The notes under the pieces are model-generated. The model was not told the DNA's origin, ran no database searches, and worked only from the letters and a program-made list of their open reading frames with translations. 64,000 bases of DNA from Beijerinckiaceae bacterium (GTDB lineage: Bacteria; Pseudomonadota; Alphaproteobacteria; Rhizobiales; Beijerinckiaceae): assembly GCA_027533425.1 (NCBI GenBank), contig JAPZUD010000005.1, positions 372,001-436,000 on the forward strand, written 5' to 3'. Below, piece by piece: positions 1 to 64,000 of the stretch; the stretch's first letter is position 1; each line of letters begins with the position of its first letter. The position numbers were made by a program, and so were the translations under genes.

Positions 1-148
1 AGAAGGCGATGTCCGGCTTCTGCATCGCCGAGAGATCGAGCACATGGGCCGAGCCGGCCGGAGTGACAGCCCGGTTCGTCTCGAAATGGTGACGGAGAAG
101 GGCAACCACACGGTCATCGGAGAAATCGCCGGGGCGGATTGTCAGCAT
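1..148 (-). CDS. GNAT family N-acetyltransferase, N-terminal part
   Basis: Partial gene: 49 codons are present and the rest lies beyond the left edge. It starts at the ATG at 148 (minus), six bases after the stop of the XRE/cupin gene, so the two are probably one transcript. The visible residues begin MLTIRPGDF and include an SAHVLDLSAMQKPDI stretch of the kind seen at the N-terminus of small GNAT acetyltransferases. The acetyl-CoA site is not in the window, so the substrate cannot be inferred. The regulator upstream probably controls it. Too short to appear in a list of long open frames. Confidence 0.7.
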   Translation of the reverse strand, partial: MLTIRPGDFSDDRVVALLRHHFETNRAVTPAGSAHVLDLSAMQKPDIAF

Positions 149-154
149 CGGGCC

Positions 155-724
155 TCACACCAGGAACAGGAAATAGCGGGCGCCGGATTCCGGCGGGGTT
201 TCGAAAACCGTCGGCCCGTAAAGCCGGTAGCGGAGGCAATCCCCGGGGCCGAGATCACGGCGGATGCCCTCGACCGTCAGGAAGAGCCGCCCCTCGATCA
301 GCACAAGGTGATGTTCGTGACCCTGTCTGGCCGGTCCGTCATAGGCAATGTGCCGGCCCGCCGGCAGACGCGCCTCGACAACCTCGCCGCTCAGCCCGTC
401 GGCGGGCGGTGAGACGAGACGACGCTCGAACCCGGTGGCAGGGTCCTGCCAGACCGGCTGCCGCGCCCGGGGCAGGAACGCATCGACCTGACGCTCGGCA
501 AGGTGCAGCAACCGGGAAATCGTGATCTCGTAGGTGGTGGCGAGTTTCCCGAGCGTGCTCGCGGTGGCGCTGGTCTCGGCATTTTCCAGCCGCGAGAGGG
601 TCGCGCGGCTGATGCCGGACCGGTTCGCCAATTCATCGAGCGACCAGTTCCGGGCGATGCGCAGGCTCTTGAGATGGGCAGCGATGCGGGAATCCAGATC
701 GGCTGCGACGCTGTCATTTTCCAT
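155..724 (-). CDS. XRE-family transcriptional regulator with C-terminal cupin domain
   Basis: A 189-residue cytoplasmic regulator. Residues about 15-70 form a Cro/C1-type helix-turn-helix (SLDELANRSGISRATLSRLE), and about 105-185 form a cupin barrel (GHEHHLVLIEGRLFLTVEG) that would bind a small ligand. This HTH-plus-cupin design is known for repressors such as PuuR and SutR. It starts at the ATG at 724, which lies inside a 14-bp-arm inverted repeat (719-751), so it probably represses itself. The GNAT gene follows after six bases and is the obvious second target. The ligand is unknown. Confidence 0.9.
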   Translation of the reverse strand: MENDSVAADLDSRIAAHLKSLRIARNWSLDELANRSGISRATLSRLENAETSATASTLGKLATTYEITISRLLHLAERQVDAFLPRARQPVWQDPATGFERRLVSPPADGLSGEVVEARLPAGRHIAYDGPARQGHEHHLVLIEGRLFLTVEGIRRDLGPGDCLRYRLYGPTVFETPPESGARYFLFLV

Positions 725-751
725 AAACGAGATAAATTCTCATTTATGGAA
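719..751. promoter_or_regulatory. Inverted repeat over the XRE/cupin start codon (probable operator)
   Basis: Arms of 14 bases (719-732 and 738-751) with one mismatch, separated by TAAAT. The inner part reads CATAAACGAGA...TCTCATTTATG. It covers the start codon of the regulator on the minus strand and the short gap before the rhomboid gene's stop. Its size and placement fit an autoregulatory operator; binding itself is inferred. Confidence 0.65.
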
Positions 752-756
752 TTGTG

Positions 757-1338
757 TCAAGCCATGCGCGGACGGAGGATCAACGCGAGGATGGCACCGC
801 CGATGAAGCCGCCGAGATGGGCCTGCCAGTCAATGCCGGGAACGAAGATCGTCACGGCAATGTTCAGGCCGATATTGATGGCGAAGAACGAGACCGGAAG
901 GGCGATATCGCGGAGCAACCAGAAGGCAAAGAGCGCACCGAGCAGGCCCGATGCACCGCCCGAGGCGCCAGCACTGATGAAGGGCTGGCTGTGCAGCATC
1001 AGCGAGCCGAAACTGCCGGCGAGGATGGATCCGAGGAAGAGGATCGTCATCCGCAGGGCGCCAAGGCCACGCTCCAGCGGCACACCCCAGGCGAGCAGGC
1101 AGATGCCGTTTGCCACCAGATGCATCAGGCCGAAATGGAGAAAGCCGGCGGTGAGCATCCGCCAGTACTGGCCATCGAGCCAGTCGAGCGGCAGCAGCCC
1201 GCCCCAGGCCGCGATGGTGCGGGTGGACATGTCCAGCCCGCCTTCCGCGACGACGAGGCCGATATAGACCAGCGCATTCAGGGCAAGGAACAAACCCGTG
1301 GCGGGCGGCATACCCCGCGGTTCGGCATGGGTCTCCAT
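757..1338 (-). CDS. Rhomboid family intramembrane serine protease
   Basis: A 193-residue polytopic membrane protein with about six hydrophobic helices. Rhomboid hallmarks are visible: HFGLMHLVAN (about residues 68-77), the nucleophile box GASG with Ser126, and the last-helix His174 in AHLGGFIGG. Rhomboids cut other membrane proteins within the bilayer. The gene starts 18 bases after the nitroreductase stop, so it is the last gene of an aroA-cmk-nitroreductase-rhomboid run. The substrate is unknown. Confidence 0.93.
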   Translation of the reverse strand: METHAEPRGMPPATGLFLALNALVYIGLVVAEGGLDMSTRTIAAWGGLLPLDWLDGQYWRMLTAGFLHFGLMHLVANGICLLAWGVPLERGLGALRMTILFLGSILAGSFGSLMLHSQPFISAGASGGASGLLGALFAFWLLRDIALPVSFFAINIGLNIAVTIFVPGIDWQAHLGGFIGGAILALILRPRMA

Positions 1339-1356
1339 CAGGCAGGCACTCCGGGT

Positions 1357-2046
1357 TCAGATGAGGAAACTCGCGATCTCGGCGAGCGGCTTCTTTTCGG
1401 TGGCATGGCGGGGGATATGGGCATCCGCTGCAGGATAGCCGGTGACCAGCAGGATGTAGGGCTTTTCCTGCGCGGGGCGCCGGCAGATCTCGTTGAGGAA
1501 GCCCATCGGGCTGGGCGTGTGCGTCAGCGTCGCCAGGCCGGCATGATGCAGGGCAGCGATCAGGAAGCCGGTGGCGATCGAGACCGATTCCGGCACGTAG
1601 TAGTTCTTGCGCATCACGCCATCGGCGCTGGGGCTCGATCGGGCGCCGAAAATCGCGATCAGCCAGGGGGCGATCTCGAGGAAGGGCTTCTGCGGATCGG
1701 TGCCGAGCGGGCGCAGCGCGGCGAGCCATTCCTCGCCCGCCTTGCCGGCATAGAAGGCGCGTTCCTCCTCCTCGGCGGCCGCACGGATGCGGGCCTTGAG
1801 CGCGGGATCGCCGATCACCGCGAAATGCCAGGGCTGGTGGTTCGCGCCATTCGGCGCCGTACCCGCTGCACGGAGGCAGGTTTCTATGATGTCCCGCGGG
1901 ACCGGCCGAGGCGAGAAATCACGGACCGTATGCCGCCGGGCAATCTCGGCGCGGAAGGCTTCGGCCCGTTCGCGCATCTCCTCCAGCGGATATTCCCGGT
2001 AATCCGGCAGCGGAACGGACTCGAAATCGCGCGTCGGCATCATCAT
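1357..2046 (-). CDS. Nitroreductase-family flavoprotein, iodotyrosine deiodinase-like
   Basis: 229 residues from the first of three in-frame ATGs (2046, 2043, 2040); a GGGAG lies just upstream. The N-terminal linker ([16 protein letters not shown]) followed by [19 protein letters not shown] and [16 protein letters not shown] is the pattern of the IYD branch of the nitroreductase fold, FMN enzymes that reductively remove halogens or reduce related aromatics. The conserved [16 protein letters not shown] segment matches the active-site lid region of that branch. It follows cmk by about 40 bases on the same strand. The physiological substrate is unknown; a plain NAD(P)H nitroreductase is the alternative. 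Confidence 0.85.
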
Positions 2047-2086
2047 CGCTCCCGGCGGATCGGGGGCTTCAGAGCCCCGGTTCGCA

Positions 2087-2731
2087 TCACCCGCGAGACT
2101 GCCCCGCCGCAGCCAGCACGGCAAGCACCTCGGCCAGCGCCCGGGCAAAGGCCGCCTCGGCATCGAGCGAGGACGTATCGATCCGGACGGCATCGGGCGC
2201 GATCTGCATATTGGGCGCATCCCGCGCATCCCGCTCGACAAGATCAGCGAGGATGCCCGCTTCGGTGACAGGCTCGCCGCGCGACACCAGTTCACGATAG
2301 CGACGGCCTGCGCGGATGGCGACATCGGCATCGATCCAGAGCTTGGCCGTCGCATCCGGCGCGATGACCGTGCCGATATCGCGGCCGTCGAGCACGGCAC
2401 CGCCCGGCTGATGCGCGAAATCCTGCTGGAAGGCGCGGAGGGCACGGCGGACGCCATCGACCTTGGCGACGCGGCTTGCCGCCTCGCCCGCCTCGCGCCG
2501 GCGGAGGCGGTCATCCTCGAGCCAGTCGGGATCGAAACGCCCGGCAATGGCCGTTGCCGCCGCGCCGTCATCGAGGCGGTGACCGTCATCGCGCAGGCGC
2601 TGGCCGACAGCGCGGTAGAGAAGGCCGGTATCGAGAACGGGCAGCCCGAAATGCGCCGCCAGCCTTTTGGCCAGCGTGCCCTTGCCCGAGGCGGCCGGCC
2701 CGTCGACCGCGATGATCAGCGCCGGCTTCAT
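2087..2731 (-). CDS. cmk: Cytidylate kinase
   Basis: 214 residues. It phosphorylates CMP and dCMP using ATP, feeding CTP and dCTP synthesis. The P-loop GPAASGKGT is at residues 11-19, [11 protein letters not shown] follows, and [12 protein letters not shown] is the conserved substrate-binding stretch. Its start overlaps the aroA stop by four bases (ATGA), so the two are translationally coupled. In many alphaproteobacteria rpsA comes next; here a nitroreductase does. Confidence 0.96.
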
Positions 2732-4068
2732 CGCAGCGCCCCGCCCAGCCGCGTCATCATCGGCACGAAATCGGGGAAGGAGGTGGCGATGAAGCTCGTA
2801 TCATCGACGCCGACCGCCTTGTCGGAGGCAAGGCCCATGACGAGGAAGCTCATGGCAATGCGGTGGTCCATATGCGTGGCGACGAGGCCGCCACCCTGGG
2901 CAGGCTGGCCGCGGCCGGAGACGATAAGGTCATCCCCGACGATTTCATGCACGACGCCATTGGCGGCGAGGCCATCGGCGACGGCGGCGAGGCGGTCGCT
3001 TTCCTTGACGCGCAGTTCCTGCAGGCCCCGCATCCGCGTCTCGCCGGAGGCGAAAGCCGCAGCGACGGCGAGGACGGGGTATTCGTCGATCATCGAGGGC
3101 GCCCGCTCGGCCGGCACATCGACGCCGCGCAGGGACGAATGACGGATGCGGAGATCGGCAACGCGCTCGCCCCCCTCGACACGGCTGTCGAGTTCCTCGA
3201 TCGAGGCCCCCATCTCGAGCAGGGTCGTGAGCAGCCCGGTGCGGAGCGGGTTCATCATCACGGATTCGATGATGACATCCGAGCCCGGCACGATCAGCGC
3301 CGCCACGATCGGGAAGGCGGCGGAGGACGGATCCGCCGGGACGACAATCGGACGGGGGCTGAGTTCCGGCCGGCCTTTCAGCGTGATGCGCCGGCCATGG
3401 GTGCCGGCGGCCTCGCTGCGGATCTCGGCGCCGAAATAGGCGAGCATCTTCTCGGTATGGTCGCGGCTGGCTTCCGGCTCGATGACCACGGTCTCGCCCG
3501 GCGCGTTGAGCCCGGCAAACAGCACGGCGGACTTGATCTGCGCAGAGGCGACCGGCGTGGTGTATTCGATCGGGATGCTGTCCCTGGCGCCCTGCAAGGT
3601 CAGCGGCAGGCGGTTGCCCTCGGCCACATCGATCACCGTGACGCCCATGCGCTTCAACGGATCGAGAATGCGGCCCATCGGGCGCTTGCGGAGCGAGGCA
3701 TCGCCATCGAAGGTGGCGCGGATCGGATGCCCGCCGACCACGCCCATCATCAGACGCGAGCCGGTGCCGGCATTGCCGAAATCCAGCATACCGCGCGGCT
3801 CGAGCAGGGTGCCGATGCCCATGCCGCGCACGCGCCATTCGCCCGGGCCGAGATGCTCGACCGTGGCACCGAGCGCGCGGGCGGCATCGGCGGTGCGCAG
3901 GACGTCCTCGCCCTCGAGCAAGCCTGTTACCTGTGTCTCGCCAACACTGAGCAGGCCGAGGATGAGGGAGCGATGCGAGATCGACTTGTCACCCGGAACA
4001 CGCACCCGGCCCCGGAGCGGCCCGCCCCGTTCCGCCTGGAGGGGAAGCGCTTCGGAACCATGGGCCAT
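2728..4068 (-). CDS. aroA: 3-phosphoshikimate 1-carboxyvinyltransferase (EPSP synthase)
   Basis: 446 residues, sixth step of the shikimate pathway: joins shikimate-3-phosphate and phosphoenolpyruvate. Visible motifs are [10 protein letters not shown] (26-35), [15 protein letters not shown] (95-109) and [12 protein letters not shown], the last close to the class II enzymes known from Agrobacterium CP4. The residue equivalent to E. coli Gly96 is Gly101 here, as in glyphosate-sensitive enzymes, whereas CP4 has Ala. It heads the operon with cmk and is divergent from the TIGR02300 gene. Confidence 0.96.
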
Positions 4069-4160
4069 GTCTCGATCCTCGAACGATGCCCCGCGGCAGC
4101 CAAAAAAACCCGGGTGGGGCGGGAAAACTCGCTTATCCGGGTCTTGCCCGCAACAAGCAT

Positions 4161-4189
4161 TTGACAGGAAAGTGCGAGGCCACTAACGG
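4161..4189 (+). promoter_or_regulatory. Candidate sigma-70 promoter for the TIGR02300 gene
   Basis: A TTGACA at 4161-4166 is followed after 17 bases by TAACGG (4184-4189). The -35 is perfect and the -10 is weak, as is common in alphaproteobacterial promoters. It is about 75 bases before the TTG start at 4263, in the gap divergent to aroA. Confidence 0.4.
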
Positions 4190-4262
4190 GCTTCATCCCG
4201 ACTTTGCAAGCGGAAGTTTTTGCCCCGGCCCGCCCCCCGGGCCCCATGACAGGAACGCGACA

Positions 4263-4640
4263 TTGCCCAAGGCTGAACTCGGCACCAAGCGCATCTGCCC
4301 CGTGACGGGCAAGAAGTTCTACGATCTCGACAAGGATCCGGTCGTTTCGCCCTATACGGGGCAGAGCTATCCCCGCGCCTATTTCGACCCGCAGCCCAAG
4401 GTGGCCAAGGCCGAGGTGGCCGAGGACGAGGAACTGGCCACGGATGAAGTGGCTGCACCGGAACTCGTTCCGCTGGAAGAGGCGGAGGAGGCCGATGACG
4501 CAAAGGTCGTGGCCGATGACGATGATATCGACATCGATGGCGATGATGACGATACCTTCCTCGAAACCGAGGAAGACGAGGATGACAGCGACGTTGCCGA
4601 CCTGATCGACGGCGATCTGGAAGAAGACGAGGAAGGCTGA
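4263..4640 (+). CDS. TIGR02300 family protein (acidic, short)
   Basis: 125 residues. The N-terminal third (AELGTKRICPVTGKKFYDL, DPVVSPYTG) is the conserved core of TIGR02300, which carries a CPxTG-K-FYDL pattern. The C-terminal two thirds is almost wholly acidic (long Asp/Glu runs). I chose the TTG at 4263 because AGGAA lies seven bases upstream and the family begins at this point; the longer reading frame from 4086 has no family support. It is conserved beside aroA in Hyphomicrobiales, and its function is unknown. A dyad follows the stop. Confidence 0.88.
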   Translation: MPKAELGTKRICPVTGKKFYDLDKDPVVSPYTGQSYPRAYFDPQPKVAKAEVAEDEELATDEVAAPELVPLEEAEEADDAKVVADDDDIDIDGDDDDTFLETEEDEDDSDVADLIDGDLEEDEEG

Positions 4641-4651
4641 GCCTCAGCCTT
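4633..4651 (+). terminator. Hairpin at the end of the TIGR02300 gene
   Basis: Perfect 8-bp arms AAGGCTGA / TCAGCCTT around a 3-base loop, including the stop codon. No T-run follows, so it may be a weak terminator or an RNA-stabilising hairpin before the tRNA gene. Confidence 0.4.
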
Positions 4652-4779
4652 GCCGGGCCGGGGCGAAAAAGATCGGCCTCCGGCCTGAAAGGCTCTTGCG
4701 GCGCGCGGGGTCTTGTGACAATAAGCGCGCCTCCGAACGCGGTTCGGTTCCGGCATGCCCCCAGGCATGCTCGTGATGT

Positions 4780-4855
4780 GGGGCTATAGCTCAGCTGGGA
4801 GAGCGCCTGCATGGCATGCAGGAGGTCAGCGGTTCGATCCCGCTTAGCTCCACCA
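4780..4855 (+). tRNA. tRNA-Ala (anticodon GGC)
   Basis: 76 bases with an encoded CCA end. The acceptor arm GGGGCTA pairs with TAGCTCC (one G-U), the D-arm contains AGCTCAGCTGGGAGAGC, the anticodon stem CCTGC / GCAGG holds the loop ATGGCAT (anticodon GGC), and the T-arm has GGTTCGATCC. It reads GCC and GCU alanine codons. It sits after the TIGR02300 gene. Confidence 0.97.
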
Positions 4856-4905
4856 TCTCCTTCTCACAATCGTGTCCAAGGCGCGCTGGCGGATTTTGGC
4901 AGACG

Positions 4906-5574
4906 TTACTCCTGCATCGCCTGCAGCCGGGCGCGCGCCGCGCCGAGTTCATCAGCATTGATGCCGTGTCCGAAGCCGGGATAGATCCGCTCGTCCACCT
5001 CGGCCCCCATGGCCCGCATCAAGGCGGTGGTTTCCTGCACGCGCAGCAGAGGAATGTGCGAATCGATATCGGAGCAGCCGATCAGAACCGAGGCTCCCGA
5101 AAGGGCGCGCTCGCTGCCCGGCACGGGCCGGCGCGGCTCACCCGGCGGGCCGATATAGCCGCCGCTGAACCCAAAGACCGCCCCATAGGCGCGCGGCTGC
5201 CGGATGGCCGTTTCCAGCCCGAGGCACGCGCCCTGCGAGAAGCCGCAGATTGCCGTCCGCGCGGCCGCAACACCGCCCTGCTCCAGCGCATCGAGCACAG
5301 CTGCGGTCAAGGCCAGCGCGCGGGAAAGATGCGGATCATTGGCCGCAAGCGGAGCGGTGAAGGGATAGGGATACCAGCTGTAGCCTGGCGCCTGAGGCGC
5401 GAGGAAACAGAGATCAGGCTGGGCAAAAGCCTCGGCGAGTTCAAGGATCGATTCGGCGCTTGCACCCCGCCCGTGCAGCATCAGCACGAAGCCGGCAGCA
5501 CGGGTCGGCGGGGCGCCGGTCCGCCTGAGCGGGAACCGGGAGAGCAGGGAATCGGCATCGGTCTGGCTGAGCAT
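4906..5574 (-). CDS. Alpha/beta hydrolase, MhqD-like carboxylesterase/phospholipase
   Basis: 222 residues of the short phospholipase/carboxylesterase family. The nucleophile elbow is GFSQG (Ser113), the acid is probably Asp169 or Asp171 in CSDID, and the base is His203 in GFGHG; LMLHGRG (31-37) gives the oxyanion loop. It follows the ring-cleaving dioxygenase gene by eight bases. In Bacillus subtilis the same two families (MhqO and MhqD) form a quinone-detoxification operon, so hydrolysis of a ring-cleavage product is a reasonable guess. Confidence 0.87.
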   Translation of the reverse strand: MLSQTDADSLLSRFPLRRTGAPPTRAAGFVLMLHGRGASAESILELAEAFAQPDLCFLAPQAPGYSWYPYPFTAPLAANDPHLSRALALTAAVLDALEQGGVAAARTAICGFSQGACLGLETAIRQPRAYGAVFGFSGGYIGPPGEPRRPVPGSERALSGASVLIGCSDIDSHIPLLRVQETTALMRAMGAEVDERIYPGFGHGINADELGAARARLQAMQE

Positions 5575-5582
5575 GGCCTCTC

Positions 5583-6482
5583 CTATCCGGCAGGGGTGAG
5601 CGGCGCGAGGCGGCGCTCGATATCGGCCCGCAGGGGTTCAAGTTCCGGGGGCAGTTGCAGGCTCGCCCCGAGCCGGTCCGGCCGCTCGTCTACAGCGAAT
5701 CCCGGCGGGTCGGTCGCGAATTCGAACAGGATGCCGCCAGGTTCACGCACATAGACCGAGCGGAAATAGCGCCGGTCGAGAACCGGCGTCGGATCGAGGC
5801 CCAGTGCAACAAGCTCGGCGCGGATCGCCAAGAGGCCGGCCTCGTCTGGCACCCGGAAGGCGAGATGATGGACAATGCCGGCGCCTGCCTCGACCGGCCG
5901 GGCCGCGCCGTCCCGGGCGAGATCAAGCGCCTGCCCGCTTCCCGGCATGACCAGACGGCGGAAGCCGCGCTCCTCCCCTGCAGGCTCATAGCCCATCAGC
6001 CGGACGAGCAGGGCCTCAGTTTCAGCCGGCGCCTGCGAGAGCAACGTCGCTCCGGCGAGAACCGGATGAGCTGTCGAACCGATACCAACCCGGCCGATCA
6101 GGTCCAGCGTCAGGCCGAACGGATCCTCTAAGCGGAGGACCGCTTCGCCGAAACGCTCCGTCGGACCGAGTGTATCCACGCCCTGTTCAACAAGGTGCAG
6201 GATCCATGCTTCCATATCTTCGGCAGGAATGGCCAGCGCGATGGCGGCCGCCGCCCCGCCACCGACATGGCCGCGCGCGGCATCGGTGAACGGAAAGAAG
6301 GTCAGCAGGGTGCCGGGGCGTCCGCCCTCGTCGCCGAAATAGAGGTGATGGATATCCGGCGCATCGAAATTCACGGTCTGTTTGACGAGATGCAGCCGCA
6401 TGACCTCACGGTAGAAGCGGAGAGTCTCGACAGGATCGTTCGATAGCATCGTGACATGGTGCAACCCGAACTTGCGTGTCAT
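5583..6482 (-). CDS. VOC-family ring-cleaving dioxygenase, MhqO-like
   Basis: 299 residues with two vicinal-oxygen-chelate modules. The first opens with GLHHVTML and contains FYREVMRLHLVKQTVNFD; the second holds HHLAFRVPDE and ends with GGILFEFATDPPGF, giving the His/His/Glu metal set of extradiol dioxygenases. The family (YkcA/MhqO) is linked to hydroquinone and catechol detoxification. It is the first gene of a two-gene unit with the esterase and is divergent from the chemoreceptor. The actual substrate is not shown by the sequence. Confidence 0.88.
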   Translation of the reverse strand: MTRKFGLHHVTMLSNDPVETLRFYREVMRLHLVKQTVNFDAPDIHHLYFGDEGGRPGTLLTFFPFTDAARGHVGGGAAAAIALAIPAEDMEAWILHLVEQGVDTLGPTERFGEAVLRLEDPFGLTLDLIGRVGIGSTAHPVLAGATLLSQAPAETEALLVRLMGYEPAGEERGFRRLVMPGSGQALDLARDGAARPVEAGAGIVHHLAFRVPDEAGLLAIRAELVALGLDPTPVLDRRYFRSVYVREPGGILFEFATDPPGFAVDERPDRLGASLQLPPELEPLRADIERRLAPLTPAG

Positions 6483-6591
6483 CGCCGCTCCCCTCCGATC
6501 CCTGCAAGGAAGATGGGTTTCCCAACGCTTTGCACAAGGGCAATCCGACGTTGATCGGCAGGCGGCAATCTGCTCGAAAAACGGGCATATT

Positions 6592-6601
6592 TGTGATCAC
6601 A
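6592..6601. promoter_or_regulatory. TGTGATCACA palindrome between the dioxygenase and chemoreceptor genes
   Basis: A perfect 10-bp palindrome in the AT-rich 183-bp divergent gap, about 110 bases before the dioxygenase start and 65 before the chemoreceptor start. It resembles CRP/FNR half sites set back to back, without the usual 6-base spacer. The regulator is unknown. Confidence 0.3.
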
Positions 6602-6665
6602 GTTACTAAATATATACAATCATCATCACAAGAATGATGGCGCTTCCTTCGAACAGGATCCCATC

Positions 6666-8348
6666 ATGTACGCATTCGGAAACCGGCTGTTCCTCTCGCT
6701 TCAGGGATCGATCGCGGCACTGGGTCTGCTTTGTTGCCTGCTCGCGGGCAGCATCTGGATCGAGAACACGTTCCGCTCGGGGACGGCCGGGGAGATCCGC
6801 GATACGCTGCGGAAGCAGGCCCTGATCGAGAAGGCCAATGCCGTCGTCTATGCCGTTGTGATGGAATCACGCGGGCTCTACATGACCGACGATCCGAAGC
6901 GGATCCAGCAATTCGGCGGCGGCCTCGAAAAGCATCTGGCGACGCTCCAGTCCACGATGACCGAGTGGAAGGACCTTGTGACGGATGTCGACCGGGCCAG
7001 CTTCGCCGAGCTGGAAAAGCAGGCCAGGACTTTCACGGAATTGCGGACGCAACTGGTGGCTGCAGCGCGGGCGCAGGGTTCCAAGGCCGCGCGGGAAATC
7101 GGCGACAACGATGCCAACCGCGCGACGCGCACCGCGTTCAACAAGGCACTGGAGACCCTTGCATCGGCCTACCAGACACGCATGGTGGAGATGGACCAGA
7201 ACCTGACCGCTATCGCCCGGATCATCAACACGGTGCAGTGGGCAACGATGTTCGCGGCCTGTGCCGTTGTGCTGGCGCTGCTGATCTGGACAAACCGCGT
7301 CATCGCCCGGCCCTTTGCAGATCTCGCCCGTGATATCAGCCGGATCGGCCGCGGCGAAACCGATTTCAGCGTCTCGCATGACCACCGGAAGGATGAACTC
7401 GGCAACATCGCCAAGGCTGTCGAAGGTTTCCGCCAGGCGCAGGCCGAACGGGCCGATCTGCGCCGCGCGGAACAGGACGAACTGGCTGCCCGGACCGAAC
7501 GGCAGCGCCAGATCGAGGCTGCGATCGCTGCCTTCGAGAGCAATGCCCTTGCCCGTGTGAACACGCTGGCCTCTACGTCCAGCCAGCTGCACAACGCTGC
7601 CGCAACCCTTTCGACCGGCGCCGAAGAGACGGCGCGTCAGGCGGAAGTGGTGACGGAGGCCTCGACGGAGATGTCCGCCACCGTGGATTCGCTGGCCGAA
7701 TCCGGGCGGCAACTTGCGCAGGCGATCGGCGGGATCGCGTCCGGCATGACCAAGGCCAGCGAAGTTTCGGCGCAGGCCTCCGATCTCAGCGCGGCCACGG
7801 CCGGCAAGTTCTCCGAACTGGCGCAGGCGGTTTCAGCGATCGGCCAGGTGGTCGATCTCATCAACTCCATCGCAAGCCAGACGAACCTGCTTGCGCTCAA
7901 TGCCACGATCGAGGCGGCGCGGGCCGGTGATGCGGGCAAGGGCTTCGCGGTCGTTGCCAGCGAGGTGAAGGAATTGGCCAACCAGACGACGCGCGCCACC
8001 GCGGAGATCGGTGCCAACATCGCCCATGTGCAAAGCGTGACGCGGGATTCCATCGCGGCGGTCGAGGCCATTGGCACCACGATCGAGGAAATGCGCCGGA
8101 TCGCGGGGGATGTCTCGATGGCTGTCGAGGACCAGCGCCGCGCCAGCGAGGGTATTGCCGATGGCGTGATCCATGCCGCCGAGCGGACGCAGCAGGTCAC
8201 CAGCAACATTTCCGGCGTTTCGGATGCAGCGGACCAGAATGGCAGCGCGGCGATGCAGGTCCTGCAATCGGCCAGCCAGCTTTCCGATGCCGCCGCCGAG
8301 ATCAAGAGCGAGATGGACCGCTTCCTCGGCCGGATCCGCGCCGCCTGA
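6666..8348 (+). CDS. Methyl-accepting chemotaxis protein
   Basis: 560 residues; a membrane chemoreceptor that signals to CheA/CheW. TM1 is about residues 8-31, a periplasmic helical sensor domain of about 160 residues follows (four-helix-bundle type), TM2 is about 192-212, HAMP about 211-263, and the signalling domain has the hairpin tip [20 protein letters not shown] near 401-420. There is no C-terminal CheR/CheB-tethering pentapeptide. AGGA seven bases before the ATG supports the start. No other chemotaxis gene is nearby, so the ligand cannot be read from context. Confidence 0.95.
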
Positions 8349-8408
8349 ACGGGCCCTTGCGCCCGGGCGGCGGAGCCGCGGCCCCGCTTTGGTAGCGGAC
8401 TATAAACC

Positions 8409-8422
8409 GTTTCGATCGAAAC
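8409..8422. promoter_or_regulatory. Perfect 14-bp palindrome upstream of the sterol-desaturase gene
   Basis: GTTTCGATCGAAAC is fully self-complementary and lies just after a TATAAA in the 213-bp gap between the chemoreceptor and the desaturase-family gene. This is the size and form of a TetR- or MarR-type operator. No candidate regulator is next to it. Confidence 0.4.
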
Positions 8423-8561
8423 AAACCCGTTCGCGCGGCAGTTGCGTTCACCAGGACGTGATCGGGCCCATCTGGCGCGTTGGAAAAAGCCATTTGTTAG
8501 GAGATGGGGTCGACACTCCGGCCAAACGCGGCACATTCCCGCAACCGGATCCCGACTTCCC

Positions 8562-9557
8562 ATGCTCGACTTTGTGACGGCGAAAATCCTCGCCAGGCTT
8601 TCGACCGAGAACCTCATAGCCTCCGGCCTGCTGCTGGCGACGGCTCTGGGCTCGGCGCTGTATATTTATCTCAAGACGATCGAAAAGCGGTCCATCCGGG
8701 AATTCTTCGAGTTCCTCATCCCGCACGAGATCATCACGCACCCTTCCGCGAAAGCGGATCTCCTGTTCTGGATCACGAAGCGGGCGATCACGCCGTTCCT
8801 GATGTTCCCGGCGGGCGCGGTCTTTGTCGGGGCAATGGGCTACGCCACCCATCAGACCATTGGCGCTCTTTTCGGCATCACAGAACCGCTGTTCGGACCG
8901 CCCGGCCCGCTGACCATCGTGATCTTCACGATCACGATGCTGCTCGCCTACGACATCTCCTACTACACCTATCACTGGGCACAGCATAAGTTCCCCTTCA
9001 TGTGGGAGCTGCACAAGGTGCATCATTCCGCCGAGGTGATGGTCGGCATCACCAAGGATCGCGTCCATCCATTGGACGAGTTGATGAACAGGGCGTGGGA
9101 CGGCGTCATCGCCGGCTTTTTCTTCGGCCTCTGGACGCTTGTCTCGCTCAACCCGGTCGAGGCCACGATCTTCGGCGTCAATGTCTATGTGATCCGCAAT
9201 ATCCTCATGATGGATTTCGTGCGGCACACGCATCTGAAAATCTCGTTCGGCGCGCTGAACAGTATCGTCCTCTGCCCCCATTACCACCAGCTCCATCACA
9301 GCGCCGATCCCCGGCATTACGACAAGAATTTCGGCCTGCTCTTCAGTTTCTGGGACCGCTGGTTCGGGACGCTGGCCGTGCCGGAAAAGGACGAAAGCTT
9401 CACTTTCGGCCTGATGGAACGGGAGAGCCGGGAATACCAGTCGCTCTTCGGCCTGTGGATCCTGCCGGTCATCCGGATGGGTGGACATATCCTGCGGTGG
9501 CTTCGGCTCGACCGAGGGCGGAAGGCCGCCGAACCGGCCAAGGAGCCTTCGGCATGA
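8562..9557 (+). CDS. Sterol desaturase / fatty acid hydroxylase family membrane protein
   Basis: 331 residues from the ATG at 8562; an upstream in-frame ATG at 8442 would add 40 residues unlike the family. Several hydrophobic helices carry the di-iron histidine boxes: HWAQH (138-142), HKVHH (151-155), RHTH (221-224) and HYHQLHH (240-246). The family hydroxylates or desaturates lipid chains and sterol-like molecules at the membrane using O2. Its stop overlaps the start of the next gene (ATGA), so it is made together with the FemAB-like protein. The substrate is unknown. Confidence 0.9.
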   Translation: MLDFVTAKILARLSTENLIASGLLLATALGSALYIYLKTIEKRSIREFFEFLIPHEIITHPSAKADLLFWITKRAITPFLMFPAGAVFVGAMGYATHQTIGALFGITEPLFGPPGPLTIVIFTITMLLAYDISYYTYHWAQHKFPFMWELHKVHHSAEVMVGITKDRVHPLDELMNRAWDGVIAGFFFGLWTLVSLNPVEATIFGVNVYVIRNILMMDFVRHTHLKISFGALNSIVLCPHYHQLHHSADPRHYDKNFGLLFSFWDRWFGTLAVPEKDESFTFGLMERESREYQSLFGLWILPVIRMGGHILRWLRLDRGRKAAEPAKEPSA

Positions 9558-10711
9558 ACGGGCCCTTCCGGATCGCAAGCGAGGCTCTGGCCCCGTCATC
9601 CACCGATTTCCGGGTGGAGATCGTCAGCACGGCCGAGGCGCTTTCCGCGCTCGAGCCCGACTGGCAGCAGCTCTGGGCCGCCTGTGGTGCCCTGATCTTC
9701 CAGAGCTTTGGCTGGATCGAAAGCTGGTGGTTGAATGTGGCCGACCGCGAGACCCGGCAATTGATGATTGCAACCGCGTGGGACGGGCCGATGCTGGTCG
9801 GGATCCTGCCGCTGGCAATCCACCGCCACCGCGGATTGCGCCTTCTGGAATGGGCCGCGCGCGACCATGCCGATTATTGCGACATGCTCGTCCACCCTGC
9901 TGCGTCACCGGGTGTGGCAGGGGCCATGTGGAACGCGGTGAACCGGCGGCGCGGCTTTGATCTCATCCTGCTGAACCGGCTTCTTCCGGACGCACGCGCC
10001 CATGCGCTGCTGACCTCGGGCGAGCGCCCGGTCCTGATGCCCAACCATCGCAGCGAAATGAGTCTCCGCGTGGTCGGCCCCCATGCCGATGGCGAAGCCT
10101 GGTTCAATGCGCAGAACAAGAAGAGCCGCCAGAATTACCGGCGGGGCGTGGCCTATCTCTCGGAAGGGGCAGAGCTCCGGTTCAGGTTGCTGCCTCCGGA
10201 TGCCGAGATCGAGCCGGTCCTGACCCGCCTTTCAGCCCTCAAGCGCGCCTGGCTCGAGAAAATGGGCCTCGAGGCGCCGCTTTTCGACCAGGATGCGCCG
10301 CTGCTGGGCGCTCTGGTCGACACGCTCCGCAAGGCCGGGCAGTTGCGGATCTTTGTGCTCGAGCGCGACGGCGAGACCATCGCAATCTCGATCAACTTCG
10401 TTGACGGCAAGACGATGATGGCTTTCGTGACCACCTATGACCCTGCGGTCGAGAAGGGCTCGCCGGGCATGGTGCTGATGGTCGATTACATCCGCTGGGC
10501 CTTCGATAACGGGCTGGACCTTGTCGATTTCCTCTGCGGCGCGGAGGATTTCAAGTCGCGCTTTGCCTCGGAAACGGTGACCCTGACCTCGATGGCCGGC
10601 GCGGCCTCCCTTTTCGGGAAGGCGGCCCTGACCACGGACCGCCTCGTGCGGTTCGTCCGGACCTGCCGGGCCGGGCTGGCCGAGCGCCACGCGGGCGCCC
10701 GGGCCGCCTGA
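9554..10711 (+). CDS. FemAB/CelD-like GNAT-fold acyltransferase
   Basis: 385 residues starting at the ATG at 9554, overlapping the previous stop by four bases. The N-terminal part (DWQQLW, IFQSFGWIESWW) and the C-terminal acetyltransferase domain (NKKSRQNYRRG, LKRAWLEKMG, VDYIRWAFDNGLDLVDFLCGAEDFKSRF) are typical of the BioF2-like / cellulose-biosynthesis CelD group. These enzymes transfer aminoacyl or acyl groups to cell-surface or lipid acceptors. Coupling with a lipid hydroxylase hints at joint modification of one lipid or surface molecule; that is inference. It converges on the DapA-like gene. Confidence 0.82.
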   Translation: MNGPFRIASEALAPSSTDFRVEIVSTAEALSALEPDWQQLWAACGALIFQSFGWIESWWLNVADRETRQLMIATAWDGPMLVGILPLAIHRHRGLRLLEWAARDHADYCDMLVHPAASPGVAGAMWNAVNRRRGFDLILLNRLLPDARAHALLTSGERPVLMPNHRSEMSLRVVGPHADGEAWFNAQNKKSRQNYRRGVAYLSEGAELRFRLLPPDAEIEPVLTRLSALKRAWLEKMGLEAPLFDQDAPLLGALVDTLRKAGQLRIFVLERDGETIAISINFVDGKTMMAFVTTYDPAVEKGSPGMVLMVDYIRWAFDNGLDLVDFLCGAEDFKSRFASETVTLTSMAGAASLFGKAALTTDRLVRFVRTCRAGLAERHAGARAA

Positions 10712-10717
10712 GGCCGC

Positions 10718-11653
10718 TCAGGCCGGCAGCGCCGCACGCGGATCATGCCGGGCCAGACGGGCAAGCAGGTATTCCACCTCCTCGCGCGCCGTTGCCGAGA
10801 GTGAACCGGCGGGGCGCCGCTGGGCGTCAGAGGCGATCAGGCCCCTGCGCATCAGCACATATTTCCGGACGGCGAGGCCCACACCCGGCTGCTGCTCGTA
10901 GCGGAGCAACGGCAGATGGGCATCGAACAGGTCATGCGCAGCATCGCGATGGCCGGCCTTGGCGAGGCGGACGACATCGACCAGCATTTCCGGGAAGGCA
11001 TAGCCGGTGTTCGAGCCGTCAGCGCCGCGATCCATCTCGAAATCGAGGAAGAGACCACCATTGGCCGTCATGATCGAGACCGGCCGAAGGCTGCCCTCCG
11101 CCTGCCATTTCCGCAGGGTGCTGATCTTCTCGAGTCCCGGCCAGTCCTCGGCCTTGAGCATCACACAGGAGGGGTTGTCGGTGATGATCCGGCGGATGAC
11201 GCCGGGCGTCATGACGACATTGGTGATCAGCGGATAATCCTGGATCACAAACGGAATGTCGCGGCCAATGGCCTGCACGGCGTCAGCGTAATAGCCGACG
11301 ATCTGGTCATCGGTCCGGAGCGTGTTGGGCGGGGCGATCATCACCGCCGCCGCTCCGGCCTCGAGCGCCTCGCGCGCCAGAGCCCGCATGGCCGCGAAGC
11401 CGGGCGCGGAGACGCCGACGATGATCGGCCGCCCTGCCATCACGGCAACGGTGCGCCGGATCATCTCGAGCGATTCCGCCGCCTCTAGCTTGGGCGCCTC
11501 GCCCATGATGCCGAGGATGGTCACGCCTTCGGCGCCAACAGCGAGATAATGGGCGAGAAGGCGCTCGAGGCTGGCCCAGTCAATCTCGCCCCCCGGCAGG
11601 AATGGCGTCGGCGCGATGGGGAAGACCCCTGTGAAGGCCTCGTGGGAGATCAT
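10718..11653 (-). CDS. DapA-family (dihydrodipicolinate synthase / N-acetylneuraminate lyase superfamily) aldolase
   Basis: 311 residues, a TIM-barrel class I aldolase. The Schiff-base lysine is Lys167 (CVMLKAED) and the helper tyrosine Tyr140 (IQDYP). The usual GTTGE of true DapA is replaced by GIMGE (48-52), and the YNxP tyrosine motif by QDYP, so it is probably not the lysine-biosynthesis enzyme but a relative acting on another 2-keto acid. It overlaps the RraA-like gene start by four bases and is the last of three genes transcribed away from the ABC importer. Confidence 0.85.
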   Translation of the reverse strand: MISHEAFTGVFPIAPTPFLPGGEIDWASLERLLAHYLAVGAEGVTILGIMGEAPKLEAAESLEMIRRTVAVMAGRPIIVGVSAPGFAAMRALAREALEAGAAAVMIAPPNTLRTDDQIVGYYADAVQAIGRDIPFVIQDYPLITNVVMTPGVIRRIITDNPSCVMLKAEDWPGLEKISTLRKWQAEGSLRPVSIMTANGGLFLDFEMDRGADGSNTGYAFPEMLVDVVRLAKAGHRDAAHDLFDAHLPLLRYEQQPGVGLAVRKYVLMRRGLIASDAQRRPAGSLSATAREEVEYLLARLARHDPRAALPA

Positions 11654-12387
11654 TCGCCCCTCCCTTTCGCGGCTTCGTAACGGGCCTTCGTCTCGGCATT
11701 CATCGGGTAGAGCCCGGGCAGGGGCACGCCCCTGTTGACCTCGTCCATGATCCAGGCCTCCATCCGCTCCTGCTCGACGGCGAGCGGCACGATGGCCTCG
11801 ACCAGTGCATCCGGGATAAGGACAGCGCCATCATCATCCGCCACGATGACATCGTTCGGGAACACGGCGACGCCGCCGCAGCCGATCGGGCGCTGCCAGT
11901 CGACGAAGGTCAGGCCGGCCACGGAGGGCGGGGCTGCTGCGCCGCTGCACCAGACCGGGAGGCCCGTGCCGAGGACACCTGCGAGATCCCGCACGACGCC
12001 GTCCGTGACGAGGGCCGTTACCTTGCGGTGCTGCATCCGGGCGCACAGAATGTCGCCGAAGATCCCTGCATCCTGCACGCCCATGGAATCCACCACGGCG
12101 ATCACACCGTCCGGCATCGCCTCGATGGCGCCACGGGTGGAGATCGGCGAGGACCAGCTTTCCGGCGTGGCGAGATCCTCGCGCGCCGGCACGAAACGCA
12201 GGGTGAAGGCACGCCCGACAAGGCGCGGCTGGCCGGTGCGGATCGGCATGGCACCGCGCAGCCAGACATTGCGCAGGCCTTTCTTGAGCAGGATCGTCGT
12301 GAGGGTGGCCGTGGTGATGGTGGCGAGCGCGGCGCGGATCTCGGCCGAAAGCGGCTTCACGGCCGGCATGTCAAAGGTAACGGACAT
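11650..12387 (-). CDS. RraA-family protein (4-hydroxy-4-methyl-2-oxoglutarate aldolase-like)
   Basis: 245 residues. The class II pyruvate-aldolase signature of this family is visible as GD followed about 20 residues later by RD (from GDILCARM to TDGVVRDL). Known members are HMG/CHA aldolases, oxaloacetate decarboxylases and the RNase E inhibitor RraA; the length and C-terminal extension suit the metabolic enzymes better than RraA. It lies between the SDR and DapA-like genes, so a role in breaking down a branched or hydroxylated keto acid is likely. Substrate unknown. Confidence 0.82.
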   Translation of the reverse strand: MSVTFDMPAVKPLSAEIRAALATITTATLTTILLKKGLRNVWLRGAMPIRTGQPRLVGRAFTLRFVPAREDLATPESWSSPISTRGAIEAMPDGVIAVVDSMGVQDAGIFGDILCARMQHRKVTALVTDGVVRDLAGVLGTGLPVWCSGAAAPPSVAGLTFVDWQRPIGCGGVAVFPNDVIVADDDGAVLIPDALVEAIVPLAVEQERMEAWIMDEVNRGVPLPGLYPMNAETKARYEAAKGRGE

Positions 12388-12402
12388 CGGATTTCCCGGG
12401 GT

Positions 12403-13188
12403 TCAAACGTTGGGGAGCGCGCCGCCATCAACCCGGATAACCGAGCCGGTGACGTAGGAGGCGCGCGGAGAGGCAAGAAAGGCCGCCATGTCGGCGAATT
12501 CACGCGGGTCACCATAGCGGCCGACGGGGATCGTCGCCTGGCTGGCCGCCGAGACCTCCTCGACGGAACGGCCCTCGCGCTTGGCCTGGCCGGCATCGAT
12601 CGAGCGGACGCGGTCGGTCAGGATGCGGCCGGGCGCGAGCACGTTGACGGTGATCCCGTCCCGCGCGACCTCGCGGCTGAGCGTCTTGGACCAGCCGACC
12701 AGCGAAGCCCGCAGGGTATTCGACATGCCGAGATTGGGGATCGGCGCCACGACGCCCATCGAGGTCGAGGTGAGAATCCGCCCCCAGCCGCGCTGGCGCA
12801 TGCCCGGCAGCACCCGGTCGGTAATGGCGAGCACGCAGAGCACCATGGACTGGAAATGCGCCTGCCAGGTTGCGATGGATTGCCCGGCTGCCGGCGAGGG
12901 CGGCGGGCCGCCGGTATTGTTCACCAGAATGTCGATCGGACCCAGCTTCGCCTCGATCTCGGCAATAGCGGGCTCGATCCGGTCGAGATCGGCCAGATCC
13001 CAGACGAGCGGCAGCACCTCGCCACCTTTCGCGCGGATCGCCGCCGCCGTGGCCTCAAGCTTGTCTGCCTTCGTGCCGGTGATGGCTACGCGGGCGCCTT
13101 CCTCCGCCAGCACTTCGGCAATGGCGGCGCCAAGACCGCCCGATGCCGCGGTGACCAGAGCCACCTTGCCCTTCAATCCCAGATCCAT
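12403..13188 (-). CDS. Atypical short-chain dehydrogenase/reductase lacking the YxxxK pair
   Basis: 261 residues with SDR layout: a Rossmann start (TAASGGLG, 13-20, where the usual TGxxxGxG has lost its first Gly), NNTGG (90-94) and a SITDRVRS-type C-terminal half. The catalytic Tyr-xxx-Lys is replaced by Met155 and Leu159 (LGMSNTLRASL). Such sequences fit the BKR-like SDR-like subgroup, which is known to depart from both the cofactor motif and the catalytic tetrad. It may bind a nucleotide without standard reductase chemistry. It is the first gene of the SDR-RraA-DapA set. Confidence 0.85.
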   Translation of the reverse strand: MDLGLKGKVALVTAASGGLGAAIAEVLAEEGARVAITGTKADKLEATAAAIRAKGGEVLPLVWDLADLDRIEPAIAEIEAKLGPIDILVNNTGGPPPSPAAGQSIATWQAHFQSMVLCVLAITDRVLPGMRQRGWGRILTSTSMGVVAPIPNLGMSNTLRASLVGWSKTLSREVARDGITVNVLAPGRILTDRVRSIDAGQAKREGRSVEEVSAASQATIPVGRYGDPREFADMAAFLASPRASYVTGSVIRVDGGALPNV

Positions 13189-13548
13189 GGAACATCCTTC
13201 CTTATTCCGCCCTAACGGCTTTCTGCCTTTCTAGCGGGCAGGCGCTGCCGCCGGAAAGGGCAAAACGCGAAATCCGCGCTGGCATCCATGCCGTCGGGGC
13301 GGGCCCTTCGTTGGAGGAATCAATCAATTCCGGCCAAAATCGCCGGATCATGAGCCTGCACGGGCGGTTGTTGCAGGCGAAACCGCCTCACCCCCACAGG
13401 GAAGCGCGCATTTTGACACGGCACTGGCATGGCGATTGCCAGAACGAAAACCCGTGTCTAGTCTTTTGCCATCCGCTGCCGGGACAACAACAAAATCCCC
13501 GGTGGCCCGAATGTCCCGGCCCAGCCGGGTTGTCCAGGGGAGACCATC
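13189..13548. other. 360-bp divergent control region between the SDR and ABC importer genes
   Basis: No gene is seen here. It holds a small hairpin (CCGGC / GCCGG near 13333-13349), a TTGACA at 13413-13418 and a sigma-54-like element at 13425-13440. It must contain the promoters of both the catabolic set (minus) and the importer (plus). Confidence 0.7.
13425..13440 (+). promoter_or_regulatory. Candidate sigma-54 (-24/-12) promoter
   Basis: TGGCATGGCGATTGCC fits the consensus TGGCAC-N5-TTGCW at the key positions: GG and GC are separated by exactly ten bases. It is 109 bases before the substrate-binding-protein ATG. A TTGACA (13413-13418) overlaps this stretch but has no good -10 partner. Confidence 0.45.
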
Positions 13549-15144
13549 ATGACGACGTTCCGCAAATCGCTGTGGCTTGCGCTCATCGCCTCGACCTTCG
13601 CGGTCGGCGTGGCCGAAGCCCGCACGCTCAAATGGGCCCGCTCGGGGGATTCACTGACCCTCGACCCGCATGCCCAGAACGAGGGGCCGACGCATACGCT
13701 CAGCCACCAGATCTATGAGCCGCTGATCATCCGCGACCATACCGGCAAGCAGCTGCCGGCGCTGGCCACCTCGTGGAAGGTGACATCAGACCCGACTGTG
13801 TGGGAATTCAAGCTGCGCACCGGCGTGAAATTCCATGACGGTGCCGATTTCGACGCGGATGACGTGGTCTTCTCGCTCGAGCGTGCCATGCAGCCGACCT
13901 CCGACATGAAGGGCCTGCTGACCTCGATCGAGAAGGTCTCGAAGGTTGATTCGCACACGGTCCATATCAAGACCAAGGCACCGAACCCGCTTCTGCCGAA
14001 CAATCTCGGCGACCTGTTCATGATGGACAAGGGCTGGTCCGAAAAGAACAACGTGACCAAGGTCCAGGACTTCAAGAACAAGGAAGAGAATTTCGCGGTC
14101 CGCAACGCCAACGGCACCGGCGCCTTCTCGCTTGTCAGCCGCGAGCCGGATGTGAAGACCGTGCTCAAGCGCAACGACAATTACTGGGGCAAGAGCGAAG
14201 TTCCGCTGGAAATCACGGAGGTCGTCTACACCCCGATCAAGGCTGATGCGACCCGTGTCGCCGCCCTGCTCTCGGGCGAGGTGGATTTCGTGCAGGACCT
14301 GCCGGTGCAGGATATCGAGCGCCTGCGCAAGGACACCAAGCTGCGCGTCAATTCCGGCCCCGAGAACCGTACGATCTTCTTCGGCTTCAATATCGGCGAC
14401 AAGGACATCAAGTCCGACAATGTCGAGGGCAAGAACCCGTTCGCGGATGTCCGCGTCCGCCAGGCCATGAACATGGTGGTCAACCGCCAGGCCATCCAGC
14501 GCGTCGTGATGCGCGGTGAATCCGTTCCGACCGGCGTGATCGCCCCGCCCTTCGTCAATGGCTGGACCAAGGAACTTGACACGCCGCCGGCCGTCGACGT
14601 GGCCGCCGCCAAGAAGCTGATGGCCGATGCCGGCTATCCCAACGGTTTCTCGGTGACGCTGCATTGCCCGAATGACCGCTATGTCAATGACGAGGCGATC
14701 TGCCAGGCCGCCGTCGGCATGTGGGGCCAGATCGGGATCAAGGTGAACCTGGTCAGCCAGTCCAAGTCGATCCACTTCACGCTGATCCAGAAGCAGCCGC
14801 CGGAATCGGATTTCTTCCTGCTCGGCTGGGGCGTGCCGACCTTTGACTCGGATTACATCTTCTCGTTCCTCTACCATACCCGGGCCGGCAGCCGCGGCAG
14901 CTGGAACGCGACGCGCTACTCGAACCCGGAAGTCGACGCGATGATCCAGACGCTCTCGGCGGAAACCGATCTCGCCAAGCGCAACGCGACGATCGCCAAG
15001 ATCTGGTCGGTCCTGCACAAGGATGTTGTCTACATCCCGCTGCATCACCAGACCCTGGCCTATGGCATGAAGAGCGACCTCGACATCCCGGTTGACGTGT
15101 CGAACCAGCCCAAGCTGAAAATGATCTCCTTCAAGCGCAGCTGA
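13549..15144 (+). CDS. ABC transporter periplasmic substrate-binding protein (dipeptide/oligopeptide family)
   Basis: 531 residues of the SBP_bac_5 family. A signal peptide covers residues 1-24 (hydrophobic LWLALIASTFAVGV, cleavage near AEA/R). Typical features follow: LKWARSGDSLTLDPH, QIYEPLI, VKFHDGADFDADDVVFSLERA and RQAMNMVVNRQAI. It would capture a peptide or similar solute and deliver it to the permeases encoded downstream. A strong terminator after its stop suggests that much more of it is made than of the membrane parts. The ligand may be linked to the divergent DapA/RraA/SDR genes. Confidence 0.93.
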   Translation: MTTFRKSLWLALIASTFAVGVAEARTLKWARSGDSLTLDPHAQNEGPTHTLSHQIYEPLIIRDHTGKQLPALATSWKVTSDPTVWEFKLRTGVKFHDGADFDADDVVFSLERAMQPTSDMKGLLTSIEKVSKVDSHTVHIKTKAPNPLLPNNLGDLFMMDKGWSEKNNVTKVQDFKNKEENFAVRNANGTGAFSLVSREPDVKTVLKRNDNYWGKSEVPLEITEVVYTPIKADATRVAALLSGEVDFVQDLPVQDIERLRKDTKLRVNSGPENRTIFFGFNIGDKDIKSDNVEGKNPFADVRVRQAMNMVVNRQAIQRVVMRGESVPTGVIAPPFVNGWTKELDTPPAVDVAAAKKLMADAGYPNGFSVTLHCPNDRYVNDEAICQAAVGMWGQIGIKVNLVSQSKSIHFTLIQKQPPESDFFLLGWGVPTFDSDYIFSFLYHTRAGSRGSWNATRYSNPEVDAMIQTLSAETDLAKRNATIAKIWSVLHKDVVYIPLHHQTLAYGMKSDLDIPVDVSNQPKLKMISFKRS

Positions 15145-15155
15145 TCCTGCGGACA

Positions 15156-15193
15156 GGCGCGGCTCACCCCCGGTGAGCCGCGCCCTTTTTTTT
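15156..15193 (+). terminator. Strong intrinsic terminator inside the ABC operon
   Basis: A perfect 13-bp stem (15156-15168 with 15172-15184) and CCC loop, followed by C and eight Ts. It lies between the substrate-binding protein and the first permease, whose ATG is ten bases after the T-run. It most likely attenuates transcription so that the binding protein is in excess. Confidence 0.92.
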
Positions 15194-15202
15194 GAGAGTC
15201 TC

Positions 15203-16189
15203 ATGTTTGCTTTTGCCATCCGCTCGCTGGCCCAGGGCGTGCTCGTCCTGGTCACGGTCGCGTTCATCGCCTTTTCCATGTTCCGCTTCGTGGGCGACCC
15301 CGTCGTCAACATGCTCGGGCAGGAAGCGACCCAGCAGGACCGTCAGGAACTGACCGAGCGGCTCGGCCTCAACGATCCCTGGCCGATCCAGTTTGTCCGC
15401 TTCTTGGGCGATGCGGCGCAAGGCGAGTTCGGCGTCTCCTACCGGCAGGGCCGCAAGGTCTCCGACCTGATCAAGGAACGCCTGCCGGCCACGCTGGAAC
15501 TGGCTGTACTTTCCGCGATCTTCGCTACCGGCCTGGGCGTATTGCTTGGCGTCTATGCCGCGATCAACCGGACCGGCTTTGTCAGCAATGTGATCATGAC
15601 AACGTCGCTGATCGGGGTATCGCTGCCAACCTTCCTGATCGGCATCGGGCTGATCTACATCTTCGCGGTCGAGTTGCGCTGGTTGCCTTCGTTCGGGCGC
15701 GGCGAGGTGGTGCGGCTTGGCTGGTGGAGTACAGGGCTGCTCACCGAATCCGGGCGGAAATCCCTCATCCTGCCTGTGCTGACGCTCGGCTTTTTCCAGC
15801 TCACGCTGATCATGCGGCTTGTCCGAGCGGAGATGCTGGAAGTGATGCGGGCCGATTTCATCCGCTTTGCCCGGGCGCGCGGCATTGCCGACCGCGCCAT
15901 CGAACTGCGCCATGCCCTGCGGAACACACTCATCCCCGTGGTCACGATTGCCGGGCTCCAGCTCGGCTCGGTGATCGCCTTCGCCATCGTCACAGAGACG
16001 GTGTTCCAGTGGCCAGGCCTCGGCGCGCTGTTCGTCAATGCCGTGCAATTCGCCGATGTGCCGGTCATGTCGGCCTATCTGATGTTCGTGGCCGCGGTGT
16101 TCGTCATCGTGAACCTGACGGTTGACCTCCTCTATTTCATCCTCGATCCGCGCCTGCGCTCCGGGCGCCGCGTGGCAAAAGGACACTGA
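15203..16189 (+). CDS. ABC transporter permease, DppB-like
   Basis: 328 residues from the ATG at 15203; an earlier in-frame start (15173) lies in the terminator. About six membrane helices, an N-terminal SVxF-like start (FAIRSLAQGVLVLVTVAFIAF) and the EAA loop (RADFIRFARARGIADRAIELRHALRN, conserved G) that touches the ATPase. It is the first of two integral subunits; the second starts after two bases. Confidence 0.93.
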   Translation: MFAFAIRSLAQGVLVLVTVAFIAFSMFRFVGDPVVNMLGQEATQQDRQELTERLGLNDPWPIQFVRFLGDAAQGEFGVSYRQGRKVSDLIKERLPATLELAVLSAIFATGLGVLLGVYAAINRTGFVSNVIMTTSLIGVSLPTFLIGIGLIYIFAVELRWLPSFGRGEVVRLGWWSTGLLTESGRKSLILPVLTLGFFQLTLIMRLVRAEMLEVMRADFIRFARARGIADRAIELRHALRNTLIPVVTIAGLQLGSVIAFAIVTETVFQWPGLGALFVNAVQFADVPVMSAYLMFVAAVFVIVNLTVDLLYFILDPRLRSGRRVAKGH

Positions 16190-16191
16190 CC

Positions 16192-17154
16192 ATGGCTGAC
16201 ATGCCCTCCCCCGCTACGCCCGATGACGGGATCGACCGTCGTTCGGCCTTCGCGCGCTTTCTCGACAGCGATCTGTTCTTCGCCTTCAAGAGCTCGCCAG
16301 TGGCGATCGTCTCCTTCATCGTTTCGGTCGTGATGATCGGGGCGGCCTTGCTCGCCCCCGTGATCTCGACGCAGAACCCGTTCAACCCGGCTGAACTGAA
16401 CCTGATGGAGGGGATGACCAAACCGGGCACGGCCAATGAATTCACCGGCAAGAGCTTCGTCTTCGGCACCGATCCGCAGGGCCGCGACATGTATTCCGCC
16501 GTGCTCTACGGCACCCGCGTCTCGCTGCTGGTCGGGGCGGCCTCGGTGCTGTTCTCGGCGACGATCGGTGTGTTTCTCGGGCTGATGGCCGGCTATCTCG
16601 GCGGGCGGACGGAAGCCGTGATCATGCGCGTCGCCGATATCCAGCTTTCCTTCCCGGCCATCCTGATCGCGCTGCTCGTCTTCGGTGTCGCCCGCGGCAT
16701 CATCCCGCCAGCCCAGCAGGAGGGCGCGACGCTGATCCTGCTGATTGTCGCGATCGGGCTGTCGAACTGGGCGCAATATGCGCGCACGGTGCGCGGCTCG
16801 ACGCTGATCGAAAAAGGCAAGGAATATGTGCAGGCCGCCCGCGTGATCGGGCGTTCGCCGTTGGTCATCATGGTCCGCCATATCCTCCCGAACGTGATGG
16901 GGCCGGTGCTGGTGATCGCAACGATCAACCTGGCGCTGGCGATCATCGAGGAGGCCACCCTCTCCTTCCTCGGCGTCGGCATGCCGCCGACCCAGCCCTC
17001 GCTCGGGACGCTGATCCGGATCGGGCAGCAATTCCTGTTCTCCGGCGAATGGTGGATCCTGTTCTTCCCGGCGATGACGCTGGTGATCCTTGCCCTGGCA
17101 ATCAACATGCTGGGCGATTGGCTGCGCGATGCGCTCAACCCGAGGCTGCAATGA
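16192..17154 (+). CDS. ABC transporter permease, DppC-like
   Basis: 320 residues. An N-terminal OppC-type helix (SSPVAIVSFIVSVVMIGAALLAPVI) is followed by the FGTDPQGRDMYSAVLYGTRVSL stretch diagnostic of DppC/OppC permeases and an EAA loop (YVQAARVIGRSPLVIMVRHILPN). It pairs with the previous permease in the inner membrane. Its stop overlaps the next start (ATGA). Confidence 0.94.
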   Translation: MADMPSPATPDDGIDRRSAFARFLDSDLFFAFKSSPVAIVSFIVSVVMIGAALLAPVISTQNPFNPAELNLMEGMTKPGTANEFTGKSFVFGTDPQGRDMYSAVLYGTRVSLLVGAASVLFSATIGVFLGLMAGYLGGRTEAVIMRVADIQLSFPAILIALLVFGVARGIIPPAQQEGATLILLIVAIGLSNWAQYARTVRGSTLIEKGKEYVQAARVIGRSPLVIMVRHILPNVMGPVLVIATINLALAIIEEATLSFLGVGMPPTQPSLGTLIRIGQQFLFSGEWWILFFPAMTLVILALAINMLGDWLRDALNPRLQ

Positions 17155-18164
17155 TGGCGGCGGACGGCATGGCCATGGATCCGGTTCTCTCGGTTCGCAA
17201 TCTCAGCCTCGAATTCGTGACGCGGCGCGGGGTGCTGCGGGCGCTGAACGAGATCTCATTTGATATTGCCCGTGGCGAGGTGCTCGGTGTCGTCGGCGAA
17301 TCCGGTGCCGGCAAGTCACTCACCGGAACCGCGATCATCGGGTTGATCGACAAGCCCGGCCGGCTTTCGGGCGGGGAAATCTGGCTCAAGGGCCAGCGGA
17401 TCGACAATATCGGCCATGACGGGCTGCGGAAGATCCGCGGCCGGCGGATCGGGATGATCTTCCAGGACCCGCTGACCTCGCTCAACCCGCTCTTCCGGGT
17501 GGGCGACCAGATTGCCGAAACGATCCTCACGCATATGCCGGTGAGCAAGGCAGAAGCGCGCACCCGGGCACTGGCTCTGCTGACCGAGGTCGGTATTCCC
17601 GCGCCGGAGAGCCGGATCGATGCCTATCCGCATGAGTTTTCCGGCGGGATGCGGCAGCGCGTTGTCATCGCGCTGGCGCTGGCGGCCGAACCGGACCTGA
17701 TCATTGCAGACGAGCCGACCACGGCGCTCGATGTCTCGGTGCAGGCGCAGATCATCACCTTGCTGAAGCGCCTCTGCCGCACCCGTGGCACCTCCGTCAT
17801 GCTGATCACCCATGATATGGGCGTGATCGCCGAAACCGCCGACCGGGTGGCGGTGATGTATGCCGGCCGGATCGTCGAGATCGGCCCCGTGGCGGATGTC
17901 ATCCGCCATCCCAAGCATCCCTATGCCACCGGGTTGATGGGCGCCATTCCCGCCCTCGGAGCCAAGGTTCAGCGCCTGACGCAGATCACCGGTGCAATGC
18001 CGCGCCTCAATGCCATTCCGGCGGGTTGTGCGTTCCGGCCGCGCTGCACAGTGGCGATCGGAAAATGCGCGGAAGCGGTTCCGCCGCTCGTGCCTGTCGG
18101 TGCCACATCGGCACGGTGCTGGCTGCATGACGCGCAGGTCGAACGGAGCACATCCCATGGCTGA
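17151..18164 (+). CDS. ABC transporter ATP-binding protein, DppD-like
   Basis: 337 residues from the ATG at 17151 (17154 is an equal alternative). Walker A GESGAGKS, Q-loop FQDPLTSLNP, signature FSGGMRQR, Walker B LIIADEPTTALD and the H-loop THD are all intact. The C-terminal oligopeptide-transporter domain (CAFRPRCTVAIGKC) has the cysteine set that binds an Fe-S cluster in some relatives. It forms a heterodimeric motor with the next gene product. Confidence 0.95.
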   Translation: MMAADGMAMDPVLSVRNLSLEFVTRRGVLRALNEISFDIARGEVLGVVGESGAGKSLTGTAIIGLIDKPGRLSGGEIWLKGQRIDNIGHDGLRKIRGRRIGMIFQDPLTSLNPLFRVGDQIAETILTHMPVSKAEARTRALALLTEVGIPAPESRIDAYPHEFSGGMRQRVVIALALAAEPDLIIADEPTTALDVSVQAQIITLLKRLCRTRGTSVMLITHDMGVIAETADRVAVMYAGRIVEIGPVADVIRHPKHPYATGLMGAIPALGAKVQRLTQITGAMPRLNAIPAGCAFRPRCTVAIGKCAEAVPPLVPVGATSARCWLHDAQVERSTSHG

Positions 18165-19140
18165 ACCCGTGTTGCGCGTCGAGAATGTTCGCCGGCTTTT
18201 CGATGTATCCAAACCCTGGCTCGAGCGGGTGATTGCCCGCGAGAAACCGCAATTCCTCCGCGCTGTCGACGAAGTGTCGTTCGAGATCCGCCCGGGCGAG
18301 ACGTTTGCCCTTGTCGGCGAATCCGGCTCCGGCAAATCCACTGTCGCAAAGATGGTTGTTGGCCTCCTGCCGCCGAGTGCGGGCGCGGTTCATTTCTCGG
18401 CCTCAATGGGCGGCGACCGGGTGCGGCCCGGCGCGATCCAGATGATCTTCCAGGACCCCTATGCCAGCCTCAACCCGCGCTGGCGGATCCGCGATATCAT
18501 CGCCGAGCCGATGGAAGCGTTGAACCACCCGGCCGACCCGGCCGCGCGGGCGGCCCGCGTCGCCGATCTGCTCACGCTGGTCGGTCTCTCTCCGCTCGAC
18601 GGCGAGAAGTATCCGCATCAGTTTTCCGGCGGCCAGCGGCAGCGCGTTGCGATCGCACGAGCCCTCTCGTCGGAACCGCAATTCCTGGTCTGCGACGAAC
18701 CGACTTCCGCGCTCGATGTGTCGGTGCAGGCGCAGATCCTCAACCTGATGCGCGACCTCCAGGAGCGGCTCGGACTGACCTACCTCTTCATCTCTCACAA
18801 TCTCGCGGTGGTCCGGCACATGGCGCACCGGATCGGCGTGATGTATCTTGGCCGGCTGGTGGAGGTGCAGGAAACCGAGGCGCTGTTCGCTGCGCCGCGC
18901 CATCCTTATACGCGGCTGCTGATCGATGCCGTGCCGGATCTCGAGCAGATCGGCCGTGACCGGGTGCCGGTCCAGGGCGAGGTGCCGAGCCCGATCAACC
19001 CGCCCTCCGGCTGCACTTTCCACCCGCGCTGCCCGCTGGCCATGGAAATCTGCATGCGGGAGGTGCCGGCCTTTGACGGCTCGGTCGCCTGCCATGCCGC
19101 AAAGGAGCGGGCGATGGCCGGCGGCCTGACGCTTTCCTGA
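18157..19140 (+). CDS. ABC transporter ATP-binding protein, DppF-like
   Basis: 327 residues; the ATG at 18157 overlaps the previous gene by eight bases. Walker A GESGSGKST, FQDPYASLNPRW, FSGGQRQR, FLVCDEPTSALD and the C-terminal CTFHPRCPLAMEIC are all present. This completes a binding protein + two permeases + two ATPases importer. It converges on the amidase gene, four bases from its stop. Confidence 0.95.
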   Translation: MAEPVLRVENVRRLFDVSKPWLERVIAREKPQFLRAVDEVSFEIRPGETFALVGESGSGKSTVAKMVVGLLPPSAGAVHFSASMGGDRVRPGAIQMIFQDPYASLNPRWRIRDIIAEPMEALNHPADPAARAARVADLLTLVGLSPLDGEKYPHQFSGGQRQRVAIARALSSEPQFLVCDEPTSALDVSVQAQILNLMRDLQERLGLTYLFISHNLAVVRHMAHRIGVMYLGRLVEVQETEALFAAPRHPYTRLLIDAVPDLEQIGRDRVPVQGEVPSPINPPSGCTFHPRCPLAMEICMREVPAFDGSVACHAAKERAMAGGLTLS

Positions 19141-19144
19141 CGCT

Positions 19145-20440
19145 TCAGGGCTTGAGGGCAGCCTCGATTGCAGCACCGAGGGCCAAGAGCCGTCGGTCCT
19201 GCATCGGCGCACCCAGCAGCATCAACCCGACCGGCATGCCGGAGACGGGCAAGGGCACCGAGAGCGCCGGACAATCGAAGAAATTGGCCGGGTTGGTATT
19301 GCGCAGGGCGAGCATGTTCTTGCGGGCAAAGAGGTCCGGATCGGCTTCCAGCGCCGCGATTGGTGGTGCCTGGAGTGCGCAGGTCGGCAGGATCAGCGCG
19401 TCGTAAGGGGCGAGACGGCGAGAGAACGTACTCTTCAGCCGCTCGCGCTCCCGCAACGTGGCTATATAGGCAGGGGCAGAAATGCTGATGCCCGGCCGGA
19501 TCCTCGCAAGGACGCGGGCGTCGAAATCCGCCGCCCGGCTCTCGAGCCATTCGCGGTGGATTTCGGCGGCCTCACAGGCGGCGATCGGTGCGGTGGCGAG
19601 AACGCCGCGCATGGCGAGAATGAGATCATCGATCGACAATTCGCCAACATGTGCCCCCCATGCACTGAGCCGGCTTATCGATTTTTCGAACGCTTCGGCG
19701 ACTGGCGCTTCGGTATCTTCGAAGAGCAACCCCTGCGGGATGCCGAGACGCAGGCCAGCTAGCGGCAGCTCGGGCAGCGCCTCGGGATCGATGCCGGCAA
19801 GGATCGCATCCATGGCGGCGCAGCTCTCGACATCGGGGCCCAGCGGACCGATCGAATCGAGCGTGTAGGAGAGCGGGAAGGCACCGGTCCTTGATACGCG
19901 GCTGCTCGTCGGCTTGAAGCCGACAATGCCATTGAAGGCGGCGGGAATGCGGGTCGAACCGCCGGTATCGGTTCCGAGGGTGAGATCCGCCAGGCCGAGC
20001 GCGACGGAAACCGCGCCGCCCGACGTTGAACCGCCGGGCACACGGGCGGGATCAATCGCATTGCCCGGTGTTCCGTAATGCGGATTCAGCCCGATCCCGG
20101 AAAACGCAAACTCGCTCATATTCGTACGGCCGATCAGGATCGCTCCAGCCCTGCGCAGGGCGGCGACTGTGGGCGCATCGGCGCTGGCCGGCGGCTGGTC
20201 CTTCAGGATGACGGAGCCGGCCGTGGTAACCTGCCCGGCCATATCGAACAGGTCCTTGATGGAGATAATCCGGCCATCGAGCGGGCCGAGCGGGATGCCT
20301 GCCCTGCGGCGCAGATCGGCGGCATCGGCTTCGGCACGGGCGGTATCCGGCAGGAGCCGGGTAAAGACATGGCGCGCACGGGGTTCTGCGGCGGCCGCGA
20401 GTTTCTGTTCAAGGCGCTCGCGGTGAAGGGGGCTCGACAT
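19145..20440 (-). CDS. Amidase signature family hydrolase
   Basis: 431 residues from the ATG at 20440. A GTG at 20512 overlapping the HutX stop (GTGA) would add 24 residues and is a real alternative. The Ser-cisSer-Lys triad is visible: Lys62 in IKDLF, Ser138 in PGGSTSGG and nucleophile Ser162 in TGGSTRIPA. Such enzymes cleave amides; the family spans indole-acetamide, allophanate and many others, so no substrate is assigned. It is at the end of the heme gene run and may be a passenger there. Confidence 0.88.
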   Translation of the reverse strand: MSSPLHRERLEQKLAAAAEPRARHVFTRLLPDTARAEADAADLRRRAGIPLGPLDGRIISIKDLFDMAGQVTTAGSVILKDQPPASADAPTVAALRRAGAILIGRTNMSEFAFSGIGLNPHYGTPGNAIDPARVPGGSTSGGAVSVALGLADLTLGTDTGGSTRIPAAFNGIVGFKPTSSRVSRTGAFPLSYTLDSIGPLGPDVESCAAMDAILAGIDPEALPELPLAGLRLGIPQGLLFEDTEAPVAEAFEKSISRLSAWGAHVGELSIDDLILAMRGVLATAPIAACEAAEIHREWLESRAADFDARVLARIRPGISISAPAYIATLRERERLKSTFSRRLAPYDALILPTCALQAPPIAALEADPDLFARKNMLALRNTNPANFFDCPALSVPLPVSGMPVGLMLLGAPMQDRRLLALGAAIEAALKP

Positions 20441-20508
20441 CGGACCTGCTCGGCTCGGGGGGAGGACGATCAGGCTATAGCCGATGGCGAGCCCCGGTTG
20501 AAGGCCCG

Positions 20509-21051
20509 TCACAGAGCGGCGAGGCGGACCTTCAATGCCTCGAATCGGGCGAGTTGATCCGGCAGGAGGTTCCGCTCGCTGTCCCGCCGGACAAAGATCT
20601 TGAACATGGCCTCGCCCTCACCGTTGAAAAACTGGATCGAGCAGGAGCGCCGGCCGTGAAAGGCGCGGTCCACCAGATAGATGGCCCGGCAATTCGCGGC
20701 CCGGATATGCCCGCCGATCGGGCTGTCGCCATGGATGTTGTAATAGCCCTGCCCGAACGAACCGGCCGGAAGGCTCCCTTCGCATTCCAGCACGATATCC
20801 GCCGTATGGACGATGAAGAGGATCTCGCCCCAGGTTCCGATCTCGCGCCAGATCGACTCGAACTGCTCGCTCGGGGCAAAGAGGCGCTGCGCGTGAGGCA
20901 TGGCCTCGAGCGCTACCTGGGTCGGAACACCGGCTTCGCGTGCCATGGCCTCGACGACACCATCCGGCTTCTTCGCGATAATGTCGCGCAGCAGAGCCAT
21001 GCGATCCGCCGTGTCAGCCGCTGCCGGCCGCAGAGGAGTGACATTGCTCAT
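20509..21051 (-). CDS. hutX: Heme utilization cytosolic carrier protein HutX/ChuX
   Basis: 180 residues. Central segments GTWGEILFIVHTADIVLECEG, GYYNIHGDSPIGGHI and AIYLVDRAFHGRRSCSIQFFNGEGEAMFKIFVRRD are typical of the ChuX/HutX family, which binds heme in the cytoplasm after import and hands it on. The preceding gene on the strand (monooxygenase) ends five bases before its start, so it belongs to the heme locus with TonB and the receptor. Confidence 0.92.
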   Translation of the reverse strand: MSNVTPLRPAAADTADRMALLRDIIAKKPDGVVEAMAREAGVPTQVALEAMPHAQRLFAPSEQFESIWREIGTWGEILFIVHTADIVLECEGSLPAGSFGQGYYNIHGDSPIGGHIRAANCRAIYLVDRAFHGRRSCSIQFFNGEGEAMFKIFVRRDSERNLLPDQLARFEALKVRLAAL

Positions 21052-21056
21052 GAGGC

Positions 21057-21395
21057 TTACTCCGCTGCAACGCGCGGGGTGCGGTTGTCATCCAGCAGGA
21101 TGACCTCGAACCCTTCGAATTCCGGGTGGCCGATCGAGACCGGTCGCCCCTGCCCGGCTCGCGCATGGGCCTTGCGGAACTGCTCGGACTGCGTCCAGGC
21201 GGTGAATTCCGCCTTGCCGGCCCAGACCGTGTGCGAGGCGTAGAGCGTATGGTCTTCGCGTTCCGGGCCCTTCAGCAGCGAGAATTCGATGAAACCGGGC
21301 AATTCGTGGAGATAGCTCTCTCGGGAGCGCCAGATCGTCTCGAATTCGGCTTCGTTGCCGCGGGCGACGCGGAAGCGGTTCATGGCGATAAACAT
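21057..21395 (-). CDS. IsdG/HmoA-like monooxygenase (ABM fold), probable heme-degrading
   Basis: 112 residues; AAGGA before the ATG at 21395 fixes the start. A dimeric ferredoxin-like ABM fold is suggested by FIAMNRFRVARGNEAEFE at the N-terminus, LPGFIEFSLLKGPE and YASHTVWAGKAEFTAWTQSE, the Asn/Trp/His pattern of HmoA/IsdG enzymes that open heme with O2. Its place between tonB and hutX in a heme locus supports iron release from heme, though other ABM functions cannot be ruled out. Confidence 0.82.
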   Translation of the reverse strand: MFIAMNRFRVARGNEAEFETIWRSRESYLHELPGFIEFSLLKGPEREDHTLYASHTVWAGKAEFTAWTQSEQFRKAHARAGQGRPVSIGHPEFEGFEVILLDDNRTPRVAAE

Positions 21396-21414
21396 GGGAG
21401 GTCCTTTCCTTGTT

Positions 21415-22494
21415 TCAGTGGAGTTCGTAGCCGATCGAAAGCTGGAAGCTGATCGAGGGTGGCCCCCCTTCCGGCAATGCGGGAAAAGGTTGGGCGCGGC
21501 GAACGGCGGCGAGGGTCGCAGCATCCAGCAGGGCATGGCCGGACCCTCTAGCGACCGTAACGGACGCCAGCTTGCCGTCCCGCGAAATGACAAGGGCGAT
21601 GGTTGTCCGGCCGGTCTGGCCACGATCCTGCGCGGCCTCCGGGTAGGATTTCTGCCGCTCGATCAACGCCCGCACACGCGCGCCGTAGGCTGCCGTCAAG
21701 GCCGATCCGGCGACACTTCCGGTACCGCCAGTGCCGGCACGGCTTGCCGCGTCGCGGTTGGCGGCCTGTTGGCCGGTGCCTTCGCGCCCCCTGCCATGGC
21801 CTTCGGCATGGCGGGCGGCAACGGGTTCGTTGCGCTTCGGGTTCGGGAGAGCTGCGCGCCTCGCCACAACAGGCGGCTTGGTCTCTGGTCGTGCTTTGGG
21901 CTCGTATCGTGGCTTGGGCTCGGATCGCGGCACCGGCGGGATGGCGATCTCGGCTGGTCCGACGGAAGGAGGCTCGGGAAGGACGATGTCCGGCAAGGGT
22001 GGCGCGGGTTCAAGGATAGCCGGCTCCGGAATGGGTGGCACTTCCGGCACGGTGACAGGCGGGGCAGGTTCCACAACAACGGCGTCTATCGCAGGCACGT
22101 CCGGCAGCGCCAGCGAGACCGGATCGGCGCGGGCGCCCTCGACCGCCGCAAGCGCCTCAGCCTCGCCGACAAGGGTCACCTCCATGATCGCCGGTGCGCC
22201 TCCGCGCTCCGCTTCTTCCGAATGCTGGGCGGGCAGGATGATCAGCGCGGCAGCAGCCATGCCGGCATGGAACAGTGCGGACAGGACAAGCCCCAGGCCG
22301 GTGCGTCGGATAAGCCGCGGGACCGGGCAAGGCCTTTCCCGCGTCTCGGGCAGCGGCCCCGGCAGCCGTTCTGGCAGGGGCTCGGGCCGGCGCGCCGGCA
22401 GGACAGGCCAGGGGCAGGCCAGCTCCGGCAATGCCGGGGCGCGGCGAAGCGCGAGACCCGTTTCTGCAGTCGGGAATGGCACGCTACCCGGCAT
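21415..22494 (-). CDS. tonB: TonB energy-transducing protein
   Basis: 359 residues from the ATG at 22494. A long, Pro/Arg-rich cytoplasmic N-terminus (1-65) precedes one membrane helix (about 66-88, LGLVLSALFHAGMAAAALII). A Pro/Glu/Lys-rich periplasmic spacer follows, then the TonB C-terminal domain (YGARVRALIERQKSYPEAA ... GHALLDAATLAAVRRAQPFP). It would drive the heme receptor encoded immediately upstream (one base between stop and start). ExbB and ExbD are not in the window. The N-terminus is longer than in classical TonB. Confidence 0.9.
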   Translation of the reverse strand: MPGSVPFPTAETGLALRRAPALPELACPWPVLPARRPEPLPERLPGPLPETRERPCPVPRLIRRTGLGLVLSALFHAGMAAAALIILPAQHSEEAERGGAPAIMEVTLVGEAEALAAVEGARADPVSLALPDVPAIDAVVVEPAPPVTVPEVPPIPEPAILEPAPPLPDIVLPEPPSVGPAEIAIPPVPRSEPKPRYEPKARPETKPPVVARRAALPNPKRNEPVAARHAEGHGRGREGTGQQAANRDAASRAGTGGTGSVAGSALTAAYGARVRALIERQKSYPEAAQDRGQTGRTTIALVISRDGKLASVTVARGSGHALLDAATLAAVRRAQPFPALPEGGPPSISFQLSIGYELH

Positions 22495-22495
22495 T

Positions 22496-24568
22496 TCACA
22501 TTCCCAGCCGGGTGGAGAAGCCGAACTTGGCGACAAGGCCGGGGCTGCGATCGCTGTCGCGATAGCGCTTGTAGCGGACATCACCGATGTTATCGACTTG
22601 CGCGAAGGTACGCATATCCTTCGCGAACTCGTAGCTGGTGAAGACATCGACCAGCGCATAGGCCTTGCTGGCATTCGCGGCCACGGACGCGGCCGGGAGG
22701 CGCCTTTGCTTGTCAACTAAAGTGAGCCGGCTTCCGATCAGTAGCTTTTCATCGAGGAAGCGCAGCCCGCCGCCGACAATGACCTTGTCAGGATAGACGG
22801 ATTCCAGCGGCGTGTTGGCGCCGAGATTGTCTCCGCGGATACTCGACCCGGCGAGCGAGACATACCAGCGCCTGGCATCGTAGACGACTTCGCCCTCGAT
22901 GCCGCGCAGGCGGGCGCGCGCCACATTGGAATAGCGGAAGGTCGCGTCGGCACAGCCGGCCGGGATAGCAGGATTGCCGCAATCATTGCCCGGGTCCGAG
23001 AAAATGCCTTCGATATAGTTCCGGACCCTGTTCTCGAAGAGGGAGACCTTGGCACGGAAAGCATCGCCCTGCCGGAAAACGTTATCGTATTTCAGGTTGA
23101 TGCCAGTCTCGAGCGTCCTGCCGATTTCCGGCCGGAGGTTCGGATTCGGAATGAAGGTGAAGGTCGACGGCGCGGGATGGGCACCGTTCACGAGAGTCTC
23201 GGTGATGGCGGGAGCCCGGTAGCCCTCGGCATAGGTCACATAGGGCTGGATGCCCTGGATCGGGGTCACGCCGAGGGTGATCTTGGGCGAGAGGCGCTGG
23301 CCATCCGATGCGTTGCCACCGCCACTGAGGGAGTAGCCGTCATAGCGGAGCGCGGCGATCACATCGACAATCGACCACGTGAAATGGTTCTGGACGAAGC
23401 CGCCATAGACGTGGCGGCGGCCACCGGGCGTCGTCTCGTCGCCGTTGGAAAACGGATCGAAGGTGCGGACACGGTCCTGGAACCAGTCGAGGCCGTAGGT
23501 CGAGGCCAGCTTGACCGGCCCGAGATTGAAGCGGGACGTATTGTGGGCATCGATGCCGATCGTCTCGATCTTGAAATAGCGCGCATTGCCGATCTGTGCC
23601 GGCGTGCCGCTGATCCGGACCTGATCGGTATCGGTCGTGGTGCGGTAGATCGTTGTCCTGAGATTGAGCCAGTCATTGCCTGGCCGCGAGAACGTGTAGC
23701 GCGCGACAAGATTGGTGGTCTCGACATCATTGTTCCGCCGCGGTGCAGCGGCCGTACCGAGGCCATTGGCAAATTCGTATTTCTGATACTGCCCGGAGAG
23801 TTTGATCGTGTGCCCCTCTCCCGGGGTCAGGACGATCTTCGCCAGACCAGAACCGAGATCCTGACCGGAATCGCGAATCGCGAAGCCGCCGCCATCCTTG
23901 TAGGGATTGAGGTCACGGAAGCTCAGGCCGATCAGTGCGGAAGCCCAGTCAACCGGGCGCACAGCGCCGATAACCGAGCCAAAGACGCCGTTCTGGCGGC
24001 CACCAAGCAACGCGGTGAAGCCCAGTTCTCCCGCAACTTTCTCGCGCGGCCGAAGAATGTCCCTGGGGTCGACCGTCTCGAAGGAGACCACGCCACCGAT
24101 GGCGCCGGAGCCGTAGATGTTGGCCACCGGGCCGCGCGTGACATCGATGGTCCGGAGAAAGGCCGGATCGAGGAAGAACGCGCCATTGGCATTATGGCCG
24201 GAGCGCTGGAAATTCTGGCGGGCACCATCGACCGTCACGGCAACGCGGCCGAAATCCTGCAGCCCGCGCACATTGACCGCCGTCGCCGGATCATTGGGAT
24301 TTTCCTGCGTCGTCACGCCCGGCGTCTGGCTCAGAACCGTACCAATGCGCTGCGGGTTCTGCCGGCGGATTTCCTGCCGGTCGGTTACCGAAACGGAGGC
24401 GAGCGAATCCACTGCCCGTTCCTCCTGCCGTGTCGCTGTGACGCTGATATCATCCAGCGCCGTTGTTCCCGGCGAATTGCCGTGCTGCGCCTGAACCGCT
24501 GGCGCTGCCGCAATGCCGATGACAAGCGAAACCGAGGCCATCGGCCTCTTCCGAAATCCAGATCCCAT
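22496..24568 (-). CDS. TonB-dependent heme/hemoglobin receptor
   Basis: 690 residues: signal peptide about 1-27 (ending VQA/Q), TonB box LDDISVTATR (39-48), plug domain to about 170 and a 22-strand-type barrel ending in aromatic-poor STRLGM. The heme-receptor FRAP/NPNL boxes appear as YRAP (450-453) and NPNL (475-478), with the expected His464 between them; a plug histidine lies at His125. It takes heme through the outer membrane. It is divergent from hemP across a 204-bp control region. Confidence 0.95.
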   Translation of the reverse strand: MGSGFRKRPMASVSLVIGIAAAPAVQAQHGNSPGTTALDDISVTATRQEERAVDSLASVSVTDRQEIRRQNPQRIGTVLSQTPGVTTQENPNDPATAVNVRGLQDFGRVAVTVDGARQNFQRSGHNANGAFFLDPAFLRTIDVTRGPVANIYGSGAIGGVVSFETVDPRDILRPREKVAGELGFTALLGGRQNGVFGSVIGAVRPVDWASALIGLSFRDLNPYKDGGGFAIRDSGQDLGSGLAKIVLTPGEGHTIKLSGQYQKYEFANGLGTAAAPRRNNDVETTNLVARYTFSRPGNDWLNLRTTIYRTTTDTDQVRISGTPAQIGNARYFKIETIGIDAHNTSRFNLGPVKLASTYGLDWFQDRVRTFDPFSNGDETTPGGRRHVYGGFVQNHFTWSIVDVIAALRYDGYSLSGGGNASDGQRLSPKITLGVTPIQGIQPYVTYAEGYRAPAITETLVNGAHPAPSTFTFIPNPNLRPEIGRTLETGINLKYDNVFRQGDAFRAKVSLFENRVRNYIEGIFSDPGNDCGNPAIPAGCADATFRYSNVARARLRGIEGEVVYDARRWYVSLAGSSIRGDNLGANTPLESVYPDKVIVGGGLRFLDEKLLIGSRLTLVDKQRRLPAASVAANASKAYALVDVFTSYEFAKDMRTFAQVDNIGDVRYKRYRDSDRSPGLVAKFGFSTRLGM

Positions 24569-24689
24569 CTGTCTGCCCCAAACCCGTTTCTGATGACGTC
24601 TGGCTGGCTGGCAGGCCGCATTCGGCGGGGCGCTGGCTGGCTGGTTGCGGCGGCTCTCATCGCCTCCGCTTGACCCGCTCTATATATTC

Positions 24690-24704
24690 TGACATCTGAA
24701 GTCA
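24690..24704. promoter_or_regulatory. Imperfect 15-bp palindrome in the heme control region
   Basis: TGACATCTGAAGTCA reads TGACnTCnGAnGTCA on both strands (12 of 15 symmetric). It lies about 122 bases before the receptor start, next to the AT-rich TATATATTC and a TTGACT on the minus strand, so a repressor here would block the receptor promoter. The regulator is not known. Confidence 0.45.
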
Positions 24705-24728
24705 ATTAATCTTATGATTTTCCTCGTT

Positions 24729-24745
24729 TTTTGAGGATTTCTAAA
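24729..24745 (+). promoter_or_regulatory. Candidate Irr/ICE box before hemP
   Basis: TTTTGAG-GAT-TTCTAAA matches the iron control element TTTAGAA-N3-TTCTAAA at 12 of 14 positions. It is 28 bases before the hemP ATG. In Hyphomicrobiales, Irr uses this element to control heme and iron genes. Confidence 0.5.
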
Positions 24746-24772
24746 CTGGTTCCCACTCTGGAATATCTCAAA

Positions 24773-24982
24773 ATGACCCGAAATCTTCTTGAATCTCATC
24801 CTGCTGACGGAACTGGCAGCGCAGCGCCTGGTGGTCGTCTGGCGATCGATCCCGTTTCCGGTCTCGGCGTCGTCGATGTCGTCGATCTTCTTGGCACAGA
24901 GCGGGAGGTCATCCTTGTCCACAATGGCGACCGCTATCGCCTTCGAGTCACTGCGAACAACCGACTCATCCTGACCAAGTGA
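24773..24982 (+). CDS. hemP: HemP (HmuP) hemin uptake protein
   Basis: 69 residues from the ATG at 24773. The C-terminal half REVILVHNGDRYRLRVTANN with the ending LILTK is the HemP domain. In Bradyrhizobium the homologue HmuP acts with Irr to switch on the heme operon, so this is probably a regulator rather than a transporter. It is the first gene of hemP-hmuT-hmuU-hmuV. Confidence 0.92.
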   Translation: MTRNLLESHPADGTGSAAPGGRLAIDPVSGLGVVDVVDLLGTEREVILVHNGDRYRLRVTANNRLILTK

Positions 24983-24990
24983 GGCTCACC

Positions 24991-25878
24991 ATGCACGCCA
25001 TGCCGAAGAAACACGCCTTTTTCCTTCTCGCCGTGCTCGCGCTGGGTGTCCCGCAAGCGGCTGCGGACCCTGCGCGCATCGTCGCGGCGGGAGGGGTTGT
25101 CACCGAGACAATCCACGCGCTCGGCGAGGCCAACCGGCTGGTCGGCGTCGATTCGACCTCGCTGTATCCGGCCGATGCGCTCCAGCGCCTGCCGAATATC
25201 GGCTATGTCCGCGCGCTATCGGCCGAGGGTGTGCTTTCACTCAGGCCGGATCTCGTGCTGGCCATCGACGGGGCCGGCCCGCCGGACGTGCTGGCCCTGA
25301 TCAGGCAATCCGGCATTCCTGTCCAGCTCCTGACCGAGGAGCCCAGCGAGGCCGGTGTGCTGGCGCGGATCCGCACGATCGGCGCCATCGTCGGACAGAA
25401 GGCTGCGGCCGATTCTCTCGCTGACCGGATCGCCGGTGACTTTGCCCGGCTGGCGCAGGACCGCGCCCGCATCTCCCGGCACAAACGCGTGCTGTTCGTG
25501 CTTTCGATGCAGAATGGCCGGGTGATGGTGGCCGGCCGCAACAGTTCTGCTGCGGCGATGATCGGCCTTGCCGGCGGCATCAACGCCGTCGACACGCTGG
25601 AGGGTTTCAAGCCTGTCTCGGACGAGGGCATCATCGCCGCGGCACCGGATGTCATCGTGATGATGCAACGCGGCGACCATGCAGTGGCCGCCGCCGACCT
25701 TTTCGCCCATCCCGCCTTCCGGCTGACTCCCGCAGCAGCCGATCGGGCGCTGATCACAATGGATGGCCTCTATCTGCTCGGATTCGGACCCCGCACCGCC
25801 GAAGCAGCCCGCGATCTGATGAGCCGGCTTTATTCTTCCACAACGCGGCCTCGCGCTGAAGCGGTTCCCCGGCCATGA
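24991..25878 (+). CDS. hmuT: Periplasmic hemin-binding protein HmuT
   Basis: 295 residues from the ATG at 24991, chosen because GAGG lies six bases upstream; a GTG at 24979 overlapping the hemP stop is the alternative. Signal peptide about 1-25 (FFLLAVLALGVPQAAA). The fold is the class III binding protein (RIVAAGGVVTETIHALG, GVDSTSLYPADALQRLPNIGYVRALSAEGVLSLRPDLVL). It delivers heme to HmuUV. Its stop overlaps the hmuU start (ATGA). Confidence 0.93.
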   Translation: MHAMPKKHAFFLLAVLALGVPQAAADPARIVAAGGVVTETIHALGEANRLVGVDSTSLYPADALQRLPNIGYVRALSAEGVLSLRPDLVLAIDGAGPPDVLALIRQSGIPVQLLTEEPSEAGVLARIRTIGAIVGQKAAADSLADRIAGDFARLAQDRARISRHKRVLFVLSMQNGRVMVAGRNSSAAAMIGLAGGINAVDTLEGFKPVSDEGIIAAAPDVIVMMQRGDHAVAAADLFAHPAFRLTPAAADRALITMDGLYLLGFGPRTAEAARDLMSRLYSSTTRPRAEAVPRP

Positions 25879-27002
25879 ACGGAGATGTGGTGCGCAGCAT
25901 CCTGGAGTCCGGCCAGTCCGGTTCCGGCCGAACGGGGCTCGTGGCGTTTCTCAGGACAGCCCTCTACCGCCGGTCGATGATCTGGGCAGCTCTCGGTAGC
26001 GCTATGCTGGCAGGGCTGTTTGTCCTGTCTCTGTTCAAGGGCGCCGTTGCCCTGCCGGCCGGCAGCCTGTTCAACCTTCTGGGCGGGCTCATCGGGGACG
26101 GAAACCTGCCCGACACCCGGGAGGCGCTGATCCTTGCCAATATCCGCCTGCCCCGCACCCTGCTGGCCATGCTGGTCGGCGCGGCGCTCGCTGTCTCCGG
26201 CGCGATCCTGCAGGGCCTGTTCCGCAACCCGCTGGCCGATCCGGGCCTGATCGGCGTTTCAGCCGGCGCTGCCCTTGCAGCCGGGATCACCATCGTTTTC
26301 GGCGAAACGCTGCTAGCGCCGGCCTTCGGCAGGATGCCCTACGCGATCCTGCCGCTCGGTGCGTTTCTCGGCGGACTGGGCTCGACCCTTGTTCTCTACA
26401 GGATCGCGACACGCGCCGGCCGAACCTCGATCGCGACCATGATGCTTGCCGGCGTGGCTCTGGGTGCGTTGAGCGGCGCCATGTCCGGATTTCTTGCCTA
26501 TCTGTCCGATGACCGGCAATTGCGGGACCTCACCTTCTGGGCGCTGGGCAGCTTTTCCGGCGCCAGCTGGACCAAACTTGCGGCGGTCGCACCGGCCATG
26601 GTCGCCATCCTCGTGGTGGCTCCCTTCCTCGCCCGAGGCCTCGATGCGCTCGCCCTCGGCGAGGCCGAGGCCTACCATCTCGGCCTGCCCGTCCAGCGCG
26701 TGAAGGCGGCCGCTATCCTGATCACGGCCGTGGCTGTGGGCACCTCGGTGGCGGTGGCAGGCATGATCGGCTTTGTCGGCCTTGTGGTCCCCCATGTCCT
26801 GCGCCTGCTGCTCGGGGCCAGCCATCGCCTCCTGCTGCCCTTCAGCGCAATGGGCGGCGCCGTGCTGCTGCTCGGGGCGGATATCGTCGCGCGGCTTGTC
26901 GTGGCGCCGGCGGAACTTCCAATCGGCATCCTCACGGCCGCCATCGGTGCGCCGTTCTTCCTGTGGCTGCTGTTGCGGCGCCAAGCGAGGCCCTTCGAAT
27001 GA
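25875..27002 (+). CDS. hmuU: Hemin ABC transporter permease HmuU
   Basis: 375 residues of the FecCD permease family with about ten helices. Diagnostic stretches are LPRTLLAMLVGAALAVSGAILQGLFRNPLADPGLIG and AVAGMIGFVGLVVPHVLRL. The N-terminus carries about 30 extra hydrophilic residues before the first helix. It forms the membrane channel with HmuT and HmuV, and its stop overlaps the hmuV start (ATGA). Confidence 0.95.
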   Translation: MNGDVVRSILESGQSGSGRTGLVAFLRTALYRRSMIWAALGSAMLAGLFVLSLFKGAVALPAGSLFNLLGGLIGDGNLPDTREALILANIRLPRTLLAMLVGAALAVSGAILQGLFRNPLADPGLIGVSAGAALAAGITIVFGETLLAPAFGRMPYAILPLGAFLGGLGSTLVLYRIATRAGRTSIATMMLAGVALGALSGAMSGFLAYLSDDRQLRDLTFWALGSFSGASWTKLAAVAPAMVAILVVAPFLARGLDALALGEAEAYHLGLPVQRVKAAAILITAVAVGTSVAVAGMIGFVGLVVPHVLRLLLGASHRLLLPFSAMGGAVLLLGADIVARLVVAPAELPIGILTAAIGAPFFLWLLLRRQARPFE

Positions 27003-27814
27003 GTGCATGGCTGACAGCCGAAAATGCCGGCTACACAACCAGCGAGCGCTGGCTCGTCGAGAGGGCTGACCTCGCCCTGCAGCCTGGACAACTGACCGTC
27101 GTGATCGGCCCGAATGGCGCCGGGAAGAGCACCCTGCTCCGGCTGATGTCCGGCGAACTGACACCCCAGCGCGGCAGGATTACCAGCCTGGGTGAACCTC
27201 TCGCTCAGGTGACGGCCTGGCGGATGGCGGCGCGGCGCGTCGTCATGGCGCAAAGCGGGCGACTTAGCTTTCCGTTCCGGGTGCACGAAGTGGTCGCCCT
27301 CGGGATCCTCGCGGTCGGCCGTCAGTTGCCGCGGTTCGAGCGGGACAATCTTGTCGAGGCGAGCCTCCGCTCAGCGGACATGCTCGCGCTGGCAGATCGG
27401 GATTTCCAGACGCTGTCTGGCGGCGAGCAGCAGCGCGTGCATTTCGCGCGGGCGCTCTGCCAGCTCGAGGCGGCCCGGCGGATCGAGACGCGGCAGGTTC
27501 TGATGCTGGACGAGCCAATCGCCAGCCTCGATCTCGAGCATCAATTCGCCCTGCTGGATGCGGCCCGCGCCCTCGTGCGACGGCCGGACCACCCGGTGGC
27601 GGTCATGGCCATCCTGCATGATCTGAACCTTGCGGCCTGCTATGCCGACCATCTCGTCGTGATGAGCCGGGGACGGATCGCCGCGCAGGGCCCCGTGCGG
27701 GACATTCTCGATGAGGCTCTGCTGGCCGAGGTTTTCGGCGTGAGGCTGACACTTTCCCGCCATGGCGGGCTGCCGGTCATCCTGCCACATGCGTGGCTGG
27801 CGGCTGGCGCCTAG
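26999..27814 (+). CDS. hmuV: Hemin ABC transporter ATPase HmuV
   Basis: 271 residues from the ATG at 26999. Walker A GPNGAGKST, signature LSGGEQQRV, Walker B VLMLDEP and H-loop ILHDLN are intact, and AARRVVMAQSGRLSFPFRVHEVV is typical of heme ATPases. It powers HmuU. The gene ends convergently with the Rrf2 gene, sharing four bases. Confidence 0.95.
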   Translation: MSAWLTAENAGYTTSERWLVERADLALQPGQLTVVIGPNGAGKSTLLRLMSGELTPQRGRITSLGEPLAQVTAWRMAARRVVMAQSGRLSFPFRVHEVVALGILAVGRQLPRFERDNLVEASLRSADMLALADRDFQTLSGGEQQRVHFARALCQLEAARRIETRQVLMLDEPIASLDLEHQFALLDAARALVRRPDHPVAVMAILHDLNLAACYADHLVVMSRGRIAAQGPVRDILDEALLAEVFGVRLTLSRHGGLPVILPHAWLAAGA

Positions 27815-28230
27815 GCCTCCAGCCGGCGGCGGCCGTCGCCATTGAGGGTCGGCAGGTCAAGATCCGCGAGGGTCGTCGCCTCGAGGGGTTGGAAAAACCC
27901 CCGATGGGCCTTGAAGAGCAGCGCCGAAATGCCGGCGCTGACCGTGGAGGCGACCAGAAAATTGACCGGGCAATCCTTCGGCTCGAAGGCCCGGACAATC
28001 TCGCCGATATTGATCTCGTCCGGCCCGCGCGCGAGGCGGATGCCGCCATAGCGGCCGCGGCTTGTCTCGAGAAGGCGCCCCAGCGCCAGAGCATGCACCG
28101 TCTTCTGGATATTGACGAATGAAATGCCGGTCACCTCGACAAGATCCGAGGCGCGCGTCAGGCGCGGCCAGCGGGTCGCCAGCTCGGCCATGATCCGGAT
28201 CGCATCAAGCGTCTGCTGGTTGAGCCACAT
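27811..28230 (-). CDS. Rrf2-family transcriptional regulator of the sulfate operon
   Basis: 139 residues from the ATG at 28230, where the family normally begins (MWLNQQTLDAIRIMAELA); ATGs at 28248 and 28254 would add 6-8 residues. The winged helix-turn-helix covers about 1-65 (RLLETSRGRYGGIRLAR is the wing). Only one cysteine (Cys87) is present in the region where IscR, NsrR and RirA carry three, so it probably does not hold an Fe-S cluster in their way. Divergent from the cys operon with a perfect dyad between, it is the likely cys regulator, comparable to CymR. Confidence 0.85.
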   Translation of the reverse strand: MWLNQQTLDAIRIMAELATRWPRLTRASDLVEVTGISFVNIQKTVHALALGRLLETSRGRYGGIRLARGPDEINIGEIVRAFEPKDCPVNFLVASTVSAGISALLFKAHRGFFQPLEATTLADLDLPTLNGDGRRRLEA

Positions 28231-28367
28231 GGCTCCGCGATACCGCATACCCATCGGAAACGGAAGCCGAGGGGGCAGGAGAAAAACGTTCTCCGCCAGG
28301 GCTGAAGTTTGAAAACCCAGGCTCCGGACCCCGAATTGGAAGAGAATGACGGGTATAGTATCCATTT

Positions 28368-28385
28368 TGTTCGGAATAACGAACA
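28368..28385. promoter_or_regulatory. Perfect TGTTCG-N6-CGAACA inverted repeat, candidate Rrf2 operator
   Basis: Perfect 6-bp arms around GAATAA, 43 bases before the DUF2849 ATG and nine bases after a TATAGT that could be a -10. A regulator bound here would block transcription of the sulfate operon and possibly of the divergent rrf2 gene. Confidence 0.6.
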
Positions 28386-28428
28386 GACGCATGGCCATCC
28401 CGGCTGTGCGACAGACCCGGAACCCGCC

Positions 28429-28779
28429 ATGTCCACGGCCAAGCTCCAACCCCTGCCAGCGATCCTGATCGCGAATGACCTGCTCACCGGGGATACCGTC
28501 TTCTTCGCCGGCAATGGCTGGACCCGCCATCCCGGCGAGGCGCTGATGGCGGAAGACCAGGCCGCGTCTCTCCGGCTGGGGGAAGCCGGCCAGGAGGCGA
28601 TGCGGCTGAACCAGGTGGTCGATGCCTATCTCGTCGATGTCGATCTTTCGGCGGGCGGCATCCCTGTTCCCCGCCATTTCCGCGAGCGCTTCCGCCTGCT
28701 TGGCCCGACCATCCGTCCGGATCTCGGCAAGCAAGCCGAGTTTCCTGGCCTGGCCGCACAAGCCGGCCGCACGAGGTGA
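28429..28779 (+). CDS. DUF2849 domain protein of the sulfite reductase operon
   Basis: 116 residues from the ATG at 28429. Segments LPAILIANDLLTGDTVFFAG, GWTRHPGEALMA and VVDAYLVDVDL match DUF2849, small proteins repeatedly found directly before alphaproteobacterial cysI. The biochemical role is unknown; a function as partner or electron-supply factor of the siroheme reductase is only inferred from the neighbourhood. It ends three bases before the cysI start. Confidence 0.85.
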   Translation: MSTAKLQPLPAILIANDLLTGDTVFFAGNGWTRHPGEALMAEDQAASLRLGEAGQEAMRLNQVVDAYLVDVDLSAGGIPVPRHFRERFRLLGPTIRPDLGKQAEFPGLAAQAGRTR

Positions 28780-28782
28780 CCC

Positions 28783-30456
28783 ATGTATCGCTATGATGAG
28801 TTCGATGCGGCCTTCGTGCGTGACCGCGTGGCGCAGTTCTCGGCGCAGGTACAGCGGCGTCTCGCGGGCGCCCTGACCGAGGACGAGTTCAAGCCACTCC
28901 GCCTGCAGAATGGCGTTTACCTGCAGCTGCATGCCTACATGCTCCGGATCGCAATCCCCTATGGCACGCTCTCGGCCCGCCAGTTGCGACAGCTCGCCCT
29001 GATCGGCGAGCGGTTCGACCGCAGCTACGGCCATTTCACGACGCGGCAGAACCTCCAATTCAACTGGATCCAGCTGAAGGACGTGCCTGAAATCCTGTCG
29101 CTGCTGGCGGATGTCGAGATGCACGCCATCCAGACATCGGGCAATTGCATCCGCAACGTTACGGCCGATCAGTTTGCCGGCGTCGCAGCCGACGAGATCG
29201 AGGATCCGCGCCCCGTTGCGGAGCTGATCCGGCAATGGTCGACCGCGCATCCGGAATTCAGTTTCCTGCCCCGCAAGTTCAAGATCGCCGTGACCGGCGC
29301 CGCCGAGGACCGCGCAGCCGTGGCGGTCCATGATATCGGGCTGCGGATCGTCCGGCATCCGGAGACCGGCGAGACCGGCTATGCCGTGCTGGTCGGCGGC
29401 GGCCTCGGGCGGACGCCGATGGTCGGCAAATGGGTGCGCGAATTCCTGCCGAAGCCGCATCTGCTCGCCTATCTCGAGGCGCTGATGCGGGTCTACAATG
29501 CCGAAGGCCGGCGGGACAACAAATACAAGGCGCGGGTGAAGATCCTCGTCCACGAGATCGGAATCGAGGCCTTCCGCGCCCGCGTCGAGGCCGAATTCGC
29601 GCGGCTCGACCCAAGCCGCATCCAGGCGGATGCCGAGGAAGTGGCGCGGATCGCGCGGTATTTCGCGGCACCGGCCTATGCCGACCTACCGGACAATCCG
29701 CCTGCTTTCCGGCGGGCGCGCGCCGCAAACCCGGAATTCGATCGCTGGGCGGCGCAGAACGGTTTCCCGCACAAGGTGCCGGGCTACCAGGCGGTCACCC
29801 TGTCGCTGAAGGGCATCGGCGAGGCCCCGGGCGATATCAGCTCGGCCGGCATGCGGCTCGTCGCCGATCTTGCAGACCGCTACTCGTTCGGCGAAATCCG
29901 CGTCACGCATGCGCAGAACCTTGTCCTGCCTGATGTGCGGCAGGACGAATTGTTTGACCTCTGGCAGGCGCTTGCCGCGGGCGGGCTGGCCACGGCCAAT
30001 GCCGGGCTGATCACCGATATCATCGCCTGCCCCGGGCTCGATTATTGCGCCCTCGCGACGGCGCGGTCGATCCCGATCGCGCAGGCGCTGGCCCGGCGTT
30101 TCGCCTCTCCGGAGCGGCAGCAGGAAATCGGGCCGCTGGCCATCAAGATTTCCGGCTGCATCAATGCCTGCGGCCATCACCATGTCGGGCATATCGGCAT
30201 TCTCGGGCTCGAGAAGCGTGGCGAGGAATCCTACCAGATCACGCTCGGGGGCGATGCCGGCAATGCCAGCGCGATCGGCGAGATCCTCGGGCCGGGCCTT
30301 GGCGCCGAAGATGTGCCCGACGCGATCGAGCGGCTGGTGGCGGTCTATCTCGCCCATCGCCAGCCGGGCGAGCTTTTCGTCGAATCCGTCCGGCGGCTTG
30401 GCATCGAGCCCTTCAAGACCGCCTTCAATGCGGAGATCCACCATGACGCTGCTTGA
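28783..30456 (+). CDS. cysI: Nitrite/sulfite reductase (siroheme [4Fe-4S] hemoprotein)
   Basis: 557 residues. Two NiR/SiR ferredoxin-like halves and two siroheme-binding halves are seen: GHFTTRQNLQFNWI near 83-96, NCIRNVTAD near 121, and the cluster cysteines Cys416, Cys422, Cys459 and Cys463 (CPGLDYC ... CINACGHHH). It reduces sulfite to sulfide in six electrons; the cys context rules for sulfite rather than nitrite. CysG in the same operon makes its siroheme. It overlaps the DUF934 gene by 14 bases. Confidence 0.95.
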   Translation: MYRYDEFDAAFVRDRVAQFSAQVQRRLAGALTEDEFKPLRLQNGVYLQLHAYMLRIAIPYGTLSARQLRQLALIGERFDRSYGHFTTRQNLQFNWIQLKDVPEILSLLADVEMHAIQTSGNCIRNVTADQFAGVAADEIEDPRPVAELIRQWSTAHPEFSFLPRKFKIAVTGAAEDRAAVAVHDIGLRIVRHPETGETGYAVLVGGGLGRTPMVGKWVREFLPKPHLLAYLEALMRVYNAEGRRDNKYKARVKILVHEIGIEAFRARVEAEFARLDPSRIQADAEEVARIARYFAAPAYADLPDNPPAFRRARAANPEFDRWAAQNGFPHKVPGYQAVTLSLKGIGEAPGDISSAGMRLVADLADRYSFGEIRVTHAQNLVLPDVRQDELFDLWQALAAGGLATANAGLITDIIACPGLDYCALATARSIPIAQALARRFASPERQQEIGPLAIKISGCINACGHHHVGHIGILGLEKRGEESYQITLGGDAGNASAIGEILGPGLGAEDVPDAIERLVAVYLAHRQPGELFVESVRRLGIEPFKTAFNAEIHHDAA

Positions 30457-30955
30457 CCGCCACGGGTTCCGTCCCGATCCGTTCCGGCGGCTGCCGGCCT
30501 CCGAAATCGCCGGCCACCCGGCGGTCATCGTGCCGCTGGCGGATGTTCAGGCGGGGCTGCTGGTCCGGGCTTCCGGGCAGCGGATCGGCATCGACATCGC
30601 CAACACGCTGCCGGCGGAGGACGCCGTACCGCTGGCCAACCAGGTCGATCTCATCGCGATCGCCTTTCCGGGCTTTGCCGATGGCCGCGGCTTCACGCTG
30701 GCCCGGCGCCTCCGCCGCAACGGGTTCCGTGGCATTCTCCGCGCTGTCGGCCCGCTCATTCCTGACCAGTTCGCCTATGCGATGGCCTGCGGTTTCGACG
30801 AGGTGGAACTGCCCGATGCGGTTGCCACCCGGCAGGGCGAGGCCGCCTGGCTCGCCGATCTGGCAATCTACAGCACCAGCTACCAGCGGGATTATGCCCG
30901 CGGGCAAAACATTCTCGATGCGCGCCGCGAGGCTCGCCAGGGTGGTGGGGCATGA
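30443..30955 (+). CDS. DUF934 domain protein
   Basis: 170 residues from the ATG at 30443, inside the end of cysI. Segments DLIAIAFPGFADGRGFTLARRLRR and GFRGILRAVGPLIPDQFAYAMACGFDEVEL are the DUF934 core, a family confined to sulfite reductase operons. No catalytic motif can be recognised. Its stop overlaps the cysH ATG (ATGA), giving tight coupling. Confidence 0.9.
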   Translation: MTLLDRHGFRPDPFRRLPASEIAGHPAVIVPLADVQAGLLVRASGQRIGIDIANTLPAEDAVPLANQVDLIAIAFPGFADGRGFTLARRLRRNGFRGILRAVGPLIPDQFAYAMACGFDEVELPDAVATRQGEAAWLADLAIYSTSYQRDYARGQNILDARREARQGGGA

Positions 30956-31692
30956 CAGAGGCGCGTGCCAATGACCTTGCCCTCGCGCTGGCCGGGCTGC
31001 CGCTGGCGGCGCGGTTGCGGCGGATCCGGCAGGCTTTCGAGGGCAAGCTGGTCTTCACCACCAGTCTTGGCCTCGAGGACCAGGTACTCACCCATCTGAT
31101 CTTCCGCGAGGGGCTCGATATCGAGGTCGCCACGCTGGATACCGGGCGGCTCTTCCCGGAAACCTATGCGCTCTGGGCCGATACGGAGATGCATTACGGA
31201 CGGCGGATCCGTGGCTTTGCGCCGGACCGGATCGCCATCGAACGCCTTCTGGACGATCAGGGGATCAACGGTTTCCGGCTTTCTCCGGAGGCGCGCAAGG
31301 CCTGCTGCCATGTGCGCAAGGTGGAGCCGCTCCGGCGCGTGCTGGCCGGGGCTGAGGGCTGGCTGACGGGCCTGAGGGCCAGCCAGTCCACCCAGCGGCA
31401 GGGTACCGGCGTGCTGGGCTTCGAGCCGGAATTCGGCCTGTGGAAGATCAACCCGCTCTTCGACCAGACCCGCGAGACGCTGGCCGATCTGGCCGGGCGC
31501 TGGTCGGTTCCTGTCAACCCGCTCCATGCCGAGGGTTATCTCTCGATCGGTTGCCAGCCCTGCACCCGGGCGATCCAGCCCGGCGAGGATGAAAGGGCCG
31601 GGCGCTGGTGGTGGGAGGCCGATGCCCGTCGCGAATGCGGATTGCATCTCGCCGCCGCCAGCCCGGCGCCTGACGAGAGCCGGAGGGCCTGA
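30952..31692 (+). CDS. cysH: Adenylylsulfate (APS) reductase, thioredoxin-dependent
   Basis: 246 residues. The pairs Cys118-Cys119 and Cys201/Cys204 (ACCHVRK, IGCQPC) bind the [4Fe-4S] cluster found in bacterial APS reductases and absent from PAPS reductases; the catalytic cysteine is Cys229 in ECGLH. It reduces APS to sulfite and AMP. No separate cysC (APS kinase) is present here and CysN has no kinase domain, which agrees with a direct APS route. Confidence 0.94.
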
Positions 31693-31693
31693 C

Positions 31694-32596
31694 ATGCACC
31701 AGACCAGCCATTTGCGGCGCCTCGAGGCCGAGTCGATCTTCATCTTCCGCGAGGTTTTCGCCACCTGCGACAAGCCGGTCCTGCTCTATTCGATCGGCAA
31801 GGATTCGGCGGTGCTGCTGCATCTCGCGCTCAAGGCCTTCGCGCCGGGCCGGCTGCCTTTCCCCGTGCTGCATATCGATACGGGCTGGAAGTTCCGCGAG
31901 ATGATCGCCTTTCGCGACGAGACCGCCCGGCGGCTCGGGCTGGACCTGATCGTCCATACCAATCCGGAGGGGCTTGCGGCCGGGATCGGCCCGCTGACCC
32001 ACGGCTCGGCGGTGCATACCGATGTGATGAAGACGCAGGCGCTGAAGCAGGCGTTGGACCAGCATGGCTTCGATGCGGCATTCGGCGGTGCGCGGCGCGA
32101 CGAGGAAAAATCCCGGGCCAAGGAGCGCATCTTCTCGCTGCGCACGCCGGATCATCGCTGGGATCCGCGGTCCCAACGGCCGGAACCCTGGCTGCTGTTC
32201 AACACGCGGAAGGCGCAGGGCGAGAGCTTCCGGGTCTTCCCGCTCTCGAACTGGACCGAAACGGATGTCTGGGACTATATCGCGCTCGAATCCATTCCGG
32301 TCGTTCCGCTCTATTTCGCCAAGCCGCGCCCCGTCGTGCAGCGGAACGGCGCACTGATCATGCGCGATGATGACCGGCTGACCCTGCTGCCGGACGAGGT
32401 GATCGAGACGCGGATGGTCCGCTTCCGGACGCTGGGCTGCTACCCGCTGACGGGTGCTGTCGAGAGCCATGCCGAGACGCTGGATGCCGTGCTGGCGGAA
32501 ATGCGCGAGAGCCGCGTTTCCGAGCGGCAGGGCCGTGTCATCGACCATGATTCCACGAGCTCGATGGAAAAGAAGAAGCAAGAGGGATATTTCTGA
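31694..32596 (+). CDS. cysD: Sulfate adenylyltransferase subunit 2 (CysD)
   Basis: 300 residues. The ATP-pyrophosphatase motif SIGKDS (about 33-38), [30 protein letters not shown] and the C-terminal [14 protein letters not shown] are standard for CysD. It makes APS from sulfate and ATP, with CysN supplying energy from GTP. The last base of its stop is the first base of the cysN ATG. Confidence 0.97.
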
Positions 32597-34200
32597 TGCC
32601 TCCCGCCCTCCTTGCCGCTCGCCGGCCCGAACCGGATTTTCCGGAGGCCGGCGCCCTTCCGGACCCGGCCGGACGGAGCCTTCTGCGTTTCATCACCTGC
32701 GGCTCCGTCGATGACGGCAAGTCGACGCTGCTCGGCCGCCTGCTCTGGGAAACCGGTGCGGTGTATGAGGACCAGGCCGACGCGCTGGCGCGGGATTCGG
32801 AACGGTTCGGCACCGATGGCAAGAACCGTGACTACGCGTTGCTGGTCGATGGCCTTTCCGCCGAACGCGAGCAGGGCATCACCATCGATGTCGCCTACCG
32901 CTATTTCGCGACGCCGCGCCGCGCCTTCATCGCGGCGGATACGCCCGGCCATGAGCAATACACCCGCAACATGGCGACAGGTGCCTCGACGGCCGATGCG
33001 GCGATCCTGCTGGTGGATGCCCGCAAAGGCGTGCTGCCACAAACGCGGCGGCATTCCTCCATCGTCTCGCTGGTGGGTGTGAAGGATGTCATCCTTGCCA
33101 TCAACAAGATGGATCTCGTCGGCTTCGACGAGGCCGTTTTCCGGCGGATCGAAAGCGAGTATCGCGCCCTTGCCGCCCGGCTCGGCTTCCGCTCGATCCA
33201 TGCCCTGCCGCTGGTCGCGCGGGATGGCGACACCCTCACCCGGCACTCCGGCCGCATGCCCTGGTATGGCGGTCCGACGCTTCTCGACCTGTTGGAGACC
33301 CTCGAACCGGCGCTTCCGGTCGATGGCCGGTTCTACCTCCCGGTCCAATGGGTGAACCGCCCGAATGCCGATTTCCGCGGCTTTTCCGGAACCGTCGCCA
33401 GCGGGCAGATCCGTGTCGGGGATCCGGTCACCATCCTGCCACAGGGCCGGGCGAGCCGGATCGCGGAGATCCTGACGCCGGAAGGCGCCCGGGACGCGGC
33501 AAGAGGCGGCGATGCCGTGACGGTCACCCTCGCGGACGAGACCGATGTGGCGCGCGGCGACGTGATCACGGTCGGGCATCGGCCGGCGCATACAAGCGGA
33601 ACCCTGACGGCGCGGCTGCTCGTTCTCGGCGAGCGTGTGCTCGCACCGGGTGACCGGCTGCTCGCCAAGCTCGGCATGGCGACGGTTCCGGTTCGCTTCG
33701 AGACCCTGGCCCACGAACTCTCCGTGGAGGACCTCTCGCCCCAGCCGGCCCGGCATCTCGCGATGAACGGAATCGGCAAGGCCATCCTCCGGCCCGAAGC
33801 CCCGCTCTTCGCCCTGCCCTACGACGAGTGCAAGATACTGGGCAGCTTCCTGCTGATCGATCCGACTACCCATGCCACCCTCGCCATGGGTATCATCGAG
33901 GCGGTGTCGAGCCGTTCCCGCGAGGCTTCGCCCCAACGTTCCGAGGACGCCCATCCCCGGCGGGCAAGGCTGCAGCCTTCACTCCGGCCGGAGCGGATCC
34001 GATCCGCGATCACGACCCTGCTCTTCGCCGTTGCCGGCTTCCTGCTGACCGGCACGCTGGCCGGAGCGCTGATCCTCGCGGCGCTCGACGGAATCGGGCG
34101 GCCGCTGCTCATTTCGCTGCAGGAGAGGTTCTGGCCCGTGGAAAAGAAGCCGGCCCTTTCCGGGGCTCCTGAGCCGGGCCTTGATGGAGGCGGCATATGA
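32596..34200 (+). CDS. cysN: Sulfate adenylyltransferase subunit 1 (CysN) with a C-terminal membrane-type extension
   Basis: 534 residues. The GTPase core is complete: P-loop GSVDDGKST (36-44), DTPGHEQYTRNM and INKMD. The adenylylsulfate kinase domain of CysNC fusions is absent. Instead residues about 464-515 hold two hydrophobic helices (ITTLLFAVAGFLLTGTLAG and a second ending GRPLLISLQERFW), which resemble the small DUF2061 membrane domain. This would tether the sulfurylase to the membrane. The stop overlaps a small ORF (ATGA). The core call is secure; the DUF2061 relation is by eye. Confidence 0.9.
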   Translation: MPPALLAARRPEPDFPEAGALPDPAGRSLLRFITCGSVDDGKSTLLGRLLWETGAVYEDQADALARDSERFGTDGKNRDYALLVDGLSAEREQGITIDVAYRYFATPRRAFIAADTPGHEQYTRNMATGASTADAAILLVDARKGVLPQTRRHSSIVSLVGVKDVILAINKMDLVGFDEAVFRRIESEYRALAARLGFRSIHALPLVARDGDTLTRHSGRMPWYGGPTLLDLLETLEPALPVDGRFYLPVQWVNRPNADFRGFSGTVASGQIRVGDPVTILPQGRASRIAEILTPEGARDAARGGDAVTVTLADETDVARGDVITVGHRPAHTSGTLTARLLVLGERVLAPGDRLLAKLGMATVPVRFETLAHELSVEDLSPQPARHLAMNGIGKAILRPEAPLFALPYDECKILGSFLLIDPTTHATLAMGIIEAVSSRSREASPQRSEDAHPRRARLQPSLRPERIRSAITTLLFAVAGFLLTGTLAGALILAALDGIGRPLLISLQERFWPVEKKPALSGAPEPGLDGGGI

Positions 34201-34322
34201 ACCCACCACCCGTGCATCCAAACGAATGGATTTTCCGCCTCTTCCTGCTGGCGCTCACCCTGCTCTGGCTGCTCCTGCCATCCGCCCGGGCTTATGCTCT
34301 CACCGCGCAGGTCCTATCGTGA
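34197..34322 (+). CDS. Small hydrophobic 41-residue ORF between cysN and cysG
   Basis: Starts with ATG overlapping the cysN stop (ATGA) and ends with TGA overlapping the GTG start of cysG (GTGA). This exact packing is what translationally coupled genes show. The peptide begins MNPPPVHPNEW, has a very hydrophobic core (residues about 13-27, rich in Leu) and then PSARAYA, so it looks like a signal peptide or a single-pass membrane peptide. I know no family for it. It may help couple CysG translation or act as a membrane partner. Confidence 0.6.
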   Translation: MNPPPVHPNEWIFRLFLLALTLLWLLLPSARAYALTAQVLS

Positions 34323-35770
34323 TACCCCGCCGCGTCCCGACATCCCAACCGCCGGCGCGGATTGCGCCGCTTGCGACTCTGCCGGTCTTCCACAAGCTGC
34401 AAGGCCGTTTCGTGATCCTCGCCGGCCATTCGGACGGGGTGCGCTGGAAAGCCGAACTGCTTGCCGCATCGGGTGCGGAGGTGCGGCTCTTCGCGCCGCC
34501 CGGCGCCTTTGCCGAGCCGTTTGCCGAGGCGCGGATCCGCCTGCAGGACCGGTCCTGGCAGGAGGGTGACTTTGCCGGCGCAGCTTTGGCTGTCGGCGAT
34601 TTCGATACGGATGATCATGCTGCTGCCTTCGCCGCTGCCGCCCGTAAGGCCGGCATCCCTGTCAACCTGATCGACCGCCCCGCTTTCTGCGATTTCCAGT
34701 TCGGTGCGATCGTCAACCGCTCGCCGCTGGTCATCTCGATATCGACGGACGGGGCAGCGCCTGTCTTCGGGCAGGCAATCCGGGCCCGGATCGAGGCCCT
34801 TTTTCCAGCCGGCATCGCCCACTGGGCCGCCGCCGCCCGCGACTGGCGGCGCTATGTCCAGGCCAGCCGGCCGGGCTATGCGCTGCGGCGGCTGTTCTGG
34901 GAACGCTTCACCGAGCGGGCTCTGGCCGAGCCGGAGCGACGCCCGGATGCTGGCGACCGCCGCGACCTTCTGCGGGCCTTCGCGCGAGACAGGCAGGCCC
35001 CGCCGGCGGGTCGGGTCAGCCTTGTTGGGGCGGGACCCGGCGATCCGGAACTGCTGACGCTGAAAGCGCTGCGCGCGCTTCACTCCGCAGACATCATCCT
35101 GCATGATGATCTGGTCGCCTCGGAAATCCTGGATCTCTCCCGCCGGGAGGCAGAGCGGATCCGCGTCGGAAAGACCGGGCATGGCCCGTCCTGCCGCCAG
35201 AGAGATATCTGTAGCCTGATCGTCCGCGAGGCGCTGGCCGGCAAGCGTGTCGTCCGGCTCAAGGGTGGCGATCCGCTGATCTTTGGCAGGGCCACAGAAG
35301 AAATCGAGGCCTGCCGCGCCGCCGGCGTGACCGTCGATATCGTGCCCGGCATTTCCGCAGCACAGGGTGCGGCGGCGACGCTCGGTCTTTCGCTGACCGA
35401 GCGGAGGCAGGCGAGGCGCATCCAGTATGTGACGGGCCATGGCGAGGACGGCGCCTTGCCCGCCGACATCAACTGGGCGGCCCTTGCCGACCCGCTCGCC
35501 ACGACGGTGATCTATATGCCGCGCCGTACGCTGGAGAGCTTCGTGCAGAACGCGCTCTCGGCAGGCCTTGATCCGGCCACGCCGGCCATCGCGGTGGTCA
35601 ACGCCACCCGCAGCATGCAACGCCAGCAGCGAGCCCGGATCGACGCCCTGCCAGCCGCGTTGGGCGATTTGCCGGAAACCGGCCCGATGCTGGTGATGAT
35701 CGGGGCTGTCCTGCGGGAGCCTGCCATGGCGTCAATGGAGATGAATTCCCTGCCGATTGCCGCTGAATAG
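34319..35770 (+). CDS. cysG: Siroheme synthase CysG (multifunctional)
   Basis: 483 residues from the GTG at 34319; an ATG at 34181 inside cysN is less likely. The N-terminal dehydrogenase/ferrochelatase part (about 25-220) is followed by the uroporphyrinogen-III methyltransferase domain (SLVGAGPGDPELLTLKALRAL, RLKGGDPLIFGR, VPGISAAQGAAA). It converts uroporphyrinogen III to siroheme for CysI. The dinucleotide site reads LAGHSDGVRWKAELLAASG, without the usual GGG, so the dehydrogenase step deserves a check. Confidence 0.93.
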   Translation: MIPRRVPTSQPPARIAPLATLPVFHKLQGRFVILAGHSDGVRWKAELLAASGAEVRLFAPPGAFAEPFAEARIRLQDRSWQEGDFAGAALAVGDFDTDDHAAAFAAAARKAGIPVNLIDRPAFCDFQFGAIVNRSPLVISISTDGAAPVFGQAIRARIEALFPAGIAHWAAAARDWRRYVQASRPGYALRRLFWERFTERALAEPERRPDAGDRRDLLRAFARDRQAPPAGRVSLVGAGPGDPELLTLKALRALHSADIILHDDLVASEILDLSRREAERIRVGKTGHGPSCRQRDICSLIVREALAGKRVVRLKGGDPLIFGRATEEIEACRAAGVTVDIVPGISAAQGAAATLGLSLTERRQARRIQYVTGHGEDGALPADINWAALADPLATTVIYMPRRTLESFVQNALSAGLDPATPAIAVVNATRSMQRQQRARIDALPAALGDLPETGPMLVMIGAVLREPAMASMEMNSLPIAAE

Positions 35771-35774
35771 GGAA

Positions 35775-35816
35775 ATTTTCTTCTCATCGCCCGAATCATC
35801 AGACGCAAAAGAAAAT
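35775..35816. promoter_or_regulatory. AT-rich dyad upstream of the Lrp-type regulator
   Basis: Perfect 8-base arms ATTTTCTT (35775-35782) and AAGAAAAT (35809-35816), 26 bases apart, in the 85-bp gap before the Lrp/AsnC gene. Lrp proteins bind such spaced AT-rich sites and usually control their own gene. Confidence 0.4.
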
Positions 35817-35855
35817 CGTTCCCTGATAGGATCGATCTCTCGGAGGGATTCCGCC

Positions 35856-36317
35856 ATGGACGCCATTGACCGCAAGATCCTCACGGTGCTCCAGGAGGAT
35901 TGCACTGTCAGCCTTGGCGAGCTTTCACATCGCGTCGGCCTGTCCCAGACGCCATGCTGGAAGCGCATCCAGCGGCTTGACGCCAGCGGCGTCATCATGC
36001 GCCGCGTCGCCCTCGTCTCTCCGGAGAAGATCGGTCTTGGACTGACGGTCTTCGTCCAGATCGAAACAGGCGACCATTCCGGACCATGGTTGCAGAATTT
36101 TGCCCGAACGGTCTCGTCGATGCCCGAGGTGATGGATATCTACCGGATGGCCGGGGATGTCGATTACATGCTGCGCGTCGTGGTCCGCGACATGGCGGAG
36201 TTCGACGCCTTCTACAAGCGCCTGATCGAGGTGATCCCGCTCAAGAACGTCACCTCGCGCTTCGCAATGGAACGCGTGAAATCCACCACCAGCTACCGGG
36301 TGCCGGAGCTGGCCTGA
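35856..36317 (+). CDS. Lrp/AsnC family transcriptional regulator
   Basis: 153 residues from the ATG at 35856, with GGAGGG eight bases upstream. The HTH (VSLGELSHRVGLSQTPCWKRIQRL) covers about 18-40 and the RAM ligand domain follows (VMDIYRMAGDVDYMLRVVVRDM). It probably senses an amino acid. The facing gene is ilvD of branched-chain amino acid synthesis, a plausible but unproven target. Confidence 0.93.
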   Translation: MDAIDRKILTVLQEDCTVSLGELSHRVGLSQTPCWKRIQRLDASGVIMRRVALVSPEKIGLGLTVFVQIETGDHSGPWLQNFARTVSSMPEVMDIYRMAGDVDYMLRVVVRDMAEFDAFYKRLIEVIPLKNVTSRFAMERVKSTTSYRVPELA

Positions 36318-36354
36318 TCCGGGGCGCAGGATGGCCACGCCCCGGCTTGCGTGA

Positions 36355-38190
36355 TCAATCCGGCAGGATGCGGACGGCGCCCGTATCTGCGCTCGACGCG
36401 AACAAGGCATAGGCCTTCAGCGCGGTGGTCACGTTGCGCTTGCGCGGCTTGGCCGGCTTCCAGCCGAGCCTGTCCTGCTCGGCACGACGGGCAGCAAGGT
36501 CAGCATCACTCACCTTGAGGTGGATCGACCGGTTCGGGATGTCGATCTCGATGATGTCACCATCGCGCACCAGCCCGATCGTGCCGCCCGACGCTGCCTC
36601 CGGCGAGACATGGCCAATGGAAAGCCCCGAGGTGCCGCCGGAGAAGCGGCCATCCGTGACGAGGGCGCAGGAGGTGCCGAGCTTCTTCGACTTGATGTAG
36701 CTGGTGGGATAGAGCATTTCCTGCATGCCCGGGCCGCCCTTCGGCCCCTCGTAGCGGATCAGCACGACATCACCGGCGACAACACCGCCATTGAGGATGC
36801 CGTCGATCGCCGAATCCTGGCTCTCGAAGATCCGGGCGCGGCCCGAGAAGACCAGCACTGACGGATCGACGCCGGCGGTCTTCACGATGCAGCCCTTTTC
36901 GGCCAGGTTGCCGTACAGCACAGCGAGGCCACCATCCTTCGAGAAGGCATGACTGGCCTTGCGGATGACGCCCTTCTCGCGATCGGTATCGAGTTCCTTC
37001 CAGCGGGCCGACTGGCTGAAGGCGGTCTGGGACGGCACGCCGCCCGGCGCGGCCTTGAAGAAGGTGGCCACGGATTCCGAATTCGACTGGGTGATATCCC
37101 AGCGAGCGAGGGCGGCGGAGAGGCTCTCGGCATGGACGGTCCCGCATTCGCCATGCAGCAGGCCGGCCCGGAGCAATTCACCGAGAATGCTCATGATGCC
37201 GCCGGCGCGGTGCACATCCTCGATGTGGACATCGCCAACCGCCGGAGCCACCTTGCAGAGCACCGGCACTTTCCGCGAGAGGCGGTCAATATCCTTCATC
37301 GTGAAATCGAGCCCGGCTTCATGGGCTGCGGCCAGCAGGTGCAGCACCGTGTTGGTCGAGCCACCCATGGCGATATCGAGCGTCATCGCATTCTCGAAGG
37401 CCTTGAATGTCGCGATATTGCGCGGCAGCACGCTCTCGTCATTCTGCTCGTAATAGCGGCGGGCGAGGTCGACAATCAGGTGCCCGGCCTCGACGAAGAG
37501 GCGGCGGCGATCGGCATGGGTAGCGAGGACAGTGCCATTGCCCGGCAGGGCAAGGCCGAGCGCCTCGGTCAGGCAGTTCATCGAATTGGCCGTGAACATC
37601 CCCGAGCAGGAGCCACAGGTCGGGCAGGCTGATTGCTCGACTTTCTGCACTTCCTCGTCGGTGTAGCTTTCATCCGCTGCCCAGACCATGGCATCGACAA
37701 GATCGACCGCCTTTTCCTTGCCCTTGACGGTGACCTTGCCGGCCTCCATCGGCCCACCCGAGACGAAGACCACCGGAATATTGAGGCGCAGGGCCGCCAT
37801 CAGCATGCCGGGCGTGATCTTGTCGCAATTCGAGATGCAGACCAGCGCATCGGCGCAATGGGCATTGACCATGTATTCGATGCTGTCGGCGATGATCTCG
37901 CGCGAGGGCAGCGAATAGAGCATCCCGTCATGACCCATGGCGATGCCGTCATCGACGGCGATCGTGTTGAATTCCTTCGCCACGCCGCCGGCCGCCTCGA
38001 TCTCGCGCGCCACCAGCTGCCCGAGCGGATGGAGATGGACATGCCCCGGCACGAATTGCGTGAAGGAATTGGCAACGGCAATGATCGGCTTGCCGAAATC
38101 GCCGTCCTTCATGCCGGTGGCGCGCCAGAGGCCGCGGGCACCGGCCATGTTGCGGCCATGAGTGGTCGTACGCGAACGATATGCGGGCAT
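36355..38190 (-). CDS. ilvD: Dihydroxy-acid dehydratase
   Basis: 611 residues; third step of valine and isoleucine synthesis, dehydrating dihydroxy acids to 2-keto acids with an Fe-S cluster. Motifs: [14 protein letters not shown] with a cluster Cys, [21 protein letters not shown] with the second cluster Cys, and [20 protein letters not shown]. Length is usual for the E. coli-type enzyme. It stands alone, convergent with the Lrp-type gene. Confidence 0.97.
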
Positions 38191-38351
38191 GGGGTTTCCT
38201 TCGTTAAGCAGGGCTTCGGGGCCGCCGGTCTTGTCCCACCCGCTTTAGGTGAAAAGCGGCCATCGGGCAATCTGGCGATCGTTGCGCGGCTGCCCGAATC
38301 CCGCTACCCGGCCATCATTCACGACTTTGTTTTTGATTGGAGATTTTCAGA

Positions 38352-38699
38352 ATGACGTCCCGACCGCCGATCTATCTCTTTTCCTATGGCACGCTGCAGA
38401 TGCCCCAGGTCCAGATCAGCCAGTTCGGCCGCCTGCTTGCCGGCAAACCCGATATTCTGCCGGGTTACCGCAAGGCGATGGTCGAGATTTCCGATCCGTC
38501 GGTGATCGCTGCAAGCGGCGAGCGCTTCCACCCCATCCTCCTGCGCACAGGCCTCGAACTGGACGAAGTCAACGGCACGGTTTTCGAGATCACGGCCGAG
38601 GAACTTGCCGCCGCCGACGCCTACGAAGTGTCGGATTACCGGCGGGTTGCCCTTCGACTGCGTTCCGGCCTTGAAGCCTGGGTCTATGTGAAGGCCTGA
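38352..38699 (+). CDS. Gamma-glutamylcyclotransferase-like (AIG2 family) protein
   Basis: 115 residues. YLFSYGTLQ at the N-terminus is the family's YGTL box, and DAYEVSDYRR holds the probable catalytic Glu with its Tyr-Arg context. Family members cyclise gamma-glutamyl groups, releasing 5-oxoproline, but small AIG2 proteins vary. GGAG about ten bases upstream supports the ATG at 38352. It is divergent from ilvD and convergent with mutB. Confidence 0.82.
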   Translation: MTSRPPIYLFSYGTLQMPQVQISQFGRLLAGKPDILPGYRKAMVEISDPSVIAASGERFHPILLRTGLELDEVNGTVFEITAEELAAADAYEVSDYRRVALRLRSGLEAWVYVKA

Positions 38700-38717
38700 C
38701 CGATCAGGCTGCTTTTG

Positions 38718-40877
38718 TCAGGCCACCTTGGGCTGGGCGAAGCCAAGCTTGCGGTTGAGCCCATCGAGCAGCTTCTCGGCGGCATCGGCAATGACCGTGC
38801 CCGGCGGGAAGATCGCCGCCGCACCGGCATCGAGCAGGGCCTGGAAATCCTGAGGCGGGATCACCCCGCCGACAACGATCATGATGTCGGGGCGACCGGC
38901 CTTTTCCAGCGCGGCCTTCAGCGCCGGAACGAGCGTGAGGTGCCCGGCGGCCAGCGACGAGACGCCGATGATGTGCACATCACCCTGCACGGCCTGCGCC
39001 GCCGCCTCCTCGGGCGTGGCGAACAGCGCTCCGATCTCGACATCGAAGCCGAGATCGGCAAAGGCCGAGGCAATCACTTTCTGGCCTCGGTCATGGCCAT
39101 CCTGCCCCATCTTCGCGACGAGGATCTTCGGCCGGCGGCCATCATTCTCGGCGAAGGCGCGGGTCATGCCCAAGACACGCTGGACGGCGGCGTTTTTCTC
39201 GCCAACAGCTTCACGGTAAACGCCGGAAATCGCCTTGACCTCGGCGCGGTGGCGCGAGAAGGCGCGCTCGAGCGCCAGGCTGATCTCGCCGACCGTCGCC
39301 TTGGCGCGGGCGGCTGCCACAGCCAGGGCGAGGAGATTGCCGGTCTTGCTGCGCGCCGCGTGTTCGAGATCAGCCAGCCGTGCCCGGACATCCTCCGCAT
39401 TGCGTTCGGCGCGGAGCCTGTCGAGCTTGGCGATCTGCTGCGCGCGGACCGCCGCATTATCCACCTTGAGCACGTCGATCGGCTTTTCATCGGCGAGGAT
39501 ATACCGGTTGACGCCTATGATCGTCTGCTCGCCGGAATCGATCCGGCCCTGCGTGCGGGCGGCGGCTTCCTCGATGCGGAGCTTGGGGATGCCGGCCTCG
39601 ATGGCCTTCGCCATGCCGCCGAGTTTCTCCACTTCCTGGATATGGCCCCAGGCGCGGGTGGCGAGATCCTGCGTCAGCTTCTCGACCATGCGCGAGCCGC
39701 CCCAGGGATCGATCAGGCGATTGGTGCCGGCTTCCTGCTGGATCAGCAACTGCGTGTTCCGGGCGATGCGGGCGGAGAAATCCGTCGGCAGGGCCAGCGC
39801 CTCGTCAAGCGCGTTGGTATGCAGCGATTGCGTGTGCCCCTGCGTGGCGGCCATCGCCTCGATGCAGGTGCGGATCGCGTTGTTGAACACGTCCTGCGCG
39901 GTGAGGCTCCAGCCGGAGGTCTGGCAATGGGTGCGGAGCGGCAGGGATTTCGGCGATTTCGGATCGAAGCCCTTGACCAGCTTCGACCAGAGCAGGCGCG
40001 CGGCGCGCAGCTTGGCCACTTCCATGAAGAAGTTCATGCCGATCGCCCAGAAGAAGGACAAGCGCGGCGCGAAGGCATCAACATCAAGGCCAGCCGCTCG
40101 GCCAGTGCGGATATACTCGATCCCGTCCGCCAGCGTGTAGGCCAGTTCGAGATCCTGCGTCGCCCCGGCCTCCTGCATGTGGTAGCCCGAAATCGAAATC
40201 GAATTGAATTTCGGCATATGCTCTGCCGTGTAGGCGAAAATGTCCGAGATGATCCGCAGCGATCCCTCCGGGGGGTAGATATAGGTATTGCGGACCATGA
40301 ACTCCTTGAGGATATCGTTCTGGATGGTCCCGGAGAGTTTAGCCGGCGCAACGCCCTGCTCTTCGGCCGCCACGATGAACAAGGCCAGAACCGGCAGCAC
40401 GGCTCCATTCATCGTCATGGAGACAGACATCTGGTCAAGCGGAATGCCGTCAAACAGCGTTCGCATATCGTAGATCGAGTCGATCGCCACGCCAGCCATG
40501 CCGACATCACCCGCAACGCGCGGATGGTCGGAATCGTAGCCGCGATGGGTGGCCAGGTCGAACGCGACCGAGAGCCCCTTCTGCCCGGCGGCAAGGTTAC
40601 GCCGGTAGAAGGCGTTCGAATCCTCCGCCGTGGAGAAACCGGCATATTGGCGGATCGTCCAGGGCTGGTTGACATACATGGTCGGATAAGGCCCCCGCAC
40701 GAAGGGCGGCAGGCCGGGATGCGTATCGAGGAAGTCGATCCCTGCAAGATCCGCCTCGGTGGTCAGGGCCGGGATGGCAATGCCTTCGGGCGTGAGCCAG
40801 GGCTCGACGGAGACTGCCGGGACCGGCTGGTCCGGGCGACGGAAGGACAGGGAGGTGAAATCGGGCAGGCGGCTCAT
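38718..40877 (-). CDS. mutB: Methylmalonyl-CoA mutase large (catalytic) subunit
   Basis: 719 residues. The TIM-barrel part ([30 protein letters not shown]) is followed by a C-terminal cobalamin domain with the His-on motif [11 protein letters not shown] and a GVSSLAAGH / GGVIP pair. It interconverts methylmalonyl-CoA and succinyl-CoA using adenosylcobalamin. It is the last gene of the propionate operon, 11 bases after mutA. The epimerase and MeaB chaperone are not in the window. Confidence 0.96.
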
Positions 40878-40888
40878 GGGTTTCTCCC

Positions 40889-42778
40889 TCAGGTGCCGAT
40901 TGCATCGAGTGCAGCCTGAAGCGAGGCTAGCACATCACAGCCAACATACGAAAAGCCGCTGATGCCGGCAGCGCGATAGGCGGCCTCTTCGGCGCCGGGT
41001 CGGCCGGCGAGCCAGACCTGCCGCGCCCCGGCGGCGCGCAAGGCCTTTGCCGCGGCAACGGCCAGGCTGTCATCGCCGGCACCGGACGGTGTGCGGTACA
41101 GCTCATCCGAGGAGGCGAGGCAGGCGAGCGCCGCGCCGCTCGCCCGGAAGGCTGCGAGGAGCGCAGCGAGGTCCGTTTTCCCGCCCGCATCGGCAAAGCC
41201 GTCATTCCCCAGCCCCTCGATACCGGCCACTTCGAAGAAGCTCTTCGCGAAGGTGGCACGGGCCGTGAAATCGGCCACGCGCCCGAGATTGGCGAGGAAG
41301 ACCCGGGGCGGCTTACCCTGCCCGAGGCGGAGGGCGCGGTCCCGCAGATGCTCGTAGGGCTCGGCCAGCCGCTGGGAGGGCAACGCCACCTCCGGCACAA
41401 CAGGCGGGCGCGCTTCTGCCAAAACAGCCGGCGGCGTTTCCGTGAGATCGGGGAATTCGCTCACGCCGGTCAATGGCTGGCGCCGGGTAGCCAGCAGCCG
41501 CAACCGGGCGTCGCGGGCGTCACGCAGCATTTCGGCGACGAATCCGTTCTCCAGCGCAGCGGGCATGCCGCGCAGCTGGTTGCCCGCCTGCCCTTCGAGA
41601 ACACCGAAGAGCGACCAGGCTTTTTCCGCCAGCGCGTCAGTCATCGCCTCGATGCTGCCTGCGCCGGCTGCCGGATCCAGCATCCGGGCGAGACTGGATT
41701 CGTCGAGCAGGATAAGGCTGGTATTCCGCGCGAGGCGGCGGGCAGCAGCGTCCGCAAGGCCGAGCGGCGCGGTGAACGGAAGAACCTCGACCGAATCCGC
41801 GCCACCGAGGCCGGCTGCAAAGGCGGCGATGGTATTGCGCAGCAGGTTTACATGGACATCGTGCCGCGTCAGCATCCGCCAGGCGGTCTCTGCATGGATG
41901 GCAATCGGCGCCGGGACCAGTCCGCTCGCTTCCTCGATGCGGGTCCAGAGCAGGCGCAAGGCACGCAGTTTGGCAATGCCGAGGAAGAAATCATCATCGA
42001 TTGCCAGCGTGAAGGAGAGCCAGCTCCGTGCTTCCTCGAGCGGGACGCCGGCTTCCTCGAGCACACGCAGATAGGTCACGCCCTGCGCAACAAGAAGCGC
42101 CAGTTCCTGCGCCTCGGTGGCCCCAGCCTCGTGGAAGGGGCGGGAATCACAGCGCAGGAAAGGGCCGGCAAAGCCTTCGGCCTGACGCTGCCGGATGATC
42201 TCCAGCGCATGGATCATCAGCGTGCCGAAGGTGAGCGGGAAATGGCCGAGGGCCGCAAAATCCGCCAATGGCTGGAGTCCGAAATCGACCCTGAGCGTCG
42301 CGCCCGGCAGGCGGCTGGCCTGCGCAAAGGCGGCAAAGGAATCGGCCAGCGCACGACCGCCGAACGGTGCCCCTTCCAGCCTTAGCGAAACGAGATCGCA
42401 ATGCACATTGCGCAAGGCCTGCGACCAGCTGGCCGGCGAGGGCTCGCGCAGGCCGAAGCCTCGTGCCTGCGGCGAGCCGGCCAGCGTCGCGGTGATCATG
42501 TCCGCGCCGCCAAGCAGGTCCTCGTGCAGCAGTGAATTGCCACGTTCGGCATCGGGATCGGCAATGCGGGCGGCTATCCGCCAGCGTTCCGCCCCGCGCT
42601 GCCCGACAATCGCGCCGACGTCCTTCCGCCGCGGATGCAGCGGAAAGATGGGCAAGCCATCCGCCGTGCGCCCGACCATCACCTTCTCGAAATCGGCGCC
42701 CTTGAGCACCTGGTCGATCGCCTTGCGCCAGTCGGCTTCGGTTGTCGGCGGGAAGATGTTGTGGCGGGTCACCGGCAT
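40889..42778 (-). CDS. mutA: Methylmalonyl-CoA mutase small subunit
   Basis: 629 residues, homologous to MutB but degenerate: the C-terminal cobalamin domain lacks DxHxxG ([13 protein letters not shown] is in its place), as expected for the non-catalytic beta subunit. N-terminal [24 protein letters not shown] is typical. It forms a heterodimer with MutB. It starts 24 bases after the bioY stop. Confidence 0.94.
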
Positions 42779-42802
42779 GGGCTGTCTCCCTGGCGAGAAG
42801 GC

Positions 42803-43393
42803 TTAACGGTGCCGGCCCTTGGCCTGGGCAAAGACGATACCCGTGGCCACGACGAGGGCGGATTTGATCACGGTACCGGCCAGGAACGGCATCAGCCCGA
42901 CGGCAATCGCCTTTTCGAGGCCGGTGAAGGTCGCCAGCCAGGCGAGGCCCCCGGCAAAGATCACCACATGGCCTGCAAGCATGATGGCAAAGGCGCCGGC
43001 CACATGGCGGGTCCAGCCGCGCTCGACGCACCAGCCCACCAGCATCGCGGCCAGCGGAAAGGCGACGAGATAGCCCGCCGTCGGGCCGAGGAAGGGCTTC
43101 AGACCGAAGGCACCGCCGGCAAGGACAGGCAGGCCGGCAAGCGCCTCGGCGAGATAGAGCAGGACCGAGGCACCGGCCAGACGCCAGCCGAGCAGGACGC
43201 CGAGCAGCAGGATGCCATAGGTCTGCATCGTCATCGGCACCGGGATCATCGGCACGCTGATCCACGAGCACAGGGCGAGCAGGAGGCTGCCGGAGAGAAT
43301 GGCGACGGCCTTCTTCGCCAAAGCGTGATTGCCCTCGAAACGAAGGACCGGCGTGGCGGCATGGGCAAGAAAAGGCTGGGCAAGCAATGACAT
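42803..43393 (-). CDS. bioY: Biotin transporter BioY (S component)
   Basis: 196 residues with six hydrophobic helices. Family stretches are WISVPMIPVPMTMQTYGILLLGVLLGWRLAG, GLPVLAGGAFGLKPFLGPTAGYL and the C-terminal half of the ECF-type S subunit. BioY imports biotin alone or with BioMN, which are not seen here. Its position inside the propionyl-CoA operon makes sense because PccA needs biotin. Confidence 0.95.
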   Translation of the reverse strand: MSLLAQPFLAHAATPVLRFEGNHALAKKAVAILSGSLLLALCSWISVPMIPVPMTMQTYGILLLGVLLGWRLAGASVLLYLAEALAGLPVLAGGAFGLKPFLGPTAGYLVAFPLAAMLVGWCVERGWTRHVAGAFAIMLAGHVVIFAGGLAWLATFTGLEKAIAVGLMPFLAGTVIKSALVVATGIVFAQAKGRHR

Positions 43394-43405
43394 GGGGAAA
43401 TCCTT

Positions 43406-43861
43406 TCAGGAAACGGACGGCACGGGGGGCAGAAGCCGCGTGCCGGCAAAACCGGCAAGCGCGACCTGGTCGCAGAGGTCATGCCAGGCGCAACCCGAAC
43501 AGGCCGTTCGCAGGGAGCCCTCGGCAAAGGCGGCCCGCAATGCGGGCAGATGGTCAACAAACCCGGGCAGTTCGGTACCCGGCAGAAGCGCCTGCCCGAG
43601 GCAGGGCGCGAGATCGGCGGCGGCCTGGCGGTCGCGCCAGGCGATCCGGGGCTCGTGGCAATGGCAATCCGGTTCGCCGAGGCGCGGGCCGCAGATCGCA
43701 TCCGGCCCCTCGATGATGCGGATGGACGCCCCTGCCACGAGGCGTTCGATCACGCGGTCATAACCGGCAATAAAGGCCGCGCTGTAGCCCTCCCCGCGAT
43801 AGGTCAGGCTGCACAGGAGATGGTGCGGCCGCAACGGGACGGGAGGCTGCGCCTTGGCCAT
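43406..43861 (-). CDS. DUF1284 cysteine-rich protein
   Basis: 151 residues. RPHHLLCSLTYRGEGYS at the N-terminus is the DUF1284 hallmark. Eight cysteines (17, 57, 66, 68, 87, 121, 124, 130) include CHC and CSGCxxxxxC groupings that suggest a metal or Fe-S site. Function unknown. Its ATG overlaps the pccA stop by one base (TGATG), so it is translated with PccA, and bioY follows after 12 bases. Confidence 0.85.
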   Translation of the reverse strand: MAKAQPPVPLRPHHLLCSLTYRGEGYSAAFIAGYDRVIERLVAGASIRIIEGPDAICGPRLGEPDCHCHEPRIAWRDRQAAADLAPCLGQALLPGTELPGFVDHLPALRAAFAEGSLRTACSGCAWHDLCDQVALAGFAGTRLLPPVPSVS

Positions 43862-45876
43862 CAGGCGAATTCCATGATGACGGCATCGACGGCGAGGCTG
43901 TCGCCGGCTTTGGCCTTGAGCTTGCCGATCGTCACGTCCTTCTCGGCACGGAGAACATTTTCCATCTTCATCGCCTCGACGATGGCGAGGGTTTCACCGG
44001 CCTTGACCTCCTGCCCCTCGGCCACGGCGATGCTCTTGACGAGACCGGGCATCGGGCAGAGCAGCACTTTCGAGGTATCCGCGCCCTTCTTCTCGGGCAT
44101 GAGCGCCGCAAGGGCGGCCTCACGGCGGGTATAGACACGGAAGGCTGCGGCACATCCGCCCTGCGCCAGCCGGACGCCATTCGGGATCGGGGCGACCTGC
44201 ACGGCCAAAGCCTCGCCGTTGATGGTGCCGTTCCAGACAAGGTCGCCCGGGCGCCAGCCGGAATCGAGCGCCATCACCGTGCCGTCGGCGAAGCGGATGC
44301 GGAGCCCTTCCGCCTGCGGTTCGACCACAAGATCGAGCCGCACAGCGGCGGGCCCCTGCCCGACCAGCACGACGCGATCGGTCTCGAAAGTGACCGGGCG
44401 CATGGTCGACATCTGGCCGGAAATCTGCCGCTTGCGGGCATTGAGCGCATGATCGACCACGGCGGCAATCGCGGCCAGCCGCCGGGCTGCCTCGCCCTGT
44501 GGCAGCGGGATCTGGAATCCTTCGGGGAATTCCTCGGCGATGAAGCCGGTGGAGAGCGCACCGGACTTCCAGCGCGGATGGGCCATCAGCGTGGCCAGGA
44601 AGGGGATATTGTGGCGGATGCCGTCAATCGCGAAGCCATCCAGCGCCCGGGCCTGCGCCTCGATCGCCTCGAGGCGTGTCGGTGCATGGGTGACCAGCTT
44701 GGCGATCATCGGATCGTAGAACATCGAGATCTGGCCGCCTTCCTCGACACCGGTATCGTTCCGGACCGTGACGCCGCCCTGAACGCCCTCCGCCGGGGGG
44801 CGGTAGCGCGTCAGGCGGCCGATCGACGGCAGGAAGTTGCGGGTCGGATCCTCGGCATAGATGCGGCTTTCCACAGCCCAGCCATGCAGGCGGATATCCT
44901 CTTGCCGGTAGCGCAGGGCCTCGCCATAGGCAACGCGGATCATCTCCTCGACAAGGTCCAGCCCGGTGACCATTTCCGTCACCGGATGCTCCACCTGCAG
45001 GCGGGTGTTCATTTCGAGGAAGAAGAAGCTGCGATCCTGCCCGGCGACGAATTCCACCGTGCCGGCGCTGTCATAGTTCACGGCCTTCGCCAGAGCCACC
45101 GCCTGCGCGCCCATTTTCGCGCGGGTCGCCTCGTCGAGCAAAGGCGACGGGGCCTCCTCGACGACCTTCTGGTTGCGGCGCTGCACCGAGCATTCGCGCT
45201 CGCCGAGATGAATCACATTGCCATGCTTGTCGCCCAGCACCTGGATTTCGATGTGGCGCGGATTGACGATGAATTTCTCGACGAACATGCGGTCATCGCC
45301 GAAGGAGGATTTCGCCTCCGACCGGGAGCGCTCGAAACCCTCGCGCACCTCGTCGGCATTCCAGGCGATGCGCATCCCCTTGCCCCCGCCGCCGGCCGAG
45401 GCCTTGAGCATGACGGGATAACCGATGTCCTCGGCGATCTTCATCGCCTCCTCGGGAGTCTCGATCGTGCCGAGATAACCGGGCACGGTCGAGACGCCGG
45501 CGGCGGCCGCTGCCTTCTTGGACTCGATCTTGTCACCCATCGCCGCGATGGCATGGGGGTTGGGACCGATGAAGGTGATGCCTGCCGCCTTCAGCGCATG
45601 GGCGAAGGCCTCGCGTTCGGAGAGGAAGCCGTAACCGGGATGCACGGCCTCAGCGCCGGTGGCCTTGCAGGCCTCGATGATCTTCTCGATGACGAGATAG
45701 GATTCAGCGGCGGCCGGCGGGCCGATATGGACAGCCTCATCCGCCATCGCGACATGCATCGCGTCCTTGTCGGCATCGGAATAGACCGCCACGGTGGCGA
45801 TGCCCATCCTGCGTGCCGTCTTGATGACCCGGCAGGCGATTTCCCCGCGATTGGCGATCAGGATCTTCTTGAACAT
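43861..45876 (-). CDS. pccA: Propionyl-CoA (acyl-CoA) carboxylase biotin-containing subunit
   Basis: 671 residues from the ATG at 45876, with GGAG seven bases upstream; a TTG two codons earlier is less likely. Biotin carboxylase domain about 1-450 (ILIANRGEIACRVI, MLKASAGGGGKGMRI, FFFLEMNTRLQVEHPVTE), a linker/BT domain, and the C-terminal biotin carrier with the biotinyl-Lys motif EAMKMEN. It carboxylates biotin for PccB to pass to propionyl-CoA. Confidence 0.94.
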   Translation of the reverse strand: MFKKILIANRGEIACRVIKTARRMGIATVAVYSDADKDAMHVAMADEAVHIGPPAAAESYLVIEKIIEACKATGAEAVHPGYGFLSEREAFAHALKAAGITFIGPNPHAIAAMGDKIESKKAAAAAGVSTVPGYLGTIETPEEAMKIAEDIGYPVMLKASAGGGGKGMRIAWNADEVREGFERSRSEAKSSFGDDRMFVEKFIVNPRHIEIQVLGDKHGNVIHLGERECSVQRRNQKVVEEAPSPLLDEATRAKMGAQAVALAKAVNYDSAGTVEFVAGQDRSFFFLEMNTRLQVEHPVTEMVTGLDLVEEMIRVAYGEALRYRQEDIRLHGWAVESRIYAEDPTRNFLPSIGRLTRYRPPAEGVQGGVTVRNDTGVEEGGQISMFYDPMIAKLVTHAPTRLEAIEAQARALDGFAIDGIRHNIPFLATLMAHPRWKSGALSTGFIAEEFPEGFQIPLPQGEAARRLAAIAAVVDHALNARKRQISGQMSTMRPVTFETDRVVLVGQGPAAVRLDLVVEPQAEGLRIRFADGTVMALDSGWRPGDLVWNGTINGEALAVQVAPIPNGVRLAQGGCAAAFRVYTRREAALAALMPEKKGADTSKVLLCPMPGLVKSIAVAEGQEVKAGETLAIVEAMKMENVLRAEKDVTIGKLKAKAGDSLAVDAVIMEFA

Positions 45877-45925
45877 TCCCAAACTCCGAGGCCGCCCCGG
45901 CCTGCCAGAAATCTATTTCTCGTTC

Positions 45926-45969
45926 GCATTGGCTTCACGCGAACCGGTTCCCACGTCGCTCGCCAATGC
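45926..45969 (-). terminator. Hairpin directly after the pccB stop
   Basis: Perfect 8-bp arms GCATTGGC (45926-45933) and GCCAATGC (45962-45969) begin at the base after the pccB stop. The 28-base loop contains a second palindrome, GAACCGGTTC. There is no T-run, so it is more likely an RNA processing or attenuation element between pccB and pccA than a full terminator. Confidence 0.45.
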
Positions 45970-47499
45970 TCACAGCGGCATGTTGTCGTGCTTGCGCCAG
46001 GGCTGCTCGACCTTCTTGGTGCGCAGCATGGCGAGCGCCCGGGCGATGCGCGGCCGCGTCGAATGCGGCATGATCACCTCGTCGATATAGCCGCGCTCGG
46101 CCGCGACGAAGGGCGAGAGGAACCGCTCTTCATATTCACGGGTGCGCTTCTCGATCTCTTCCGGTGTCTGGCCGCGGAAGATGATCTCCACCGCGCCCTT
46201 GGCGCCCATTACGGCGATCTGCGCCGTGGGCCAGGCGTAATTGACATCGCCGCCGATATGCTTCGAAGCCATGACGTCATAGGCGCCGCCAAAGGCCTTG
46301 CGGGTGATGCAGGTGACGAGCGGCACCGTGCACTGGCTGTAGGCGAAGAGCAGCTTCGCGCCATGCTTGATCAACCCGCCATATTCCTGCGCCGTGCCCG
46401 GCAGGAAGCCCGGCACATCGACGAAGGTGACGATGGGGATTTCGAAGGCGTCGCAGAAGCGGACAAAGCGGGCCGCCTTGCGGCTCGCATCGCTGTCCAG
46501 CACGCCCGCCAGCACCATCGGCTGGTTGGCGACGATGCCGATTGTGCGGCCCTCGATCCGGCCGAAGCCGGTGATGATGTTTCCGGCATGCTTCTCCGAG
46601 ATCTCGAAGAAATCACCCTCGTCCACGACCTTCAGGATCAGTTCCTTCATGTCATAGGGCTGATTGGCATTGTCCGGTACGAGCGTATCGAGGCTCATGT
46701 CACGGCGGAGCGGGTCATCCGCGCTCGGCCATTCCGGCACGCCTTCCTGGTTGTTGGCGGGCAGGAAGTCGATCAGCCGGCGGATCTGCAGCAGGGCCTC
46801 GACATCATTGTCGAAAGCGCCGTCGGAGATCGAGGATTTCGTGGTGTGGACCGAAGCGCCGCCCAGTTCCTCATGGGTGACGATCTCGTTGGTCACGGTC
46901 TTCACGACATCCGGGCCGGTCACATACATGTAGGAGGTGTCGCGGACCATGAAGATGAAATCGGTCATGGCGGGGGAATAGACATCGCCGCCGGCGCAGG
47001 GCCCCATGATGACGGAGATCTGCGGGATCACGCCCGAGGCCGTGACGTTGCGCTTGAAGATGTCGGCATAGCCGGCAAGGCTGGCCACGCCTTCCTGGAT
47101 ACGGGCGCCGCCGGAATCGTAAAGGCCGATGATCGGCGCCCGCATGCGCAGGGCCAGTTCCTGGATCTTGCCGACCTTCTGGGCATGGGTCTCGGAGAGC
47201 GAACCGCCAAGAACGGTGAAATCCTTCGCGAAGACGAAAACCTTGCGCCCGTTGACCGTGCCCCAGCCGGTCACAACGCCATCGCCGGGCGGGCGGGGCT
47301 GCTTGTCCATGCCGAAATCGACGCAACGATGTTCGACGAACATGTCGAACTCCTCGAAGGAACCGTGGTCAAGCAGCAGTTCCAGCCGCTCGCGCGCGGT
47401 CAGCTTGCCCTTGGCATGCTGCGCCTCGATGCGCTTCTGGCCTCCGCCGAGACGGGCTTCCCTGCGGCGGGACTCGAGCCTGTCGAGGATTTCCTTCAT
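45970..47499 (-). CDS. pccB: Propionyl-CoA carboxylase carboxyltransferase subunit
   Basis: 509 residues from the ATG at 47499 (GGGAGAG upstream). Carboxyltransferase motifs are visible: [64 protein letters not shown] and [17 protein letters not shown]. It transfers the carboxyl group from biotin to propionyl-CoA to make methylmalonyl-CoA. First gene of the pccB-pccA-DUF1284-bioY-mutA-mutB run. Confidence 0.95.
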
Positions 47500-47536
47500 G
47501 AGCCATCTCTCCCACGGCACTCAGCGATGCCGGCAA

Positions 47537-47565
47537 CCGATAGGCAGGGTACCGGCATCGGTCAA
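47537..47565 (-). promoter_or_regulatory. Candidate promoter of the propionate operon
   Basis: On the minus strand TTGACC (47565-47560), a 17-base spacer and TATCGG (47542-47537) stand about 38 bases before the pccB ATG. A 9-bp dyad (CGATGCCGG 47525-47533 with CCGGCATCG 47552-47560) straddles the -10 and could be an operator or the terminator of the gene upstream. Confidence 0.45.
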
Positions 47566-47584
47566 TTCGGTCTTTTGACCAAGA

Positions 47585-48661
47585 TCAGCGTTGTTCGATC
47601 GCGAAGACGATGAATTGCGTGACCTGGGCATTCCGGTTGAAATTGTTGTCAGACGCGAAGACCAGCGTCTGTCGTCCATCCAACATTGGGCCGAGGGCCA
47701 GAGCTTCGATATTGTCGAGATCGAGCCCGAAATCGCCCTCACGCAGCGTCAGCAGCAGCTCCTTGGCCAGAGGGACAACAGGTTCCCCCTCCTTCAGGCT
47801 GGCCCGGCCGAGTACATCGGTGCCGCCTTCGGGGCGGACCCTGAACAGATGGATCATGTTGCCGGCGCCGAGGGCAAAAGTCCGCTCGACGACAATCAGC
47901 TGGCCATCCGGCATCATCAGGATCTCGGAGACACCATTATCCTCCACCGGCGGATTGCGCGTCGAGGCCAGCCGGACGGGTTCGGTACGGTAGGCATATT
48001 CGGCCACCGGCTGTCCGCTGGAAAAATCCAGCACCAACAACCGTGCGAGGGAACCTTCCTGCCGGTTGGCCACCGGGCCATCCTGCGCAAGCGCGTTCTC
48101 GGTGAGCGCGTAGAGGCGGCGGCCATCCGGTGAGAAGGCGAGGCCTTCATGGGCGAGATTGCCGACTACGCCGCGTGTCTTGCCCGGATCGGGCATGTAG
48201 TATTCCGGCAAGGTGAAACGCCGCAGCGCGCGGCCCTGCCGGTCCGCCTCGTAAAGCGCCGGTCGTCCCTGCTGGTCACGCTCGGAACTCCAGACGAGAT
48301 TGCCGTTCGGCGCGAGGCGGATCGCCTCCGGGTCGACTGCATCGCGCGGGAAGGGCTGGCCCTGTTCGTCGGTCAACGTGATGGTGCGGAGAACCTCGAG
48401 TTTCGAGATGCCCCTTGCGTCAATGCCGAGATCGATTTCGTAGAACCGGACCGGCCCGGTTTCGGCGCGGTCATCCGAAAGGGCGAAATAGCGCCCGCTG
48501 GCCGGATCACGCTCAAGCCCGGATATGCCGCCGAATTCGATCCCGTTGATATGGAGCCCGGTCGACATCCGGAACTCGCCGACGCGACGCAGCGGTCCGG
48601 GCGCCTGCGCCAGCGCAATGCCCGAGGCCAGCAGGGCGAAGGCCAGACCGGCCCGTTTCAT
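47585..48661 (-). CDS. Esterase-like activity of phytase family protein, exported
   Basis: 358 residues from the ATG at 48661. A signal peptide covers about 1-19 (LAFALLASGIALA, cut before QAP). The rest is a beta-propeller-type PF13449 protein: GISGLERDPASGRYFALSDDR, DPEAIRLAPNGNLVWSSERDQ and NIEALALGPMLDGRQTLVFASDNNFNRN. Members are annotated as phytase- or esterase-like, but few have been tested. No link to its neighbours is evident. Confidence 0.85.
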   Translation of the reverse strand: MKRAGLAFALLASGIALAQAPGPLRRVGEFRMSTGLHINGIEFGGISGLERDPASGRYFALSDDRAETGPVRFYEIDLGIDARGISKLEVLRTITLTDEQGQPFPRDAVDPEAIRLAPNGNLVWSSERDQQGRPALYEADRQGRALRRFTLPEYYMPDPGKTRGVVGNLAHEGLAFSPDGRRLYALTENALAQDGPVANRQEGSLARLLVLDFSSGQPVAEYAYRTEPVRLASTRNPPVEDNGVSEILMMPDGQLIVVERTFALGAGNMIHLFRVRPEGGTDVLGRASLKEGEPVVPLAKELLLTLREGDFGLDLDNIEALALGPMLDGRQTLVFASDNNFNRNAQVTQFIVFAIEQR

Positions 48662-48713
48662 TCCACGATGCACGCCATTCTCCGCGGGGTTGAAGTCCGG
48701 ACGGAACGCCCTG

Positions 48714-49619
48714 TCAGCCCGGCGCTTTGCCGGGCGTGCCGTTGAGGAACGTGACGATGGCCGAGAAATCAAGCCCGCCATGTCCCTGAGCGGCGAACAA
48801 TTCGTAAAGCTGCGCCGCCGCCGCACCAAGGGGCGTGACAGCTCCGCTGCCCTGTGCCGCCTGCTGGCTGAGCTTGAGGTCCTTCAGCATCAGATCGGCC
48901 GCAAAGCCCGGCGCATAGTCGCGGTTGGCCGGGGAAGTGGGAACAGGCCCTGGCACCGGGCAGTAGGTATTGAGCGACCAGCACTGCCCTGACGAGGTGG
49001 AGGCCACATCGAACAGGGCCTGATCCGACAGGCCAAGCTTGCGCGCCAGCACGAAGGCCTCGCCCACACCGATCATCGAGATGCCGAGCAGCATGTTGTT
49101 GCAGATTTTCGCCGCCTGCCCGTTCCCGGCTCCGCCGCAATGGACGATCTTCTTGCCCATGGCCTCGAGCACCGGCTTCGCTTTAGCAAAGGCCTCGTCG
49201 CTGCCGCCGACCATGAAGGTCAGGGTCCCGGCGGCGGCCCCGCCGACGCCACCCGAGACGGGGGCATCCACAGCCAGCATGCCGGCCTTTGCCGCAGCCT
49301 GGCTCGCCTCGCGCGCCGAACCGATATCGATGGTGGAGCAATCGATGAAAAGGGTGCCGCGCGCCGCCTTCGAGAGCAGGTTCATCCGCCCGGAATAGGC
49401 GTCGAGGACATGCCGGCCGGCCGGCAGCATGGTAATGACGATATCCGCCTTGCGCACCGCGACATCCGCATCGCCGGCCACGGTCAGCCCGGCCTCGCGG
49501 CTGGCCTCGCAGGCCTCGGCGGAGAGGTCATAGCCGATCACCTCATGGCCGGCCTTCACGAGATTGAGCGCCATCGGGCGCCCCATATTGCCCAGACCCA
49601 GAAACCCGATCGTCGCCAT
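48714..49619 (-). CDS. mmsB: 3-hydroxyisobutyrate dehydrogenase
   Basis: 301 residues. NAD-binding start IGFLGLGNMGRPMALNLVKAGH, the substrate motif VDAPVSGGVGGAAAGTLTFMVGG, the catalytic lysine in NGQAAKICNNM, and the cofactor stretch LMLKDLKLS are all characteristic. It oxidises 3-hydroxyisobutyrate to methylmalonate semialdehyde in valine breakdown. It follows the acyl-CoA dehydrogenase by 14 bases. Confidence 0.94.
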   Translation of the reverse strand: MATIGFLGLGNMGRPMALNLVKAGHEVIGYDLSAEACEASREAGLTVAGDADVAVRKADIVITMLPAGRHVLDAYSGRMNLLSKAARGTLFIDCSTIDIGSAREASQAAAKAGMLAVDAPVSGGVGGAAAGTLTFMVGGSDEAFAKAKPVLEAMGKKIVHCGGAGNGQAAKICNNMLLGISMIGVGEAFVLARKLGLSDQALFDVASTSSGQCWSLNTYCPVPGPVPTSPANRDYAPGFAADLMLKDLKLSQQAAQGSGAVTPLGAAAAQLYELFAAQGHGGLDFSAIVTFLNGTPGKAPG

Positions 49620-49633
49620 GCGTTCCTCCGCGT

Positions 49634-50779
49634 TTATGCCTGCTGCGCGATCAGGCTGCGTGCCACGATCAACCGCATGATTTCGTTGGTCCCTTCGAGG
49701 ATCTGGTGGACCCGGAGGTCCCGCACGATCTTCTCGATCCCGTATTCCGAGAGATAGCCATAGCCGCCGAGGATCTGCAGCGCCCCATTGGCCACATCGA
49801 AGCCCGTATCGGTCACGAAGCGCTTGGCCATGGCGATGCGGCTTGTCCGGTCGGCATCGCTGCGATCATAGGATGCGGCGGCGGCGTAGAGGAACAGGCG
49901 GGCCGCCTCCAGCTCGGTCGCGAGATCGGCCAGCCGGAACTGAAGCGCCTGGAATTCGTTGAGCTTCCGCCCGAAGGCCTTGCGCTCGCCGGCATAGGCC
50001 AGCGCCTTGTCGAGCGCGGCCTGCGCCCCGCCGACCGAGCAGGCCGCAATGTTGAGCCGGCCCCCATCGAGCCCCGACATGGCGATGCGGAAGCCATCCC
50101 CCTCCTCCCCGAGCCGGTTGGCGGCAGGGATGCGGCAGGATTCGAAGATCACCGCCCGGGTGGGCTGGGCATTCCAGCCCATCTTGCGCTCGTTGGCGCC
50201 GAAACTCAGGCCGGGCGTGCCGCCTTCGATGATGAAGGTCGAGATGCCCTTCGGACCCTCGGCGCCGGTCCGCGCCATGACGACATAGAAATCGGCCTCG
50301 TTGCCGGCGCCGGAAATGAACTGCTTCTGGCCGTCGAGAATGTAATGGTCACCCTCGCGCCGCGCGCGGGTCGACAGGGCGGCCGCATCCGAACCGGCAC
50401 CGGGTTCGGTCAGGCAATAGCTCGCGCAACGCTCCATGCTGACCAGCGCCGGCAGCCAGGCGTTGCGCTGGGTATCGTTGCCATACGTGTCGATCATCCA
50501 CGCGCACATATTGTGGATCGAGATATAGGCCGCCACGGTCGGGCAGCCGGTCGACAGGGCCTCGAAGATCACCGCCGCATCCAGCCGCGTCAGGCCGGAA
50601 CCGCCGACATGGTCACGGACATAGATGCCCCCCATGCCGAGCGCTGCAGCCTCGCGCATCACGTCGATCGGGAAATGCTTCTTCTCGTCCCATTCGAGGG
50701 CATGGGGTGCCAGTTTTTCCGCCGCGAAGGCCCGGGCCATATCCTGGATGGCGCGGGCATCGTCACTCAACTGGAACAT
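49634..50779 (-). CDS. Acyl-CoA dehydrogenase, probably isobutyryl-CoA dehydrogenase
   Basis: 381 residues from the ATG at 50779, with GGGGAGG five bases upstream. FAD-binding CLTEPGAGSDAAALSTRA, substrate-loop QFISGAGNEADFYVVMART and the C-terminal catalytic-Glu stretch HQILEGTNEIMRLIVARSL are seen. SSGQ-type context and the adjacent mmsB point to the valine pathway (isobutyryl-CoA to methacrylyl-CoA), as for human ACAD8; a short-chain acyl-CoA role is possible. The carbon ends up as propionyl-CoA, which the pcc/mut operon handles. Confidence 0.9.
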   Translation of the reverse strand: MFQLSDDARAIQDMARAFAAEKLAPHALEWDEKKHFPIDVMREAAALGMGGIYVRDHVGGSGLTRLDAAVIFEALSTGCPTVAAYISIHNMCAWMIDTYGNDTQRNAWLPALVSMERCASYCLTEPGAGSDAAALSTRARREGDHYILDGQKQFISGAGNEADFYVVMARTGAEGPKGISTFIIEGGTPGLSFGANERKMGWNAQPTRAVIFESCRIPAANRLGEEGDGFRIAMSGLDGGRLNIAACSVGGAQAALDKALAYAGERKAFGRKLNEFQALQFRLADLATELEAARLFLYAAAASYDRSDADRTSRIAMAKRFVTDTGFDVANGALQILGGYGYLSEYGIEKIVRDLRVHQILEGTNEIMRLIVARSLIAQQA

Positions 50780-50852
50780 GCAAGCCTCCCCGATGGCGGT
50801 CGGCAAGGCTTACAAACTGCGAAGATCGAACGAAAGAGGGAAATTCGGCGAG

Positions 50853-50891
50853 CCGGCTCTGCGAAATTCGATATTTCGTCGCAGAAGCCGG
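50853..50891 (-). terminator. Long hairpin between the rhodanese and acyl-CoA dehydrogenase genes
   Basis: Arms CCGGCTCTGCGA and TCGCAGAAGCCGG pair over 12 bp with a one-base bulge; inside, CGAAAT-TCGAT-ATTTCG forms a second symmetric core. It may end rhodanese transcription. The inner core (50862-50878) could equally be an operator for the valine genes 83 bases downstream. Confidence 0.5.
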
Positions 50892-50901
50892 GTCGTTCCG
50901 A

Positions 50902-51300
50902 TCAGTCCATGAGGGATTTCAACGTGAAGCCCTCGTCGAGCCAGCCGGTGACGCCGCCGATCATCACCTTGACGTGGCAGCCCAGTTCGCCAAGCCGCAG
51001 GGCGGCCTTGTCGGTGCCGTTGCAATGCGGGCCGGCACAATAGACCACAAACAATGTGCCTTCCGGCCATTCCGCCATTTTCCGGGCCGTCATCTTGCCA
51101 CGCGGCAGGTTGATCGCGCCGTCGATATGGCCCCTGGCATAAAGCGCCGGGCCGCGCACATCGAGCAGGACGAAGCCGGGCTCCGGCCCGTTCAGCGCAT
51201 CATGGACATCCCAGCAATCGGTCTCGAAGCGAAGCCTTTCGGCATAGCGGGCGCGGATCTCGTCCGGGCTGGCCACGGGAATCTCGGTCACGGCACTCAT
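50902..51300 (-). CDS. Rhodanese-like domain protein
   Basis: 132 residues from the ATG at 51300, with GGAG six bases upstream; the ATG four codons earlier is less likely. LLDVRGPALYARGHIDGAINLPRG is the rhodanese core, and the active-site cysteine is in VVYCAGPHCNGTDKAA, with a loop form typical of persulfide-carrying rhodaneses. It lies next to an FtrA-type regulator on the same strand, an arrangement I have seen in rhizobia. Sulfur acceptor unknown. Confidence 0.88.
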   Translation of the reverse strand: MSAVTEIPVASPDEIRARYAERLRFETDCWDVHDALNGPEPGFVLLDVRGPALYARGHIDGAINLPRGKMTARKMAEWPEGTLFVVYCAGPHCNGTDKAALRLGELGCHVKVMIGGVTGWLDEGFTLKSLMD

Positions 51301-51400
51301 GATGGTCTCCATCGGTCAGGGACCAGCCGGATATGCCCGAGACCGGGCGACCCCGCGACTGGCCGCATCGCCAATGAACATCAAGATTCAGCCAGAGTGC

Positions 51401-52393
51401 TCACGCCGCGCGGGCCGGCCGCCGGTCGCGGAAGAAGCGGTCGCGATACTGGCCGGGGCTCAGGCCAAGGCGCTGCCGGAAATGATGGCGCAGGGCCGCG
51501 ACCGTCCGGAACCCGGCCGCATCGGCAATATCGTCCAGCGATCGATCCTCCGGGGCTTCCAGCAATTCCCGGGCACGGGCCAGCCGGATCTGGAGCAGCC
51601 AGCTTCCCGGCGGCAGGCCGGTCGTCTCCTCGAAACGGCGCTGGAAGGTGCGGATGCTCATGCCGGCGCGGCGGGCGAGATCAGGCACTTTCTGGTCCTG
51701 GTCGAGATGGGCCTGCATCCATTCCATCAGGGCCGAGAGACGCGCGCCCTCGCGCGGCTTCGGCACCGGCCGTTCTATGAACTGCGCCTGCCCGCCCTCG
51801 CGATGCGGCGCGACGACCAGCCTGCGGGCCACGCGGTTCGCGATCTCGGCACCGAAATCGCGCCGGACCAGATGCAGGCAGAGATCGATCCCTGCCGCGC
51901 TGCCGGCTGCGGTGAGGATGCGGTCCTCTTCGACATAGAGGACATCCGGCTCCAGCCGCACGCCCGGGAAGCGCGCGGCCATGGCGTCGAAATAGCGCCA
52001 ATGGGTGGTGGCCCGGCGGCCCTCGAGCAGCCCGGCGGCGCCGAGGACGAAGGCCCCGGAGCAGAGCGAGGCCAGCACCGCTCCGCGGGAATGGGCCGCG
52101 CGGAGCGCCTGAAGCAGCGGCTCCGGCACCGGGGCGGCAATACCGCGCCAGCCGGGAATGATGATGAGATCGGCGTCGGCCAGGATGCCGAGATCCGCCG
52201 CCGCCTCGACGGCCAGTCCGCTCGCCGAACGCAGGGGTCCCGGCTCGACGGCGCAGGGCCGGTAGCGATACCAGCCCGGGCCCATTTCCGGACGGGGCAG
52301 GCCGAAAACCTCGTAGGCAATGGCAAATTCGAAAGCGCAGAGGCCATCATAGGCGAGGACAGCAACCAGCGGTGAACGAGGCGAGGCAGTCAT
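51401..52393 (-). CDS. ftrA: Transcriptional regulator FtrA (GlxA type: DJ-1/PfpI domain plus AraC HTH)
   Basis: 330 residues from the ATG at 52393. The N-terminal DJ-1/PfpI domain (about 10-185) has the elbow cysteine in LASLCSGAFVLGAAGLLEG. The C-terminal AraC domain (about 215-318) shows VPDLARRAGMSIRTFQRRFEETTG and DIADAAGFRTVAALRHHFRQRLGLSPGQYR. It probably activates genes in response to a small metabolite; the rhodanese gene 100 bases downstream is the nearest target. Confidence 0.9.
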   Translation of the reverse strand: MTASPRSPLVAVLAYDGLCAFEFAIAYEVFGLPRPEMGPGWYRYRPCAVEPGPLRSASGLAVEAAADLGILADADLIIIPGWRGIAAPVPEPLLQALRAAHSRGAVLASLCSGAFVLGAAGLLEGRRATTHWRYFDAMAARFPGVRLEPDVLYVEEDRILTAAGSAAGIDLCLHLVRRDFGAEIANRVARRLVVAPHREGGQAQFIERPVPKPREGARLSALMEWMQAHLDQDQKVPDLARRAGMSIRTFQRRFEETTGLPPGSWLLQIRLARARELLEAPEDRSLDDIADAAGFRTVAALRHHFRQRLGLSPGQYRDRFFRDRRPARAA

Positions 52394-52522
52394 GCGGATT
52401 CTCCCGAGGCTTGGCACTATATGCCCATTTGTCAGGATCCCGCCAAGTCGCGAGGTGCAAACCTTGCCGTGTCCGGGCCGCTGTGACAGGTTGCCATCCG
52501 AATCCGGAGATCCTTCAGCCCC

Positions 52523-53635
52523 ATGTTTGAACAGAACGCGATCCTGGCGCATATCCGGCGCTGGGTGGAGATCGAGAGCCCGACGGAACGCCCCGATCAG
52601 GTAAACCGCCTTGTCGACCTGGTCATGGCCGATCATGCCGGCCTGCCGGTGACGATGGAGCGCGTGCCCGGCAGCCATGGCTGCGGCGACCATCTCATCG
52701 TCCGGTCTTCCTGGGGGCAGGACAAGCCGGGCATTCTCGTGCTCAGCCATCTCGATACCGTGCATCCGATGGGGTTTCTGGCCAGCCGCCTGCCCTGGCG
52801 CGAGGACGGGCCGATCGCGTTCGGCCCCGGCATCTACGACATGAAGTCCGGGGCCTGCATTGCCCATCATGCCCTGCGCGCCGCGGCTTCAGCCGGCGGT
52901 GGCCGGCTGGGCGTGACGCATCTTTATGTTTCGGACGAGGAGATCGGCAGTCCGACCTCCCGCCCGCTGATCAAGGCTCTGGGTCGGCAGGCGAAATATG
53001 TGCTGGTCACCGAGCCAGCCCGCGATGGAGGCAAGATCGTCACCGCGCGCAAGGGCGTCGGGCGGTTCGATGTCCATATCCGCGGCGTGGCCTCGCATGC
53101 CGGTGCGAAGCCCCATGAGGGGCGCAGCGCGATCCGCGAACTGGGCCATGTGATCCTGGCGCTCGAAGGCCTGTGCGACGAGGCACGCGGCGTGACCGTG
53201 ACGGTCGGCGTCGTGCAGGGTGGCACCAAGGCGAATGTCATTCCGGAAGAGGCTGTTGCCGCGGTCGACCTGCGTGTGCCTACGGCCGAACTCGCGGACG
53301 AACTCTGCGGCAAAATCCTCGGCCTGGCGCCGAAGACAGCGGGCGTGACAATCACCGTGACCGGCGGCATGAACCGCCCGCCTTTCGAGCAGACACCCGC
53401 AGCGAAAGCCCTGTTCGACCATGCCGCACGGCAGGCGGCGGAGATCGGGTTCGAACTGGTCGGGGTGCATACCGGCGGCGGTTCCGATGGCAATTTCACC
53501 GCGCCGATGGCGGCAACGCTCGACGGACTCGGCGTCGATGGCAAGGGTGCGCATACGGATTACGAGCAGATCGATTGCCGGACGATCGTCCCGCGGGCGG
53601 AATTGCTGCGCCGCCTCATGATGACGCTGGACTGA
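52523..53635 (+). CDS. M20 family metallopeptidase (glutamate carboxypeptidase-like)
   Basis: 370 residues. Zinc site pieces are visible: HLDTVHP, GPGIYDMKSG, YVSDEEIGS and the late His in GAHTDYEQID; the dimerisation lid contains RGVASHAGAKPHEGRSAI. The closest pattern is carboxypeptidase G2/CPDG2-type, which removes C-terminal glutamate, but other amidohydrolases share it. No signal peptide, so cytoplasmic. selO follows after seven bases. Confidence 0.9.
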   Translation: MFEQNAILAHIRRWVEIESPTERPDQVNRLVDLVMADHAGLPVTMERVPGSHGCGDHLIVRSSWGQDKPGILVLSHLDTVHPMGFLASRLPWREDGPIAFGPGIYDMKSGACIAHHALRAAASAGGGRLGVTHLYVSDEEIGSPTSRPLIKALGRQAKYVLVTEPARDGGKIVTARKGVGRFDVHIRGVASHAGAKPHEGRSAIRELGHVILALEGLCDEARGVTVTVGVVQGGTKANVIPEEAVAAVDLRVPTAELADELCGKILGLAPKTAGVTITVTGGMNRPPFEQTPAAKALFDHAARQAAEIGFELVGVHTGGGSDGNFTAPMAATLDGLGVDGKGAHTDYEQIDCRTIVPRAELLRRLMMTLD

Positions 53636-53642
53636 GGGCGTC

Positions 53643-55070
53643 GTGCCGGTTGACCCCGCCTATCGGCCCGAAACCTGCCATGCCGAACTCGGGGCCGCCT
53701 TTGCGGATCCGGTTTCGGCTGCGGCCTTCCCGGCCACGATCCTGCGCTACCGCAATGATCGCTGGGCGCGGCGGGTCGGGCTGGCCGGGCTGGATGATGC
53801 GGAATGGATTGGCCATTTCGGGCGGTTCGAGCCCCTGCCCGGCAATTTCGGGGCGCCGCTTGCGCTGCGCTATCATGGCCATCAGTTCCGGAGCTACAAT
53901 CCGGATCTCGGCGATGGCCGCGGCTTCCTGTTCGCGCAACTGCGCGACGAAGCCGGCCGGCTGCTCGATCTCGGCACCAAGGGCAGCGGCAAGACGCCGT
54001 ATTCGCGCGGCGGCGACGGGCGTCTGACACTGAAGGGCGGCGTCCGCGAGGTGCTCGCCACGGCCCTGCTCGAAGCCCTTGGCGTCGAGACCTCGAAAAG
54101 CTTCTCGCTCATCGAGACCGGCGAGGCCCTGCACCGCAATGACGAACCCTCGCCGACGCGGTCCAGCGTGCTTGTCAGGCTCTCGCATGGCCATATCCGG
54201 ATCGGGACCTTCCAGCGGCTGCTGGCGGAGGGCGATACGGAAAGCCTCGCCAGGCTGGTGCAGCATTGCACACGCCATTACCTGCCCGAAGCCCGGCGTG
54301 ACAGCATGGCCGAGGAAGCACTGGCGCTGTTCGATGCGGTGGCCGGCCGGACCGCGCGGATGACGGCGCAATGGTTCGCCGCCGGCTTCGTGCATGGCGT
54401 GCTCAACACGGACAACATCAACATCACCGGCGAGAGCTTCGATTACGGGCCCTACCGGTTCCTGCCCTTCTACGATCCCGGCTTCACGGCGGCCTATTTC
54501 GACCAGACCGGGCTCTATGCATTCGGGCGGCAAGCGGACACGATCGCCTGGAACCTCGCAAGGCTGGCGGAATGCCTGATCCCGCTGACGCCGCAGGCCG
54601 GGCTGGAGGCAGTGCTGGACACGTTTGGCGAAAGGTTCTGGGACGCCTTGCGCGCCGCCCTGTTCCGGCGGCTCGGCATCATGCCGGGCGAACGGGACGC
54701 GGATACCACCCTCATCCGCGCCTTGTTCACCGCCTTGCGGCAGACGCGGGCGCCGTTCGAGGCGGTGATGTTCGACCTGTATGGCGGCGCGGCGCGGCTT
54801 GACAAGGCGCTGGCGGGGCCGCGCGCGGCGCAGTTTGCCGGCGCGGAATTCGCTCCCGTCATCGCGCTCTGGCGGGATCGCCCGCCCAGCGATGAAGCGC
54901 GGATCGCCGCGCCCTATTTCGGCGCCGATGAGCCGGAAACGCTGCTCTATGACGAGATCGAGGCGCTCTGGGCCCCGATCGCCGAGCGCGACAGCTGGAT
55001 CGGCTTTGCCGCCAAGCTGACCGGGATCGACCGGGTGCGGCAGGCCTATGGCTTCGCAGCCGATCCGTGA
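53643..55070 (+). CDS. selO: Protein adenylyltransferase SelO (YdiU/UPF0061 family)
   Basis: 475 residues from a GTG at 53643. SelO pseudokinases transfer AMP to Ser/Thr/Tyr of proteins in redox stress. Visible core: DLGTKGSGKTPYSRGGDGRLTLKGGVREVL with the nucleotide-binding Lys, RLSHGHIRIGTFQ, GVLNTDNINITGE (the catalytic-loop Asp) and DYGPYRFLP. The C-terminal selenocysteine/cysteine of eukaryotic SelO is absent, as in many bacteria. It is probably cotranscribed with the M20 peptidase. Confidence 0.94.
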   Translation: MPVDPAYRPETCHAELGAAFADPVSAAAFPATILRYRNDRWARRVGLAGLDDAEWIGHFGRFEPLPGNFGAPLALRYHGHQFRSYNPDLGDGRGFLFAQLRDEAGRLLDLGTKGSGKTPYSRGGDGRLTLKGGVREVLATALLEALGVETSKSFSLIETGEALHRNDEPSPTRSSVLVRLSHGHIRIGTFQRLLAEGDTESLARLVQHCTRHYLPEARRDSMAEEALALFDAVAGRTARMTAQWFAAGFVHGVLNTDNINITGESFDYGPYRFLPFYDPGFTAAYFDQTGLYAFGRQADTIAWNLARLAECLIPLTPQAGLEAVLDTFGERFWDALRAALFRRLGIMPGERDADTTLIRALFTALRQTRAPFEAVMFDLYGGAARLDKALAGPRAAQFAGAEFAPVIALWRDRPPSDEARIAAPYFGADEPETLLYDEIEALWAPIAERDSWIGFAAKLTGIDRVRQAYGFAADP

Positions 55071-55085
55071 GCCGTCCGCACAACG

Positions 55086-56750
55086 TCAGGGGCGGACCAG
55101 CTCCCGTGCGGCACCGAGATCCTCGACATAGCGGACCAGCGGATCGCCGAGGCCCGCGCGCTGGAAGACCTGTCGAACCTGCGCATTCGCTCCGGTGATC
55201 ACGAACACGGAGCCGGCCTTGTGCAGCCGGTGGGCGAAGCGCTCGAGACTTTTCGCCGCGCTGCTGTCGGCGAGGGGCACATCCCGGAAATCGAAGATGA
55301 AGGCACGCGGCGGGATCGGCAGGCGTTCGAGCAGGACCGAGACATTGCCGGCCGCCGCGAAGAAGAAGGCGCCGGTAAGGCGGTAGACCAGCACATCGCC
55401 TTCCGGAAAATCCGGATCCGCCCGCTCGGTGCTGCCCTCCCGTGCCGGCGGGGCGAGGCCGGCCAGTTCGACCGAGGTCGCCATGCGGTGCATGAATACG
55501 AAGGCGCCCAACACCACGCCGACGCCAATGGCGATGGTGAGATCGACGAGGATGGTCAGCACGAAGGTGGAGAGGAGGATCACCGCATCAGCGCGGGAGG
55601 TCCGGAGCAGGGCGGCGAATTCGTGCTTCTCGGCCATGTTCCAGGCGACCACGGCCAGAACGGCGCCGAGGGCCGCCAGCGGGATATAGGCGGCGAGCGG
55701 CGCCGCGACAACCATGAAGGCCAGGAGGTAGACCGCATGGAGCATGCCGGAGACCGGGCCGCGGGCGCCGGCGCGGACATTTGTTGCCGTCCGGGCGATG
55801 GTGCCCGTCACCGGCACGCCGCCGAACAGGACCGAGGCGATGTTGGCCGCTCCCTGGGCGATCAGCTCCATGTCGGAGCGATGGCGGCCCCCGCTCATCC
55901 CGTCAGCGACAACGGCGCTCAGCAGGGATTCGATCGAACCGAGCAGCGCGATGGCGAGGGCGGCGGGGAGAAGTTCGACGAGCCGCGCCACCGAGACCGG
56001 CGGGAGCGAAGGGCTGGGCAGGCTGCTGGGAACGCCGCCGAAGCGGCTGCCGATCGTGCCGATCTCGAGGCCGAGCAGGAAGGTGAGAAGAGCGGCCACG
56101 GCCACGGTGATCAGCAGGCCAGGCCAGGTCGGCCGCCAGCGCCGGAAGGCCAGGATCATCAGCACAGAAAGCCCGGCCACGAGCATGGTCGGGACGCTGG
56201 CGCTGGGCAGGCTCCCCCAGATCGCCGCGAGTTTCGGGAGGAGCGCTGCCGGTTCCTTCTCCATGGCCAGGCCAAGCAATTCCTTGATCTGGCTGGCAAA
56301 GATGATCACAGCAATGCCGGCGGTGAAGCCGACCGTCACCGGAAACGGGATGTAGCGGATATAGCCGCCGAGGCGCAGGAAGCCGATGGCCATCATCATG
56401 AAGCCGGCCATGATCGTGGCAAGGACCAACCCGTCATAGCCATGCGCCTGCACGATGCCGGCAATCAGGACGATGAAGGCGCCCGCCGGCCCTCCGATCT
56501 GGTAGCGGCTGCCGCCAAGAGCGGAGATGAGGAAGCCACCGACAATGGCGGTATAAAGCCCCCGGTCCGGGGAGAGGCCGCAGGCAATGGCAATGGCCAT
56601 GGAGAGCGGCAGGGCGACGATGGCAACGGTCAGCCCGGCAATCGCATCGGCCCGGAAATCGCGCAGGCCATAGCCTTCGCGCAGCACCGTCAGGAGCTTC
56701 GGCGTGAGGGCCGGCATTGCCGCCAGATCCTGTCCGCCGGCGCGGCTCAT
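55086..56750 (-). CDS. SulP family anion transporter with STAS domain
   Basis: 554 residues: about 10-12 helices in the SLC26/SulP fold (DAIAGLTVAIVALPLSMAIAIACGLSPDRGLYTAIVGGFL, the GPAGAFIVL binding site) and a C-terminal STAS domain (about 440-550, IFDFRDVPLADSSAAKSLERF). Annotated members carry sulfate, bicarbonate or dicarboxylates. Its start overlaps the deaminase stop by four bases, so this one may serve the purine pathway rather than sulfate. It is far from the cys operon. Confidence 0.92.
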   Translation of the reverse strand: MSRAGGQDLAAMPALTPKLLTVLREGYGLRDFRADAIAGLTVAIVALPLSMAIAIACGLSPDRGLYTAIVGGFLISALGGSRYQIGGPAGAFIVLIAGIVQAHGYDGLVLATIMAGFMMMAIGFLRLGGYIRYIPFPVTVGFTAGIAVIIFASQIKELLGLAMEKEPAALLPKLAAIWGSLPSASVPTMLVAGLSVLMILAFRRWRPTWPGLLITVAVAALLTFLLGLEIGTIGSRFGGVPSSLPSPSLPPVSVARLVELLPAALAIALLGSIESLLSAVVADGMSGGRHRSDMELIAQGAANIASVLFGGVPVTGTIARTATNVRAGARGPVSGMLHAVYLLAFMVVAAPLAAYIPLAALGAVLAVVAWNMAEKHEFAALLRTSRADAVILLSTFVLTILVDLTIAIGVGVVLGAFVFMHRMATSVELAGLAPPAREGSTERADPDFPEGDVLVYRLTGAFFFAAAGNVSVLLERLPIPPRAFIFDFRDVPLADSSAAKSLERFAHRLHKAGSVFVITGANAQVRQVFQRAGLGDPLVRYVEDLGAARELVRP

Positions 56751-58114
56751 GAGGCAAGCCCCGCCTTGACCCGGAGTTGATGGGCGAGGCGATTGTGCTG
56801 CTCGACCTGTTTCGGCAGGTCGATGGTCTGCATCTCGCCCTTCCGGACAATGAGCCGGCCATTGATCATGCTGTAGCTCACCTTGGGCGGGGTGCAGAAG
56901 ACCAGGGCCGCGACCGGATCGGCCTGCGCGCCGGCAAAGTCGAGGCCGGTGACATCGAAAGCGACCAGATCCGCCGCCATACCAGGCGCCAGCGCGCCGA
57001 TATCGTCCCGTCCGAGCACGCGGGCACCACCGCGCGTCGCCAGTTCGAGCGCATCGCGGGCCGACATGGCGGCCGGGCCGAATCCGACCCGCTGCAGCAG
57101 CATGGCCTGCCGGGCCTCGGCGAGGAGATGGCCGGCATCGGCCGAGGCCGAGCCATCAACGCCGAGCCCGACCGGCACGCCGGCTGCGCGCATCTTTCCC
57201 AACGGTGCGATGCCGGAGGCGAGGCGCATGTTCGAACAGGGGCAATGGGCGACGCCTGTCCCCGTGCGGCCGAACAGGCGGATTGCCTTGTCGTCCAGCT
57301 TCACACAATGGGCATGCCAGACATCGGGGCCAACCCAGTCGAGGCTCTCGACATAATCCGCCGGGTCCTTGCCGAAAACCTCGAGGGAATAGGCGATGTC
57401 ATTGTCATTCTCGGCCAGATGCGTATGCAGCGAAACGCCGTAATGCCGGGCAAGCTTCGCGCTTTCGCGCATCAGGTCCTCGCTGACCGTGAAGGGCGAG
57501 CAGGGCGCGATGACGATGCGCAGCATCGCGAAGCGCGAATCGTCGTGGTATTCCTCGACCAGCCGCTGCATCTCGCGGAGGATGGCCGGCTCTTCCTCGA
57601 CAACGTGATCAGGCGGCAGGCCGCCCTTGGATTCGCCGACGCTCATGGCGCCGCGCGCAGCATGGAACCGGATGCCAACCCGGCGTGCGGCCTCGATTGC
57701 ATCATCGAGCCGCGATCCGTTGGGATAGATGTAGAGATGGTCAGACGAGGTCGTGCAGCCCGACAGGACCAGTTCGGTCATCGCCGTGACGGCGGAAACA
57801 TGGATCATCTCCGGCGTGAGATGCGCCCAGATCGGATAATGCGCCTTGAGCCAGCCGAAGAGCTCGGCATCCTGCCCACCCGGCGTCGCCCGCGTCAGCG
57901 ACTGGACCATGTGATGATGCGTGTTGACGAGACCGGGCAAGACGACATGGCCCGCCAGATCGATCACCGTGCCGGCTTCCGGCAGGGGCTCGTCTGCCGT
58001 GCCGACCTGCAGGATCTGCGCGCCCTCGACGAGAACGAAGCCCCCCGGCAATTCGCGGCGCGCTGCGTCCATCGTGGCCACGACCAGCGCATTCTTGAAG
58101 AGGATCCGACTCAT
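56747..58114 (-). CDS. Amidohydrolase, 8-oxoguanine deaminase-like
   Basis: 455 residues of the metal-dependent amidohydrolase superfamily. Metal ligands: LVNTHHHMVQSLTRA, then HTHLAEN, HCVKL and a late Asp in GLGVDGSASADAGHL. CTTSSDHLYIYPNG and FHAARGAMSVGESKGGLPPD resemble the 8-oxoguanine / isoguanine deaminases (as in Pseudomonas PA0142) more than TrzN or SAH deaminase. It would make uric acid from 8-oxoguanine. SulP is translationally coupled downstream. Confidence 0.86.
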   Translation of the reverse strand: MSRILFKNALVVATMDAARRELPGGFVLVEGAQILQVGTADEPLPEAGTVIDLAGHVVLPGLVNTHHHMVQSLTRATPGGQDAELFGWLKAHYPIWAHLTPEMIHVSAVTAMTELVLSGCTTSSDHLYIYPNGSRLDDAIEAARRVGIRFHAARGAMSVGESKGGLPPDHVVEEEPAILREMQRLVEEYHDDSRFAMLRIVIAPCSPFTVSEDLMRESAKLARHYGVSLHTHLAENDNDIAYSLEVFGKDPADYVESLDWVGPDVWHAHCVKLDDKAIRLFGRTGTGVAHCPCSNMRLASGIAPLGKMRAAGVPVGLGVDGSASADAGHLLAEARQAMLLQRVGFGPAAMSARDALELATRGGARVLGRDDIGALAPGMAADLVAFDVTGLDFAGAQADPVAALVFCTPPKVSYSMINGRLIVRKGEMQTIDLPKQVEQHNRLAHQLRVKAGLAS

Positions 58115-58219
58115 GGTTCAACGCCCCCCGGCGACTCGCGGTTCCAGAATGTCTGGTTCGCAGGCCAAGGTCCAGCATACTGAACGGGGATGATTCGCCA
58201 GGAGATCAGGGTGACAGGG

Positions 58220-59299
58220 ATGATCCGCGCCGTCGGCGCCATCAGCGGCACCTCGATGGATGCCATCGACGTGGCCGTGCTCGAAAGCGATGGCCTTTCG
58301 GCGGTGCGCATGCTGGGCGGCGGGGCCTTTCCCTATCCGCCGGCATTGCGCACTGCGCTGCAGGCGGTGATCGCCGATCCCGCCCGCGCCGAGAGCGGCG
58401 ATCTCGATTCGCTGGAGGCGGACGTGACGGATGCCTTTGCCGACGCGATCCAGCGCGTGCTTGTGCAGGGCGGGATCGACCTCGGAACGGTCGATCTCGT
58501 TGGCCTGCATGGCCAGACGGTGTTCCACCGCCCGGAAAAACGCTTCACCCGCCAGCTCGGTGACGGGGCGCGGCTGGCCCGGCTGCTGGGGCGCCCGGTC
58601 GTGAACCGGTTCCGCCATGCCGATGTCGCCGCCGGCGGCCAGGGCGCGCCGCTGGTCCCGCTCTACCACGCCGCGCTGTCGGCAGGGCTGGAGATGCCGC
58701 TCGTCGTGCTCAATCTCGGCGGGGTCGCCAATATCACCTATCTCGACGGCGAGACCGTGCTGGCCTGCGATACCGGGCCCGCCTCGGCGCTGATCGACGA
58801 TGCGATGATGCATCATTTCGGCCAGCCCTATGACCGGGACGGCGCCGTCGCGCAGGCAGGCCGGGTCGACACGGCGCTGTTGGGCCGCTGGCTCGACCAT
58901 CCGTTCTTTCGGCAGCCCCTGCCAAAATCGCTTGACCGCAATGATTTCCATCGTCTGACGCGTGACGCCCGCCAGCTCGGCCCGGAAGACGAGGTCGCGA
59001 CGCTCACGGCCTTCACCATCGCGGCCACCTCGGCGATCACGCGTCATCTGCCGAAGCCAGCGCGTCAATGGCTCGTCACCGGGGGCGGACGGCACAACCC
59101 TGTCTTCATGCGCGGCTTTGCCGCGACGCTCGGAGTGCCGGTCGAGCCGGTCGAGGCCGCTGGCTGGGACGGCGACCTGCTGGAGGCCGAATGCTTTGCC
59201 TATCTCGCGATCCGCTCGCGGCTCGGGCTGCCTCTGAGCCTGCCTGGCACGACAGGCGTTCCGGTTCCGATGCCGGGGGGAGAGTTCTGGCCGGCCTGA
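58220..59299 (+). CDS. anmK: Anhydro-N-acetylmuramic acid kinase
   Basis: 359 residues from the ATG at 58220, with AGGG eight bases upstream; in-frame starts at 58190 and 58211 exist. The ATP site AISGTSMDAIDVAV, GLHGQTVFHRP, LNLGGVANITYL, CDTGPASALIDD and TGGGRHNPVFM are typical. It opens and phosphorylates 1,6-anhydro-MurNAc released from the cell wall so it can be reused. It ends one base from the phosphatase stop. Confidence 0.95.
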   Translation: MIRAVGAISGTSMDAIDVAVLESDGLSAVRMLGGGAFPYPPALRTALQAVIADPARAESGDLDSLEADVTDAFADAIQRVLVQGGIDLGTVDLVGLHGQTVFHRPEKRFTRQLGDGARLARLLGRPVVNRFRHADVAAGGQGAPLVPLYHAALSAGLEMPLVVLNLGGVANITYLDGETVLACDTGPASALIDDAMMHHFGQPYDRDGAVAQAGRVDTALLGRWLDHPFFRQPLPKSLDRNDFHRLTRDARQLGPEDEVATLTAFTIAATSAITRHLPKPARQWLVTGGGRHNPVFMRGFAATLGVPVEPVEAAGWDGDLLEAECFAYLAIRSRLGLPLSLPGTTGVPVPMPGGEFWPA

Positions 59300-59300
59300 T

Positions 59301-59756
59301 TTACCCGGCCCGACGGACGCGCGGGCCGATCACGTCCCTGATATGCCGGTCAATCATGTCCCGGACGCGGCGATAGGCCTCGAGACGCTGGTCGCGCGTG
59401 CCGGTTACCTGCGTGGCATCCTCGATCGGCCAGTACAGCAGCTCCACCGAGGTGGCGCGCAGCAATTCACGCGCCCGGGCATGCGCTTCCGAGGAAAGGG
59501 CGACAACGAGGTCGAACCCCTCGCAATCGATCTCGTCGAGCGTATGCGGCTCATCGCCCTCGAAATCGATGCCGAGCTCGCGCAGGGCAGAAAGGGCGAA
59601 ACCGTCCCGATCGGCTTTCGACAGGCCGGCGGAATCCACATAGAGCGTGCGGCCGTAGCGCATGCGCGCCAGCCCCTCGGCCATGGGCGAGCGGACGGCA
59701 TTCATGGAGCAGACGAAGAGGACCGCCTGAATTGGCTGGGCTGCGGATTCGCTCAC
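59301..59756 (-). CDS. Low-molecular-weight phosphatase / ArsC-like protein
   Basis: 151 residues starting with GTG at 59756, overlapping the UPF0262 stop (GTGA). The P-loop [17 protein letters not shown] contains the CX5R catalytic loop. The general-acid region reads WPIEDAT instead of the common DPxx, so whether it acts on phosphotyrosine, arsenate or something else is open. It lies downstream of hisD-UPF0262, as in many alphaproteobacteria, where infA usually follows; here anmK faces it. Confidence 0.88.
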
Positions 59757-60247
59757 CGGTCCTGCCCCTTCCAGGACAAGGCCGCGATCAGAGTGAAGAG
59801 CCGTCGGGCTGTCTTGTGGTCGATCTCGATCTTGCCTTCGAGCCGCTCGATGACGAGACCAGCCCCCTCGTCATGGACGCCCCGCCGGCCCATGTCGATT
59901 GCCTCGATCCGTTCGGGCGACGCGGAACGGATGGCCTCGTAATAGCTTTCGCAGATCAGGAAATAATCCTTGATCACCTTGCGGAAGGGTGAGAGCGACA
60001 GCAGATGCGCCACGACGGGGCTGGAATCCTCGTGCCGGATGTCAAAGGAAAGCCGGTTGGCCACGAGGCCAAGGGACAAGGTGTAGGGTCCACCGGCATG
60101 GCCGGGAATGCCGAAGACGTTCTCCTCAACCAGATCATAGATCGCAATGGCACGCTCATGTTCCTGATCCGGCGTGCCGCGCTCGATCGAGGCCTCGTCG
60201 AGCGTGACCGCAACCAGACGCCGCATGTCGGAGCCTTCAGTGCCCAT
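59753..60247 (-). CDS. UPF0262 family protein
   Basis: 164 residues. [43 protein letters not shown] and [40 protein letters not shown] are the family core, restricted to alphaproteobacteria. Function unknown. It begins three bases after the hisD stop; the ATG at 60247 is used, with another seven codons later. Confidence 0.92.
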
Positions 60248-60250
60248 CGC

Positions 60251-61588
60251 TCACCGCCGGTTCAGCCGGATCGCCACGGACCGGGCATGGGCATCAAGGC
60301 CCTCGGCCTCGCCCAGGGCAATCGCCGTGGGGCCCAGCACCGCCAGCTGGTCAGGGCCGCACCGGAGGATCGAGGACCGCTTCATGAAGTCCAGCACGCC
60401 GAGCCCCGAGGCGAAGCGCGCAGAGCGGGCCGTCGGCAGTACATGGTTCGAACCGCCGACATAATCGCCGATGGCCTCGGGCGTATGGGCGCCGAGGAAA
60501 ATCGCGCCGGCTTCGCGGATGCGCAACGCGATACCCTCCGGATCCCGTGTATGGATCTCGAGATGCTCGGCAGCGAGCCGATTGGCGATGCGGGTCGCGT
60601 CGATCATGTCCTCGACAAGGATGATCGCCCCGTTATCCCGCCAGCTTGCCGCAGCTATATCCTTGCGGGACAGCGTCGCAAGCTGGCCATTCACCGCGAC
60701 GATGACCTCCTCGGCAAGGTCGGGTTCGTTGGTAATCAGGATCGATTGCGCAGCGGTATCATGCTCCGCCTGGGCCAGAAGATCTGCGGCGATCCATTCG
60801 GCATTGGCAGAACGATCGGCGATGATCACCACTTCGGACGGGCCGGCGATCATGTCGATGCCCACCTGGCCGAAGACCTGGCGCTTCGCCGCTGCCACAT
60901 AGGCATTGCCGGGCCCGACAATCTTCGAGACCGGGCGGATCGTTTCCGTGCCAAAAGCCAGCGCGGCAACAGCCTGTGCCCCGCCGATCCGGTAGATCTC
61001 GTCCACACCGGCAAGCTGCGCCGCGGCAAGGACCAGCGGCGAGAGATTTCCCCGCGGCGTCGGCACCACCATCACCACGCGGTCCACGCCGGCAACCTTG
61101 GCCGGGATGGCATTCATCAGCACCGATGACGGATAGGAGGCCGATCCGCCGGGCACATAGAGGCCCACAGCCGCGATCGGAGTCCAGCGCCAGCCAAGTT
61201 TCACGCCGAGATGGTCCTCGAACACGTCGTCGCGCGGGACCTGCCGTTCATGGAAGGCGCGGATCCGCCGGGCAGCAACCTTCAGCGCATCGAGATGCGC
61301 GTTCTTGCACTGGTTGACCGCGTCGGCGATCTCCGCCTCGGTGAAGCGGACGCCGGTTCCCCGCAAATCGATCCCGTCGAACCGGAGCGTGAAGTCGCGG
61401 ACAGCGTTGTCACCGCGCAGTTTAACATCCGCAAGGATTCCCGCGACGACCTTGTCCACATCGGCCGCAACCTCCCGCTTGGAGCCGGCCATAGCCACGA
61501 AGCGCCGTTCGAAATCGGCATCGGCCGTCGAAAGACGCCAGCGCGGCGAGACATCGCTGCCCGTCAACCGGGGGGTATGGTGCACCAA
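60251..61588 (-). CDS. hisD: Histidinol dehydrogenase
   Basis: 445 residues; the last two oxidations of histidine synthesis. Key stretches: GLYVPGGSASYPSSVLMNAIPAKVAGV, GGAQAVAALAFGTETI, IAGPSEVVIIAD (zinc/His region), AQAEHDTAAQ with catalytic Glu-His and GSNHVLPT. The start is a TTG at 61588 or GTG at 61585, both behind GAGGG; no suitable ATG precedes the conserved part. Confidence 0.95.
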   Translation of the reverse strand: MVHHTPRLTGSDVSPRWRLSTADADFERRFVAMAGSKREVAADVDKVVAGILADVKLRGDNAVRDFTLRFDGIDLRGTGVRFTEAEIADAVNQCKNAHLDALKVAARRIRAFHERQVPRDDVFEDHLGVKLGWRWTPIAAVGLYVPGGSASYPSSVLMNAIPAKVAGVDRVVMVVPTPRGNLSPLVLAAAQLAGVDEIYRIGGAQAVAALAFGTETIRPVSKIVGPGNAYVAAAKRQVFGQVGIDMIAGPSEVVIIADRSANAEWIAADLLAQAEHDTAAQSILITNEPDLAEEVIVAVNGQLATLSRKDIAAASWRDNGAIILVEDMIDATRIANRLAAEHLEIHTRDPEGIALRIREAGAIFLGAHTPEAIGDYVGGSNHVLPTARSARFASGLGVLDFMKRSSILRCGPDQLAVLGPTAIALGEAEGLDAHARSVAIRLNRR

Positions 61589-61674
61589 GGACGGGCCCTC
61601 GTTCGAATTCGACTTCTTCGTTGTTACCCAGCCTCCGGCGTGGCTGCAACGGTCTCGATGCGACTTTATCGCAG

Positions 61675-61703
61675 TGCGACAAGGACATCCGCATTCTGTC
61701 GCA
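61675..61703. promoter_or_regulatory. TGCGACA-N15-TGTCGCA dyad
   Basis: Perfect 7-bp arms in the gap between hisD and the Cys-rich gene; a further GCGAC copy lies at 61660-61664. A TTGACT (61707-61712) follows. It may be the control site of either gene. Confidence 0.35.
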
Positions 61704-61786
61704 TCGTTGACTCCGGAATCCGGCTTGGGTTTGTCCGCAAACTGGCCTAGCCTTGTCGTGTCGTTGTCTTTCTTCCGAGGTCATCC

Positions 61787-62233
61787 ATGACACATTCCCG
61801 TTTCCTCCGGTCGCGGCTCCAGGCATGGATTGCCGGCTTCCTCCTGATCCTTGGCATGGCAGCCCATGCGGAGGCGCAGTATTACGAACGCGGGCCCTCG
61901 ATCTGCGTGACGTCGCGCGGGAACTGCTCGGCCGGCTATGCGCCGATGGGTGCGGGTTGCTATTGCAATATCCCCGGTTTCGGCCGCAAGGCCGGCAATG
62001 TGCGCGCCTTTGCCGGCGCTCCCCGCCCCCGCTATCAGGATGACGGTTACTACCGGGGTCCGCGGCGCTACGAGGACGATTACTACCCTGCGCCCCGGCG
62101 ACGCACGGCCATGGGTTCAGTCTGCGTGACCTCGCGCGGGAATTGCTCGGCCGGCGGTGTCGTGCCGATCATGTCGGGCTGCTATTGCTTCATCCCGGGC
62201 TTCGGCCGCAAGGCGGGCAACGTCCGCTACTGA
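61787..62233 (+). CDS. Exported protein with two copies of a four-cysteine repeat
   Basis: 148 residues with a signal peptide (about 1-30, hydrophobic AGFLLILGMAA, cut near AEA/Q). The mature part is two near-identical units, about 40-73 and 113-147, each with CVTSRGNCSAG, then GCYC and IPGFGRKAGNVR, so four cysteines per unit (40/47/58/60 and 113/120/132/134). A Tyr/Arg/Pro/Asp-rich linker joins them. The copies are also very alike in DNA, so the duplication is recent or under correction. Function unknown; disulfide-linked periplasmic role inferred. Confidence 0.85.
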   Translation: MTHSRFLRSRLQAWIAGFLLILGMAAHAEAQYYERGPSICVTSRGNCSAGYAPMGAGCYCNIPGFGRKAGNVRAFAGAPRPRYQDDGYYRGPRRYEDDYYPAPRRRTAMGSVCVTSRGNCSAGGVVPIMSGCYCFIPGFGRKAGNVRY

Positions 62234-62260
62234 TTCCAGCCGGGAAGAGGCGCATCCGCG

Positions 62261-63550
62261 TCAGGCGCGGATGCGCTCCACATTCGCGCCGCACCGCGAG
62301 AGCTTGGCCTCAAGCGATTCAAACCCGCGATCGAGGTGATAAACCCGGTTGATCATCGTCTCGCCTTCAGCCGCGAGGGCGGCGATCACCAGGCTGACCG
62401 AGGCGCGGAGATCGGTCGCCATGACCGGCGCGCCTTTCAGCATCGGCATGCCCTCGACAATCGCCACATCTCCGTCGAGCCGGATCCGCGCCCCGAAACG
62501 GGCGAGTTCCTGCACATGCATGAACCGGTTCTCGAAAATCGTCTCGGTAATGCGCGACGTGCCCTCTGCGCGCGTCATGAGAGCCATGAATTGCGCCTGC
62601 AGATCGGTGGGAAAACCCGGGAAGGCTTCCGTCGTCACGTCGACCGGCTGGATGCCATGGCCGTTGCGACGCACCCGGATGCCCTCGTTGGTGGCGATGA
62701 TCTCCGCCCCGGCCTGTTCCAGCTTGTCGAGGGCCGCCTGCAGGTGGTGCGGAGCTATACCTTCCAGCATGACATCGCCGCCGGCCATCGCCGCCGCAAA
62801 AGCATAGGTTCCCGCCTCGATCCGGTCCGGGAGGACGCGATGGGTGGCACCGTGAAGATTGGCCACGCCCTCGACTTCCAGTTCCGCGGTGCCGATGCCC
62901 TTGATGCGCGCGCCCATCTTGACAAGGCATTCAGCGAGATCGGTCACCTCCGGTTCGCGGGCAGCATTGCGGATCAACGTGGTGCCCCGCGCCAGAACTG
63001 CGGCCATGAGGGCCGTGTGGGTGCCGCCGACCGTGACCTTCGGGAAATCGATCTCTCCGCCGGTCAGGCCTTTCGGCGCACGGGCGATGACATAGCCGGC
63101 ATCGATCTCGATCGAGGCGCCGAGCTTCTCGAGCGCCATAAGCAGGAGGTCGACCGGCCGGGTTCCGATGGCGCAGCCGCCCGGCAGGGAGACCTTGGCC
63201 TCGCCCATCCGGGCCAGCAGCGGCGCGACCACCCAGAAGCTCGCGCGCATCTGCGAGACCAGTTCATAGGGTGCAACCGTATCGACAATGGTCGCGGCGG
63301 AAAGGCGGACAACCTCGCCATCCTCGCCTGTCTCGCCGACGCGCTTGCCCGCCACGGTGACATCAACGCCGTGATTGCCGAGGATCCGTTTCAGCATGCG
63401 CACGTCTGACAGGCGGGGAACGTTCTCGAGAACGAGGGTGCCCGGCGTCAGCAGGCTCGCGATCATCAGCGGCAGGGCGGCGTTCTTGGCGCCGGAAATC
63501 GGAATGCTGCCGCGAAGCGGGTTGCCGCCGATGATCTTGATGCGATCCAT
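62261..63550 (-). CDS. murA: UDP-N-acetylglucosamine 1-carboxyvinyltransferase
   Basis: 429 residues; first committed step of peptidoglycan precursor synthesis. [29 protein letters not shown] at the N-terminus, the catalytic cysteine in [12 protein letters not shown] (the fosfomycin target) and [31 protein letters not shown] are typical. The active-site Cys is present, so the classical fosfomycin-sensitive form is expected. Confidence 0.96.
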
Positions 63551-63637
63551 GGATGATCTCGCTCTTTGGCCGTTCCGTCCGGACCGGCGGGATTAGCGCG
63601 GTGCTTTGCCATGCCGGAGCCGGCAAGGCAAACGGGT

Positions 63638-63796
63638 TCAACGCGGGGGTTCGGGCGTGCCCGGGCTTTGTGGCGGTTTCTCGGCGGGTGCGGTTTGGGA
63701 GCGCTGCCTCGCCTGCTGCTTGCGCCGCTGGAGATTGGCGCGCAACGCATCCGCGAGGCGCGTCCTCCGATCCGGATCGGGCGGTTTCGTGCTCAT
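63638..63796 (-). CDS. Small basic protein upstream of murA
   Basis: 52 residues from the ATG at 63796 to a TGA at 63638. The core RLADALRANLQRRKQQARQR is a strongly basic helix, and the C-terminus is Pro-rich. Similar short ORFs occur just before murA in many alphaproteobacteria, which is why I call it real. Function unknown. It sits 87 bases before murA on the same strand. Confidence 0.7.
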   Translation of the reverse strand: MSTKPPDPDRRTRLADALRANLQRRKQQARQRSQTAPAEKPPQSPGTPEPPR

Positions 63797-63840
63797 TTCG
63801 GCTCCGATGGCAGGACAGACCTATTGTCGCAATGGCAGAA

Positions 63841-63869
63841 TTGCTTCATGCCTCTAACTGGCAATATAT
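63841..63869 (+). promoter_or_regulatory. Candidate hemA promoter
   Basis: TTGCTT (63841-63846), 17-base spacer, ATATAT (63864-63869), 65 bases before the hemA ATG. A hairpin GGTGCG-GTTT-CGCACC (63888-63903) lies in the resulting leader. Confidence 0.45.
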
Positions 63870-63933
63870 GGCAAAACCAGCATCTATGGTGCGGTTTCGC
63901 ACCGATCGGCCCAGTCAAGACGGGAAAAGGCGG

Positions 63934-64000
63934 ATGTTCGACTACCGGAAAGCGTTCGAAGCGGTCACGGCAGGCCTGAAGGCCGAGAACCGCTATCGCG
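63934..64000 (+). CDS. hemA: 5-aminolevulinate synthase, N-terminal fragment
   Basis: Only 22 codons are inside the window: MFDYRKAFEAVTAGLKAENR then Tyr-Arg. The pattern (M-x-DY-x(4)-F ... L-x(3)-x-RYR) matches the start of alphaproteobacterial ALA synthases, which join glycine and succinyl-CoA as the first step of heme synthesis. AAGG is close upstream of the ATG. The call depends on this short stretch. Confidence 0.65.
   Translation, partial: MFDYRKAFEAVTAGLKAENRYR

Follow-up and report, generated by a model that had tools for sequence, protein, structure and literature searches.

The sulfate-assimilation gene set of a Beijerinckiaceae bacterium raises the question of whether a frame of 41 codons between cysN and cysG is a gene and, if so, which of the neighbouring enzymes its product would serve. 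The window, i.e. the whole stretch of DNA that was analysed, has a length of 64,000 nucleotides, and the features discussed here are collected in Table 1. The genes DUF2849, cysI, DUF934, cysH, cysD, cysN, the short frame (smORF) and cysG follow one another in this order on one strand and are tightly packed. The translation of the smORF is MNPPPVHPNEWIFRLFLLALTLLWLLLPSARAYALTAQVLS, followed by the stop codon. The original prediction had described a four-nucleotide overlap at either end of the frame, ATGA with cysN and GTGA with cysG, and both are present exactly as described. Since the whole set of genes is packed in this tight manner, the overlaps are unremarkable in themselves. The CysN of the window scored 533.6 bits against TIGR02034, above the cut-off of 336.1, and 536.7 bits against the narrower equivalog NF003478, below its cut-off of 590; the product of cysD, directly upstream of cysN, scored 497.1 bits against TIGR02039 (cut-off 396.6). 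Terminator-like sites near the cys cluster were not in excess (4 versus 4.6 in shuffles), and the two promoter-like sites found near it are both on the opposite strand. A gene for an AsnC/Lrp-type regulator, recognized by eye, lies just downstream of the gene set (35858-36317) and may control the cys genes. Such a gene also lies downstream at loci L001-L005 and, as seen by eye, on the other strand at locus L160 of genome G010.

Table 1. Features of the cys gene set and of the smORF, in positions of the window.
Feature	Position	Strand	Basis and remarks
DUF2849 gene, head of the packed cys gene set	28429..28779	+	start by eye; 28432-28779 scanned with Pfam
cysI-type sulfite reductase	28783..30456	+	NIR_SIR
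DUF934 gene	30443..30955	+	start by eye; 30440-30955 scanned
cysH, PAPS/APS reductase	30952..31692	+	
cysD, sulfate adenylyltransferase small subunit	31694..32596	+	NF009214, TIGR02039
cysN, sulfate adenylyltransferase large subunit with C-terminal membrane tail, 534 aa	32596..34200	+	TIGR02034
Two-helix DUF2061-like hairpin of CysN, residues 465-485 and 488-512	33988..34131	+	AlphaFold2, hhalign
CysN C-terminal motif D-G-G-G-I-COOH, conserved	34183..34197	+	alignment of tails
GGAGG, Shine-Dalgarno site of the smORF, 6 nt 5' of the ATG	34186..34190	+	by eye; within the codons of the CysN C-terminal DGGGI
smORF, very probable gene of a predicted 41-aa single-pass membrane protein	34197..34322	+	ATG start, TGA stop
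ATGA overlap of the smORF start with the cysN stop (34198-34200)	34197..34200	+	sequence
Hydrophobic stretch of the smORF product, residues 12-29, IFRLFLLALTLLWLLLPS	34230..34283	+	sequence
GTGA overlap of the smORF stop with the cysG GTG start at 34319	34319..34322	+	sequence; ATGA in most relatives
cysG, siroheme synthase, 483 aa, GTG start	34319..35770	+	PRK10637, 475.9 bits versus cut-off 400

To judge a single genome, the chance of an open frame was estimated at 65.6% G+C. At this base composition of the window 40 codons remain open with P ~0.37, and the cysG frame is also open across the smORF stretch. The earlier argument that random ORFs rarely fit both ends so exactly is therefore weak evidence in one genome, and it was on comparison that the fit went beyond chance. 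Four congeners could be aligned over the cysN-cysG junction at 73-82% DNA identity. Stops or frameshifts, which had been named beforehand as evidence against a gene, occur in the smORF frame of none of these four close relatives, and exactly 41 codons together with both four-nucleotide overlaps are found in 5/5 close Rhabdaerophilum species. In two more distant congeners (G005 and G016) the ORF is absent from the cysN-cysG junction. The dN/dS ratio, calculated for ten pairs as had been proposed, was 0.04-0.52 in the smORF frame, 0.84-4.03 in the cysN frame (one pair undefined) and 1.36-18.9 in the cysG frame of the same stretch, and was thus clearly below 1 in the smORF frame only. The variable columns were distributed over the three codon positions as 10, 8 and 28 (third positions 28/46, P 1.2e-4), and with the most distant species removed 24 of the 35 variable columns were third positions (P 2.2e-5). 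When neutral evolution was simulated with substitutions only, all five lineages stayed open in 2.1% of the runs. The congener ORFs, the third-position bias, the dN/dS values and the divergent homologues in other genera and in another family place the smORF beyond chance. This comparative sequence evidence argues strongly against a chance frame, and the smORF is very probably a real gene.

The distribution of the smORF was investigated by profile searches. In Rhabdaerophilum it was found in 10 of the 17 genomes with an early profile and in 11 of the 17 with an improved profile, which added G014. Among 397 genomes of the same family it was present in 43 (E ≤ 0.001), namely 11 of Rhabdaerophilum, 29 of the genus g12, and G030, G035 and G532, which represent three further genera. 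The genus g12, a large-genome genus that we assume may be Bosea, is the largest genus of the smORF set. Order-wide, 8 of 337 genomes were positive (broadest profile, E ≤ 1e-4), half of them (4/8) in a second family, f20; a class-wide search of 240 genomes returned only own-genus matches and two weak ones, with nothing convincing beyond, and short hydrophobic profiles such as these can overlook distant members. The two weak class-wide matches (loci L155 and L156) were rejected, both lying within unrelated longer frames. Weak order-wide matches in six genomes (E 1.5e-4 to 0.003) were left uncounted, as their frames of 94 to 569 aa look like chance membrane helices, and two weak second-place matches (E > 0.02) were dropped.

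The ends of the smORFs were read at 35 of the 37 loci given; G532 is off the pattern and was treated by hand, and G310 is cut by the end of its contig. The products read have a length of 34-83 aa, with N-termini that are uncertain in g12, and at G135 and G165 the automated start lies later than the ATG in the ATGA seen at those loci. All cysN-adjacent smORFs read (17/17) start with the ATG of an ATGA shared with the cysN stop. The common pattern consists of F[RK]L or similar, followed by seven or eight mainly hydrophobic residues, W and P; G014 and G532 deviate from it at F[RK]L. M1, F13 and W24 are invariant in an alignment of 18 rows, and the core is recognizable across two families. The smORF was not matched in Pfam (18 members scanned, best E 0.087), in NCBIfam (9 members scanned, best E 0.014) or, by profile, among PDB chain sequences (best E 0.25). 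AlphaFold2 predicted a single helix for the window product, comprising residues 8-40 (mean pLDDT 75.7), and cysteines are absent from it. The product thus has the properties of small proteins of the CydX or AcrZ kind: it is short, has one predicted membrane helix and is under purifying selection.

The sulfate-activating GTPase subunit (CysN) is normally regarded as soluble, and the activation of sulfate is commonly described as a reaction of soluble enzymes. In the window, CysN carries a tail that extends past its third domain. The original prediction had called this tail membrane-type, and the AlphaFold2 helices agree with that description. AlphaFold2, run on the last 200 residues of CysN with 21 sequences, predicted a beta domain with confidence and, after a disordered linker, two helices whose pLDDT lies in the 70s. 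The window tail matched 0 Pfam families at E up to 10, and as DUF2061 was not matched directly, the tail is termed DUF2061-like. The CysN tail of G014 is a clear DUF2061 (PF09834; 80 bits versus a cut-off of 23.1, E 1.7e-22), and 9 of 22 CysN tails matched this domain at E ≤ 0.01. When compared by hhalign, the tail group of the window (five species) matched a second group, made up of ten other tails with that of G014 among them (96.5%, 7e-10). Homology between the smORF and the CysN hairpin was looked for by profile comparison and not found. Each of the 22 aligned tails has G-[GAS]-[GS]-I at its C-terminus, in 17 cases after a D, and the ending is mostly D-G-[GAS]-G-I. As the C-terminal motif is also present where no smORF follows (e.g. 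G027 and G087), the DGGGI of the window is a protein feature that doubles as the ribosome-binding site. A weaker CysN match in G033 ends in DEAGL and was unmatched by the later tail profile. A scan of named genomes with the C-terminal 205 aa of CysN gave no match; with a five-row alignment, four named loci were obtained.

The tailed CysN was sought in 54 same-family genomes outside the genus for which the smORF status was known, 32 bearing the smORF and 22 without it; absence among the 22 was based on the family profile search for 18 and on a direct search for the other 4. A tailed CysN was present in 32/32 smORF-bearing versus 3/22 smORF-less genomes (Fisher 8e-12 by genome), counts that are non-independent since 29 of the 32 belong to one genus, g12. 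Counted by genus, it was present in 4/4 smORF-bearing versus 3/17 smORF-less genera (P 0.006). The tail match of G717 spans just 79 of 112 positions. In 29 of the 32 genomes the smORF and the tailed cysN are separated by 114 kb or more or do not share a contig. Adding the 11 Rhabdaerophilum and 4 f20 genomes gives a tailed CysN in 47/47 smORF bearers; only the 32 are an unbiased count, because the cases from the genus and from f20 were partly found through cysN.

Within Rhabdaerophilum, CysN was detected in 13 of the 17 genomes (E ≤ 1e-60); the tail was found by search in 12 of these and seen by reading in G007. The smORF directly follows cysN in 11 of the 13, the exceptions being G005 and G016, and the four genomes without a CysN match are also without the smORF. 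In the draft genome G007 (loci L099 and L131) cysN is split across contigs and its frame changes partway, be it by an assembly error or by a real break; the smORF behind it is uninterrupted, and cysG also has an open frame. Among the four CysN-less congeners, cysG was not detected in G004, G008 and G011 and is present in G003. Together with the g12 genome G406, where cysG was likewise unmatched, these three genomes suggest that sulfate assimilation has been lost more than once (completeness of G011, only 78%). A direct smORF search in eight genomes with a tailed CysN (G005, G016, G018, G026, G032, G087, G156 and G378) gave 0/8, and a tailed CysN therefore does not need the smORF; this search, 14 genomes in all, included no positive control, and the same profile finds known members order-wide. 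Among the 22 smORF-less genomes of the family count, the three with a tailed CysN are G018, G026 and G032, the last with cysN followed by what by eye is a TauE-like permease, not matched in NCBIfam at E 1e-5. In the genomes sampled, the smORF is present solely alongside a CysN with a DUF2061-like tail.

Because it is found only in genomes with a membrane-anchored CysN, the smORF product is probably a small partner of this protein, and the reading towards which we lean, on balance, is that of a CydX-like small membrane partner of a membrane-anchored CysDN. A membrane partner of the sulfate-activating complex had been proposed from the window alone; the one-helix product, the purifying selection and the presence with tailed CysN only, also when the two genes are unlinked, support this indirectly. 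The product would be located in the inner membrane against the CysN hairpin, where it would stabilize, orient or regulate the anchored CysDN, and sulfate arriving from a transporter would perhaps be activated to APS at the membrane. Activation at the membrane would agree with the presence, in some relatives, of sulfate ABC transporter genes in the gene set of the tailed CysN. A substrate-binding gene of such a transporter follows the tailed cysN in G156 (locus L064) and cysG in G532 (locus L157), and in G026 (locus L199) the tailed cysN is followed by a transporter set recognized by eye. A wider proposal, which we put forward more tentatively, is that some Hyphomicrobiales may run sulfate activation at the membrane, with a hairpin CysN completed by a dedicated one-helix subunit and the ATP sulfurylase complex placed next to sulfate import.

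The product could instead serve the sulfite-reduction and siroheme side (CysG, DUF934 or CysI) as a small partner that holds siroheme synthesis or sulfite reductase at the membrane, and the link to tailed CysN would then reflect inherited gene order; we consider this unlikely. Of 35 smORFs whose two ends were read, 33 finish in a four-nucleotide overlap with the cysG start, cysG being the commonest neighbour, and this makes a partnership with CysG or DUF934 possible. In g12, moreover, the smORF lies between DUF934 and cysG and away from cysN (7/19 loci inspected by eye; DUF934 was Pfam-confirmed at L149 only), and cysN is located elsewhere, after cysH and cysD, as seen in G027. However, all smORF-bearing g12 genomes (29/29) still have a tailed CysN, and G010 keeps the smORF after cysN although a neighbouring cysG is absent. 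A second type of cysG, which by eye follows a nitrate-reductase-like frame, was observed at loci L203 (G003), L204 (G010) and L205 (G005). None of these three is preceded by the smORF, the one in G010 being the sole cysG found there and the one in G005 the second of that genome. For G010 and the nitrate-type cysG, CysG or DUF934 as the partner is the poorer explanation. The g12 genome G406 was also tested; its CysN tail and the smORF are absent, and as cysG is undetected there too, it does not separate the CysN from the siroheme-side reading.

It is improbable that the smORF is a mere coupler or leader that passes ribosomes from cysN to cysG and whose peptide is irrelevant. The suggestion of a translational coupler for siroheme synthase had been part of the original prediction, and the exact four-nucleotide overlaps at both ends, seen in most cases in which cysN precedes, would suit it. 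It was not borne out: the amino-acid sequence is under purifying selection with a core recognizable in two families, and the idea fails on both sides. On one side, genomes that lack the smORF can have cysG right behind cysN, the cysN stop overlapping the TTG start of cysG (TTGA) in G005 and G016 and cysG beginning 4 nt after cysN in G018, so that the smORF is unneeded as a coupler. On the other side, G010 has the smORF and no adjacent cysG to couple. The tight overlaps would keep translation of the smORF in step with cysN and cysG, and this packing would not be the function of the gene.

Of the two products first envisaged, a signal or a single-pass membrane peptide, the latter fits better. 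A signal peptide or a secreted or periplasmic micro-peptide would have ARAYA as its signal peptidase site, and we regard it as very improbable. The motif (ARAYA or ARAFA) occurs in just 5 of the 18 aligned rows, and about seven residues would be left after cleavage; as it is confined to the five closest species, a single-pass membrane protein is preferred. A chance open frame in G+C-rich DNA, to which the single-genome estimate and the equally open cysG frame would lend themselves, is scarcely credible in view of the five-lineage simulation, the dN/dS values, the third-position bias, the conserved Shine-Dalgarno context and the divergent homologues in other genera.

The preferred partnership with an anchored CysN has likenesses among known systems. 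CydX, the 37-aa small subunit of cytochrome bd oxidase, and CydY/CydZ are likewise tiny, hydrophobic and encoded with enzyme genes, and CydX and the smORF are both variable in sequence with few fixed residues. CydX is reported to go with one structural form of CydA, the one with a long Q-loop (PMC4325964); the presence of the smORF with tailed CysN would similarly follow a variant of the partner. Database matches linking the two proteins are absent, and the proposed partner of the smORF product differs in being a sulfate-activating GTPase subunit with a fused hairpin. The small accessory gene cysX also lies within a sulfate-assimilation cluster, fpr2-cysIXHDNYZ of Corynebacterium glutamicum; four cysteines are conserved in CysX, however, which has been considered ferredoxin-like (PMC1266029), whereas the smORF product is a cysteine-less, hydrophobic predicted helix. 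AcrZ is another small transmembrane protein that binds a larger membrane partner, AcrB (PMC7267776); that interaction was solved by cryo-EM, whereas the one between the smORF product and CysN is inferred. The CysN tail itself belongs with DUF2061 through the tail of G014 and the hhalign match to the window group, and this domain is described in Pfam as a predicted membrane protein without function. The titles found in the open-access literature naming DUF2061 included none concerning CysN, and among the matches listed there none deals with a small membrane protein encoded next to cysN or cysG, as far as titles and the beginnings of abstracts tell.

We know of no earlier dedicated small-protein subunit of a sulfate-activating enzyme, and the smORF product would be the first, if the reading is true. 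If CysN is hairpin-anchored and has such a partner, sulfate activation would be placed at the membrane, a role could be suggested for DUF2061, and the enzymes with overlooked micro-subunits would include one from a sulfur pathway. Annotation may skip so short a gene in the interior of a packed set. At locus L073 of G378, which belongs to another family, the tailed CysN ends in DDGGGI and is followed by a different ORF of 55 aa, which starts in an ATGA with the cysN stop, has a C-terminal hydrophobic stretch and is possibly an analogue of the smORF.
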